A stretch of DNA of 41,284 nt from Syntrophomonadaceae bacterium (GTDB taxonomy: Bacteria; Bacillota; Syntrophomonadia; Syntrophomonadales; Syntrophomonadaceae). Shown in pieces: positions 1 to 41,284 of this stretch. Under the pieces are notes generated by a model. It worked only from the letters and a program-made list of their open reading frames with translations, had not been told where the DNA came from and did not search any database. The DNA lies in NCBI GenBank assembly GCA_014360155.1, contig JACIYB010000004.1, positions 1 through 41,284 of the forward strand, read 5' to 3'. Every line of letters begins with the position of its first letter. Position 1 is the stretch's first letter. The position numbers and the translations under genes were made by a program.

Positions 1-97
1 GGCTTTGCTGTCGCCGCGCAGCATCACATCAGGAAATATCGCCTGATATGCTGGATGCTGCGTCAGTTCGCGCGCCTGCCATGAGTTATTGGCCGCA
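1..97. repeat. Terminal overlap, copy 1 (contig circularises)
   Basis: These 97 bases recur at 41188-41284 with one mismatch: T at 63 versus A at 41250. Joining the ends keeps the terL frame open, so this is the overlap of a circular or circularly permuted genome rather than a biological repeat. The mismatch changes terL residue 112 (Thr ACG here, Ser TCG in the other copy), which suggests a mixed population or a sequencing error. Confidence 0.9.
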
Positions 98-396
98 AGT
101 CGCGCCGAGTAGCTTGTATGGATGAATTCTGAATCAGGCGCTTTGCCCAATGCCCACGCCATGAAGTTAATCACGGCCAATTCTGTTTTCGAATAACGCG
201 GCGGGATGTTGATAATCAGGCGCGTTGATTCGCCATTGAACACCCGCATCAGCGCGTCACAGATGATCTTGTGGTGATCCGCTCGAATCCACTGATAGCC
301 GCGACGTTGCTTGAACATCCAGCGGCTAAAGAAGTACAGGTCATCGCTTGCAAGAATCGCCGCCGCTTCGTTCTGCTGCTGGCTGTACTCTTGCAT
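1..396 (-). CDS. terL: Terminase large subunit, N-terminal part (continues at 41187)
   Basis: This is the first 132 codons of the DNA-packaging motor ATPase. The gene leaves the window at base 1 and continues in the same frame at the right-hand end (41187 to 39100). The ATG at 394-396 lies just after the terS stop. The ATPase phosphate-binding loop is the deviant Walker A typical of large terminases, NIPPRYSKTE at about residues 63-72. It is followed by the conserved tract FIHTSYSARLAANNS at 91-105. TerL docks on the portal and translocates DNA into the prohead, then cuts it with a C-terminal nuclease. Joined across the ends, the precursor is 827 aa including a 363-aa intein, and the spliced protein is 464 aa, a normal size. 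Confidence 0.93.
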   Translation of the reverse strand, partial: MQEYSQQQNEAAAILASDDLYFFSRWMFKQRRGYQWIRADHHKIICDALMRVFNGESTRLIINIPPRYSKTELAVINFMAWALGKAPDSEFIHTSYSARLAANNSWQARELTQHPAYQAIFPDVMLRGDSKA

Positions 397-397
397 G

Positions 398-877
398 TTA
401 AATCTCGTCGAGCAGTTCTCTCGCTATGCTGCGGAATTCATCAGGCGATTGGATTGACCGACCATTGTTGATCTGCACAGCGACATCGGGCGACTTGCCG
501 ATCACGGTATCTTTCGCTTTCAGGATAGTGTCTGCCCGACGCTGGAAGTCCTGCTGCCCTTCACATGGATGGGCCATTGATTCCTTGACGTTCTGGAGTG
601 CTTGCACGTTTAGCCATTCTTGACGCTTTACGCGATCATCAACGGCGGTTTCTATTGCGGTCACGATGCGGTCATCATGGCCTTGCAAGGCTTGTTTATA
701 CTGGATTCCGGCGGTCACAATCGTGGCACCGTCGCGCTCAATTCCCTTGCAAATCTTATTGACTGCGCCCTTGCTGACTTCGTGCTTATCCGCGATGGAC
801 TGCTGGCTCAGTTGCCCGACTCGCCAATCAACAATGATCGAATCAACTATCGATTTATCAAGAGGTTTAGCGGCCAT
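398..877 (-). CDS. terS: Terminase small subunit
   Basis: This is the DNA-recognition partner of TerL, encoded immediately upstream of it in the late operon. An N-terminal helix-turn-helix is visible at about residues 20-45 (QQSIADKHEVSKGAVNKICK), followed by a helical, charged oligomerisation region. At 159 aa it is a usual size for a small terminase. I chose the ATG at 875-877 (MAAKPLDK). A longer in-frame start at 907 would place an intrinsic terminator inside the gene. The G-rich tract just upstream can serve as ribosome site. The assignment rests on the HTH and the position directly before terL. Confidence 0.85.
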   Translation of the reverse strand: MAAKPLDKSIVDSIIVDWRVGQLSQQSIADKHEVSKGAVNKICKGIERDGATIVTAGIQYKQALQGHDDRIVTAIETAVDDRVKRQEWLNVQALQNVKESMAHPCEGQQDFQRRADTILKAKDTVIGKSPDVAVQINNGRSIQSPDEFRSIARELLDEI

Positions 878-897
878 ACTCCGCCCCAAAAGCAAAA

Positions 898-917
898 AGC
901 CCCGCAATCGCAGGGCT
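898..917 (-). terminator. Intrinsic terminator just upstream of terS
   Basis: Read on the minus strand, an 8-bp G+C-rich stem (AGCCCTGC/GCGGGGCT with one G-T pair) and a 4-base loop are followed by TTTTTGCTTTT. It lies immediately before the first late gene, where a Q-type antiterminator (candidate at 1839-2240) would have to act for packaging and capsid genes to be transcribed, as in lambda. The hairpin is seen; the antitermination role is inferred. Confidence 0.7.
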
Positions 918-919
918 AG

Positions 920-949
920 TTAATAAATTCACGTCAAATAACGTGCCAA
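920..949 (-). promoter_or_regulatory. Candidate late promoter
   Basis: On the minus strand TTGGCA (944-949) and TATTAA (920-925) are 18 bp apart. This is one of few sigma70-like pairs in the gap between the plus-strand operon at 1079 and terS. Its predicted transcription start falls inside the hairpin at 898-917, so an upstream start could be the real late promoter. Weak call. Confidence 0.3.
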
Positions 950-999
950 TCCAATTTCGCGCTGATGCAAAAATACAACGCAAATATTAAACAAAGTGC

Positions 1000-1028
1000 T
1001 TGCGTTACTAATAACGCTTTGCTATTCT
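1000..1028 (+). promoter_or_regulatory. Promoter with overlapping palindromic operator
   Basis: TTGCGT (1000-1005) and TATTCT (1023-1028) are separated by 17 bp, 51 bp upstream of the gene at 1079. A perfect inverted repeat, GCGTTA-CTAA-TAACGC (1002-1017), covers the -35 box and spacer. A further half-site, AACGCAA, lies near 978. A repressor bound here would block the operon. The ribbon-helix-helix-like product at 1597-1764 is a candidate autoregulator. Confidence 0.6.
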
Positions 1029-1078
1029 TAACACATGGAAAGCAAACGTGCTGACCAGCAACGAACCGGAGAGATATC

Positions 1079-1363
1079 ATGAGTACAAAGCAACTGACCA
1101 TGCGTTCAAAAATCACAGTGCGCTGGACAACTAACCCTGGTGATATGGGTTATGACGGCAATCCATCTGATTGGGAGTCCGCGCCCGGAAAAACAATGTC
1201 ACTTCGCCGCGCGGCTGGCTTCAGTTATGAGCTGAGTCAGTTGGTCGGGCAGGGGACCTTTAAGCGCATCCAATACTCAAACGCTGGTCGTATCGTTTCG
1301 CTGGATGAAATCAAAGAAGTCATCGCAGCCCAAGAATACGCTTTATACCGCAGAAATCACTAA
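1079..1363 (+). CDS. Hypothetical protein (94 aa), first gene of small plus-strand operon
   Basis: I do not recognise this family. The product is basic, with a short tract RAAGFSYELSQLVGQGTFKRI and no membrane segment. GGAG sits 7 bases before the ATG, and a sigma70-like promoter with a palindrome lies just upstream. It is the first of three genes (1079-1764) that face the Q-like gene and end at a shared terminator, so it is expressed independently of the two main early operons and the late operon. Confidence 0.7.
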   Translation: MSTKQLTMRSKITVRWTTNPGDMGYDGNPSDWESAPGKTMSLRRAAGFSYELSQLVGQGTFKRIQYSNAGRIVSLDEIKEVIAAQEYALYRRNH

Positions 1364-1394
1364 CCCGGCTCGGTGGGGCAACAAAGGAAAAATC

Positions 1395-1604
1395 ATGAAA
1401 ATCACAGCAAAAATCAACGGCACTGAAATTACAATCGACCTGCGTGTCGGCGAAGATAAAACCAACTACGCGGCCATCAAGCGTGCTTGTATTGATACCG
1501 GAAAGACGTTTAAGGAATCGGAGATTTTTATCCCAAACTTTCCAGAAAAAGGCCGGAGCCTTATCAAGAACGCCGGATTCATGAGCCTGTCTGCAAATGG
1601 ATAA
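1395..1604 (+). CDS. Hypothetical protein (69 aa)
   Basis: A small protein of unknown function. The start is the ATG at 1395 (MKITAKINGTEI), which follows AAAGGA with good spacing. An upstream in-frame start at 1305 overlaps the previous gene and lacks a ribosome site. The N-terminal half looks like a beta-hairpin (ITAKINGTEITIDLRV). The last codons overlap the ATG of the next gene at 1597, so the two are probably translationally coupled. Confidence 0.7.
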   Translation: MKITAKINGTEITIDLRVGEDKTNYAAIKRACIDTGKTFKESEIFIPNFPEKGRSLIKNAGFMSLSANG

Positions 1605-1764
1605 TCTTGAAAAACGCCGCGCTCAGAACGTAGCGCGACAGGCTCGGCACAAAGAAAGACTGGCTGCTCAAGGAATCAAGCAGCTTGTCATTCTAGCGCC
1701 TATCGATTTGCACGAGAAGATCAAAAAAGCTGCGTCGGAAATAATAGAAAATCACGCGAGGTGA
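1597..1764 (+). CDS. Small ribbon-helix-helix-like protein (55 aa)
   Basis: This ORF starts inside the end of the previous gene (ATG 1597, stop of the neighbour at 1604). The N-terminus is a very basic helix (KRRAQNVARQARHKERLA). The C-terminal half reads GIKQLVILAPIDLHEKIKKA and then a second short helix, which resembles the strand-helix-helix of Arc/MetJ-type DNA-binding proteins. If so, it could bind the palindrome at 1002-1017 and control its own operon. The fold is inferred from sequence pattern only. Confidence 0.6.
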   Translation: MDNLEKRRAQNVARQARHKERLAAQGIKQLVILAPIDLHEKIKKAASEIIENHAR

Positions 1765-1802
1765 TCCGTCAGTCAATTCGAACCGACGATAGCAGAATCA
1801 TA

Positions 1803-1859
1803 CCCCTTAAAATGGGGATTCCAAGGAAGGCTAAGTTCCTATTGGTTATTTTCTTTTTC
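1803..1859 (+). terminator. Terminator of the plus-strand mini-operon
   Basis: Two hairpins lie in a row: CCCC/GGGG (1803-1817), then CCAAGGAA/TTCC-TA-TTGG (1821-1845) with a 2-base bulge. They are followed by a T-rich tract (1846-1859). The site overlaps the 3' end of the convergent Q-like gene. The bulge makes the second stem imperfect. Confidence 0.5.
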
Positions 1860-2240
1860 ATCTGCACAAAGGGCGATTGCAACAGCCCTGATCGTTTTCT
1901 CTTTTACCTTCGCCAGAGCGCCAACTGAGCATCCAGCATCCCGCGCCATAATCATCCGCTTGATTGCCGGTGGCGTGTCTTTATCGAACCATCGGATATA
2001 CAGCGCCTTGATAACCGCTGCGTGTTTTTTGGATATGACGTGGTTAATCACGCGATCCATGTGCCGATGCTCAAAGGGGACAAATATCGTTTCCGATGAT
2101 TGGTCGATAAACGCCGTGCCAAAGCTCGGCTTATCCCATTTGTCGCACGGTGAATTTCCATACCCGAACGGATATTGGGTGCGCGCCCACTTCGCCCAGG
2201 CCTCTATCTCCGCGTCAATCTTCTTTGTCATTGCAGACAT
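1839..2240 (-). CDS. Q-like late antitermination protein
   Basis: Last gene of the minus-strand early operon, directly upstream of the late region, which is the position of Q in lambdoid phages. The 133-aa product opens with DAEIEAWAKWARTQYPFGYG, resembling the W-G/A-W start of phage antitermination Q proteins. It ends with a helical DNA-binding-like segment (MIMARDAGCSVGALAKVKEKTIRAVAIAL). Proteins of this group load onto RNA polymerase at the late promoter so that it reads through terminators such as the one at 898-917. The start ATG at 2240 has GGAG 8 bases upstream; the ATG at 2231 is an alternative. Identification is by pattern and position. Confidence 0.55.
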   Translation of the reverse strand: MSAMTKKIDAEIEAWAKWARTQYPFGYGNSPCDKWDKPSFGTAFIDQSSETIFVPFEHRHMDRVINHVISKKHAAVIKALYIRWFDKDTPPAIKRMIMARDAGCSVGALAKVKEKTIRAVAIALCADEKENNQ

Positions 2241-2442
2241 ACTTGCCACTCCATAGAAAATCGATTGCCATCAGGTACAGGTTAAGCGAGCACTCGCCGC
2301 GCTCAAGGTTTCGGATATGGCGCTCACTGGTGAATAACTCATCAGCCAAATCCGCTTGTGTCATTGAGTGAATGCCATCCGGTTTGATCGACTGGCGTTT
2401 TTTCTTAATTTCCAATCCCGCCATCCGTGGGGTTTTACGCAT
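2215..2442 (-). CDS. XRE-type helix-turn-helix protein (75 aa)
   Basis: A small DNA-binding protein. The HTH is clear at about residues 26-48: MTQADLADELFTSERHIRNLE, the recognition-helix pattern of Cro/CI-type regulators. I chose the ATG at 2442, which overlaps the stop of the upstream gene. The longer in-frame start at 2517 lies deep inside that gene. Its position beside the Q-like gene suggests control of the early-to-late switch, but nothing in the sequence fixes its target. Confidence 0.65.
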   Translation of the reverse strand: MRKTPRMAGLEIKKKRQSIKPDGIHSMTQADLADELFTSERHIRNLERGECSLNLYLMAIDFLWSGKYVCNDKED

Positions 2443-2707
2443 GTTTCCGATTCCGCGCTTCAGGATAGTGAGCATCGATCTGCTCCTGTGTGATGTACCG
2501 ACGACCGTGCAGCGCATACACCGGCCCCTGCTCGCACGTCATTAGGTCGTTCTCGTCGTAGTACACCCGACTGACACCTTGCGCTTTCAGATCCTTTTCA
2601 GCGCGTCGGAATTGGCGCAATTCCTGTCCGTTAGATTTTTTGTTTTCGTCTGTCAGGCGCTTGATTCGCACCAGTTCCATGCCTTCGATGAAGATGCTGT
2701 CGGTCAT
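2435..2707 (-). CDS. Hypothetical protein (90 aa)
   Basis: No family recognised. The product is charged and probably alpha-helical in its N-terminal half, with a C-terminal part YITQEQIDAHYPEARNRKHA. It sits in the overlapping gene string between the HNH-like gene (its start overlaps that stop by 4 bases) and the HTH gene. It is probably an early accessory protein. Confidence 0.65.
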   Translation of the reverse strand: MTDSIFIEGMELVRIKRLTDENKKSNGQELRQFRRAEKDLKAQGVSRVYYDENDLMTCEQGPVYALHGRRYITQEQIDAHYPEARNRKHA

Positions 2708-3009
2708 TTCAAAACCCCCACTTTCCCCAAATTAACCAACTCGATCAGTGTTAAAACGATTGCCTTGTCCATCATTGCCCTGCGCTCCTCTCGTGATAGG
2801 TTTTTGCCGTTGCCAGCCTCGTGATGGCATGTAGAACAGATGGCTGCTGAGGCGCAATCCGCTGTTTTTTGCCCCATTCCTTTGCCTTCGTCTCGGTGAG
2901 CTGCTTCGGTGCCGTACGCACCGCACAACACGCAGCATTCGATGGAGCGAACGGCGGCCAGCCATTTGGGGTTTCGATAGGGGGTTTGACGTTGCAGCAA
3001 ATCTCTCAT
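2704..3009 (-). CDS. Zinc-binding HNH-like nuclease domain protein
   Basis: A 101-aa protein with paired metal-ligand motifs: CCVLCG (residues 26-31), then AAH, GKGMGQKTADC and CSTCHHEAGNG. The C..C - H - C..CH arrangement resembles the small phage HNH-like family I know as DUF1364, found among ninB-type recombination genes. It directly follows the NinB-like gene with an overlapping ATGA, which supports a role in recombination or Holliday-junction processing. Activity cannot be judged from sequence. Confidence 0.6.
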   Translation of the reverse strand: MRDLLQRQTPYRNPKWLAAVRSIECCVLCGAYGTEAAHRDEGKGMGQKTADCASAAICSTCHHEAGNGKNLSREERRAMMDKAIVLTLIELVNLGKVGVLK

Positions 3010-3512
3010 CGCCCCGCCCCCATTGCTTCGCGACGCGTCCTAAATCGGCCCATAGCTTTGGCGTAGATATCTTCCGGGTACTGCAAGCGCGCGCCGATGT
3101 TCCCCGCGACCTGTTCGAGTTCATTGAGGTATATCGTGAAGTGCTCAACCGACAGATCGGCGGTACTGGCGGCCTTTTCGAACGCAGCCCAGTCGTTCGG
3201 GTAAAGCTCGGATAATTCGAACAGTCTGGGCGCGTGCGGGTAATCCTCCGGATAGCAGCACATCAGTGGCAGCAATCGGCTTTTCTTCATCAGCGAATGC
3301 ATTCCGTCCTTGCCGTCGCCGGTATAACTGCCCATGGTTTCGAGCCACATCCACATCAGCGCGTTTTGTGCATTTGAGCGCGTGATGGTCTTGGGCTTGG
3401 GCTTTTGTCGACTCACGGTGATATACAGCGGAACCGATACATCCGCGTTGCGCACTTCTTGCGCGAAAGCATCGCGCTCCCGTGGGTTTGTGATTGTGTG
3501 GAGGCCGTTCAT
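3006..3512 (-). CDS. NinB-like recombination protein
   Basis: A 168-aa protein with the tract TRSNAQNALMWMWLETMG (about residues 44-61), which matches the 'R..QN...W..L' signature near the N-terminus of lambda NinB (Orf). NinB binds single-stranded DNA and acts as a recombination mediator with the phage annealing protein. Here Bet and exonuclease are in the other early operon. The C-terminal basic tail (GRFRTRREAMGAGR) fits nucleic-acid binding. The assignment is moderate; only the motif and neighbourhood support it. Confidence 0.55.
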   Translation of the reverse strand: MNGLHTITNPRERDAFAQEVRNADVSVPLYITVSRQKPKPKTITRSNAQNALMWMWLETMGSYTGDGKDGMHSLMKKSRLLPLMCCYPEDYPHAPRLFELSELYPNDWAAFEKAASTADLSVEHFTIYLNELEQVAGNIGARLQYPEDIYAKAMGRFRTRREAMGAGR

Positions 3513-3763
3513 ACAAAATCATCCCCATCAATCCGCCGCTGGATGATGTGCTTCAGGTTTTCGGCCATTCCGAGTTGTAAAAGAAGATCACCCGACCCGG
3601 TGTAGTGGTTTCCGTGATCGCCATTCGCCAGCGTATAAACGGCGGTTAATTCGATCAACTCGCCGCTTTCCGCCATATCGAGCATTCGGCGCAGGCGGTC
3701 AATGGCTTGCTGGTTCGTGGCGACGGTTGGCGTGGTTAATTTGATTGTCTCTTGAGTGCTCAT
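3509..3763 (-). CDS. Hypothetical protein (84 aa)
   Basis: No family recognised. The central part (AIDRLRRMLDMAESGELIELTAVYTLANGD) has the rhythm of a small alpha-beta protein: an amphipathic helix followed by beta strands. It overlaps both neighbours by 4 bases, so it is an integral member of the early operon. No cysteine clusters, membrane segments or HTH are seen. Confidence 0.65.
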   Translation of the reverse strand: MSTQETIKLTTPTVATNQQAIDRLRRMLDMAESGELIELTAVYTLANGDHGNHYTGSGDLLLQLGMAENLKHIIQRRIDGDDFV

Positions 3764-4107
3764 GGGTAAACCACCCCATCATCATTCCAGGCCCTAACCA
3801 CTTCTCCCGGCCATTTCTCCAGCAACGTTTCGAGAAGCGTTTCCGCCGTGTCGCTATCATCACCAGATACAGATCCGGCCTTCCCTGATGACAGCTTGTA
3901 ATCCAGCGAGGCGCGTTTCTTGGCAACCGGCTTCGGTACTTGTAGTTTCGCTTCAAGAATGCGAATAATCGTTGCCTTTTCCGCCTTGACGAACCCATGA
4001 AACTGCATCGGAACATCACGACCGAATAGCTCGCCGTCCTTGATGTAGAACGAGCCGCCTGCTTCGGTGATTTTGTCGAGCATGGCTGTGGTTTCTAGGG
4101 GGTTCAT
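3760..4107 (-). CDS. Hypothetical protein (115 aa)
   Basis: Unknown family. The N-terminal 50 residues look like a compact alpha-beta module (MLDKITEAGGSFYIKDGEL and an amphipathic helix AEKATIIRILEAKL). A Lys/Ser-rich linker follows, then a C-terminal acidic helix. It lies directly downstream of the replication genes with 4-base overlaps on both sides, so a replication or recombination accessory role is possible but unsupported by any motif. Confidence 0.6.
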   Translation of the reverse strand: MNPLETTAMLDKITEAGGSFYIKDGELFGRDVPMQFHGFVKAEKATIIRILEAKLQVPKPVAKKRASLDYKLSSGKAGSVSGDDSDTAETLLETLLEKWPGEVVRAWNDDGVVYP

Positions 4108-4886
4108 TTCTGCCCCCGTAACGCTTCAACAGCTTGAGCGCGTCGTTCTTCGATATCCCGGCGCTTCAACTCTGCGAGTTCGGCTTCGATCTCATCTGGA
4201 GATTTCGTTGCTTTCGCCGCGCCTTTGAATTCTTGAAGCCTTCGCATGAAATCCGCCTTCATGTTCGGCATTGGCGCGACCTTTCCGGTTAGGAATCCAG
4301 CTATCGCCTGCCCTTCCTTGGTCATCTGAACCCCGGCATCGGGGAGAAGCGCCTGGGCTCGCTCATGCGTCAACAGCCCACCAGAAACCGCCTCAGTGAT
4401 TGCCGTTTTTCTGCCTTCCTGATCGTGCCCCAGTGAAACGAACGCATTTGGCGCTCGCATCTCGGAGACCGCCTTTGACACCGCGCGGTCGTATGCCTGC
4501 TTGAACGCCATGCGTGCGCCAACCATGTCGCCTTCATCCATGATCGGTTTGCACATGCCGTATGCGTACTGCGCCTCATCCGTCCAGACAACGGTCAACG
4601 ATTCGTCGGAGGCGATGAGCGCCTTCGCCCACGCCTCATCCGCCGATAGCCACTTGCGCCTGAGGAAGTTCTGCGCCTCACGCACTACGTCGGCGACTTT
4701 TGGCGTGAACTGCCCACGTTCCGGATTGCGCCGGTGTAGCTTTAGCCCAGCAAGCACGGCTTCGAGCGGGTAGTCGGCCAAGTCTTCAAAAAACAAGCTC
4801 GTCATGTCTGCGCTGATTGGCTTGTCGTAGTAGTTCATCGTCGCGTCGAGCGCGTCTGCGAACTGATCGAAATCTGACTGAATCAT
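4104..4886 (-). CDS. Replication accessory / helicase-loader-like protein
   Basis: A 260-aa protein whose first 70 residues (FADALDATMNYYDKPISADM, then LFFEDLADYPLEAVLAGLKLH and GQFTPKVADVVRE) resemble the N-terminal helical domain of phage helicase loaders such as SPP1 G39P and related primosomal proteins. The C-terminus is a charged helix. The gene directly follows the DUF1376-type replication gene with a 4-base overlap, the usual order of an origin-binding protein then a loader. No Walker motif is present, so it is not a DnaC-type ATPase. Confidence 0.5.
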   Translation of the reverse strand: MIQSDFDQFADALDATMNYYDKPISADMTSLFFEDLADYPLEAVLAGLKLHRRNPERGQFTPKVADVVREAQNFLRRKWLSADEAWAKALIASDESLTVVWTDEAQYAYGMCKPIMDEGDMVGARMAFKQAYDRAVSKAVSEMRAPNAFVSLGHDQEGRKTAITEAVSGGLLTHERAQALLPDAGVQMTKEGQAIAGFLTGKVAPMPNMKADFMRRLQEFKGAAKATKSPDEIEAELAELKRRDIEERRAQAVEALRGQK

Positions 4887-5788
4887 GATGTCACCCCCAC
4901 TACCTGATCATTGGTTCCCATGACCCTGCGTCTGGCTTCCGCGATGGCCGCAGCGTTTCTGGCTGTGCGCGGGCTTCCATTTGTCTGCGCCCGGTCAATC
5001 GCGTCAGTCCATCGCTCCTGCCTAAGGTAAGTCGCCGGGTTAGGGATGAATCCTCCAAGCCATTTGCGATCAGAGCCTGCGCGAAGTTGAATATCCGCTA
5101 TCAGCTCGTCAGCCTTGTCGTCGAGTCGTTTGCTTTTCCAGATTGCGAGTGATGGCTTCTTGCCTGCCTTTGCCGGATATGCCTGCCAAAACTCCTCGAA
5201 CCGGGATGTGGTTTTCATGGATGAGGAATTCGCGGTTTCGACAGTGTGTGAAGAACCGTTAGGTTCTTCTGTTTGGGGACTGGGGACTGGGGACTGGGGA
5301 CTGGTTAACGTGTTGTCACGCGTGACGCTTCCGTGATTCTCGCGTGATTCTTGCGTGTTGTAGTACTCGTCAATCATCCTTTCCAGTTCGGATGTTGTCG
5401 TTTTGATATGCGGTACTATTCCTATATCTCGAAGCGTCTCAAACAGTGATATACGGCGATCCCGTGCGCGTTTCTGGCGTTCGGCGGCGTCAGCTTTTTC
5501 CTTTTCGCGCTTTGGTTTTTTCTCGTGGTACTTCTCAATTTCCGCATCGATGCGCTTGTGAAAAATGCAGCCGTCATGCTCTTGAAAAAATTCTGAGACA
5601 ACGTACTCGGCGGAACTTTTTTCTTCTTTTGTGCGCGCTCGCGCTATCCGAAAAATGTCAGAAAGCGGTATCGGTTTTTCGCTGGCGTAATAACGATCCA
5701 TGAGCAGGTCATAAATGCCGAACTCAAGAGCTGATAAATGTGCCGTGTCTTTTGCTATATCGCCCAGGTGGCGTTCGTAGTAGTTCAT
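4883..5788 (-). CDS. Phage replication protein with DUF1376 N-terminal domain
   Basis: The 301-aa product begins MNYYERHLGDIAKDTAHLSA and continues LEFGIYDLLMDRYYASEKPI, the hallmark of DUF1376, a winged-helix-like domain at the start of many phage replication initiators. A basic coiled-coil linker follows (KYHEKKPKREKEKADAAERQ). The C-terminal module FEEFWQAYPAKAGKKPSLAIW with NPATYLRQERW is common to replisome-organiser proteins. It probably recognises the phage origin and recruits the helicase with the next gene. AGGAGGTG precedes the ATG, the strongest ribosome site in this operon. Confidence 0.75.
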   Translation of the reverse strand: MNYYERHLGDIAKDTAHLSALEFGIYDLLMDRYYASEKPIPLSDIFRIARARTKEEKSSAEYVVSEFFQEHDGCIFHKRIDAEIEKYHEKKPKREKEKADAAERQKRARDRRISLFETLRDIGIVPHIKTTTSELERMIDEYYNTQESRENHGSVTRDNTLTSPQSPVPSPQTEEPNGSSHTVETANSSSMKTTSRFEEFWQAYPAKAGKKPSLAIWKSKRLDDKADELIADIQLRAGSDRKWLGGFIPNPATYLRQERWTDAIDRAQTNGSPRTARNAAAIAEARRRVMGTNDQVVGVTS

Positions 5789-5791
5789 GGC

Positions 5792-6001
5792 CTACACCTC
5801 CTGCGCCAAGAACATCGCGCGCCATGAAGGGCATTCGGCACACAGATCAAGTGATTCTTGCAAGCCACCCCATCTGGCCTTCTTGAACTTGGCGGTGATG
5901 GCGGCAGTTTCGTACTTGTGCAACGGTCGTGGCTTCTCGTTTGCGGCTGCATTGATAGCGATGATTATTTCGCGTTCATTTTTAGAATTAAGACGGCCCA
6001 T
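5792..6001 (-). CDS. Hypothetical protein (69 aa)
   Basis: A small protein with two cysteines near the end (LDLCAECPSW) and a basic helix (ITAKFKKARWGGLQE). Not recognised. It lies between the helicase and the DUF1376 gene without intergenic space, so it is translated in the same early message. A CxxC pair alone is not enough to claim metal binding. Confidence 0.65.
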   Translation of the reverse strand: MGRLNSKNEREIIIAINAAANEKPRPLHKYETAAITAKFKKARWGGLQESLDLCAECPSWRAMFLAQEV

Positions 6002-6003
6002 GA

Positions 6004-7398
6004 TTACGCCATCTTCCCAATAAAATCGGGCAGTTTGATTTCTACTTTTGGATCGTATTCGGCTTTATCCAGCCGAGCGCCAAATACCTCTTTCTCGATG
6101 TGCGTTTTCATAATCCGCATCATGTTTTGCATCAGCATCTTGTGCTGCGCGTCTTTTCGCTGGATGTTCTCGACGACCGCGCCCTCGATATCCGCGCTCA
6201 CAATATGGACGTGGACTTCTTTGGTTTGCCCGAATCGCCATTGTCTGCGGATAGCCTGGTAGAACGATTCCCATGAGTCAGAAAGGCCGACAAACACAGC
6301 GTGATGGCTGTTTTGCCAATTCATCCCGAATCCAGCTATTTTTGGCTTGGTTACCAACGCCTTAACCCGGTTGTCCGAAAATTCCATCATTGATGATGTC
6401 TTCTTCTCCGGCGAATCAGATCCGGTCACTTCGACCGCGCCATCTATCAAGCCCGTGAGCAACTGGCTTTCGTCGTTCAGGTGGCACCAGACAAGAGCCG
6501 GTGAATCTATGCTATTGACGATTTCAGCAGCTTTTTTACACCGATCCTCTACCGTATCGCGCCGGGCTTGATTGCGCTCTAATAGGCCTTGCGCCGGCTC
6601 TACGAATAGGCCATTTTCTGGCGTTGTTTCAATGACGTGCTGGTGATAGTGGATGGGCGGCAATTCATAGCCAGACCCATCGAAACCAAGATCAGCTGGG
6701 CTTGTCAGGAAGATTGACCACGAAGCAAGCCACTCGAAGAATTTATCCCGACCGTGGCCCTTCAGGCGCCATTTTGACGTGTCGCCGCCATCGTGAATAA
6801 AGAACGTAGCGAGCATTTCCGTCTGCGTCATCACGCCAAGGAACTCAGCCTGGGTGCCAAGTTCCATAAAGTCATTCGGTGATGGTGTAGCAGAGCAGCT
6901 AAGGCGATAAGGCGTCTGGCTGAACGATTCGGTAATCAGTCGGCGCATCTTGCCGTCCATGCCTTTTAGGATGCTCGATTCATCGAGAACAACGCCATCG
7001 AACAGATCAAGGCAATCGGAAAACAAATGCAACTTCTCGTAGTTCGTTACATAGATGCCGCTTTTGCCCATTTCCGATGGGCTGGATATTTGCTTAACCG
7101 ATATGCCGAATTTTTTACCTTCTCGCTCGGTCTGTGACGCAACAGCGAGGGGTGCCAACACAATCACAATGCCGCCGGTTACACGCATTACCTGATCGGC
7201 CCAGGTTAACTGCGTGATTGTCTTGCCGAGGCCTGTATCGAGAAACAGCCCAGCGCGGCCTTTCTTGCACGCATATTTCACGCAGGCCGACTGATGCGGG
7301 AAAATCTCGGCAGGGAAAAATTCCTCTTTGGCCTGAAAACCAGCATCAATATTCGTGATTGCTTTTTGCTTTAGGAATGCCTGATATTCGGGAGTCAT
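6004..7398 (-). CDS. SNF2-family DNA helicase/translocase
   Basis: A 464-aa superfamily-2 ATPase. Motif I LDTGLGKT is at residues 53-60, motif II DESS at 139-142, motif III SATPSPND at 169-176, and motif VI QAIRRQWRFGQ lies near residue 400. The HQ of FPHQSACVKYA before motif I acts as Q-motif. The length matches the compact phage SNF2-like helicases. Its start overlaps the stop of the methyltransferase gene by 4 bases, a pairing often seen in phages. Together they may remodel and modify phage DNA, for example against restriction, but the substrate is unknown. Confidence 0.85.
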   Translation of the reverse strand: MTPEYQAFLKQKAITNIDAGFQAKEEFFPAEIFPHQSACVKYACKKGRAGLFLDTGLGKTITQLTWADQVMRVTGGIVIVLAPLAVASQTEREGKKFGISVKQISSPSEMGKSGIYVTNYEKLHLFSDCLDLFDGVVLDESSILKGMDGKMRRLITESFSQTPYRLSCSATPSPNDFMELGTQAEFLGVMTQTEMLATFFIHDGGDTSKWRLKGHGRDKFFEWLASWSIFLTSPADLGFDGSGYELPPIHYHQHVIETTPENGLFVEPAQGLLERNQARRDTVEDRCKKAAEIVNSIDSPALVWCHLNDESQLLTGLIDGAVEVTGSDSPEKKTSSMMEFSDNRVKALVTKPKIAGFGMNWQNSHHAVFVGLSDSWESFYQAIRRQWRFGQTKEVHVHIVSADIEGAVVENIQRKDAQHKMLMQNMMRIMKTHIEKEVFGARLDKAEYDPKVEIKLPDFIGKMA

Positions 7399-8363
7399 TG
7401 CGCAGCCTCCCCGAACAGATCCATCTGGGATTTCTTGGCTTCACCGAGATTGCGAACGGCCAGATTGAAGTAGGACGGCTTGAGTTCCGCGCCGATGAAC
7501 TTGCGCCCCATCTTTAGCGCCGTATAACCTTCGCTGCCAATTCCCATGAAAGGAGACCAAACGATGTCGTCCTTTGCGCTCCAGAGCTGCATACACCGCT
7601 CGATCACATCTAGCTGCAAGGGGCAGATATGGCGCTCATCGTCGCTATCCCTGGCGGTAACGTAGTTGAGCGTGTTCGTCTGGCGAATATCCATCCAGAC
7701 GGGTGAGGCGTATCGTTGCCAAATGTCGATGGCCGTTCCGTCGCCGCCGATCACATAGGCATTGTTCAGCCCATCTCGTTCAATCTCGGCGAACCCCATT
7801 GGCACATCGTCGCCAACGTAGTACTCAAGTGCGCCAGCAATCGGCTTATCGTTGTCGCCTAATTTGCGCATCACGATGATGTAATCAGCGATTCCCTGAC
7901 GGCTCATGCTTGAGTCTTTGATGATTGTTTTGTGGAGCAATCCGAGCGCTTTGGTTCGCTGCATTGCTACCACGGGGTCTTTCCAGATACAGATTTCTGA
8001 ATGGAAAACGAAACCGACCTTTTGATATTCGCGGATCAGTTCGCCGCGAAAATCACGAACTCCGATATAGCCGTGGTTTGTCTTGCTGGTCGGAAGATTC
8101 ATGCAGTGAATGGCGACAAGGCGACCTGGGCGCATGACGCGGTGGGATTCCGCAATCAAATGGCGATAGTGATGCCAGAATTGATCGCTTGATCTGCTGT
8201 TCCCCATGTCTCGATCACTGTTTGAGTACGTATATAGCGACTCAAAAGGCGGCGAGAACACAGAAAAATCAATTGAATCATCTGGAAGAGACATAGCCAC
8301 TTCTACCGTGTCGGCGTTGTACGCTGCAAAATCTTCTTGAATTACCTGATCAAGTACGTTCAT
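7395..8363 (-). CDS. DNA methyltransferase (N4/N6 type) with clamp-binding tail
   Basis: A 322-aa amino-methyltransferase of the class with the catalytic motif before the SAM motif. SPPF (residues 37-40, motif IV) comes near the N-terminus and the SAM-binding loop WSPFMGIGSEG is at about 269-279. The SPP(F) form is typical of N4-cytosine and some N6-adenine enzymes that modify DNA in trans to restriction. The last ten residues contain QMDLF (313-317), a match to the bacterial sliding-clamp pentapeptide, which suggests recruitment to newly replicated DNA. I chose the ATG at 8363 (MNVLDQV), 8-9 bases after AGGTGA. No restriction endonuclease is nearby. Confidence 0.85.
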   Translation of the reverse strand: MNVLDQVIQEDFAAYNADTVEVAMSLPDDSIDFSVFSPPFESLYTYSNSDRDMGNSRSSDQFWHHYRHLIAESHRVMRPGRLVAIHCMNLPTSKTNHGYIGVRDFRGELIREYQKVGFVFHSEICIWKDPVVAMQRTKALGLLHKTIIKDSSMSRQGIADYIIVMRKLGDNDKPIAGALEYYVGDDVPMGFAEIERDGLNNAYVIGGDGTAIDIWQRYASPVWMDIRQTNTLNYVTARDSDDERHICPLQLDVIERCMQLWSAKDDIVWSPFMGIGSEGYTALKMGRKFIGAELKPSYFNLAVRNLGEAKKSQMDLFGEAAQ

Positions 8364-8370
8364 AATCAAT

Positions 8371-8463
8371 TCACCTATGGATTAACCCGACGAGCCGCGC
8401 TAACGGCGTTTGAGTCGGGTTTTTTCTTGCCTGCAATTTCATGGCCGCAGACTTCGCCATCAT
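8371..8463 (-). CDS. Possible 30-aa basic peptide
   Basis: An ATG overlaps the stop of the DUF1064 gene (ATGA), and the frame stays open for 30 codons (MMAKSAAMKLQARKNPTQTP then LARLVGLIHR). It ends in the ribosome-site region of the methyltransferase gene. The overlap favours translation, but the frame runs through a hairpin that has its own explanation, so this may be chance. Confidence 0.3.
   Translation of the reverse strand: MMAKSAAMKLQARKNPTQTPLARLVGLIHR
8384..8425 (+). terminator. Plus-strand intrinsic terminator inside the minus-strand operon
   Basis: AACCCGAC (8384-8391) pairs with GTCGGGTT (8414-8421), with an inner GCCG/CGGC-type stem. TTTTTT follows at 8420-8425 on the plus strand only. 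It would stop antisense transcription coming from the methyltransferase side and has no U-run in the operon's own direction. Confidence 0.6.
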
Positions 8464-8807
8464 TCGAAACTCTCCGATTCCCAGCCACCGCCGAGCTTCT
8501 TTGCTCGAACCTTGAAAGCCTTGAATCGAAACGGGTACATATCAGCCGCAATCTTGATCTTGGCGCGTGCGTCGTCCATCCAGTACCCTTTGATCTCGTG
8601 GCACTCAATAACCCCGTCAGCGGCCATTACGGCGAAATCAGGGGTGTAAAAAGTGTTGTCCGCGAGGCGTAATTTCAGCCCTTCGAATTTGTGCCAGAGG
8701 ATTTCGCCAGCGTGTTTGAGCAGAACCAGGTGCGCGTCATACGCCTCCTCGGTTTTGTTCATCTTTCCGACTTTTAATCGGCCAAGGGCGAATGACTTAT
8801 TGCTCAC
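8460..8807 (-). CDS. DUF1064-type nuclease-like protein
   Basis: A 115-aa protein with the strongly conserved core NKTEEAYDAHLVLLKHAGEI, FEGLKLRLADNTFYTPDF and VIECHEIKGYW. The D-x-E...E-x-K-like pattern (TPDF, then CHEIKG) is the restriction-endonuclease-like fold proposed for DUF1064, possibly a Holliday-junction or structure-specific nuclease. I chose a GTG at 8805-8807, because relatives as I remember them carry the preceding ALGRLKVGKMN segment and because this GTG overlaps the stop of the upstream 27-codon gene (GTGA). An ATG at 8762 is the alternative. Confidence 0.7.
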   Translation of the reverse strand: MSNKSFALGRLKVGKMNKTEEAYDAHLVLLKHAGEILWHKFEGLKLRLADNTFYTPDFAVMAADGVIECHEIKGYWMDDARAKIKIAADMYPFRFKAFKVRAKKLGGGWESESFE

Positions 8808-8887
8808 TTCACACCCGCAATCGCACGAGCGATGATCAGCCCCAATGGGAAAGAGCCGACGATCCAAACAACGATAAGCGCGGTCAT
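8804..8887 (-). CDS. Tiny single-span membrane protein (27 aa)
   Basis: The sequence MTALIVVWIVGSFPLGLIIA plus ARAIAGVK is almost entirely one hydrophobic helix. AGAGGT lies 7 bases before the ATG. The start overlaps the stop of the 53-aa gene and its stop overlaps the GTG of the DUF1064 gene, so it fits a chain of coupled genes. It is too short for most gene callers. Confidence 0.6.
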   Translation of the reverse strand: MTALIVVWIVGSFPLGLIIARAIAGVK

Positions 8888-9045
8888 TTTCTGTACCTCT
8901 GGTGAATAATCTTTTCGCGTGTGGTGTCATACCCTTTGGCGAACAGGCCGATCAGTACAAACAGGATTGACACGACGATGAGAAGCGCCAGAATCGTGAT
9001 GACGACGACAAATACGGTTGCTGTTATCCATTCGAGGATGGTCAT
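8884..9045 (-). CDS. Small membrane protein (53 aa)
   Basis: A long hydrophobic segment at about residues 9-35 (ATVFVVVITILALLIVVSIL) is followed by a basic cytoplasmic tail (GYDTTREKIIHQRYRK). The ATG overlaps the stop of the zinc protein, and the stop overlaps the next ATG. It may act at the inner membrane early in infection; no family is recognised. Confidence 0.6.
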   Translation of the reverse strand: MTILEWITATVFVVVITILALLIVVSILFVLIGLFAKGYDTTREKIIHQRYRK

Positions 9046-9236
9046 TGGTCATTCCTCGCGCACCACATATCCCGACACTCAGGCCCGCACCAGCGATTAC
9101 CAGACGGAACCGGCTCGTCACACTCAAGGCAATGGCCCGTAGGAATTGCAATCGGTGCTTCATGTTGAATCGCTTCAATCCGGCGACGTGTTTCCGTTTC
9201 GATTCGGTCGCTCGTTGTGTCTACGTCATCAGCCAT
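9042..9236 (-). CDS. Small zinc-finger protein (64 aa)
   Basis: Four cysteines are arranged CLECDEPVPSGNRWCGPECRDMWC, the treble-clef-like motif of TraR/DksA-type phage zinc proteins and related short families. An acidic, helical N-terminal half (DDVDTTSDRIETETRRRIEA) precedes it. AAAGGA lies in front of the ATG, which overlaps the stop of the Cro-like gene. Proteins of this shape often act on RNA polymerase, but the lack of a long coiled coil makes that uncertain. Confidence 0.65.
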   Translation of the reverse strand: MADDVDTTSDRIETETRRRIEAIQHEAPIAIPTGHCLECDEPVPSGNRWCGPECRDMWCARNDQ

Positions 9237-9465
9237 TTTTATTTATCCTTTTTAGTGGAAGCGCGTCATTTGCATTTGGGTAAATGTCTGGGTTTATGTC
9301 ATGCGGCGAGTATTCCCAATCGAGCGCCTCGCAAAGCTGGATGATGCGATCAGGTGGAACCCCTCGCTTAATCCATTGCGATACGCCTGCGTGTGTCATC
9401 TGAAGCTTTTCAGAGATGATGACTCGCGCCCCTTTCTTTTCGTGCCATGGTGTTTTTTTGTTCAT
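9229..9465 (-). CDS. Cro-like HTH regulator
   Basis: A 78-aa protein with an HTH at about residues 16-37 (SEKLQMTHAGVSQWIKRGVP) and the typical RIIQLCEALDWEYSPHDINP segment of YdaS/Cro-type repressors. It is the first gene of the minus-strand early operon, next to the divergent promoters, like lambda cro. The ATG at 9463-9465 has no ribosome site, and the likely promoter's -10 box ends only 7-8 bases upstream, so the mRNA is probably leaderless. An in-frame start at 9510 would put the promoter inside the gene. Confidence 0.75.
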   Translation of the reverse strand: MNKKTPWHEKKGARVIISEKLQMTHAGVSQWIKRGVPPDRIIQLCEALDWEYSPHDINPDIYPNANDALPLKRINKNG

Positions 9466-9472
9466 GCGGCTA

Positions 9473-9501
9473 ATTATGAAACAGAGCGTTACATATTGCA
9501 A
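9473..9501 (-). promoter_or_regulatory. Early minus-strand promoter (PR-like)
   Basis: On the minus strand TTGCAA (9496-9501) and CATAAT (9473-9478) are 17 bp apart. The expected start of transcription coincides with the ATG of the Cro-like gene. A direct repeat, TTGCAAGC-A-TTGCAAGC, begins at 9496 on the plus strand and overlaps the -35 box as a possible operator. Confidence 0.65.
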
Positions 9502-9579
9502 GCATTGCAAGCCCTAGAAAATATTTATGCGCTATAGAAAATAACTCGCATCTTTTTCGATATTTTTTACAACTAACCG

Positions 9580-9608
9580 TTGCATTCCGTGAAACGCATT
9601 GTTAAAGT
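9580..9608 (+). promoter_or_regulatory. Early plus-strand promoter (PL-like)
   Basis: TTGCAT (9580-9585) and TAAAGT (9603-9608) are 17 bp apart, about 30 bp upstream of the first plus-strand early gene at 9640. With the promoter at 9473-9501 it forms a divergent control region of about 100 bp that has no room for a CI gene between the promoters. Confidence 0.65.
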
Positions 9609-9639
9609 ACACCTATCAACAACGAACGAGGTGAGCGAG

Positions 9640-9792
9640 ATGAGTGAATTTGATTACGGAATTGTGGCCGACTTCCTGAGCGAGAACTTTGCGTCGTTTG
9701 TGGCTCATGTTGGCAAATTTGAAGATGGCGATGCTGAGCTTGTTGCCGATTCGATTATTGAAGCGCTTGAAATGGAGGCGGGAAGAAAATGA
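9640..9792 (+). CDS. Hypothetical acidic protein (50 aa)
   Basis: First gene of the plus-strand early operon. The product is strongly acidic (FEDGDAELVADSIIEALEME), a feature of early proteins that mimic DNA or bind host enzymes, but no family is recognised. The start ATG at 9640 follows AGGTGA. The next gene's ATG overlaps its stop. Confidence 0.6.
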   Translation: MSEFDYGIVADFLSENFASFVAHVGKFEDGDAELVADSIIEALEMEAGRK

Positions 9793-9980
9793 TTACCAAA
9801 ATCCACGAAAGCGTTTTCCCTTTGCCGATCCGTGAGGACGCGGTGCGTCGTCAGATTGTCGATATGGGTGAGCGGTACATCGGCGCGAAGAAAGCTCGCC
9901 CAATGCCTGAAATGACCCGTGACGCGTTCCTGATGCGTCAGAGCCGTCGTCAGCGTGAAGTTATGCGGGGTGTGAAATGA
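9789..9980 (+). CDS. Hypothetical basic protein (63 aa)
   Basis: A small, Arg-rich protein (MRQSRRQREVMRGVK at the C-terminus). Not recognised. It overlaps the preceding gene by 4 bases and the following gene by 4 bases, so it belongs to the early plus-strand message. Its opposite charge to the neighbouring acidic protein is notable, but a complex is only a guess. Confidence 0.6.
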   Translation: MITKIHESVFPLPIREDAVRRQIVDMGERYIGAKKARPMPEMTRDAFLMRQSRRQREVMRGVK

Positions 9981-10315
9981 GCCTCGCAACCGCTGAACGA
10001 GTAGCCAACTCCCTCGCTTGGATGCTTTACGAGCAACAGCAGGAAGAAGCCGAAGCCATCGAGCAACTGGAAGTCCTTAAGTACGAGGAAATCCTCAGTG
10101 ACGCCGAGATGATGCATGAAGCCATGACGCACCTGTATCTGTCGAGCGACGAAAACCAGCGGCTTGTCGAGAACACGAACCACGCACTTGATGTTGCGAC
10201 ATGCGGAAAGGACATGGCGAAGATTTTCGAAGCCGCTCAGGGCATCGCTGACATGCGAGACAAGGCTGCGGCTATGTATGCGGAACACTTGGTTTCTGCG
10301 GCCATTAAGCATTGA
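9977..10315 (+). CDS. Hypothetical helical protein (112 aa)
   Basis: An almost all-helical, acidic protein (LYEQQQEEAEAIEQLEVLK, then EEILSDAEMMHEAMTHLYL). There is no recognised family, signal peptide or membrane segment. It starts 4 bases inside the previous gene. A short untranslated gap of 54 bases follows before the DUF4116-like gene. Confidence 0.6.
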   Translation: MSLATAERVANSLAWMLYEQQQEEAEAIEQLEVLKYEEILSDAEMMHEAMTHLYLSSDENQRLVENTNHALDVATCGKDMAKIFEAAQGIADMRDKAAAMYAEHLVSAAIKH

Positions 10316-10369
10316 TTTTTAGCGAATCCGGTGCGCTTTTTCATCGGGGGTTTTTAAGGAATACATCGA

Positions 10370-10585
10370 ATGAAGATCAAATTTTATGGATTTTTAAGCA
10401 TTGAAGTGGCACTCGCTGCCGTGCAACGCAATGGCTACGCGCTCCAGTACGTCCCCGAATCGCTGATGACCGAGCCAGTGGCACTCGCTGCCGTGCAACG
10501 CAATTGCGACGCGCTCCAGTACGTCCTGAATATCGATTTGTTTAAGCGGATTGCGGATGCTTTGTCGATTGATATTGAGATTTAA
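10370..10585 (+). CDS. DUF4116-like repeat protein (71 aa)
   Basis: Two copies of the motif PVALAAVQRN..ALQYV (about residues 12-28 and 36-52), the pattern of DUF4116 repeats that form short helical arrays. The two copies are nearly identical at DNA level. DUF4116 repeats occur mostly in large proteins of unknown function, so a two-repeat phage version is small. It is flanked by untranslated stretches on both sides, unlike the tightly overlapping neighbours. Confidence 0.65.
   Translation: MKIKFYGFLSIEVALAAVQRNGYALQYVPESLMTEPVALAAVQRNCDALQYVLNIDLFKRIADALSIDIEI
10406..10526 (+). repeat. Two tandem 49-bp near-identical repeats, 72-bp period
   Basis: Bases 10406-10454 and 10478-10526 match at all but two positions and are 24 codons apart, so the duplication keeps the reading frame. 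Near identity of synonymous sites points to a recent duplication. Confidence 0.85.
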
Positions 10586-10802
10586 CCCAAAGGCGACCAG
10601 CCGGAGGTGTTGCCGCATCAAAACAACACCGGCTGCGATTGATGGATGGGCAAAACAGCTACGCACTGACGCGAGACAGTGAACACGCCCCCTCCTCCCG
10701 CTTACCAGGCAATCGCCGAATGCCTCACGTCACGAGGCACTTATCCGAGAAGGTCATCATCCGATGGTTTTCTCCGATGAATCAAAAACAGAAGAGGTTG
10801 AT
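10586..10802 (+). other. Noncoding gap with two hairpins
   Basis: No convincing gene. An 11-bp stem with a 3-base bulge (AGCCGG-AGG-TGTTG pairing CAACACCGGCT) spans 10599-10634. A 6-bp stem TGCCTC/GAGGCA spans 10721-10739. Neither has a T-run, so they are not standard terminators. They may structure the leader of the next gene. Confidence 0.4.
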
Positions 10803-11189
10803 ATGAACATTGATGATTTAACTATTGGTCAAGCGCGTGAATTGGCTGCGTTGTTTTCGGCAACGAGTGTGCAGCAGTGCGCTCAATCCATGGGGGGAAT
10901 GATTGACAAGAAAGTAATCATTCGCACCTATTCCGCTGGCGTGTTTTTTGGCGTTCTGGCTGAAAAAGCAGGCAGTGAGGTGATTCTGAAATCAGCTCGT
11001 CGTATGTGGCAATGGAAGGCTGAAAAATCAATCAGCTTGTCTGGCTGCGCGATTTACGGGATTGATGAAAGTGCAAGCCGAATCGCTCCGGCTGTTGATT
11101 CGATTTGGCTTGAAGCAATTGAAATCATCCCATGCACGGAAGTGGCCATTGAAAGCATCGAGGGCGCGAAAGATGCCAAAGCTCAATAA
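10803..11189 (+). CDS. Conserved phage protein, DUF6948-like
   Basis: A 128-aa protein with the core VIIRTYSAGVFFGVLAEKAG then EVILKSARRMWQWKAEKSIS and LSGCAIYGI, matching a small phage beta-rich family I recall as DUF6948. The function is unknown. The ATG at 10803 follows AGAGG; an upstream in-frame start at 10764 lacks one. Relatives often end in a Gly-Tyr/Ser/Asp repeat tail. Here that tail lies in a separate, overlapping frame starting at 11173, so the two may be a split version of one protein. Confidence 0.65.
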   Translation: MNIDDLTIGQARELAALFSATSVQQCAQSMGGMIDKKVIIRTYSAGVFFGVLAEKAGSEVILKSARRMWQWKAEKSISLSGCAIYGIDESASRIAPAVDSIWLEAIEIIPCTEVAIESIEGAKDAKAQ

Positions 11190-11448
11190 ACCAGAAGTCT
11201 CCGGCGACGGCTCCGGCTCCGGCTCCGGCTCCGGCGACGGCTACGGCGACGGCTACGGCTACGGCTACGGCTACGGCGACGGCTACGGCTACGGCTACGG
11301 CTCCGGCGACGGCTACGGCTCCGGCGACGGCTCCGGCTCCGGCTACGGCTACGGCGACGGCTACGGCTACGGCTACGGCGACGGCTACGGCGACGGCTCC
11401 GGCGACGGCTCCGGCGACGGCGACGGCGACGGCGACGGCTACGGCTGA
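11173..11448 (+). CDS. Gly-Asp/Ser/Tyr repeat protein (91 aa)
   Basis: After MPKLNKPEVS the product consists solely of G-D, G-S and G-Y dipeptides, ending at a TGA. It is encoded by about 40 hexamers. The ATG lies 17 bases inside the DUF6948-like gene in the +1 frame, with GAGGG upstream. It could be translated on its own or fused to that gene by frameshifting. Such low-complexity Gly/Tyr/Ser chains are typically disordered and can self-associate; what this one does is unknown. Confidence 0.6.
   Translation: MPKLNKPEVSGDGSGSGSGSGDGYGDGYGYGYGYGDGYGYGYGSGDGYGSGDGSGSGYGYGDGYGYGYGDGYGDGSGDGSGDGDGDGDGYG
11203..11445 (+). repeat. Hexanucleotide array GGC-(GAC/TCC/TAC)
   Basis: Forty uninterrupted hexamers of GGCGAC, GGCTCC or GGCTAC plus a final GGC, all in the 11173 reading frame. 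The unit order is irregular. Only the second codon varies, in its first two bases, always ending in C. Such arrays change length readily by slippage. Confidence 0.95.
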
Positions 11449-11790
11449 ATCAATGCCGACTGACCGCCGCAAGCGGTCGACCGTAACGGGGAGTGATCTG
11501 GAGCCAGTAACGCCGTCCCAGATCATTCCACCGATGCGGTGAACGCGCAGGCTGATGCGCGAATTGAATCTTTGCTTTGCCGCAAAGGGAAGAAATTCTT
11601 TGTTTGAAATGACACTTGGCTCGGGCAGCCGCTGTTTTGCGCGTACACATGTCGACGTGTGGTTTGAAACGGAAAACAAGAGTCCACAACCAAGATGCCG
11701 GAGATCAGCACCGGCCACCGCATCACTTATACGAGAGCGTATTCCATGCACGAATGCGCTCCCCGATGACAAATCCATAGGAGAAATGTG
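11449..11790 (+). ncRNA. Hairpin-rich noncoding region upstream of bet (candidate structured RNA)
   Basis: A 342-base stretch with no supported gene but six clear stem-loops: GACCGC/GCGGTC (11462-11478), TGATCTGG/CCAGATCA (11494-11525), CGCGCA/TGCGCG (11544-11561), CTTTG/CAAAG (11575-11587), CACATG/CGTGTG around a TCGA loop (11646-11661), and the 10-bp GAGCGTATTC/GAATGCGCTC (11735-11761). The last sits just before the bet ribosome site. The density of perfect stems suggests a structured RNA or a long regulatory leader. No known RNA family is recognised. Confidence 0.45.
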
Positions 11791-12612
11791 ATGACCAAAG
11801 AAATTGCTTTAGCCGGAAACAGAGCGCAGTTGGTGAAAGTGCTCCAGTCCAGCCTCTATGTTGGCTCAAAGGACGAATCCGTTGAAATGGTTCTGGACTA
11901 CTGCGAAGCAGCCGGTTTCGACCCAATGCAGAAGCCAGTCCATATCGTGCCAATCAATGCCAAAAACCCAGTCACAGGCAACTACGAGTGGCGCGATGTG
12001 GTAATGCCAGGCATCGGCCTCTATCGAATCCAGGCGGATCGCTCAAAGTCATTGGCTGGCATTTCTGAACCCGTTTTCGGGGAAATGATTCGCCGCGATT
12101 TCCGCGATAAGAACGGGAATGCCGTATCTGTGACCTTCCCTGAATGGTGCAGCGTGACAGTCAAAAAGCTCGTCGGTAATCACATCGTGGAATTCACCGC
12201 GAAGGAATACTGGGAAGAAAACTACGCCTCCGACTCAGGCAAGAGCGATGCCCCCAATTCAATGTGGCGCAAGCGTGTTCGCGGACAAATCGCCAAGTGC
12301 GCTGAGGCCCAAGCTCTTCGCAAGGCATTCCCTGAAGTTGGTAATGCACCGACTGCCGAAGAAATGGAGGGCAAAACACTTGAATCTCAAAGTCAGCCTT
12401 TGCGCCGAATTGAGGCAGAGCCACAGGAATATTCCCAAGAAGAATTCGACCAGAAGGTCGGCCAGTGGGAAGGAATCATCAGATCTGGCAAGCATTCGGC
12501 AAACAGCCTGATCGCCCAGATCGAGAGCAAGGGCAAATTTTTCACCATGGACCAGAAGATGACCCTTGCGTCTTTCGAGGTTCCAGAAGCACAGGTTGAG
12601 GAGGTTGAGTGA
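11791..12612 (+). CDS. bet: Single-strand annealing recombinase, Bet/RecT family
   Basis: A 273-aa protein with the Bet-family core: LYVGSKDESVEMVLDYCEAA, FDPMQKPVHIVPI, DVVMPGIGLYRIQADRSKS and AGISEPVFG. Bet coats single strands exposed by the phage exonuclease and anneals them to complementary DNA. The partner exonuclease is encoded at 13852, separated by an HNH gene and its insert. The ATG at 11791 is placed by AGGAG 8 bases upstream; the GTG at 11788 is less likely. The stop overlaps the start of the HNH gene (TGATG). Confidence 0.9.
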   Translation: MTKEIALAGNRAQLVKVLQSSLYVGSKDESVEMVLDYCEAAGFDPMQKPVHIVPINAKNPVTGNYEWRDVVMPGIGLYRIQADRSKSLAGISEPVFGEMIRRDFRDKNGNAVSVTFPEWCSVTVKKLVGNHIVEFTAKEYWEENYASDSGKSDAPNSMWRKRVRGQIAKCAEAQALRKAFPEVGNAPTAEEMEGKTLESQSQPLRRIEAEPQEYSQEEFDQKVGQWEGIIRSGKHSANSLIAQIESKGKFFTMDQKMTLASFEVPEAQVEEVE

Positions 12613-12917
12613 TGATCAGTCAGGAAGAGTTAATGACCATTCTTGATTACAACGCGCAAACAGGTGTTTTCACTTGGAAAAAACCTCCAAAAGAACACGC
12701 TAGGTTATCCGGGAAAGAAGCGGGGACAAGGTCAACCAAATACATTTTGATCCGCATTAACAACAATAAATACAAGGCTCATCGCCTGGCGTGGCTTGCG
12801 ATTTATGGTGAATTTCCATCGGACGAAATCGACCACATCGCAGAAGTCAGCGGCGCCGGCACGGCGTCCGCTGGACTGCCGGGTTATGCCGCCGGTGGAA
12901 ACGGAGAACGGAAATGA
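12612..12917 (+). CDS. HNH endonuclease, N-terminal half (split gene)
   Basis: The first 76 residues are a normal phage HNH start: LLDYN-like motif (ILDYNAQTGVFTWKKPP), then YKAHRLAWLAIYGEFPSDEI and DHI. After the first catalytic His region the homology stops, and 26 unrelated residues (AEVSGAGTASAGLPGYAAGG and so on) end at 12917. The missing half, NNGDKHDNRIANLR plus an AP2-like domain, lies at 13592-13852. Joining 12839 to 13592 restores the frame exactly. The tail's stop overlaps the next start (ATGA). Free-standing HNH genes in phages are usually mobile elements. Confidence 0.75.
   Translation: MISQEELMTILDYNAQTGVFTWKKPPKEHARLSGKEAGTRSTKYILIRINNNKYKAHRLAWLAIYGEFPSDEIDHIAEVSGAGTASAGLPGYAAGGNGERK
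12848..12873 (+). other. Strong hairpin at the left edge of the cassette
   Basis: CAGCGGCGCCG pairs with CGGCG-T-CCGCTG around a GCA loop: 11 base pairs with a single bulged T. It is only 8 bases inside the cassette border, lacks a T-run, and lies upstream of the ribosome site for 12914. Confidence 0.6.
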
Positions 12918-13390
12918 CGGACTACAAGAGCATGTTTGAACAGGCAGTGCGAACACTGGCCGCGATTGATGAAGCACTCGGGATAGGTAACGACGGATGC
13001 GGCGACCCAGACCAGACGCTGGCCGCGATTGCGGAATTGAAGGCTCTCCAAAAAATGGAGGCCCCACAACTGCGCAAGATACACCCGCTAGATTTTCCGA
13101 TTGAGGTTTTTCTAGCCGACCTAACAACACGACCCGCGAACATCATCCGGGCCGAACTAGCAGGGTTCGCCTTATACGCCGGGACAGGAACGTTCGACAT
13201 TGAGCCGCCTTTTACTGTGCGCCACCTGTGCATGTTCAGCCGCAGCGAAATGCGCCGCTGGCCGAACTTCGGGCGAAAGTGCCTAAATGAAGTGGAGGAA
13301 ATGCTGCGGGCTAGAGGCTTGCAGTTATGGGAGAACCACGACGAAAGATCGCTGCGCCTGCTGCGTGAGCATAAGGAGTATTTCAAATGA
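12914..13390 (+). CDS. Protein with RNA polymerase alpha-CTD-like domain (158 aa)
   Basis: The C-terminal third (FSRSEMRRWPNFGRKCLNEV then EEMLRARGLQL, about residues 108-138) closely resembles the C-terminal domain of bacterial RpoA. That domain binds UP elements and activators through a helix-hairpin-helix containing 'PN.G.KSL.EI...L...GL.L'. The N-terminal segment DYKSMFEQAVRTLAAIDEAL is shared with the phage protein at 16012 (DYKAMFHRAVTDIALIEEAL). It is therefore probably a DNA-binding protein, perhaps able to imitate alpha-CTD; the transcription role is inferred. GGAGAACGG precedes the ATG. Confidence 0.7.
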   Translation: MTDYKSMFEQAVRTLAAIDEALGIGNDGCGDPDQTLAAIAELKALQKMEAPQLRKIHPLDFPIEVFLADLTTRPANIIRAELAGFALYAGTGTFDIEPPFTVRHLCMFSRSEMRRWPNFGRKCLNEVEEMLRARGLQLWENHDERSLRLLREHKEYFK

Positions 13391-13593
13391 CGACAGTGAC
13401 CCGAGAAATGATCGGCGCTGCGCATGACGTGATGCTGGCAAAGGGCGACTTCGTTCTGTCCGCCAACCTGTTGGAGCGAGTCTATCTGGCGATGGAGCAG
13501 GCAGCGCCACCGCCACAAACACCGTTTTGCACCTGCCCAACGTGTGAGGCGCTGGCCCGCACGGTGATGATGGATCAGACGGGTGCGGCATAA
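13387..13593 (+). CDS. Hypothetical protein with CxCxxC motif (68 aa)
   Basis: The only visible feature is the cysteine cluster FCTCPTCEALART near the C-terminus, which could bind a metal ion. It overlaps the alpha-CTD-like gene by 4 bases and its stop lies within the start of the HNH C-terminal half. It is the second gene of the cassette. Confidence 0.6.
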   Translation: MTTVTREMIGAAHDVMLAKGDFVLSANLLERVYLAMEQAAPPPQTPFCTCPTCEALARTVMMDQTGAA

Positions 13594-13852
13594 CAATGGA
13601 GATAAGCACGACAACAGAATCGCAAATTTGCGGACAGCCACACCCCAGCAAAACCAAGCGAACAAAAGAAGAAACAAAGGGAAATCAACGCCAAAAGGTG
13701 TTCGGCTGCTTCCTAGTGGCCTTTATCAATCCCGAATAACGATAAATGGGAAACAGTTGTCTCTAGGGTCATTCAGAACCCATCAGGACGCAAGCGCAGA
13801 GTACATGAGAGTTGCCAAATCACACTACGGCCAATACGCGAGGGCTGACTAA
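13583..13852 (+). CDS. HNH-AP2 endonuclease, C-terminal half (split gene)
   Basis: From a GTG at 13583 the product reads MRHNNGDKHDNRIANLRTAT, then a linker and an AP2-like DNA-binding module GVRLLPSGLYQSRITINGKQ, LSLGSFRTHQDASAEYMRVA. It lacks the N-terminal strand and first His-containing motif, which are at 12612-12839. The GTG overlaps the end of the 13387 gene, so it may be translated as a separate polypeptide. Its stop overlaps the exonuclease ATG (TAATG), showing that the HNH gene was once fitted precisely between bet and exo. Confidence 0.75.
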   Translation: MRHNNGDKHDNRIANLRTATPQQNQANKRRNKGKSTPKGVRLLPSGLYQSRITINGKQLSLGSFRTHQDASAEYMRVAKSHYGQYARAD

Positions 13853-15510
13853 TGAAAATTCACGAACTAATTCAGGGAAGCGCCGAATGGCACGCATTCC
13901 GCGCCCATCATTTCACCGCCAGCGATGCGCCTGCAATGATGGGCAAGTCGAAATACAAGACACGCGCCCAACTGCTTCACGAGAAGGCGACCGGCATCAT
14001 TGAAGAGGTTGATGCGGCAACGCAGCGCCGTTTTGATGATGGCCACCGCTTCGAGGCTTTGGCTCGTCCATTGGCCGAGGCCATCATTGGCGATGACCTT
14101 TATCCGGTTGTCGGCTCAGAGGGCAAATACGGCGCGAGCTTTGACGGACTAACGCTTGGTCATGATGTCAACTTCGAGCACAAGACGCTGAATGCCAATA
14201 TTGCTGAATGTGCAGTTGCCGATGATCTGGACGAGCAATACCACATCCAAGTCCAGCATCAGATGATGGTATCCGGTGCCGAACGCACCCTGTTCATGGC
14301 TTCGCGCTGGGATGAAAACGATCAACTCATCGAGAAGGCCGAATTCTGGATCGAGCGCGATGACAAACTCATCGCAGAAATTGCGGCTGGATGGGTGCAA
14401 TTCGAAATTGATCGGGATAACTACGTTGCGCCGGTAATCGTCGAAAAGCCAAAAGGCGAAGCCGTGCTCGACTTGCCCGCGGTCATGGTCCAGGTTTCCG
14501 GTGATATCGCCATCACCGACAACCTGGATAAGTTCACCACCGCGCTCAAGACGTTTGTCGATGAAAAGCTGATCAAGAGGCCTGAGAGCGATCAGGATTT
14601 CGCGGATCTGGAATCACAGATCAAGACGCTCAAAAAGGCCGAGGAAGCGCTGGATTCCGCCGAAGCCAATATGCTGGCCCAAGTCGATTCCGTAGACACA
14701 GCCAGGCGCATGATTGATCTGGCGCGGAATCTGGCGCGTGATAACAGACTGATGGCCGAGAAGCTCGTTAAATCCGAGAAAGAGCGCATCAAAACCGATC
14801 GAATCATGTTGTCGCGCAATCAGTTCATGGATCACATTTCGGCGCTCAATGCCGAGATCAGTCCGGTGAAGATCGAAGGCGTAACACCTGATTTCAACGG
14901 TGCCGCGAAGAACAAGCGCACCATGTCGAGCCTTTACGATGCGCTGGACACCGAACTCGCCCGCGTCAAGATCGAAGCCGACGCACAAGCAAAGTGCATT
15001 AGAGCAAACCTTAATCACCTATCTAAGCATGCAGAATATCGGTTCCTATTTAACGACCTGGCGACTATTGCGCATAAGCCAAACGATGACTTTGCCGCGC
15101 TGGTATCGCACCGCATAAGCGAACACAAGCAGGCGGAAGAGGTGCGACTTGCCTCCGATCGCCAGCGAATGCAGCAACAAGCCGAAGCCGACGCGCGCGC
15201 CAAGATTGAAGCAGAGCAGCGCGAGGCTGATCGCGAAAAGGCCGAAGCCGGCGCGCGCGCCAAAGTCGAGGCCGAAAAGGTCACTGAGCATCCAGAAGCC
15301 GCCGATATCGCACGCACGATCATCGACAGCGCTCCGGATATCGCCAAGCGTAGCGCCGCACCCGAAAGCGAAAAGCTGCACACAACCACCATCGTGATTG
15401 AGCACTGGTACAGCGACGGCCTGGTGCTTGCCAATCTCAAACAGCTACTCGAAGAGCGCGGTTTCCCCGTGAAGTCGGTTCGCGTGGCTGAGCAGGAGGT
15501 TGAGGCATGA
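13852..15510 (+). CDS. YqaJ-type recombination exonuclease with long C-terminal extension
   Basis: The N-terminal 190 residues are a YqaJ/lambda-exo-like 5'-3' exonuclease: EWHAFRAHHFTASDAPAMMG, RRFDDGHRFEALARPLAE, ASFDGLTL, then FEHKTL and QVQHQMMVSG, giving the D...E-x-K and Q-x-x-H catalytic pattern. It pairs with Bet for double-strand-end recombination. Beyond residue 200 it is unusually long (552 aa). It has a helical section like DUF1351 (LESQIKTLKKAEEALDSAEA) and a charged Ala/Glu/Arg coiled coil (AEADARAKIEAEQREADREK). The fusion suggests extra partner binding. Confidence 0.85.
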   Translation: MKIHELIQGSAEWHAFRAHHFTASDAPAMMGKSKYKTRAQLLHEKATGIIEEVDAATQRRFDDGHRFEALARPLAEAIIGDDLYPVVGSEGKYGASFDGLTLGHDVNFEHKTLNANIAECAVADDLDEQYHIQVQHQMMVSGAERTLFMASRWDENDQLIEKAEFWIERDDKLIAEIAAGWVQFEIDRDNYVAPVIVEKPKGEAVLDLPAVMVQVSGDIAITDNLDKFTTALKTFVDEKLIKRPESDQDFADLESQIKTLKKAEEALDSAEANMLAQVDSVDTARRMIDLARNLARDNRLMAEKLVKSEKERIKTDRIMLSRNQFMDHISALNAEISPVKIEGVTPDFNGAAKNKRTMSSLYDALDTELARVKIEADAQAKCIRANLNHLSKHAEYRFLFNDLATIAHKPNDDFAALVSHRISEHKQAEEVRLASDRQRMQQQAEADARAKIEAEQREADREKAEAGARAKVEAEKVTEHPEAADIARTIIDSAPDIAKRSAAPESEKLHTTTIVIEHWYSDGLVLANLKQLLEERGFPVKSVRVAEQEVEA

Positions 15511-15839
15511 GCCGGTTCAGCAAGCAGGCAATGCAGATGGGGTCTCCTGTAATCACAACTGGGGGCGTTCTGGTCCATGACATTCAGGAGACATACAGCG
15601 GAAACGGCTTTTTCAGTGCGTCGATGAATAGCTACTGGAATGAAAACGGCACTTTCCTTTCGCCTTGCTACGTCCCTGATATGAACCTGATGACCATCAA
15701 GATCGAATCACCGGACGTGCAACTGCATGTAATCAAGGCCGGTTCCGCGCGTTTCTATCCGATGGTCCCGGTTCGGGGCATCGATCTGTCTGAGGTGCTG
15801 CGCGCGGCCCTGGCCAAAGCCGAAGGTGGTGCGGTATGA
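15507..15839 (+). CDS. Hypothetical protein (110 aa)
   Basis: Not recognised. The sequence looks like a mostly beta, soluble protein (GGVLVHDIQETYSGNGFFSA, then LMTIKIESPDVQLHVIKAGS). It overlaps the exonuclease gene and the following 59-aa gene by 4 bases each, so it is co-translated with the recombination module. Confidence 0.65.
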   Translation: MSRFSKQAMQMGSPVITTGGVLVHDIQETYSGNGFFSASMNSYWNENGTFLSPCYVPDMNLMTIKIESPDVQLHVIKAGSARFYPMVPVRGIDLSEVLRAALAKAEGGAV

Positions 15840-16015
15840 ACGAAAACCAACTAAAGCGCCAGCAAGCCATCGATGCGCTTGAAGTCGCCATGATCGATCT
15901 TCGCGCCGGTAATCCATTGCCGCGCGTCATTTACAACGTTCAAACCGCGATGCTTTGTCTTGAATCGCTCAAGCGTTCGCGGAAGTCGGATATGAAGAAT
16001 GAGGTGAGGAAATGA
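15836..16015 (+). CDS. Hypothetical helical protein (59 aa)
   Basis: A small protein (KRQQAIDALEVAMIDLRAG, later QTAMLCLESLKRSRK) with a basic C-terminus and amphipathic helices. Its ATG overlaps the previous stop and its TGA overlaps the next ATG at 16012. Confidence 0.6.
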   Translation: MNENQLKRQQAIDALEVAMIDLRAGNPLPRVIYNVQTAMLCLESLKRSRKSDMKNEVRK

Positions 16016-16578
16016 ACACAAGCCAAACAACCAAGGCCGAGGAATTGGCGGCAATCTGGGATACCTATTCGAATGGTGATCAGTTTCAGGAGGCGTCCGA
16101 GATGACTGCTGAATTGCTGCGCAGTTTGTCTCAACAGCCGCCAGCACATGGAATAACACCATTCAATCCGCTGAATGCAGCAAGCAATGTCGATATGCGA
16201 TTGCCACAGCCGCCAGCAGTCAGCGACGACAAACCGGAGCCTGACTATAAAGCAATGTTTCATCGTGCCGTTACTGATATCGCCTTAATCGAGGAGGCGT
16301 TAGGAATTCCAGAAGAAGAAAGCGGTAAATCGGCGCATCGCTTGGCCGAAGCCGCTAAAGAACTCCGCCGCCAAGTCTTCTCGTATGAGTCGATGGTGGC
16401 TGATCGGGATGAGTGGTTGGCGAAGTACGGCGAAGTGATCAAAAACGCACATGAGGCTTTGGTTTTTGCCACCGACCGCATGATGGAACTTACAGATGAT
16501 CAATATCCAATAATTGAAGACGCAATTGATAGGGCGAAAAACACCATCGACGCCATGCGCGAAGGTGATCCGTCATGA
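16012..16578 (+). CDS. Hypothetical protein (188 aa) sharing a motif with the 12914 product
   Basis: Residues 78-99 (DYKAMFHRAVTDIALIEEAL) repeat the N-terminal motif of the alpha-CTD-like protein in the split-HNH cassette. The N-terminal 70 residues are Pro- and Gln-rich and probably disordered. The C-terminal half is helical. The shared motif suggests a common interaction module moved between early genes. No enzymatic motif is seen. Confidence 0.6.
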   Translation: MNTSQTTKAEELAAIWDTYSNGDQFQEASEMTAELLRSLSQQPPAHGITPFNPLNAASNVDMRLPQPPAVSDDKPEPDYKAMFHRAVTDIALIEEALGIPEEESGKSAHRLAEAAKELRRQVFSYESMVADRDEWLAKYGEVIKNAHEALVFATDRMMELTDDQYPIIEDAIDRAKNTIDAMREGDPS

Positions 16579-16907
16579 CCCTAACCAACACAGCAACAAT
16601 CCTGCGCCAAATTAACGCGGTAGGCGGATGCGCTGGGTATTTTAGCGACGAATTGGACGGCCAATTAGAGTCAATCAAAAATGGCCGGTCGAAAATGGCA
16701 GAGCATCGAAAAGAGCAGGCATTAAAAAAATACGCTGATGCCCTGATCGGATTGGGTAGACCGGCAACAGCGCGGGAAATAGCAGAATTGACTGGAACAA
16801 CGCCTGGGGCTGTCGTGCTTCACATTAAGAAGTACCCCGATCAATTCATCGTTACGGTTGAGAAACTGGTCGGTGTCAAAAGATTATGGATCGAATTGAG
16901 GAAATAA
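16575..16907 (+). CDS. Helix-turn-helix-like protein (110 aa)
   Basis: The segment LGRPATAREIAELTGTTPGA plus VVLHIKKYPDQF (about residues 58-90) looks like a winged-helix or MarR-like recognition helix. The N-terminal part has a short Gly/Cys-containing helix. It follows the 188-aa gene with a 4-base overlap and precedes the HNH gene. It may regulate recombination or late early genes; the target is unknown. Confidence 0.6.
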   Translation: MTLTNTATILRQINAVGGCAGYFSDELDGQLESIKNGRSKMAEHRKEQALKKYADALIGLGRPATAREIAELTGTTPGAVVLHIKKYPDQFIVTVEKLVGVKRLWIELRK

Positions 16908-16909
16908 AA

Positions 16910-17416
16910 ATGGCAAGTCGCGGAATTAATAAGGTCATCGTGCTGGGTGATGACTCAGAGGAGCGCTTAAGGCATCTACTCAGAAAAACAATAACCACTA
17001 AATATGGTTGCATGGAATTTCAGGGGTGCGTACAAGCCAATGGATATTCAAGGGCTACTGTATTTAGGAAAACTGATTATGCCCATAGACATGTTTATAG
17101 ACTTAGCCACGGTAAATTACCCGACGGACTGGATGTATGCCACAAGTGTGACAACAGGCGGTGCATTAATCCAGATCATCTATTTTTAGGAACTCGTAAG
17201 CAGAATATGCAGGATGCAGTTAGCAAGGGGAGGCAAGCCAAGGGATTTTCATTTCCACACACAAAGCTTTCTGATGCCGACGTTTCTGAAATCGTAACTC
17301 GCGCTAGAAACGGTGAAAAATACAAAAAAATCGCCATGCATTTTGGAATTTGCAAACAGCATGCTGGCAGCATCGCAATTAAAAATGGAGTAAGAAGAAA
17401 TGGCGTCTCTAAATAA
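16910..17416 (+). CDS. HNH homing-type endonuclease
   Basis: A 168-aa free-standing HNH nuclease. The motif [20 protein letters not shown] followed by [14 protein letters not shown] is the classic HNH_3 signature with the zinc-binding Cys pairs. The C-terminal part ([20 protein letters not shown] then [14 protein letters not shown]) is a small HTH that probably sets site preference. I chose the ATG at 16910, 3 bases after the previous stop, rather than the one at 16886. The gene overlaps ssb by 17 bases, and base composition here is more A+T-rich than in flanking genes, consistent with acquisition. Confidence 0.88.
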
Positions 17417-17849
17417 ATGGATAGGAATTGGCAACCTGGGTTCTGACCCTGAAATTCGTTACATGCCAAATGGAAAGGCAGTTGTAAATATAAGCATAGG
17501 ATGCAATGAGTCATGGAAGGACGAAAACGGAGATAAAAAGGAAAAAACGGAATGGGTAAAAATCGTATTTTTCAACAAGCTGGCAGAAATCGCCGGTCAA
17601 TACCTGAAAAAAGGCAGTCAGGTTTATATCGAAGGCTCGCTTAAAACCCGTAAGTGGCAAGGTCAGGACGGAACTGATCGCTATACGACAGAGATTGTGG
17701 CCAGCGAAATGCAGATGCTGGGCGGAAAGCCTCAAGGCGAATCAGAGCAGTCACCGCGTCAATCTGCTCCACGAACACAGCAAGCACCGGAGAATCGCGG
17801 CAAAGCGCCTGCGCGTGATGATTTTGAAGATTCGGACATTCCATTTTGA
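17400..17849 (+). CDS. ssb: Single-stranded DNA-binding protein
   Basis: A 149-aa SSB. The N-terminal OB fold is clear: [56 protein letters not shown] Gln/Pro-rich linker leads to the acidic tip DFEDSDIPF, the protein-interaction tail that recruits recombination and replication enzymes. GGAG lies before the ATG. It is the last intact gene of the plus-strand early operon and completes the Bet-exonuclease-SSB set. Confidence 0.95.
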
Positions 17850-17863
17850 ATGAGGGTGAATTA

Positions 17864-18325
17864 ATGAGCGGATTTAACTTGGAAGAATTCAAGCGCGGCG
17901 TTCCTGCCTGTGACCGACTTGGAAAGGTCTGGATTTTCGACAGGATTGCGAGCGTGGAAAACTTGAATTACAGCTCTCGGGGCAAATCTCGGGACAAAGT
18001 TTGGGAATCCGTGGGGAATAGAGGGGAATCACTACGCGCAAAGCCTTGTAATGCTTGCCCCTGCGTTCCCCTTAGAACCAGTGGTAGCGGGTTCAATTCC
18101 CCCCACCTCCACCAATTAAAACAACAACTTGCATCGACTTCGGGGCAATTTCGGGGCAAAACATCCAAATTTGCCCCTATTTCTTCTCTTTTCATTAACC
18201 GGCTATCGGCTTTCGATCTCTCAAAAAAACCGCGTATCCAGCCAGCTTTTACCATCCCATGGCCCCTGACCAAACGCACGCACTCCCGCCCAGATCATCC
18301 ATCTGCGCCATGCTGGAACGCCTGA
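17864..18325 (+). pseudogene. Truncated early gene running into the attP-like region
   Basis: The first 24 codons (MSGFNLEEFKRGVPACDRLG and a few more) look like the start of a small conserved phage protein, with GAGGG before the ATG. After about 17940 the frame runs through the tRNA-like 3' end and arm repeats and then antisense to the DUF1353 gene, so that part is not real protein sequence. The simplest reading is that a deletion joined this gene start to the attachment region and removed what lay between, possibly including the integrase. Confidence 0.45.
17975..18178. other. attP-like region (orphan attachment site)
   Basis: The core at 18087-18114 reads as the 3' end of a tRNA or tmRNA: GCGGG-TTCAATT-CCC, then CCCACCTCCACCA with encoded CCA. 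On the left are two tandem 12-mers, TCTCGGGGCAAA and TCTCGGGACAAA (17975-17998), and three GGGAAT repeats near 18003-18030. On the right are TTCGGGGCAA twice (18139-18159, 11 bp apart) and an inverted copy TTTGCCCC (18170-18177). Arm repeats flanking a tRNA-end core are the layout of tyrosine-integrase attP sites. The position, at the junction of the recombination operon and the end of the late operon, is that of attP in lambda. Confidence 0.65.
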
Positions 18326-18622
18326 CACCTTTCCGGCTTCACGCAATACCGCATCAGCCGTCCGGCGTGACGTGATCTTGCTGGTATAGAGCCAGTCATG
18401 GATAACAGCCGCTTCCGTGCTGGTATCGCCCGCCAGCCAGAAAACGATTGGAAGCCGCGGCACACTGGCGAAATCGGTGCGGAATCCCTTTGGCGCCATG
18501 ATCGTCATTCGCGCCAGATCTGATTGATACCCGAAATCTTCATCCAGCGACCACAGTCCACGCCCTTCTGCTGCGTCGTTATCGATCAGGGTGACCTTAA
18601 GCTGATTCAGGAAGCGGGACAT
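18221..18622 (-). CDS. DUF1353 family protein
   Basis: A 133-aa protein with the family's core: MTIMAPKGFRTDFASVPRLP, then AAVIHDWLYTSKITSRRTAD and AVLREA. DUF1353 proteins are common at the end of phage lysis/tail modules; their function is unknown, though the H-D-W-L-Y motif is strictly kept. It is the last gene of the late operon, and its ATG overlaps the stop of the upstream gene. Confidence 0.85.
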   Translation of the reverse strand: MSRFLNQLKVTLIDNDAAEGRGLWSLDEDFGYQSDLARMTIMAPKGFRTDFASVPRLPIVFWLAGDTSTEAAVIHDWLYTSKITSRRTADAVLREAGKVSGVPAWRRWMIWAGVRAFGQGPWDGKSWLDTRFF

Positions 18623-18915
18623 TACCCACCAACCACGGGCGCATCAACGCCGCGAGCTTTTGCCTCAGCCTCGATTTGAGTTTGAGCGCTTGCCACGCCA
18701 GACGTAATCGCCGCCATGATCTGAGCAAGTTCTGGCGCTCCGGCTTGCTGCATCTGGATCAGTTTGACGATAATCGGTGCAATTGCCTCGGCTGTGGCCA
18801 CCCACGGATTGGATGCGCCGACGCCCGCTTGTACGCCCGCGAGGATGACCGGCAACAGTTGTTCGGCGGTCGTCAAGGCCGTTTGCTCTACGGTGCTGAT
18901 AGTTGAATTGCTCAT
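18622..18915 (-). CDS. Hypothetical lysis-region protein (97 aa)
   Basis: An Ala/Gln-rich protein with one moderately hydrophobic stretch (LLPVILAGVQAGVGASNPWV) and helical remainder. Not recognised; similar short proteins accompany holin and spanin genes in phages. It overlaps the lipoprotein gene by 4 bases. The longer upstream frame to 19311 runs through the neighbouring lipoprotein gene and is not used. Confidence 0.6.
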   Translation of the reverse strand: MSNSTISTVEQTALTTAEQLLPVILAGVQAGVGASNPWVATAEAIAPIIVKLIQMQQAGAPELAQIMAAITSGVASAQTQIEAEAKARGVDAPVVGG

Positions 18916-19271
18916 TTGATAACTCCCGCCGCTGTTGCGCCTGCCAAGATGGTGATGGTAGTCACTGCACTGGTGATCTGGGTGGTTGCCGTTGCGATGT
19001 CTTTGGGTGGCGCGCTGCATAGCGGCGTGATCTGGCGTGTGATGATCAGCACTTGCTTGAGCTGGTCGTTGTTCAACTTGTCGATATTGGCGATCACGGC
19101 TTTCTGTGCGCCGTTGTAGAGCAAGCATGACTGCATCCAGTCGGCTTGCAATTGGGCGGCACTGGCCGCGGCTTGTTGCTCTGTGGTGACCGGGGTCGCA
19201 TTTGGCGCGACTTGGGCGCACCCGCTCAGCAGGGCTGTTGCCGCAAGCGCGGCGAGGATGATCCGGTTCAT
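18912..19271 (-). CDS. Phage lipoprotein, possible unimolecular spanin
   Basis: A 119-aa protein with a clear lipoprotein signal: MNRIILAALAATALLSGC, with Cys18 as the lipidation site. The mature part is helical and Gln/Ala-rich. A second hydrophobic stretch ends the protein (SAVTTITILAGATAAGVI). An outer-membrane lipid anchor plus a C-terminal membrane segment is the architecture of u-spanins, which fuse the two membranes in the last step of lysis. No separate Rz/Rz1 pair was found, which fits. The C-terminal helix is short, so the call is tentative. Confidence 0.6.
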   Translation of the reverse strand: MNRIILAALAATALLSGCAQVAPNATPVTTEQQAAASAAQLQADWMQSCLLYNGAQKAVIANIDKLNNDQLKQVLIITRQITPLCSAPPKDIATATTQITSAVTTITILAGATAAGVIK

Positions 19272-19444
19272 TTAGGTGATGCTCCCATGTGAAAAACGCC
19301 GATACCGACAAGCGCGGCCTGAATGCCCGCGATGAATGAATCCGCCGGGGCTTTGCCCAACATGACCAGAGCGCCCCAAGCGGAGAAAAGCAAAACAGCG
19401 GAAATGAATTTGATTGTCGAAGTGTTCAAAACGAATGCCTCCAT
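19268..19444 (-). CDS. Small membrane protein, holin-like (58 aa)
   Basis: Two hydrophobic segments (TIKFISAVLLFSAWGALVML and FIAGIQAALVGIGVFHMG) separated by a short turn with GKAPADS. Both its start and stop overlap neighbours within the lysis cassette. Two-span proteins of this size next to an endolysin are often holins or pinholins. The frame is too short for standard ORF length cut-offs, and a competing frame (19272-19508) has no such features. Confidence 0.6.
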   Translation of the reverse strand: MEAFVLNTSTIKFISAVLLFSAWGALVMLGKAPADSFIAGIQAALVGIGVFHMGASPK

Positions 19445-19566
19445 TGGATGCCCAGCGAATCAATCTCTCCCGACTGGATGCTCGACACGACGCGAAAGCC
19501 GTAGACATAGGGCGTGTTGAGATTGATGGATGCTGTGAGGATCAGAGCGAGAATGGCCGCTGTCAT
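19426..19566 (-). CDS. Small membrane or exported peptide (46 aa)
   Basis: The ATG overlaps the endolysin stop (ATGA) and the frame ends inside the next gene. The N-terminus MTAAILALILTASINLNTPY is a single hydrophobic helix, followed by a polar tail (GFRVVSSIQSGEIDSLGIQW). This could be a lysis regulator or a phage signal-anchor peptide; there is no family match. Confidence 0.5.
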   Translation of the reverse strand: MTAAILALILTASINLNTPYVYGFRVVSSIQSGEIDSLGIQWRHSF

Positions 19567-20027
19567 GAAACTGTGCCGCCAGCCTTTTTGTATGCGTCGA
19601 TCAGGTCAGAGAAAGAATTCTCATGCTGGTTGTATCCGGCGCCCGGGAAGCTGGCCCAGATCGGTGCACAGGCAATGATTGCGTCTGTGATTTTTCCAGC
19701 ATCGATCATGTCGATCGCGCCCTTTTCGCGGATTAACTCAAGCGCGGCCTTGTCTTGGCTGCCTGGAGAGAAATCCGGCAGCTTGAGCCGAAGCTTCAAA
19801 ACGGCCCAAGTTGGCGCGGTTATCTGGTACCGGCCTGCCGCACTGCTCCAAAGCTTGCTGTTGAGCTGCATGGTCACGCGGGGGTGATCATCGAATGAGT
19901 CGATCCGGCGCATCGATGCAGGCGTGCTGCCAACGATCACGTCATAGCCATTGTGATGCCCCACAGCTTGAGTGCCTTCTGAAAAGGCAATCATGTCGAG
20001 GAATGCGGTTTGATTACTCGTCGTCAT
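19563..20027 (-). CDS. Endolysin, lambda R-like lytic transglycosylase (GH104)
   Basis: A 154-aa muramidase-like enzyme. It has the R-protein signature FLDMIAFSEGT with the catalytic Glu at residue 17, then AAGRYQITAPTWAVLKLRLK and DFSPGSQDKAALELIREKGA. Such enzymes cleave the MurNAc-GlcNAc bond without water, leaving anhydro-MurNAc. There is no signal peptide, so release needs a holin. Small membrane proteins adjacent on both sides are candidates. Confidence 0.88.
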   Translation of the reverse strand: MTTSNQTAFLDMIAFSEGTQAVGHHNGYDVIVGSTPASMRRIDSFDDHPRVTMQLNSKLWSSAAGRYQITAPTWAVLKLRLKLPDFSPGSQDKAALELIREKGAIDMIDAGKITDAIIACAPIWASFPGAGYNQHENSFSDLIDAYKKAGGTVS

Positions 20028-20508
20028 GGTGAATCACCTCAAGATCAGAGAACTTGTAACCATCCTTGAGGTACTTCTGAGCGAGCCAAAGCGAGAATGG
20101 CAAGTTGTGAATGCCCTCGTCCTTCCCGGTGTGGTGCTTCTTGCACAAAAGCAGACCCTGGACACGCATGTCGTCTACAAAATCCATCGGCTTTGTTGGA
20201 TCGAACTTGTCCCAAGCAAAATCTGGAAAGTCTGTCTTTACTCGCTCCCAATCAATTGGAGCATTGGCGAATGACCACTCAATGCCAAAGTGATGGGCCT
20301 CTAATGGCTCGCCAAGTTCTTCCTCAGTGGCATTGCAGATGAAGCATCGGCCCGGCACAGGATGCAAAGCCAAAACAGGCGCATTCGTGAAAATCGCCTT
20401 CTTTGACTGCTTGAAGAGCGCGGATGCTGCGCCGCGCTTCTCGTGACCTGGCGTTTCAACCTCAACCGTCAGCGTGTCTTTCAAATCGTGGGTCTCGGTG
20501 ACGCTCAT
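20014..20508 (-). CDS. HNH-like/zinc-ribbon protein of the lysis region (164 aa)
   Basis: Cys and His clusters are visible: GRCFICNATEEELGEPLEAH then H, and later LLLCKKHHTGKDEGIHNLPF. This spacing resembles a degenerate HNH or treble-clef fold. The family is found in phages close to endolysins but its role is unknown to me. It overlaps the endolysin start by 14 bases and abuts the upstream XhlA-like gene. Confidence 0.6.
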   Translation of the reverse strand: MSVTETHDLKDTLTVEVETPGHEKRGAASALFKQSKKAIFTNAPVLALHPVPGRCFICNATEEELGEPLEAHHFGIEWSFANAPIDWERVKTDFPDFAWDKFDPTKPMDFVDDMRVQGLLLCKKHHTGKDEGIHNLPFSLWLAQKYLKDGYKFSDLEVIHHDDE

Positions 20509-20783
20509 CAGACTTTCACCCCCTTAATCGCGCCCCAGATCACGGCGATACTTGCCCCAATACCTACGATCCACTTGATCACCGTCGGCACGCCTTTGAT
20601 CATTTCATAGGCTCGCGTCACATCCTTGATGTCAGACTTGATCTCGGCCTTCATCTCGTCGTGCTTGGCATCGATGTAATCCATCAGGAGGCGGATATCC
20701 TCACTGCCCCTGCTTCTGATTTCCGCAGCAATTGCGGCACGCTCCGCGCGTAGGCGCTCGATCTCTTTTTCAGCGTCTGACAT
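20508..20783 (-). CDS. XhlA-like membrane-associated lysis protein (91 aa)
   Basis: A long charged coiled coil (EKEIERLRAERAAIAAEIRS, then DYIDAKHDEMKAEIKSDIKD) is followed by one C-terminal membrane span (VIKWIVGIGASIAVIWGAI). This is the layout of the haemolysin XhlA family that accompanies phage holins. It is the first gene after the terminator at 20814, heading the lysis cassette. Confidence 0.65.
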   Translation of the reverse strand: MSDAEKEIERLRAERAAIAAEIRSRGSEDIRLLMDYIDAKHDEMKAEIKSDIKDVTRAYEMIKGVPTVIKWIVGIGASIAVIWGAIKGVKV

Positions 20784-20803
20784 GGTTCATCCTTTTCTCA
20801 GGG

Positions 20804-20828
20804 CATAAAAAAACCGCCCGGAGGCGGC
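20804..20828 (-). terminator. Terminator between fibre-assembly gene and lysis cassette
   Basis: On the minus strand CCGCC/GGCGG with a 4-base loop (20814-20827) is followed by TTTTTTT. It lies 22 bases after the fibre-assembly gene and would reduce or separate transcription into the lysis genes unless polymerase is antiterminated. Confidence 0.75.
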
Positions 20829-20849
20829 GTTTCTTGGTTGGGGTTTTGA

Positions 20850-21422
20850 TTACCAGACGATGGCTTGCACCGCGCTCACGCTGGTCGCGGCCATGACCTC
20901 GGCCTTGAGCGTCTGCAAGTGCTGAAATGCCGCTGCGCCCTGAGCACCGAATGCTGCTGCCAAACCTTGCATGTCGGCGTAGGTGAACGGCACTTGCGTG
21001 TTATCAAGCGAAACCCAGTAGAACCCGGATGGGGTCGCAGCAGCGGCCTGGAACGCCAGCAGCATTTGCGTCAAGTTCGCCACGCTCTGCGGGTCGGCCT
21101 GATACGTCTTGGTGACTCCGCCCTTGCTGGTGTAGCTCACCGCCTGCTGGATCGCAGCGCCGTAGGACTGCCTGAGCGTTGCAATTTGTGAGGCTTGCGC
21201 TTGGGCCAGCAGCTGCGCCGCAGTGGGCGCGTTCGGGTTCGTCTGCGTCAGAGCGCCATTGACAACCCACCATTCGCCGGATTGGTTGGCCCATTCATCG
21301 GGCGTGACCGCAATGGTTTTAGCTGTGGATGGTGGCGAAGCGTAGGAAAATCGTTGTGTGTCCTGCCATTGCAAAACCTGTGCGGTATTCGTGTCGTAGA
21401 GAGCTTGTTGTGTCATGTTCAT
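20850..21422 (-). CDS. Tail fibre assembly protein (DUF4376-type)
   Basis: A 190-aa protein. The N-terminal half resembles tail-fibre assembly chaperones (ALYDTNTAQVLQWQDTQRFS and PDEWANQSGEWWVVNGAL). The C-terminal half matches the DUF4376 helical domain with GFYWVSLDNTQVPFTYADMQ and LQTLKAEVMAA. It directly follows the fibre gene with a TGATG overlap. I chose the ATG at 21422. It presumably helps fold the glycine-rich fibre. Confidence 0.75.
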   Translation of the reverse strand: MNMTQQALYDTNTAQVLQWQDTQRFSYASPPSTAKTIAVTPDEWANQSGEWWVVNGALTQTNPNAPTAAQLLAQAQASQIATLRQSYGAAIQQAVSYTSKGGVTKTYQADPQSVANLTQMLLAFQAAAATPSGFYWVSLDNTQVPFTYADMQGLAAAFGAQGAAAFQHLQTLKAEVMAATSVSAVQAIVW

Positions 21423-22675
21423 CACCATTCAATCACTAAGAAGCCTGGAGCGCCGGCTGCGCCGTTGCCGCCAGCATTAGCCGCAGGACCATATACTCCA
21501 CCACCTCCACCACCACCAGATCCATAACCACCGGAAGCGTTTCCATTAATACCGGCTCCATTTGCGGCGCGTCCGCTGCCTCCACCTCCGCCGAACGGAT
21601 TAGAGGCACCATCACCACCGTTACCGGTATAGTTTCCGTCACTGCCGCCGCTCCCAGCAGGGTAGCCAGGGCCACCAGGGCCACCAGGGCCACCACCGGG
21701 TAGCCCGGCGGTTGTACTTGTCTGTCCAGCACCGCCACCACCTCCACCACCTCCGGCCAACGTCAGAAGTGTCGTTGCGCTGGTGGAGTCTGTCAGAACC
21801 GTATTGCCGCCAGTCGTACCATTAGCACCGCTCGCACCTGTATTCGCACCACCAGCCCCACCCACTCCGGCTGCTCCAATGGTGATAGAGAGGCTATCCC
21901 CCGGTGTGACGCTGATGGGCTGCTTGATGGTCGATTGACCTGCACCGCCTCCACCACCACCTCCGCCGCCTACGTTGCCAGAACTCCCCACTGTGCCACC
22001 ACCGCCAGCACCTCCACCACCGCCAGCAACGGCAGAAACCCAGATTTTGGTGACATTGGCAGGAACAACAAAGGTGCCGTTGGCAGTAAAAACAGACTTG
22101 TTTCCCCCAATGAAGGCACCTGCGAGCAGCCCCTTTGATTGGGCCATCAAATGAGCCACGTTATTCGTTGCGTCGTACTCGAACTCGTAATACCCACCTG
22201 CTTTGATTTCGCCGCCGACCATGGCAGCGCCGTTTACGTAGGCTGGAATGGCGCCAAGCCCGTTAGGATTAACAGTTGTGGCGCCGGTGTTGTCGGCAGC
22301 GGCTTTGATTCGGAATACCATTCCATCGGTGAGTGCAGTCGGAGCCGGTGAAAGCGCGATTGCAATGGCGTTTGCGGTACCGGTATCGATGGCGTAAGAC
22401 AAGTCGCCTCGAATCGCGCGCGCAAGATTGGCGAGGATCGTTGCTGTTGTTCCGTCATCGACTACATTCTGCCCGGTGGCATCGGCAATAAGCTGACCAA
22501 TTACGGACGCCATGATCGACGGCTGGCGAAGAATCTTGTTTAGCTCATTCGACGGCACGATTCCGGATGTTAAGCCGTTCTGCAAAAGCGTTGTTAATGC
22601 CGCGTACTGCGCCTGCGTGAGCACATTGGCCCCGCTTCCGACTGCATACGGCAGGAAGTCATTTGTTCCAGGCAT
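21422..22675 (-). CDS. Tail fibre with glycine-rich adhesin domain
   Basis: A 417-aa host-recognition fibre. The N-terminal 190 residues (starting MPGTNDFLPYAVGSGANVLT) are a typical baseplate-attachment and shaft region. A beta segment (VFTANGTFVVPANVTKIWVS) leads into about 200 residues dominated by runs of four to nine glycines, interrupted by short polar loops. This is the composition of polyglycine-II sandwich adhesins such as T-even gp38, whose loops contact receptors. The end, GAPGFLVIEW, is the closing strand. Such loops diversify quickly and set host range. Confidence 0.82.
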   Translation of the reverse strand: MPGTNDFLPYAVGSGANVLTQAQYAALTTLLQNGLTSGIVPSNELNKILRQPSIMASVIGQLIADATGQNVVDDGTTATILANLARAIRGDLSYAIDTGTANAIAIALSPAPTALTDGMVFRIKAAADNTGATTVNPNGLGAIPAYVNGAAMVGGEIKAGGYYEFEYDATNNVAHLMAQSKGLLAGAFIGGNKSVFTANGTFVVPANVTKIWVSAVAGGGGGAGGGGTVGSSGNVGGGGGGGGGAGQSTIKQPISVTPGDSLSITIGAAGVGGAGGANTGASGANGTTGGNTVLTDSTSATTLLTLAGGGGGGGGAGQTSTTAGLPGGGPGGPGGPGYPAGSGGSDGNYTGNGGDGASNPFGGGGGSGRAANGAGINGNASGGYGSGGGGGGGVYGPAANAGGNGAAGAPGFLVIEW

Positions 22676-22684
22676 GATTGATCC

Positions 22685-23332
22685 TTATTGTGGAGCGTTG
22701 AAGACGGCAATCGCGCCGGAATCGAGTCCGGCAAACGATGTGTTTTGAACATCAAGAGCAAAAATTGGCGCGTTGGCGCTAGGTGTGACATAGGAAAGAA
22801 CGCGTACGCCGCCGGGCTTTGCGTTCAGCAGTCCTTGTGTAAGCATGGCTAGGGTTAAGGCATCTGGAATTGCGCCAGTCAGCCCGATATACATCGTCAG
22901 ATCGGCGTTATCCTGAATGAATGGAACCAGAGCCGATCCCGCAAAAAGCGCGTCATAGATTGCATAAGCCTGAGTGAGTGAGCCATCCCACTGGTTATTG
23001 AGAATGCGCGCCCGAATGACAAGCCGGTATTGATCGTCCGGCAATTGCTCAAGTCCTTGCGTCGGTGTGTATGGCGTCCAGACAATGCCGCTATCCAAAC
23101 CGGGGGCGATATCTAGGCTAAAAAACACGTCCGTGATTGGCGTTTTGAGGTTGCGCGAAATACCTACCCATTGGCCGATAAAATCAAGCTGCTCACCGAC
23201 CGCGACATCGAGATCGAAAACACCATTGAGAGCCGATTGCATTGACGGCATAGGTCCTGTCAGCGCTGAAACCAGCGCCGTGAATTTGGGCTTCTGCGCG
23301 TGCTCGCTGGTGATTAAGTCGGTGTAGCTCAT
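22685..23332 (-). CDS. Baseplate wedge protein, DUF2612
   Basis: A 215-aa protein with the DUF2612 pattern SALNGVFDLDVAVGEQLDFI then GQWVGISRN, and DDQYRLVIRARILNNQWDGS. Proteins of this family form the outer wedge next to baseplate J and carry the fibres. The gene lies between baseplate J and the fibre gene, as expected. Confidence 0.85.
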   Translation of the reverse strand: MSYTDLITSEHAQKPKFTALVSALTGPMPSMQSALNGVFDLDVAVGEQLDFIGQWVGISRNLKTPITDVFFSLDIAPGLDSGIVWTPYTPTQGLEQLPDDQYRLVIRARILNNQWDGSLTQAYAIYDALFAGSALVPFIQDNADLTMYIGLTGAIPDALTLAMLTQGLLNAKPGGVRVLSYVTPSANAPIFALDVQNTSFAGLDSGAIAVFNAPQ

Positions 23333-24540
23333 GCTGTCAGAGCCACATTAGCCACGGAGGAAACAGGCGCGGCATTGAACGCAATGGCAATATTGCTCGT
23401 TCCGGTTGGGTTTGCCGCAGTCCCGATTGCCAGCGATGTGATGGAGTATGTCGCGCTTAATGCGTCAAGCTGCGCCTGAGTCAATCCGCTCGATGATGTG
23501 GCCGCATCGCCGGACAGCGTAGCGGCTGCGTACATTTTTGCCATGTAGACAGTGCCACCGATGCCGCCCGCATTGATCGCCGCCGCAATGGCTTCTTGAA
23601 TCAAAGTTCCGGTTGTGGACACATAGCCAGTCAAAGGCACAATCGTGATGGCCGCGTATATCTGAATCTGCGCTAACTCGAACCAGTTGATCGTGATCGG
23701 CAGGCCGACAGGATCGGTTACTTGCTGCGAGGTCGTGCCATAGGTCTGCGTTCCGGGTGGCTTGCGTAGCTGGATAGCCTGCGCCACCGCGAGGACATTG
23801 CCACCGCCAACCACGGGGGATATTGAGTGGGCAGGAATACCGTTGGCATCAGCCACATCGGTGTCATTTTCGTACACCTCAAGAGCAGTCACACCGGGGA
23901 CATTGGCAATCGCGGCATAAATCGCGCCGATTACTGTCTGCGCTGGCTGGGCTGTTGACTTTGATTGGCGGATACGAAGCTGCGGATCTGTTTCCGCTGG
24001 TGCGCCGACAGTAGCCGCCGCTGGATTGGTGATCGACTGCCATCCCTGCGTAGGCGTGGATATTTTGGTGATCGTGTTCGCCTGGGCCGTGATCGCGCCG
24101 AGCGTTGCGCATGTCGCTGTGGTGGTTACGGTTCCACCAATACCAATCGTGACCAGAGCGGGTAGATTCCACTTGATCCCGTTCACGTCCTCGGCAACGC
24201 CATTGCTTATCTGTTTGCCAGCCTGCCCGACAATATCGACAACGGCTGTGCTGTTCGTCGGCACGAGCTTTGCCAGCCCGTTTATTTTCACCATCGACGC
24301 AAGGCCAGCGCCCTGAGCATATGCAGGAGAGAACGAGTTATAAGCCGCCACAATCGCATTGTTCGTGTCGGTGAATGCCTGAGCAAGAATGCCGATCAAC
24401 TGCCCGTCCTGGCTATCCGATCCCAGATAAACATCCGCGCCGAATATGCCCTGATAGACCGCCACCAAATCAGAGTAGATATCGGAGTATGTCGGCGCGT
24501 GAATGCCCGTTGCATCAATATAAACAGAGCGGATCGTCAT
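23329..24540 (-). CDS. Baseplate J-like protein
   Basis: A 403-aa wedge protein of the P2 gpJ / T4 gp6 group. Diagnostic tracts are YLGSDSQDGQLIGILAQAFT near the N-terminus, then RRSQ-like TDPQLRIRQSKSTAQPAQTV and GAIYAAIANVPGVTALEVYE. It shapes the ring that opens when the tail contracts. Starts and stops overlap both neighbours by 4 bases. Confidence 0.92.
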   Translation of the reverse strand: MTIRSVYIDATGIHAPTYSDIYSDLVAVYQGIFGADVYLGSDSQDGQLIGILAQAFTDTNNAIVAAYNSFSPAYAQGAGLASMVKINGLAKLVPTNSTAVVDIVGQAGKQISNGVAEDVNGIKWNLPALVTIGIGGTVTTTATCATLGAITAQANTITKISTPTQGWQSITNPAAATVGAPAETDPQLRIRQSKSTAQPAQTVIGAIYAAIANVPGVTALEVYENDTDVADANGIPAHSISPVVGGGNVLAVAQAIQLRKPPGTQTYGTTSQQVTDPVGLPITINWFELAQIQIYAAITIVPLTGYVSTTGTLIQEAIAAAINAGGIGGTVYMAKMYAAATLSGDAATSSSGLTQAQLDALSATYSITSLAIGTAANPTGTSNIAIAFNAAPVSSVANVALTA

Positions 24541-24869
24541 TGAGGGATGCTCACTGTTGCTTGCCCGTAGGCGGTATTAATGGTGCATGTAACCGATAGG
24601 GCGCGATTTGGTGAAACGCTGCTTGAATAGCTGACGATTTCGGTCACGCCGGGCGTTGATAAAATACGCGACTTGATGGCGAAGTCATAGTTTCGGTTAT
24701 GACCAAGGATGCCTTGCATGTAGGGCGTGCCGTCTGTCACATCAAGGAACCATTCACCCTGCCAGAGCAGTAGCCGCGTTTTTACGGCCTGCGCGACGGC
24801 TTCTGGCGAATTGGCGAGGAATTGCCCGATGGTGTAATCGCCGTTTGCGTCCAGTGATCGGTAAATCAT
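24537..24869 (-). CDS. Baseplate wedge subunit, W/gp25-like
   Basis: A 110-aa protein (MIYRSLDANGDYTIGQ..., then QAVKTRLLLWQGEWFLDVTD and GTPYMQGILGH) that fits the gp25/W family, which links the sheath to the baseplate. The ATG at 24869 overlaps the stop of the spike gene. A longer upstream frame to 25271 is antisense noise within the spike gene frame. Confidence 0.8.
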   Translation of the reverse strand: MIYRSLDANGDYTIGQFLANSPEAVAQAVKTRLLLWQGEWFLDVTDGTPYMQGILGHNRNYDFAIKSRILSTPGVTEIVSYSSSVSPNRALSVTCTINTAYGQATVSIPQ

Positions 24870-25546
24870 TAATTCGGCCCTGCTGTTGTGCCGCTGCCCG
24901 GCTGAACGCCGCCATGAGTGTGCGTATTGATCGTGATGCCGCCGATGGTGCCGCCTGATGTACTGTTGTTGACCTTGCCATTCAGGTTGATGTTTGGCGC
25001 GGTCAGGTTTGCCGCCGTCGAGGCATTGACGTTCACATTCGCCGCGCTCAACGTCACTTCCCCGGGACCGACTTCCACATACTCCGCGCCGTCGTTGCTC
25101 CGAAGCTGTGTTGATGTCGCGCTGATATTGCCGATCACGCGCGGAACCGATGAAAAGCCGAGAACCGCAAAGCCATCTGATAAGTCGTGCATTCGCATCA
25201 CGGCCTGATTCTGAACGCCGCCTGACTGCCACCAAGCGTCGATGCATCGATTGGCGAACACGATCAAGCATTCATCGCCCTGCGCGACCGGAAACGTCAG
25301 CGTAAAGCCGCCGCCGCTCGGGAACTGAACCGGGCAGTCGAGAAGCACTGGAAGATCGACGTTTGTCGATACCCCGTCCTTGTCGAACTGGATTGCTCGA
25401 ATCGCTGGCTGAACCACCACTGTCTGCTCTGCCGCATTGAATGACTGGATGATTCCCGGCATCGATGTCCAGACATTCGCCAGCCGCCCATCAAAAGCCC
25501 TTGCCTGTGTGCGCTGCGGGTCGTTGAGAATCTCAAAGGCGTTCAT
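24869..25546 (-). CDS. Tail spike, Gp138/V-like membrane-puncturing protein
   Basis: A 225-aa central spike. The N-terminal OB-like domain (VWTSMPGIIQSFNAAEQTVV, FPSGGGFTLTFPVAQGDECL) is followed by a beta-helix-like stretch. The apex reads TINTHTHGGVQPGSGTTAGP. The H-x-H pair is the iron-binding tip seen in spikes of phages such as P2 and phi92. It pierces the outer membrane on contraction. Confidence 0.9.
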   Translation of the reverse strand: MNAFEILNDPQRTQARAFDGRLANVWTSMPGIIQSFNAAEQTVVVQPAIRAIQFDKDGVSTNVDLPVLLDCPVQFPSGGGFTLTFPVAQGDECLIVFANRCIDAWWQSGGVQNQAVMRMHDLSDGFAVLGFSSVPRVIGNISATSTQLRSNDGAEYVEVGPGEVTLSAANVNVNASTAANLTAPNINLNGKVNNSTSGGTIGGITINTHTHGGVQPGSGTTAGPN

Positions 25547-26478
25547 TAGTTGATGCTCGGGCCGTAGTTGAGCTGCTGCGCAAGTGCACCGGGGTCATAC
25601 GCGAACCGGCTATAACATACGAACTCCGAATACCAATCCTGCCCGCGTGTGTCACCGACATGGTTCACAAAGAGCAGCTTGTACGTTCCGTCTGCTGTCA
25701 GCGGCGGCGTGCTTTGTGTTTGATCCGGGCCTGTGTATGCGTTTGAATACCCGTACTGCCTGATCTGTGAGTTGTCCAGCTTCACAAGCATGTTCTGCTG
25801 CAGATTCGGGTTAAGCAGACACTTTCCGCTGATGCCGATCTCAGTTTGCTCAGGGAAGCCGATCAAGCCGGTGTCGCTGGTGATGACCGGAATATCGCCT
25901 TGCTTGTAGCCGCCGGTAACGACCACATCCAGTTCGCCATCGTCGGTAATGCACCACTGCGCGCCGATGGTTGATGCCTGGGCGGTAATGTGATCCCGGG
26001 CCATACCGAAGAACACAACACCGCGTGGCAATGTCGCGCCATTTTGTGGTGCTTGAATCGTGCCTGTATTGATGCCGACGTTCTTGCTGATCTGCCCGAG
26101 CCGCCCGATTGCATCCGAACCAGCCGCCATACTGAAATTAAGCATGGCGTAGTTGTAGAGCTTGTCCGATACGGCGGCGGTTACATCCAGATAGGTGTCG
26201 GTGCTGTTCTCGCGCCCATTACGCACTTGCACAATCTCGCCCTTGAATATCTGGTTGAAATTGCCCTCGTAACCAGCCGATACCATGATCTGGTCGCCCT
26301 CCTTCGTTATCAGGCGGGAGGTGGTTTTCGATAGGTTGTAAATCCGAATGTAGGCAGTCTTGGGCGTGTTCATCGTCCACGCGCGAATGTCGAACGTGAA
26401 GTGCATGTCCGTGAGGTCAATCAACTGGTTGCCAGAGATTACCGTCAGGCTCGCCTTGCGCTTGTATTGGGCTGTCAT
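25546..26478 (-). CDS. Baseplate hub protein
   Basis: A 310-aa hub subunit. It opens with strand-rich repeats (TVISGNQLIDLTDMHFTFDI, AYIRIYNLSKTTSRLI) and contains the tail-hub pattern IMVSAGYEGNFNQIFKGEIV. Comparable proteins (P2 gpD, T4 gp27) form the trimeric platform between tail tube and spike. The ATG at 26478 (MTAQYKRK) is preferred over one 12 bases upstream. Confidence 0.82.
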   Translation of the reverse strand: MTAQYKRKASLTVISGNQLIDLTDMHFTFDIRAWTMNTPKTAYIRIYNLSKTTSRLITKEGDQIMVSAGYEGNFNQIFKGEIVQVRNGRENSTDTYLDVTAAVSDKLYNYAMLNFSMAAGSDAIGRLGQISKNVGINTGTIQAPQNGATLPRGVVFFGMARDHITAQASTIGAQWCITDDGELDVVVTGGYKQGDIPVITSDTGLIGFPEQTEIGISGKCLLNPNLQQNMLVKLDNSQIRQYGYSNAYTGPDQTQSTPPLTADGTYKLLFVNHVGDTRGQDWYSEFVCYSRFAYDPGALAQQLNYGPSIN

Positions 26479-26780
26479 GGCGTTACCCAATACAGATTGG
26501 CCGTTGACCCGAGATTGTCATAAGTCGGCATGGCGTCAGAATCAACGCCGCTGGATTTGACCAGCAAATCGCCGCCAAGCATCAGGTAGGCGAATTGCTC
26601 AAGCAATGACGCGCCGGTTATCAGCGGGATGCCCGCAAGCACGCTATTCCCCGCGCTGTCGTTAATATCCATATACCAGGTATCGGTGCGCCAGATGATT
26701 TTTAACTGGTAAACCGAGCCATTGAGCGACACACGGAAATACTGCGAGTTTGGCTGCGTCGGAATCAGGTATGTGGTCAT
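26475..26780 (-). CDS. Baseplate plug protein (DUF6983-like)
   Basis: A 101-aa protein with QYFRVSLNGSVYQLKIIWRT and WYMDINDSAGNSVLAGIPLI, matching the small baseplate plug of minimal contractile tails (Pam3 gp18-type). Overlaps of 4 bases on either side place it between the Dit-like and hub genes, the usual order. Confidence 0.8.
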   Translation of the reverse strand: MTTYLIPTQPNSQYFRVSLNGSVYQLKIIWRTDTWYMDINDSAGNSVLAGIPLITGASLLEQFAYLMLGGDLLVKSSGVDSDAMPTYDNLGSTANLYWVTP

Positions 26781-27325
26781 GGCAGAACGGTCTCCGTCAT
26801 TTGCACAGTGCCGCCATTCAACGGATAAGCAGTCGCGGACGGGTTGGCCTGATTAGAAGCGGGCGGCAATGATTGAATCTGCGTCTGCACGATGATGATT
26901 TCCCGGCACTGCATATCAACCTTGAGCGCGTTTTCCGTGTCCTGATCCGTGACCACTGAAAGCGATGTGATCAACATGTTCTTGTACTGGCGTTTTCCGG
27001 TAACGATATCGATCGGCACGGCGGATGCCTGAAGGTCGAGCAAGTGCTGATAAATCGTGTCGAGCGGGGTAAATGTGCCGCCGCCCCATCCGATAGATAG
27101 ATCAACTTCGACCGGCTCCTTGTATGCGTGATCGCTGATCTTTGAGCCCAATTCAGTCGGGTGGCTCGTAATCGTCAGCATGTCGTAATGACGCTCGGCA
27201 AGTGTCGCCTGCGCCACGATGCCGCCAATGCTGCGGAATGTTTTTGAGGTATTACCGAGCAGGGCCAGTGCGCCAGATACGCCGAGCGCAATCAGTCCGC
27301 CGCCAGAGGTATCAATCAGGCTCAT
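26777..27325 (-). CDS. Baseplate Dit-like protein
   Basis: A 182-aa protein with a Gly-rich hydrophobic N-terminus (GGGLIALGVSGALALLG) and the segment ERHYDMLTITSHPTELGSKI then SDHAYKEPVEVDLSIGWG, characteristic of phage Dit-like N-terminal domains. It probably connects the tape-measure end to the hub. The middle section contains a DIVTGKRQYKNMLITSLSV motif typical of the family. Confidence 0.78.
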   Translation of the reverse strand: MSLIDTSGGGLIALGVSGALALLGNTSKTFRSIGGIVAQATLAERHYDMLTITSHPTELGSKISDHAYKEPVEVDLSIGWGGGTFTPLDTIYQHLLDLQASAVPIDIVTGKRQYKNMLITSLSVVTDQDTENALKVDMQCREIIIVQTQIQSLPPASNQANPSATAYPLNGGTVQMTETVLP

Positions 27326-28968
27326 CGGTGCGCCCCTGCGGTGTTACGCGCCAACTGCTGCGCTACATGCGCCTGTGCCTTTTCCACTTCCTTGGCGGTC
27401 AGTTTGGGGTCGGTGGATCGCACGTTGATCGTGGTGTTGATGTTTTGGGCGATACCCATCCGGCGCGGGACTTCTTCGCCATAGTTGCCGGGTGACTCAT
27501 AATCCCGCGTAACGATTTCATTTAGTCGCGCCAGATTATGCGGATTTGCCTGCATCTTCTTCCATTCGGGCCGGTGTTTGATTTCCCATGCCGCGAAGTC
27601 AAGCTGATCGTTTACGTCCGCAGCCTGTAACGGGAACCCCATGTGCTTCATAAATAGGGCTTGGCGCGTCTTATCCCATTGGACCAATCCAAGATGACCT
27701 TGGTTGTGCGCATGAGGGTTAAACGATGACTCTTGTTGCATACTCGCGGCCATTGCCACGGCCTGCTCTCTAGTTAACCCATTAGCCATTAACCGCGCGA
27801 CCGCATACCTACTCTTTTGCCGAAGCGCATAGGTATTTGCGGCTGTTTTCTGCTTCTCAAGCGCAGCTTTTCCCGCATCTATATCGCTTTGTTTTCGAGG
27901 GAAGTCCATGCCATCGGCGCTTTTCTGCTTCTCAAGCGCAGCTTTTCCCGCATCTATATCGCTTTGTTTTCGAGGGAAGTCCATGCCATCGGCGCTTGAT
28001 GTTGGATTCAGCGCGGGGCTATAAGCCAATCCGCCGACAAGAGCGCCGAGCGGGCCAAGCCAGCTAACTCCGGCGACCTCTGCCGCTGTCAATCCACCGG
28101 AAGCAGCCGAAGCAGCCGCTCCACCGTAGATCAGCCTTTTAGCCAGCCCGAGCGCAACCATGCCCGCGCCAACTTCAGCGAGTGGCGGCGCAATGACGGA
28201 AAACTCCCCGATCAGCTTATTAAGCCAATTGTTATTATCGGCCATCAACAGATTGGACTTCTCAAGTGTCTTGTTGAGAATTTCCATCGGTGTGAGTTCT
28301 GCCGTGGCTTTATCCCCTTCGATATAAGCACCGGCAAGCCGATACTGATTCATTACGGCGTGGCCTTTTGCGCCAGCCTTGTCCATGCTGTTGCCTTCGG
28401 CTGCGCGGTACTTGTCGAGAGCAGCGCCGAACCCCTTTTGCCGCATTGCCAGCTCGGTGTTTTCATCAATGCCGAGCATTTCAGCGTACTGCTTGGCCTG
28501 GTACTGCGGCATTCCCTGGAATGCGTGCGCCAGATCCTTCATGATCGCAACAGTGTCGCGTGCGTGGCCCTTGTTGTCTTTCAGCTTGATACCGATTGAC
28601 GACAGGAATGCACCGGAGCCGGGATTGTTCCGAATAAACCCGGCAACACCTTCAAGTGATCCTTGCGCGCCGCCAGCCGACGAGCCGAAAGATGCCGCTG
28701 CTTTTTGCAGGGCGATAAGATCCGCGATATGCGTGCCAGTCCGGTTTGCCGCAAAACCAAGCTGCTCCATGCTGCGTGCGTAGTTAAGTGTGCCTTTCGC
28801 GGCAACCAGCCCCATTGCACCCAATGCCGCAGCCGCCTTCAATGATGTTTTTGCAAAGCTACCAATCTTGGACTCGGTGGTTTTTACGCCGTCGAGCAAG
28901 CGCCGCTGGCTGGCTTCGTCCTGCTGATATTTCAGCGAGACTAAAAACTCTTGAAGGGTATCAGCCAT
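27322..28968 (-). CDS. Tape measure protein with C-terminal tail lysozyme domain
   Basis: A 548-aa tape measure, short compared with most, consistent with a short tail. The N-terminal part is helical with TKTSLKAAAALGAMGLVAAK-like amphipathic stretches. A hydrophobic segment lies near the middle (GPLGALVGGLAYSPALNPTS). The C-terminal third has the phage tail lysozyme pattern LTREQAVAMAASMQQESSFN then LGLVQWDKTRQALFMKH, with Glu in QQESSF as likely catalytic residue. It would digest peptidoglycan during injection. A perfect 75-bp duplication lies between the two parts. Confidence 0.88.
   Translation of the reverse strand: MADTLQEFLVSLKYQQDEASQRRLLDGVKTTESKIGSFAKTSLKAAAALGAMGLVAAKGTLNYARSMEQLGFAANRTGTHIADLIALQKAAASFGSSAGGAQGSLEGVAGFIRNNPGSGAFLSSIGIKLKDNKGHARDTVAIMKDLAHAFQGMPQYQAKQYAEMLGIDENTELAMRQKGFGAALDKYRAAEGNSMDKAGAKGHAVMNQYRLAGAYIEGDKATAELTPMEILNKTLEKSNLLMADNNNWLNKLIGEFSVIAPPLAEVGAGMVALGLAKRLIYGGAAASAASGGLTAAEVAGVSWLGPLGALVGGLAYSPALNPTSSADGMDFPRKQSDIDAGKAALEKQKSADGMDFPRKQSDIDAGKAALEKQKTAANTYALRQKSRYAVARLMANGLTREQAVAMAASMQQESSFNPHAHNQGHLGLVQWDKTRQALFMKHMGFPLQAADVNDQLDFAAWEIKHRPEWKKMQANPHNLARLNEIVTRDYESPGNYGEEVPRRMGIAQNINTTINVRSTDPKLTAKEVEKAQAHVAQQLARNTAGAHR
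27846..27995. repeat. Perfect 75-bp tandem duplication in the tape measure gene
   Basis: Units 27846-27920 and 27921-27995 are identical, adding 25 residues (SADGMDFPRKQSDIDAGKAA plus LEKQK) in frame. Complete identity indicates a recent event. In a tape measure, extra residues can lengthen the tail if they fall in the length-determining region. Confidence 0.95.
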
Positions 28969-29164
28969 TTTCGTTATGTGCCTTTCGGTCTAGGAAGTTG
29001 TTCATTCGCACGAAGTCGATCAATTGCAGCGAACCATCAAGCGCCGATTCATAACGGCACATGCCCGCGCCAATAGGGCGAAGGATAAAGTCCTCTGGGT
29101 CGCTCAGGAATCGCTCGCCAGCGGGTTCGTACCGAACACCAGACTGACGAGGCGCGAGAAAAAA
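28961..29164 (-). CDS. Tail assembly chaperone, -1 frameshift extension
   Basis: In the -1 frame relative to the chaperone gene, an open frame runs from the slippery heptamer T-TTT-TTC (29158-29164) to a TGA at 28961-28963 that overlaps the tape-measure ATG. Its end, ERFLSDPEDFILRPIGAGMC followed by RYESALDGSLQLIDFVR, matches the short protein family found after phage tail chaperones (DUF6889-like). A fusion made by -1 frameshifting is the known arrangement (lambda G/GT). A separate start at the internal ATG is possible. Confidence 0.7.
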   Translation of the reverse strand, partial: FFLAPRQSGVRYEPAGERFLSDPEDFILRPIGAGMCRYESALDGSLQLIDFVRMNNFLDRKAHNENG

Positions 29165-29499
29165 GGGGCGATACCGTCCTTGAGTGCCATATAGACAAGC
29201 TCCATCAAGTCAGCCCCGTCGATATCCTCGAACATCATCTTTCCGGCGCTGGCGTTGTAGATATCCGTCCAGCTTGTGCCTGCCCGCCGCTTGATGACTT
29301 TTAGGGCTTCCTTAGTGACGAATTCAACATCCGCCAGAGGTGCTTGTGCCAATGCCTCGGAGAAAGCAGCCAGAGTAGCGTTCTCGCCAGCGATATGCAA
29401 AACCAATGGCGATACCTTCATACCAACATAAAGCTGCGTAAAGGCATCCATGCGCGACACTGAATAGGTGTGCTCGCCGATCTTGAATTCGGTAGCCAT
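29104..29499 (-). CDS. Tail assembly chaperone
   Basis: A 131-aa protein (FKIGEHTYSVSRMDAFTQLY, then FSRLVSLVFGTNPLASDS) that keeps the tape measure soluble while tube subunits polymerise. It lies between tube and tape-measure genes. The CCTTTTTTC tract near its 3' end is the likely frameshift site giving the longer form. The frame ends at 29104 if no shift occurs. Confidence 0.8.
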   Translation of the reverse strand: MATEFKIGEHTYSVSRMDAFTQLYVGMKVSPLVLHIAGENATLAAFSEALAQAPLADVEFVTKEALKVIKRRAGTSWTDIYNASAGKMMFEDIDGADLMELVYMALKDGIAPFFSRLVSLVFGTNPLASDS

Positions 29500-29939
29500 T
29501 ACGCGATGCTCGCAGCCAGCAATTCATCCATCTCGATGCCTTCCAGTTCCCACTCGTTCATCCCGCCTTCTTCGGCGTAGGTGACGACCGGCTGCTTCTT
29601 GAATGCGACCTCACGCAATGAGATCGCATCGCCAATGGATGAAACCACGGTGATGACGTTCTGGCCCCAGAGTGTCGAGCTGGTTTGCTGGAAGTTGTAC
29701 ATCGCAGACAGCAACGCATTCACCGGGCTATTTTTGAGCAGGCGAATAGTGATACCGGCGGATTTATCAGCACGAAGGCTGTGCATACCTGAGCCATCAG
29801 CGCCGATATCCATGCGGTTCTTGTCCTCGCGTGGCGTAATCGTAATGCCTTCCTTCGCTGCGCCACCGGTCAGTGTGAACGCGCCGCCTGGGCCTGCAAT
29901 CGCGCAATGTGTGTCGAGGAATGAGTAAGTTTTAGACAT
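29499..29939 (-). CDS. Tail tube protein, DUF3277
   Basis: A 146-aa inner-tube subunit: YSFLDTHCAIAGPGGAFTLT, ITITPREDKNRMDIGADGSG and a final WELEGIEMDELLAASIA. DUF3277 proteins stack as hexameric rings inside the contractile sheath. The gene is separated from the sheath gene by a terminator hairpin. Confidence 0.9.
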   Translation of the reverse strand: MSKTYSFLDTHCAIAGPGGAFTLTGGAAKEGITITPREDKNRMDIGADGSGMHSLRADKSAGITIRLLKNSPVNALLSAMYNFQQTSSTLWGQNVITVVSSIGDAISLREVAFKKQPVVTYAEEGGMNEWELEGIEMDELLAASIA

Positions 29940-29960
29940 GGTGTCCTCTCAAATTTCGGG

Positions 29961-29987
29961 CAATAAAAAACCCGCACAAGGCGGGTT
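29961..29987 (-). terminator. Terminator between sheath and tube genes
   Basis: AACCCGC/GCGGGTT (29969-29987) with a 5-base loop is followed on the minus strand by TTTTTTATTG. Partial termination here would set the ratio of sheath to downstream gene products, although tube is needed in equal amount. Confidence 0.8.
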
Positions 29988-30008
29988 GATTTGGGTTGTG
30001 TGGCCGGC

Positions 30009-31502
30009 TTAACGGTTGATATTCACGATCACGTCAACGGTGTGAATCGCGCCCGCCAGTTTCGCGGCAACCTGGAATGTCACGGACTTGCGTGCAGCAC
30101 GGTCGGCTGGGTTCTGGCTTGAGATTGGCGGGGCGTAGACGTAATAGCCTTTTGACAGGAAGTCATTCTGTTTCAATGAGCCGAACCCAGGCTGCGTCCA
30201 TGTTCCCGGTGCAAGCAGCCCGTTTGTAACTCCTTGGGCGCACACAAGCTCGATAGTGGTTGCAATGATGTGATTGCCCGCATCGGTCTGGGGAATCTTG
30301 GTCGGGTTGCTATACAGCAAGTTGTAGACGCTGTTCTGAATGTCGATAGCCAGCCAGTCCGCGCCGAAGATCGTGTCGATGAAGTCGCCGGAAGCCACAA
30401 CGCCGTTCTGAATGATCGCCGTGTTGTTGTCGTAGGCAACAAACACGTTGCAATTGAACCCGGTGAGCGCGGCAAGCTGGTTGCTGTTGATCTGCTCGGC
30501 AACCACGCCAGGCTCTGTCTTGTACATCAGCGTGATGACGGTGTTGTTCGCCGTGTAATCCGTGGTCAGGATGCGCGCCATCAGCGACACAACGGCATAC
30601 TTGGAATTGCTGCTGTACTGGGTCAGCGTTTTCTTGTAGCCGAGCTGCTTTAACTGGTATGCAATGTTCGTGGTGTCAGATGCAACCAGTACAGCCGCTT
30701 CTTGTGTGTTCACGCCGTAAGCGTGCTTGGTGTTCGCGCCTTCGACATAGGCCGCAATCGCCAGATGGTCGGCATCCTGCGCGCCATCAACGAACAGTCC
30801 GTAAAACTGCTGGCCGTATGCCGAATCGAACAGGGCAGCCGCCGAAACTGCGGTTTCAATCGCAATACCGTCGACCACATAAGCACCGGAGCTTGTCGCT
30901 GTGCCGCCGAGCATGGCGCTGATGTCGGTTCCCGTTGCAGGGGCGCTCAGGAAGCTATATTTGCTTGTTGCGCCCGTTGTGCCTGACTTGAACTCAAAGC
31001 GCTCGTATGAGGCATTCCAGACGACTGTCGCGCCAGGCTTCACCACGACGATAGCTGTTTGAATTGTTGACGCCACGCCGTTCAGGTTGGTGACGGCGCT
31101 GAAATTCAAGCCGGTGATTGCACTCGCTGTGCCGTCGATGGTCACATTGAACGCGCCAGCCGTCACCGCCTGCCATGTGGTCATCAACTGCTGCGCGGCG
31201 CTCAACGTCGCGCCGATCAACAGGCCAGCGGTAGCGGTAGCCGCCCATCGGCCAATCAGCAAGTTGCCCGGCTGAGGTGTTTGACCGAACCATTCCGTTG
31301 CAGCCAAATACTCAGGGGCAGTTGTCCCGAAGTCAGTCGCTACGCCGCTCAATGTCGAGTAGGTGCGCATCCGCTCAACCACGTTGATGACATCGGACGA
31401 GCCTAGAACAAGAAGATTGGACAGGCTTTGTGCCTGAGCCGGTGTTGATGCCAGATTAACGGCAACGGACACCAGCGAGGATGAAGGAAGTTGTGCGGCC
31501 AT
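30009..31502 (-). CDS. Tail sheath protein, DUF3383
   Basis: A 497-aa contractile sheath subunit. The N-terminus SSLVSVAVNLASTPAQAQSL and DFGTTAPEYLAATEWFGQTP match DUF3383. The C-terminal handshake region (VTFQVAAKLAGAIHTVDVIV) closes the protein. Its presence shows a contractile tail, thus myovirus morphology. Confidence 0.92.
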   Translation of the reverse strand: MAAQLPSSSLVSVAVNLASTPAQAQSLSNLLVLGSSDVINVVERMRTYSTLSGVATDFGTTAPEYLAATEWFGQTPQPGNLLIGRWAATATAGLLIGATLSAAQQLMTTWQAVTAGAFNVTIDGTASAITGLNFSAVTNLNGVASTIQTAIVVVKPGATVVWNASYERFEFKSGTTGATSKYSFLSAPATGTDISAMLGGTATSSGAYVVDGIAIETAVSAAALFDSAYGQQFYGLFVDGAQDADHLAIAAYVEGANTKHAYGVNTQEAAVLVASDTTNIAYQLKQLGYKKTLTQYSSNSKYAVVSLMARILTTDYTANNTVITLMYKTEPGVVAEQINSNQLAALTGFNCNVFVAYDNNTAIIQNGVVASGDFIDTIFGADWLAIDIQNSVYNLLYSNPTKIPQTDAGNHIIATTIELVCAQGVTNGLLAPGTWTQPGFGSLKQNDFLSKGYYVYAPPISSQNPADRAARKSVTFQVAAKLAGAIHTVDVIVNINR

Positions 31503-31513
31503 TGGTTGCCTCG

Positions 31514-32092
31514 TTATGTGATGTTGATGGTTTCAATTAGGCCGGTGTCGGTTTGAATCTGAACCGCTCCGGCAAGCAGGCTGAGAACTGGATAAGTGCG
31601 ACTGATCAGGCGGCGAAAGGTGATTTGCACATCAATGCGCTTTGTCCACTGCTCGTTGATCTGCATTGCCGCATTCTTTGGATCGCCAACACGAACAAGA
31701 GCGATGCCCTGTGAGTTCATGTATTCGCGGTTCTGGTCGAGCGACAAGCCGTCGCGCAGCAACGCCTCGGTAGCGCTGGCATTGGGGCCATAGAAGCTAA
31801 CGAGATTGATTAATTCCTGATTTCGGCAGATGGTGAAAATCTGAGTCGATTCATCGAACTCTTGCCACGCCACGCCGTCATCCTTGCGCTCAGTGACACC
31901 CTGGGCTATCCAGTTGGTGTTGCGTGCTGGCATATTTGGCGGGTCAGGCTGCCAGCGCGGGCGAACAAGTGACGAAGTGATGCCGGTCACGCCGGAGATC
32001 ACGCCATTGAAAAACCTATCAAGGGCTTCGTCGTCAAGTGGCGCGGTGCTGCCGGGCGATAAATAGCCGCCAGTTGCGCTGGTGTTAGCCAT
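31514..32092 (-). CDS. Neck / tail terminator protein
   Basis: A 192-aa protein with SSLVRPRWQPDPPNMPARNT and FTICRNQELINLVSFYGPNA, then RIDVQITFRRLISRTYPV, the pattern of neck proteins that cap the tail and join it to the head connector in sheath-bearing phages. It sits directly before the sheath gene. Confidence 0.75.
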   Translation of the reverse strand: MANTSATGGYLSPGSTAPLDDEALDRFFNGVISGVTGITSSLVRPRWQPDPPNMPARNTNWIAQGVTERKDDGVAWQEFDESTQIFTICRNQELINLVSFYGPNASATEALLRDGLSLDQNREYMNSQGIALVRVGDPKNAAMQINEQWTKRIDVQITFRRLISRTYPVLSLLAGAVQIQTDTGLIETINIT

Positions 32093-32450
32093 TGTTCACG
32101 TCCTGCAGATCGGTGAGCTTGCAAACAGCGCGGGTATATCCAAACGATTGGTAGTCGTTGACGATGGCGACAACAAACGTCTGCCCCTTGTAGACGATCA
32201 AATCAGGCTGACCGCCAACAGTGGGCCCGTTCAATGGGCTGAGCGTGGTCACTTGAATCGTGTCCTGATACGTCTGCGCGTCATCAAAACGCATCATCCC
32301 TGTCTTGCTCGGGCTGGTGCATACCGCTTGAATCGTCGTGCTTGTACTGGTCACGGTCGTTTCGCCGTATTGGTTCACCACCTCGGCACGCTGCACGCGG
32401 GTGACCGGCTGCATGAACTCGGGATCAAGTGCATCGGCAACGTTAATCAT
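32085..32450 (-). CDS. Head-tail connector/neck protein (121 aa)
   Basis: A small beta-rich protein (QRAEVVNQYGETTVTSTSTT, DLIVYKGQTFVVAIVNDYQS) like head-closure proteins that follow DUF4054 and gp10-like genes. Overlaps of 8 bases with both neighbours. Assigned by position and overall pattern. Confidence 0.65.
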   Translation of the reverse strand: MINVADALDPEFMQPVTRVQRAEVVNQYGETTVTSTSTTIQAVCTSPSKTGMMRFDDAQTYQDTIQVTTLSPLNGPTVGGQPDLIVYKGQTFVVAIVNDYQSFGYTRAVCKLTDLQDVNNG

Positions 32451-32940
32451 CGATCTGCTTCACAACGTAGGTGATTGATTGCTTTAATGCGCCGGTCACG
32501 ATCAGCGGCTTTTCACCGGCGAACCCTTTGCGCTGACGAGCCGCTATGGTTGATTCCTTCAATGCAGGCTCAATGCCGTTATTGATTGTCTGAACCACTG
32601 AGTTTTGCGCCATCAGGCCCGCGCCTTCGAGCGCCTTTTCTTCGATGCCGATTGGATCACCATTCAGTTTCAGTATCTTCTCGGCACCCTTGGCGAGTCG
32701 CTTCTGCGCGTCATTCCAGATAGCCCGAACGCCTGGAATCAGGAACGGGCGCGGCGGGATGTTCTTTTCAGGTGCGCCGAACTCGTTGATGAATCCGATC
32801 TGTGCATTTGTGATCGTGGCGTCATGCCGCTCGTTGCCCGTTTCATCAGACGGAATGCCCACCAGAACCTCACGCTTGGCGAATGACTCCATCGCCCGCT
32901 TGAGTTTCGGCAGATTGTCCTTGAGCTTCTTGACGCTCAT
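32443..32940 (-). CDS. Virion morphogenesis / tail completion protein
   Basis: A 165-aa protein with REVLVGIPSDETG, then AQIGFINEFGAPEKNIPPRP and FLIPGVR. The INEFG...IPPRPF motif is characteristic of phage minor tail-completion proteins (HK97 gp10 or Mu G-like). The C-terminus reads KPLIVTGALKQSITYVV, also typical. Confidence 0.85.
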   Translation of the reverse strand: MSVKKLKDNLPKLKRAMESFAKREVLVGIPSDETGNERHDATITNAQIGFINEFGAPEKNIPPRPFLIPGVRAIWNDAQKRLAKGAEKILKLNGDPIGIEEKALEGAGLMAQNSVVQTINNGIEPALKESTIAARQRKGFAGEKPLIVTGALKQSITYVVKQIDD

Positions 32941-33320
32941 TGCGCGTTAACCTGCATCCCGCCTGCGCCCATCATCCGGGCAAGCTGAATCCACTGAACG
33001 CCGTATGTGGTCGCGTTGTACATGCCCGCGCCGGTGATCGTTACCGCCGCCGAGTCCATGGATACACTCACGCCATCAACGGCTTTTGCAGTCAGAACGC
33101 CCTTGACTTGACCAAGAGGCGTTCCGGCTGTTTGCGCGCTCGCATTGGCAGATGCCAGCACGAGATAATGCGCAGTTAATAGGGCCTGTCCTTGGCTTGC
33201 CAGCGATCCCCACCGAGCCACATTGATCAGGTTCGCAGCTACGGATAGCCAGAACGTGATGATTGCGGTATTCACTGAGGCGAACTCAGGAAAAATGGCG
33301 AGGAATTGCGCTGGTGTCAT
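32937..33320 (-). CDS. Head-tail connector, DUF4054
   Basis: A 127-aa adaptor that starts MTPAQFLAIFPEFASVNTAI and has INVARWGSLASQGQALLTAH then YLVLAS, the DUF4054 pattern (helical first connector ring). It contacts the portal and lies downstream of the capsid gene as usual. Confidence 0.88.
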   Translation of the reverse strand: MTPAQFLAIFPEFASVNTAIITFWLSVAANLINVARWGSLASQGQALLTAHYLVLASANASAQTAGTPLGQVKGVLTAKAVDGVSVSMDSAAVTITGAGMYNATTYGVQWIQLARMMGAGGMQVNAQ

Positions 33321-33325
33321 TTTGC

Positions 33326-33505
33326 TTACTCAGCTTTAGGCGCAGCTTTAGGCGCAGCTTTTGGCTTGCCTTCAATGTCGATGTGAATCTGGGCGAACCA
33401 GTGCTTCGCATCGGCATCGGGCATCTCTTTAACGCCCATCTCGTAACGAACCTTTTCGCCGTTGTCACGGGTCAGGGTGAACGGGGTGTGAACTACTACT
33501 TTCAT
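33326..33505 (-). CDS. Small capsid-region protein (59 aa)
   Basis: An ORF below common length cut-offs between capsid and DUF4054 genes: MKVVVHTPFTLTRDNGEKVR, then EMPDADAKHWFAQIHIDIEG and a KAAPKAAPKAE tail made by three near-identical GCGCCTAAAGCT-like units. Short proteins of this type occupy the same place in related phages and are thought to help head completion. ATG at 33503-33505, stop at 33326-33328. Confidence 0.7.
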   Translation of the reverse strand: MKVVVHTPFTLTRDNGEKVRYEMGVKEMPDADAKHWFAQIHIDIEGKPKAAPKAAPKAE

Positions 33506-33514
33506 GGGTTTTCC

Positions 33515-34504
33515 TCAGATGCCGTCGCGGTAAGAGATTGTTTCGGTGTACACGGCCTCAACGACACCCAGACGGGCGTAGTAGTTGGTGTGCAGCCAGA
33601 TGCCCTGATACTGAACAGGAGTGGTCAACATGGTGGTCATCGGGAAACGGACCTTGTCGTATTCACGGGTGTAGGCAACCATGCGGTTTGTGCCGCCAGC
33701 GCCTGCGCCAGTCAGCCATTTAACCGGGTGGATTTCCAAAGGAACGCCGTTTTGCTCAAGACAAAGGCTGTTCTTGCTGATGTACTCGGCGATTGATGCG
33801 AAGGTGGCGCCGCCGATGGTCAATGGCTGCAACAGGGCAACGTACTGGACCGGGGGCACAAGGATTTGACGAGGCGCAACCGCAAAGCCGGAGTTGGTCC
33901 ATGTATCGACTTCGATTGAACGAACATCTGCGAGGATTTCCTGCGGGGTCTTGCTTGACCACAGCGGAGAAGATGACGCGCCGTTGGCCACATTAGATGT
34001 GTTCACATTAGGGTTATTGCACAAGCCGTACAGGTTCAAATCGGTGTCACCGGTATAAACCTGTTGGTCAATGTCCATGTTGTACTTGAGGCGGATTGCT
34101 TCGGCCTTCTGGCTGTCAATCGGGCGGCCTGTCTGCATGGCTGATTGCAGTTCTGGCAGCGTGTAGCTCAAAGCCATGCCCCACAGATTCAGCGGGCTGG
34201 CTGTCTTGCCAATATCAAGCTGCATATCAGGCATTGATGTTGCTGTCTTGCCGATCCACGCTTTACCGGTTGGGTTGGTACCGCCAACAGCCGCGAATGT
34301 GCTGTTAGTGAATGAGGAAAGCTCGTCACCGATGGTCACATCAGTACGAGGGTCGATGTCGCGGTGCCAGGTAACGGCAGCGAGCGGCATGTGCATTTGC
34401 TGGTCGAGGCGTTCCAATTCACCGATAAGGAAAGCACCGGCGCTATCCATGGTTGCCGAGTCAAACGTCAGCATGGCGTCTTTGGTGTAAAACTTCTTCT
34501 TCAT
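33515..34504 (-). CDS. Major capsid protein (DUF2184-like)
   Basis: A 329-aa HK97-fold capsid protein. DUF2184-like tracts: AGAFLIGELERLDQQMHMPL, DQQVYTGDTDLNLYGLCNNP and a C-terminal RFPMTTMLTTPVQYQGIWLH. The start is placed at the ATG at 34504 (MKKKFYTK), because the longer form would include a terminator hairpin. No N-terminal scaffold delta domain is seen; the DUF2213 product upstream probably supplies scaffold or protease. Confidence 0.9.
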   Translation of the reverse strand: MKKKFYTKDAMLTFDSATMDSAGAFLIGELERLDQQMHMPLAAVTWHRDIDPRTDVTIGDELSSFTNSTFAAVGGTNPTGKAWIGKTATSMPDMQLDIGKTASPLNLWGMALSYTLPELQSAMQTGRPIDSQKAEAIRLKYNMDIDQQVYTGDTDLNLYGLCNNPNVNTSNVANGASSSPLWSSKTPQEILADVRSIEVDTWTNSGFAVAPRQILVPPVQYVALLQPLTIGGATFASIAEYISKNSLCLEQNGVPLEIHPVKWLTGAGAGGTNRMVAYTREYDKVRFPMTTMLTTPVQYQGIWLHTNYYARLGVVEAVYTETISYRDGI

Positions 34505-34524
34505 GATTTTTTCCCTTTCAGAAA

Positions 34525-34551
34525 TGAAAAAACCCGCCACTAGGGCGGGTT
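34525..34551 (-). terminator. Terminator upstream of the capsid gene
   Basis: AACCCGCC (34531-34538) pairs with GGCGGGTT (34544-34551); TTTTTTCATTT follows on the minus strand. It lies between the cement and capsid genes, only 20-odd bases before the capsid ATG. Either readthrough is high or the capsid gene has its own promoter. Confidence 0.8.
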
Positions 34552-34577
34552 GATTGGGTCGGGGTTAGTTGGGTCGA

Positions 34578-35342
34578 TTAAGCGCCGATGTTGTATGCAA
34601 TCTCTGCGTTGCCGTTGGAGTCGGCAGCCCCAGTGAAATAGGCGCCTGGCACTTTCACGGTGTTCTGCGACACGGCGATCGTGAACGAATCACCTGCGGC
34701 AAATGCCGTAGCACCAGCCGTGATGGTGAAAGACACGCCATCGCTGGAGGTGTACGCCGTGCCGGTGGTGCCATTGGCGCGCTCGAAACCGCTGGGGTCG
34801 AACACGCCAAACGTGGTTGCGCCGGTGAAAACGACACGCCAATTTCCGGCCGGCGTCGCCGCGGTCGCGGACAGCGATCCGATCGTCCCGTTGCCGGTAT
34901 TCGTGCCGGGCGTTCCAATCGGCGCTGGCGTGTCGGCAGCGGCTTCGACATCGCCAACAGCGGTGTTCGGAAGCGCGCCGTTCGCGGTCACGCGCACGTA
35001 GACGGGGCCATTCTTGGAGGGTGTGCCATTCGTCGATTTGACGGTCATGTAGCCCAGCTTCAGCACGTCGGTTTCGCCAGAGGTAGGCGGGGTCGAAACG
35101 CCCAGCGTGTTGCCGGACTGTGTTGGGAATGGGCGAACGTTGAAGCCGTAGATCAGCGCAGAGGTGTCGCCAGCACCGATTGGACGGACATGGCCTGTTG
35201 ACGCATCAACGGCAACAGGAACGCCGTACACGGTCGGCGGATTGGTTGAGAGGATGATGTTCGGCTCGATGTTGGTCGGAGCTTGCGAACGTGAGATAGC
35301 GCCAGGAATGCCGGAGGGCATGCGGTACAGGAAACTTGCCAT
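34578..35342 (-). CDS. Head decoration / structural cement protein
   Basis: A 254-aa protein. The N-terminus SRSQAPTNIEPNIILSTNPP and YGVPVAVDASTGHVRPIGAG fit the cement/DUF2190-like beta-tulip proteins that stabilise the capsid lattice. A C-terminal Ig-like or beta module (TSSDGVSFTITAGATAFAAG) may be surface exposed. It is placed between DUF2213 and capsid. Confidence 0.8.
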   Translation of the reverse strand: MASFLYRMPSGIPGAISRSQAPTNIEPNIILSTNPPTVYGVPVAVDASTGHVRPIGAGDTSALIYGFNVRPFPTQSGNTLGVSTPPTSGETDVLKLGYMTVKSTNGTPSKNGPVYVRVTANGALPNTAVGDVEAAADTPAPIGTPGTNTGNGTIGSLSATAATPAGNWRVVFTGATTFGVFDPSGFERANGTTGTAYTSSDGVSFTITAGATAFAAGDSFTIAVSQNTVKVPGAYFTGAADSNGNAEIAYNIGA

Positions 35343-35354
35343 TTTTTATGATCC

Positions 35355-36548
35355 TCAGAATTGTTTGGTGCGGGCGGCGCGCATTGCCGCAATGTTGGCC
35401 TTGAGCTGCTCACCCTTGGAGTAAATGGTGTCGGCAGTCTTGGATTTTTCGCTGTCCTTGGTGTTGTTGTGGTGCGCCATCATCGCGGCCACTGCATCGA
35501 ACGTAACGCCAAGCGCCACGCCCTTGAGCGACTTCAAGGAACGACCAGCAAGAACCGAGTTGATGATCTTCGCGCCAGCGTCGGTTGTGGACGCATGAGC
35601 AAGGACGGAGCGCTTTACTGCATCCAATCCGCCTTTTGCATCATTGGTTGCTTTGGGCTTGAATGCAGGGGCGATGATCGCGGCCTTGGACATAACGGCC
35701 TTAGCTGAGTCGCCGGTGTATTTCTCTACACCTTCCTCATCTTCGGTGGCGTCTTCATCTTCATCAGCTGTGGCGCTGTCTTCGTCATCGTCGCCGTTCT
35801 CGTCCGAGTCCTTGGTGGCGCTCAGTGCAGCGATAGCGGCCTCGATGCGTGAAAGGCGCTCTTCCATCGGATCGGCGTCGTCCTTGGTTTCGGGCTTATC
35901 TTCGGCGGTTGACATGTGAATATGCACATCGCCGCCATCTTCCTCTGGGATGGAGTCGAGCGTGGCCTTGATCGTGGCCTCGTCTTTGGTTCGGAATGCC
36001 GCCATGAGGCGGTCTTTGATGCTTGGCTTCATAGCGTCATGATCCTTAATAGAACAAGTGGAGCCGCACCGGCCTTTCGGCACGAGCGCGACGTGGTTAC
36101 CGACGATGCCCACTTGTCGGGCAAAGCCTGGTTGGGTTTGCTCGTAGTCGGCCTCGTAGCCGCACGAGACTTCACGCAAGCCGTTCTGCACGTCATTGAT
36201 CGCGTCGGCCTGCATGATTAAAAGATCGGCGACAAGGAGATTCCCCTCTTGCCGCACGTTGCTTACGGTGCCTACAGACACCTCTTGCCAGTTCTCAGGG
36301 CTTACGAGGTCATCCGGATGCAGATTGGTTACGGGCTTGCCTTCGAATGAAGCGATTGCCTCCGGCTTGAATACTTCGTCTGCATCGCGTGATACATTGA
36401 TGAAGCCGTTCTCGTCGGGGTCTGCGGGTATCTCGCCAGCGCCATAAAGCAACACACCAGTGCGCGCGATTGGCACATCCCGGCACAACAAAAAGCCCTC
36501 GGGTGTGAGGGCTTGTTTATCACCGATTTTTTCAGTGGTATGAATCAT
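35355..36548 (-). CDS. DUF2213 prohead protease/scaffold protein
   Basis: A 397-aa protein. The N-terminal half (ARTGVLLYGAGEIPADPDEN, then FEGKPVTNLHPDDLVSPENW, LREVSCGYEADYEQT and GNHVALVPKGRCG) is DUF2213, a serine-protease-like prohead maturation domain. The C-terminal half is acidic (DSDENGDDDEDSATADEDED) and helical, like an internal scaffold. Its first codons contain a complete terminator-like hairpin (36493-36514). The upstream neighbour is on the other strand, so this gene may need its own promoter or depend on readthrough of the plus-strand gene's complement. Confidence 0.85.
   Translation of the reverse strand: MIHTTEKIGDKQALTPEGFLLCRDVPIARTGVLLYGAGEIPADPDENGFINVSRDADEVFKPEAIASFEGKPVTNLHPDDLVSPENWQEVSVGTVSNVRQEGNLLVADLLIMQADAINDVQNGLREVSCGYEADYEQTQPGFARQVGIVGNHVALVPKGRCGSTCSIKDHDAMKPSIKDRLMAAFRTKDEATIKATLDSIPEEDGGDVHIHMSTAEDKPETKDDADPMEERLSRIEAAIAALSATKDSDENGDDDEDSATADEDEDATEDEEGVEKYTGDSAKAVMSKAAIIAPAFKPKATNDAKGGLDAVKRSVLAHASTTDAGAKIINSVLAGRSLKSLKGVALGVTFDAVAAMMAHHNNTKDSEKSKTADTIYSKGEQLKANIAAMRAARTKQF
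36483..36514 (-). terminator. Terminator-like hairpin within the first codons of the DUF2213 gene
   Basis: AAGCCCTC (36493-36500) pairs with GAGGGCTT (36507-36514); on the minus strand TTTTTGTTGT follows. It lies in codons 12-22 of the DUF2213 gene. It also lies 47 bases upstream of the plus-strand gene's ATG. This could attenuate late transcription before the head genes. Confidence 0.6.
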
Positions 36549-36560
36549 TGGAGTACCGAA

Positions 36561-36983
36561 ATGAAAGCTTTAATCTTGGTTCTTTTGTCGCTGTTCTCGT
36601 TGCCGGTCATGGCTACGCCAGTCTGGTACATGCCCACAACGCAGGTTGTGGATGGCAAGCTGCTCTACATCGTCCTGACCGATACTCACTGGAAGGGATG
36701 CCCGTCCAGCATGATGAACGGCAGGCTTGTCGTCCGTCATGCGCTCGAAAAGGGCTACAACCGATATCCGATCTGCTGGCGTGATGACGGCGGCGACGGC
36801 GTAACTGTATATTTCCCGCACACGGGACAATGGTTCTATAACCAGAGCGTTGGCCTCGTTGATACGCCGGAAGCCCATGCCGCTTATCAGCGCATGATGG
36901 ATAAAGACAGAGCCGAAGCCAGACGCAAAGGCGAAGCGCTCAACCGCGCAATGGAAAACGAGTTTACAAATCGGGGACAATGA
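36561..36983 (+). CDS. Secreted protein of unknown function (moron-like)
   Basis: A 140-aa protein on the strand opposite to all neighbouring late genes. The start MKALILVLLSLFSLPVMATP is a clean Sec signal peptide with cleavage after VMA. The mature part has two cysteines and Trp-rich strands (YIVLTDTHWKGCPSSMMNGR, then RYPICWRDDGGDGV), followed by a charged C-terminal helix. A TTGTTT-17-TGGTAT promoter-like pair lies at about 36513-36541. Lone reversed genes with their own promoter in a late operon are the mark of morons, which often alter the infected host's surface. Family not recognised. Confidence 0.7.
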   Translation: MKALILVLLSLFSLPVMATPVWYMPTTQVVDGKLLYIVLTDTHWKGCPSSMMNGRLVVRHALEKGYNRYPICWRDDGGDGVTVYFPHTGQWFYNQSVGLVDTPEAHAAYQRMMDKDRAEARRKGEALNRAMENEFTNRGQ

Positions 36984-37695
36984 TCTCCATCGAGCACCGG
37001 CAGTTATAAATCTGTCCGGGGTGCGTCGTCGTCCCGTCGCTCAATGTCGGCGCGTGATCCAATTCGCAGACGACGCCTTCCATTTGGGCATGCGAGTGTC
37101 GAACGCTCTTGTCCCTCGATGTACGCCAAATGTAATGAGTCGCTCCAATCGCCTGCGCTCTGGTTTGCGTCAGCACCGATCCCGCGCGCGCAACCTCGGT
37201 TCGAGCTATCAGCGTGGCGCGTGATCTTGTCACCTCGCCAGTGCGATAAATCTCTTTCATCACTTCATCAGGCCGCTTGCCGCCGGTTCTGGCTTCGATT
37301 GCCAGTGCCTGCGCTCGAATACCGGCATCACGCGGCAGGCTGGTGATGTAATGCACCTGACGCTCTACAAAGTCGCGCATCTGCTCACCTGCTGGCGTTG
37401 CCTTGATGACGTCTTTGAGATTGCGCCCAATATCGACTGAGCGCTTGTTCCACGTCGCGTAGTCTTGAATGTCGATCTTCTCTGCCACGTTCTTGGCCGT
37501 TCGAATCGCCCATGGCTTGAGAATGTCAGTGTACGAATCAAGAGCCCGTTGCATTGCCTCAAGTCCGCTGATCGTCAACGGATCGTGGCTTTTAACGATC
37601 CGTTGAATTTCCGTCCCGAGTTGCCGCAACTGTCTGGCGTACTTCTCTGCGATCCAGTCCGACTTGTCGAATGGGTTGTGTCTATACTTCGCCAT
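36964..37695 (-). CDS. Head morphogenesis protein, SPP1 gp7 / Mu F-like
   Basis: A 243-aa minor head protein. The family signature is near the end: TLIARTEVARAGSVLTQTRA, SRDKSVRHSHAQMEG and HPGQIYNCRCSMEII. Such proteins bind the portal and are injected or assist procapsid assembly. Its 3' end overlaps the 3' end of the plus-strand secreted gene by 20 bases. Confidence 0.88.
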   Translation of the reverse strand: MAKYRHNPFDKSDWIAEKYARQLRQLGTEIQRIVKSHDPLTISGLEAMQRALDSYTDILKPWAIRTAKNVAEKIDIQDYATWNKRSVDIGRNLKDVIKATPAGEQMRDFVERQVHYITSLPRDAGIRAQALAIEARTGGKRPDEVMKEIYRTGEVTRSRATLIARTEVARAGSVLTQTRAQAIGATHYIWRTSRDKSVRHSHAQMEGVVCELDHAPTLSDGTTTHPGQIYNCRCSMEIIVPDL

Positions 37696-39118
37696 TCATG
37701 CCACCAAGCTCTTTTGGCGTGATGAATTGCTCGGGCTTGTCAGCTTCCGATTCTGCCTTCGGCGGCATATCATCGGCATCCTTAATGTCTTCATCGGTGA
37801 TGTTCGTAAACACACCGGTCAATGCGGATGACTGACGCAATTCTTTGAGCGCCGTTGCTTGACTGATGATTGACGATTCGAACGCCTTGATGACGGTATC
37901 GGCATCGACACCGGCAATATCTGACTTCTCTTTCTCGGTGACCAGCCATAGCGGGTTGAACGAGAACCGAAAGCCCTTGGGCAACTTGTCGCCGAGCACA
38001 GAGCGCGCGGTGATATCAAGAATCTTCGTCAGTGGTGCGCGCAGCTGGATGTTCTGCTGCTTTGCCAATCCATCGTAGTAGGTGCGCAAATCAGACTCAC
38101 CCGACGAATTCAGGCCGCCAGGTGACTGGCCGAACAACCGGATCAACGGGATTTGCAAAGCGCCGCTGATCTGCTGGCCGAATTGCAGCATCATGTCGCT
38201 CAATCCGCTGAACGAGTATTGCTGCGTGTCGAACTCATCCGTCGAGTCAAGCAGCGTGATTCCCTCGTTCGATTGGGTCTTGCGCATATTATCGATCTGC
38301 GCCTGCACGCCAGCCATAGCAGGCCCGCCGGCTGCGATAATGTCACGCAATCCTTCGATCTTCATCACGCGCAGATGCGCCTTGTACACCAACTGAGCCG
38401 CGCCCGTGCTGGTGCTGTCATAGCTCACCAACCGGTCATAAATGCGCTCTACAACCGATTCGCCCCACATGTTCTCGGTCTGCGCCTGGTTGAATGGCAG
38501 ATCAATACCTGTCATGCGGATGACGCGAGAGTAGTGAATCTTCGGGTACTTGCTTACGGATACCGGCGCTTGAACGACTGAGTAGAACTTCGGCAATCCG
38601 TAGTAATGCCCAAGCTCGTCCACCACGTCAGACACGGACGGCTGAACCATCCAGCGATCCAGCGGCATGATGCCCTTGAACTGGCCTTCGCCGATGGTGT
38701 CAATGTCCAGCGGCGTAGACGGGTCTTGCCCGTCGATCATGATGTAACCGAGCGCGCCGCCATAAAGCCGCGACCATTTGAGAACCTTGGTCAGCGATTG
38801 CCAAATCTGCAAATCTTCAATCGCGGCATGGAGCGCATCGTTTTCATCTGGCGTGAGCGTCGAGTTGAAATCAATGCCAGCGCGCGTCATGTCCTCTGCC
38901 GGGGCGTCGACAGCCATGCCGACCAACCATGAGCCGCGATACATCCATTCCAACTGGATGCGCATTCGAGTGATTGGGTTAAACCCATACGTCGAATTGC
39001 TGCTCTGATTGCTCGCGCCAATGCCCAATCCGGCTTGGAAATTCTGGAAGCTATCGAATGTAGCGTTTCCCTTTGCCTTGATGGTTGATCGGCGCTTCGT
39101 CATGCTAATTTTGCCCAT
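37682..39118 (-). CDS. Portal protein, DUF1073
   Basis: A 478-aa portal of the DUF1073 type: YGFNPITRMRIQLEWMYRGS, WLVGMAVDAPAEDMTRAGID, LKWSRLYGGALGYIMIDGQD and RLFGQSPGGLNSSGESDLRT. It forms the dodecameric DNA channel to which TerL docks. It overlaps terL by 19 bases if started at 39118; a second ATG at 39103 (MTKRRS) would nearly abolish the overlap. Confidence 0.92.
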   Translation of the reverse strand: MGKISMTKRRSTIKAKGNATFDSFQNFQAGLGIGASNQSSNSTYGFNPITRMRIQLEWMYRGSWLVGMAVDAPAEDMTRAGIDFNSTLTPDENDALHAAIEDLQIWQSLTKVLKWSRLYGGALGYIMIDGQDPSTPLDIDTIGEGQFKGIMPLDRWMVQPSVSDVVDELGHYYGLPKFYSVVQAPVSVSKYPKIHYSRVIRMTGIDLPFNQAQTENMWGESVVERIYDRLVSYDSTSTGAAQLVYKAHLRVMKIEGLRDIIAAGGPAMAGVQAQIDNMRKTQSNEGITLLDSTDEFDTQQYSFSGLSDMMLQFGQQISGALQIPLIRLFGQSPGGLNSSGESDLRTYYDGLAKQQNIQLRAPLTKILDITARSVLGDKLPKGFRFSFNPLWLVTEKEKSDIAGVDADTVIKAFESSIISQATALKELRQSSALTGVFTNITDEDIKDADDMPPKAESEADKPEQFITPKELGGMNGEV

Positions 39119-41284
39119 GTTCCTAGATTTGCGCCGCCGATAAGTTCACTGAACGCACGGCTTAATGCGTCGATCTGGTCATCGAATGAACCGTTTGGGA
39201 ACATCCGCATTTCGTTGATAAGTTGGTCGTTCCAGTCGCCGCGCAGAATCATTACGTTGCCTGCGTTGATCTGGGCGGCCAGTGGTTCGGCGCGTGTCAC
39301 CTTGTCGCCGGACTCCGGCGATGACCGCACACGAAACCCAGACAACTGCCGAGTCAGATACAAAACCTGAGTCTTGCCCGCCTGACCTGGATCTTGAGGA
39401 ATGCTCAACGGACATAAAGCGCCATCACGTCGAGCGGTATTCAGAATCGCCGCATCACGTTCATCAGGGCCGCATCGGACCCGCACCATGTCAGCGATGA
39501 CGAAGCGGCCATCTGGCAACTTCCCGATCTTGCCGCCCGCTGTCCAGTCGCCGTCAGTGGTTGACGCCAAATCCCAGCCACGCATCCAGGTGATTTGTCC
39601 GGCTGGTAGTGCGTCGATCGTCACCAGGTTGTCTGGCTTGATTACGCCGCCTTCTGCTGGGGCTGGTCGCTGCTGATATTGCCCCGCGAATGTGTACGGG
39701 CTTGCATCCTGCATCCGGCGTAAATCGTCGGCTGTGTGCTTATCAGGCCACAGCGCAGAGCCATCGTCGCGCAATGCCGACAAGCAGATATGATCCCACT
39801 GCTCGCCGTTTCCACCCTTGAGCAGCCATCCGCTCAGGTCATCCTCGTGCAATCGCTGCATGATCAGGATGATCGGGGTTTCCGGTGAGTTCTTCCGGCT
39901 TTCGAGCGTGTTCTGGAACCACTCGATGACGTTTGCTCGCATCACATCGGATCGGGCTTCGTCAGCCTTGTGTGGGTCATCGATCAGGATGCAATTTTTG
40001 ACCACCAAACCGGATTCGATGGTAAAATTATGATAATCATCAACGGTCAAGCAAAAGGTCACATCATCATGCCGAACGCGCTCAACGAGAACTGGCTTCC
40101 GGTACCCGGATATGAAGGGTTCTATTCCGTCAGCGACCACGGAAGGGTCAGAAGCGAAAGCCGGATGATCACCAATGCCGGAAGTGGCTATTCTTATACG
40201 CAGCCCGGAAAGCTGCTCAAGCCGAGCCGGGAAGGTAGCGGGCACGTCCGCGTCAGCCTGTCCAGAAAATCCAAGATCAGCTATACGTCTGTTCACTCGC
40301 TTGTGATGCTGGCCTTCGTTGGCGAGCGCCCGGAAGGTGCGGACATTTGCCACACCGACGGAAACCCCGCGAACAACAGACTCACCAACCTGCGATACGA
40401 CTCGCGCAGATCTAACATCATCGACAGCCAGCGGCATGGCACTTTCAGCGAGGCCGAAATCCACCCCGCCGCCATGCTCACCAACGACCAGGCATTGGCC
40501 ATCTACAACACTGTCGGCATAGCTGCCAACGATCTGGCTGCGCAATATGGCGTCTGTGCCGCCGTCATTAATCAAATCTGGCGCGGCGACACATGGAAGT
40601 CCGTCACAGGCGGAAAGCCCGTGATCGGAAGTCGAGGCGAGAAGACCTACCTCAGAACCATCTTGACCAAAAGCCATGCTGACTTCGCCATCGCCAACAG
40701 GGCCAACCGAACAGGACGGAAGGACGGGCGCGGGATCAAGCCCACCGCTTCCGCGCTTGGGGTTGATGCCGACGTGATTAAGACCCTGTATGCCGCCATT
40801 GACGCGGGGAAGGCAATCATCTACGCCGAGTGAATCAGCGCGCACCCATCCTCGGTTTGTCCAGAACCTGTGGTCTTGGGTGCACTCGACAATCGCGCCA
40901 TCGTCAAACGTCACGCGCCAAATATCGTTTGGCGGATTCTCGTGCCACGCAACCACCGGACGCAGAGCCATCCCGCCAGCGTAATCAAATGCCCAGACAT
41001 TGATTGTCATGCGCTCGCGCACGATGCGATCAATCGGTATCAGACCACTTTCTGTCCAAACTCGCGTTCCAACCGGAAAGCACCCGCCAAAGCCATCACG
41101 ATGCTTGCCAGCGCCATAGCCGGTAATCGTGCCACCAGAGCCAGCGGCATAAACCACGCCACCGGCTGATGTTTTCCATTCATCCTTGGCTTTGCTGTCG
41201 CCGCGCAGCATCACATCAGGAAATATCGCCTGATATGCTGGATGCTGCGACAGTTCGCGCGCCTGCCATGAGTTATTGGCCGCA
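39100..41284 (-). CDS. terL: Terminase large subunit, C-terminal part, containing an intein
   Basis: Continuation of the gene that starts at 396. From 41187 it reads KDEWKTSAGGVVYAAGSGGT, then GAGKHRDGFGG, and is interrupted by an intein (39994-41082). It resumes with C-ILIDDPHKADEA, the Walker B motif of large terminases. The nuclease half follows (MRGWDLASTTDGDWTAGGKI, then DGRFVIADMV, and a final MFPNGSFDDQIDALSRAFSE), giving the Asp residues expected of the RNase-H-like fold. Without excision the ATPase would have 363 residues between the coupling Gly-rich loop and Walker B, so packaging must depend on protein splicing. Confidence 0.93.
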   Translation of the reverse strand, partial: AANNSWQARELSQHPAYQAIFPDVMLRGDSKAKDEWKTSAGGVVYAAGSGGTITGYGAGKHRDGFGGCFPVGTRVWTESGLIPIDRIVRERMTINVWAFDYAGGMALRPVVAWHENPPNDIWRVTFDDGAIVECTQDHRFWTNRGWVRADSLGVDDCLPRVNGGIQGLNHVGINPKRGSGGLDPAPVLPSCSVGPVGDGEVSMAFGQDGSEVGLLASTSDHGLSACDGLPCVAAPDLINDGGTDAILRSQIVGSYADSVVDGQCLVVGEHGGGVDFGLAESAMPLAVDDVRSARVVSQVGESVVRGVSVGVANVRTFRALANEGQHHKRVNRRIADLGFSGQADADVPATFPARLEQLSGLRIRIATSGIGDHPAFASDPSVVADGIEPFISGYRKPVLVERVRHDDVTFCLTVDDYHNFTIESGLVVKNCILIDDPHKADEARSDVMRANVIEWFQNTLESRKNSPETPIILIMQRLHEDDLSGWLLKGGNGEQWDHICLSALRDDGSALWPDKHTADDLRRMQDASPYTFAGQYQQRPAPAEGGVIKPDNLVTIDALPAGQITWMRGWDLASTTDGDWTAGGKIGKLPDGRFVIADMVRVRCGPDERDAAILNTARRDGALCPLSIPQDPGQAGKTQVLYLTRQLSGFRVRSSPESGDKVTRAEPLAAQINAGNVMILRGDWNDQLINEMRMFPNGSFDDQIDALSRAFSELIGGANLGTWAKLA
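39998..40028 (+). promoter_or_regulatory. Candidate promoter for the antisense endonuclease
   Basis: TTGACC (39998-40003) and TAAAAT (40023-40028) are 19 bp apart, a little long for sigma70. The predicted start near 40035 is upstream of the ATG at 40069 and of AAAAGG (40053-40058). The whole element lies in the DNA coding for intein blocks F and G. Confidence 0.45.
40069..40833 (+). CDS. NUMOD4-HNH homing endonuclease encoded antisense within the terL intein
   Basis: A 254-aa nuclease on the strand opposite to terL. Domains in order: NUMOD4 (ENWLPVPGYEGFYSVSDHGR, residues 7-26), HNH (VHSLVMLAF and ADICHTDGNPANNRLTNLRY, about 75-110, with His95 and Asn103/Asn107), a NUMOD1/HTH-like module (AMLTNDQALAIYNTVGIAAN, 135-178) and a final helical segment with another HTH-like pattern (KPTASALGVDADVIKTLYAA). 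I chose the ATG at 40069: it has AAAAGG upstream and yields the normal NUMOD4 start. ATGs at 40030 and 39970 are in frame, but the first coincides with the likely transcription start and the second lies in the extein. Codons of the two genes are exactly complementary, codon on codon. It presumably cuts intein-free terL alleles and thereby spreads the intein. Confidence 0.9.
   Translation: MPNALNENWLPVPGYEGFYSVSDHGRVRSESRMITNAGSGYSYTQPGKLLKPSREGSGHVRVSLSRKSKISYTSVHSLVMLAFVGERPEGADICHTDGNPANNRLTNLRYDSRRSNIIDSQRHGTFSEAEIHPAAMLTNDQALAIYNTVGIAANDLAAQYGVCAAVINQIWRGDTWKSVTGGKPVIGSRGEKTYLRTILTKSHADFAIANRANRTGRKDGRGIKPTASALGVDADVIKTLYAAIDAGKAIIYAE
41188..41284. repeat. Terminal overlap, copy 2
   Basis: Identical to bases 1-97 except A at 41250 (T at 63). 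It marks the circular junction inside terL. Confidence 0.9.

Follow-up and report, generated by a model that had tools for sequence, protein, structure and literature searches.

The window (the whole stretch of DNA analysed, 41,284 nucleotides) appears to be essentially the whole of a tailed phage of the contractile type, about 41 kb in length. Its genes include those for terminase, portal, head protease, major head protein, sheath, tape measure and baseplate, and its ends carry a 97-bp direct repeat with one mismatch (1-97 and 41188-41284), as would be expected if the phage assembly were circular or terminally redundant. The tape-measure gene contains a 75-bp sequence twice in tandem, without mismatch (27846-27997). 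Our subject is a pair of overlapping genes (Table 1), just downstream of a small ORF with DUF4116-type repeats (10370-10585).

The first gene is a clear member of Pfam family PF22253, a domain (DUF6948) that Pfam names without a function (E 1.2e-30; 105.9 bits against a gathering cut-off of 27). Its start is most likely ATG 10803 and not ATG 10764, which would give 141 aa, because relatives align from the motif MNIxDLTIG and AGAAGAGG precedes ATG 10803. The second gene translates as MPKLNKPEVS-(GX)40-G-stop (91 aa). That is, its ATG and a ten-residue lead are followed by 40 GGC-NNC hexamers and a closing GGC TGA. The X residues are Tyr (16, TAC), Asp (14, GAC) and Ser (10, TCC); all 41 Gly codons are GGC and all 40 X codons end in C. 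Four successive GGCNNC hexamers match 37 times across the window, every time within the array, and never in 100 dinucleotide shuffles; Tandem Repeats Finder reports period 6 and 40.8 copies. The preliminary description of this DNA, an uninterrupted array of 40 hexamers coding only Gly-Asp, Gly-Ser and Gly-Tyr with every variable codon NNC, is thus exact by translation. The overlap that it saw, in the +1 frame, with a 'DUF6948-like' gene is also borne out, since the upstream ORF belongs to PF22253 and the two genes share 17 nt. As the start codon of the Gly-X gene lies inside the end of the DUF6948 gene, translational coupling is likely. Promoter and terminator searches gave nothing exceeding chance, and a PDB search with the Gly-X chain returned weak low-complexity matches only.

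Table 1. Features of the two-gene locus and of its recombination neighbours in the window
Feature	Position	Strand	Basis
DUF6948 gene (PF22253), predicted Sm/LSm-like small beta-barrel, 128 aa	10803..11189	+	Pfam; AF2; Foldseek; start from relatives
(Gly-X)n polymer gene, X = Tyr/Asp/Ser	11173..11448	+	translation; partner ORF in 104/112 DUF6948 loci
Uninterrupted GGC-NNC hexamers, n = 40	11203..11442	+	translation; pattern count vs shuffles
17-nt overlap of DUF6948 gene and Gly-X gene (likely translational coupling)	11173..11189	+	sequence; same ATG geometry (-16) in 46 loci
RecT-like single-strand annealing protein gene (neighbour, outside the module)	11788..12612	+	Pfam RecT E 2.4e-21; phrog_2449 E 3.2e-88
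RecE-like exonuclease gene (neighbour)	13852..15510	+	phrog_7655 E 1.1e-159; YqaJ

The pairing of the two genes extends far beyond this phage. We assembled 112 DUF6948 loci from IMG/VR (77), phage records and GTDB genomes (19), with hosts of many phyla; the GTDB relatives came from a profile search of genome contigs with closer sequences. Translation past the DUF6948 stop revealed a (Gly-X)n ORF in almost every case, and under one common rule such an ORF adjoins DUF6948 in 104 of them. Three of the remaining eight are cut by a contig end and five were scored absent: two with degenerate Gly-X chains (L072, L094), one with a short remnant only (L250), one truncated (L246), and one, in phage ctRVW222 (L229), where the Gly-X gene sits 5' of DUF6948. 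A reverse scan of IMG/VR that made no use of DUF6948 (thirteen successive GGNNMY hexamers, exact pattern) yielded at least 107 loci with Gly-X ORFs passing a residue filter, and 88 of these had at least 300 nt upstream and could be assessed. Among the matches listed, a DUF6948-superfamily gene immediately precedes the array or shares its ORF in 80 of the 88, and it directly follows the array in two loci (L108, L163). DUF6948 and Gly-X genes therefore form a conserved viral two-gene module and are almost always adjacent. That their products act together is strongly indicated.

Individual loci add further detail. When relatives were sought for the ctRVW222 locus, in which the Gly-X gene comes first, none turned up. 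There the DUF6948 CDS (MW202478.1 1505-2077) is annotated from a start farther 5' and so crosses the Gly-X array in a different frame; the deposited protein therefore probably has a false N-terminus. Three loci (L108, L143, L150) hold tandem clusters of about five Gly-X genes each; in L108 and L150 the clustered genes have near-identical ends and differing arrays. In six loci from Bacteroidota and Clostridia (L198, L206, L247, L251, L252 and L256, the last at 2785-3546) the Gly-X stretch runs on, in the same ORF, into a domain of about 150 aa (..VDGIPTIIKNV..FAHGETL..WHHxLTGSC..GRxxF..) that has no Pfam or NCBIfam name, and in L206 and L163 a DUF7666 domain precedes the Gly-X stretch.

The preliminary description had proposed that the array may be a detachable tail of the DUF6948 protein, reached by frameshifting. 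Its link between the two genes is real, conserved and two-sided (104/112; 80/88 among the matches listed), but not in that form. The +1 overlap in the window and two fusion-like cases (see below) would suit a programmed frameshift from DUF6948 into the Gly-X frame, yet the Gly-X frame is +1 in 59 loci and -1 in 36. The start lies at -16 from the DUF6948 stop in 46 loci, at -12 in 28, and at -7, -3, +2 and others elsewhere; the ORF usually has its own ATG near that stop (eight loci lack one), and the array is sometimes upstream of DUF6948. Instead of a constant frame relation without an independent start, we find both frames, varying offsets and separate start codons, so that a frameshift product is very improbable. 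The preliminary description had also suggested looking for fused DUF6948-tail proteins in relatives. One locus (L129) has an in-frame fusion at the DNA level, and it is the only one; but the fused ORF differs from its own downstream second copy, which is ordinary, by 8 nt at the junction, and in two relatives (L270, L271) the genes are separate. The fusion may be an accident of one 8-nt indel, and we have downgraded it as proof of partnership. PHROG 18306 (242 positions) is better evidence for a fused form: it appears to be a natural Gly-X/DUF6948 fusion, because the profile is matched by Gly-X arrays (56-159) and, separately, by DUF6948 (153-231) from several phages.

Within an array the codons are nearly constant (a median of 100% for the Gly codon and 98% for the third base of X). 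Between arrays they are not: Gly is GGC, GGT, GGG or GGA, and X is NNC or NNT. All codon classes encode mainly Gly-[Asp/Ser/Tyr/Asn], the rarer classes being represented by few arrays each. Since this comparison used a residue filter and a pattern favouring those four residues, it was repeated on DUF6948-anchored arrays without the residue filter. In 97 distinct arrays downstream of DUF6948, X is Ser in 31%, Tyr in 25%, Asp in 22% and Asn in 6% (about 85% for the four), a figure that includes a few probable wrong-frame picks (Gly-Met, Gly-Thr), which lower the share. Ala makes up less than 1% of X across arrays, and Leu, Ile, Val, Pro, Thr and Arg are rare though reachable via NNC. The alternative frames of the arrays contain stops in 45 to 199 of 212. 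Because different Gly codons and third bases give mainly the same residues, selection must act on the protein: it maintains the Gly-[DSYN] pattern at that level. Net charge is not conserved (-0.24 to +0.07 per residue), and DNA mimicry is therefore unlikely as a general role of the chain.

These codon data also bear on whether the hexamers are a DNA-level element, such as an iteron, a packaging or recombination site, or an operator bound by DUF6948, with the open frame as a by-product. The regular 6-bp period beside replication and recombination genes would fit, as would the homogeneous third base and Gly codon within each array. However, GGT, GGG, GGA and NNT arrays elsewhere share no DNA motif and still encode mainly the same amino acids, the rarity of residues that NNC could supply points to selection on residues, and the ORF usually brings its own ATG. 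With codon classes encoding mainly the same residues, we rule this reading out for practical purposes and leave it a slight chance at best.

The arrays change very fast in length and order. Phages Ymer and Amona are 100% identical over 1000 nt 5' and 400 nt 3' of the gene, and their arrays have 29 and 26 units in a different order. Across the eight phages of the Ymer/Setonix group, arrays range from 21 to 39 units and the orders are mostly different. Neisseria gonorrhoeae carries the DUF6948/Gly-X pair three times per chromosome (L254-L255, L263-L268, L243); the 5' flanks of these prophage copies are 99.8-100% identical and their arrays vary in multiples of 6 nt. On the 3' side of DUF6948, 17 of the 77 IMG/VR contigs break off within 400 nt, against 2 of 77 on the 5' side. 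The comparison of array lengths that had been suggested earlier thus gave a clear answer, namely differences in 6-nt steps between otherwise identical phages. It agrees with the original idea that slippage or recombination expanded the array while the chain was under selection, as the Gly-[DSYN] pattern is kept across codon sets; the outcome in relatives was the opposite of unrelated, out-of-frame arrays. A neutral microsatellite, open in one frame by chance, could likewise change length rapidly in 6-nt steps and have homogeneous codons. It would not be expected to occupy the same place and encode the same residues, with different codon sets, in phages of many phyla, and we consider it the least credible of the explanations discussed here.

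The module sits among early DNA-metabolism genes, outside the tail and capsid block. Its neighbours in the window are RecT, HNH and RecE; in other phages, within about 4 kb, they are Erf, Bet, RecT, exonucleases, SSB, DnaB, NinB and NinG. Query genomes aside, DUF6948 was absent from 150 kin genomes and 398 genomes of the host phylum, as well as from 368 genomes in the class to which N. sicca belongs and 294 in that of a Bacteroidota genome. Its near-absence from bacterial genomes at large is consistent with a phage gene. The phage contig has 54% G+C (39-50% in sampled contigs of the same bin), and, given also the absence of DUF6948 from the 398 other genomes of that phylum, it may be mis-binned. 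The gene context speaks as well to a structural polymer, in which the chain would build silk-like material or polyglycine sheets in the virion or at the cell surface. Such a material would account for the richness in Tyr and Ser and for a strict Gly alternation like that of the Bombyx fibroin heavy chain. Yet the module lies with early genes and not in the structural block, and the shortest arrays have only about 12 units; we hold this use of the chain to be improbable.

For the DUF6948 protein itself, an AlphaFold2 model (60 sequences in the alignment) reached pLDDT 92.1 and pTM 0.76. Among the matches listed by Foldseek against the PDB, every one is a chain of Sm, LSm or archaeal SmAP type or a complex that includes such chains (probability 0.99-1.00; E about 1e-3 to 9e-3; TM-score about 0.4 by query and about 0.7 by target). 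A sister family, modelled separately, again matched mostly Sm/LSm proteins, plus a few others. For the N-terminal helix and strongly bent five-stranded barrel that characterize Sm/LSm proteins, the analysis offers confident models of two homologous families whose matches are almost all Sm/LSm (probability 1.00), at E values of only about 1e-3 and TM-scores of about 0.4-0.7. In a structure search of viral models the best matches were DUF6948 itself, with some 'Sm-like' proteins further down. The sister families, to which some of the upstream genes of the reverse scan belong, are homologous to DUF6948 (hhalign probability 97, E 3e-11), the Pfam DUF6948 profile reaches only 5 of their 19 genes, and their motifs are 'VVxDRGxxxxG' and 'GTTKGLGEL'. 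LSM sequence profiles gave no LSM family match at E<=1 in 58 members; the SM-ATX profile matched 3 of the 58 weakly (best E 0.019), and a PDB sequence search with DUF6948 gave no meaningful match. As a predicted shape the Sm-like fold is well supported; Sm/LSm membership and ring formation are putative.

Taken at about even confidence, our preferred explanation is that DUF6948 is an Sm-like nucleic-acid-binding protein and that the Gly-X gene supplies its tail, a co-translated, hypervariable and disordered chain encoded separately. The biochemical function that we infer would run as follows. The first gene would give a small Sm-like barrel protein and the second an intrinsically disordered chain in which Gly alternates with Ser, Tyr, Asp or Asn, residues that are small and polar, acidic or aromatic. 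On RNA or single-stranded DNA, DUF6948 could form a ring like those of Sm proteins and Hfq, and act in the early replication and recombination programme. The Gly-X chain would bind the barrel as a low-complexity tail provided in trans, and might modulate nucleic-acid exchange or form condensates. Tails of this general kind exist: the C-terminal tails of Hfq are Gly-rich or acidic, and that of SmD1 is Gly-Arg. If the chain is disordered, its length and order would hardly matter, and composition and Gly spacing would. Slippage, and perhaps also the phage recombinase if it anneals at the microhomology between hexamers (a speculation), could then reshuffle the array freely, because a tail working through composition would tolerate any order. 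The broader form of this proposal, a widespread phage system of an Sm-like ring and a separate hypervariable Gly-X polymer selected only for composition and Gly spacing, seems to us evenly balanced between right and wrong.

The main rival is counter-defence or host takeover with diversifying selection, because it too predicts hypervariability. Here the effector could be the Gly-X chain, which would bind a host factor or defence protein as its target, with DUF6948 as the chaperone or partner that delivers it and an arms race driving diversification. The extreme variation of arrays among contigs, among prophage copies and among sister phages whose flanks are identical would suit such a role, as would the early-gene location and the tandem clusters of about five arrays in three loci. 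On the other hand, composition is kept while order is free, which fits an unconstrained order as well as it fits diversifying selection; PADLOC gave no match, and the same residues recur in arrays of phages with very different hosts. We regard this alternative as rather unlikely, though clearly less so than the others.

Returning to the separately encoded tail, its parts are of known kinds, and comparison with known systems shows where the module departs from them. Beyond what Pfam holds on DUF6948, we add the Gly-X partner, the predicted Sm-like fold and the sister families. PHROG 18306 resembles the module in that its profile has a Gly-X-like region and, after it, a DUF6948-like one; it differs as an apparent Gly-X-first fusion, the separate two-gene form being commoner, and has no function or description. 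The predicted fold recalls Sm/LSm proteins including Hfq and SmAP, some of which have disordered Gly-rich or Gly-Arg tails. DUF6948, in contrast, has no LSM profile match and is phage-borne, and its putative tail is a separate, hypervariable and mostly neutral-to-acidic Gly-X gene. Silk fibroin likewise has Gly in every other position and contains Ser and Tyr, and the Bombyx heavy chain shows strict Gly alternation, whereas Gly-X chains are almost without Ala, Asp-rich, short and in an early-gene context, with neither homology nor GAGAGS/GAGAGY blocks found. Diversity-generating retroelements, too, vary codons in phages while leaving the third base fixed. In the Gly-X arrays, however, the residue set is restricted, variation comes by unit shuffling and length, and no reverse transcriptase appears beside the arrays in the phage annotations or among the neighbour families listed.

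In open-access papers, our literature search found no mention of DUF6948 and none of the typical array strings, and the word 'glycine' is absent from the Ymer phage paper (PMC11445585). No function is assigned to the module in Pfam, NCBIfam, PHROGs or PADLOC. It therefore appears to be new, in that no system pairing these parts was found described in the open-access literature. If the proposal is true, DUF6948 and PHROG 18306 would be tied to a partner gene that is annotated as 'hypothetical protein' or missed, and a new early-phase phage function would stand beside the recombination genes. In many phages an Sm-like protein would have a low-complexity tail that is detachable and that shifts in sequence between sisters while its composition stays constant. 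Low-complexity sequences would then be evolving rapidly next to an unchanging folded partner, and nature would be running, on a large scale, an experiment on what selection sees in disordered chains: order, length or composition alone.
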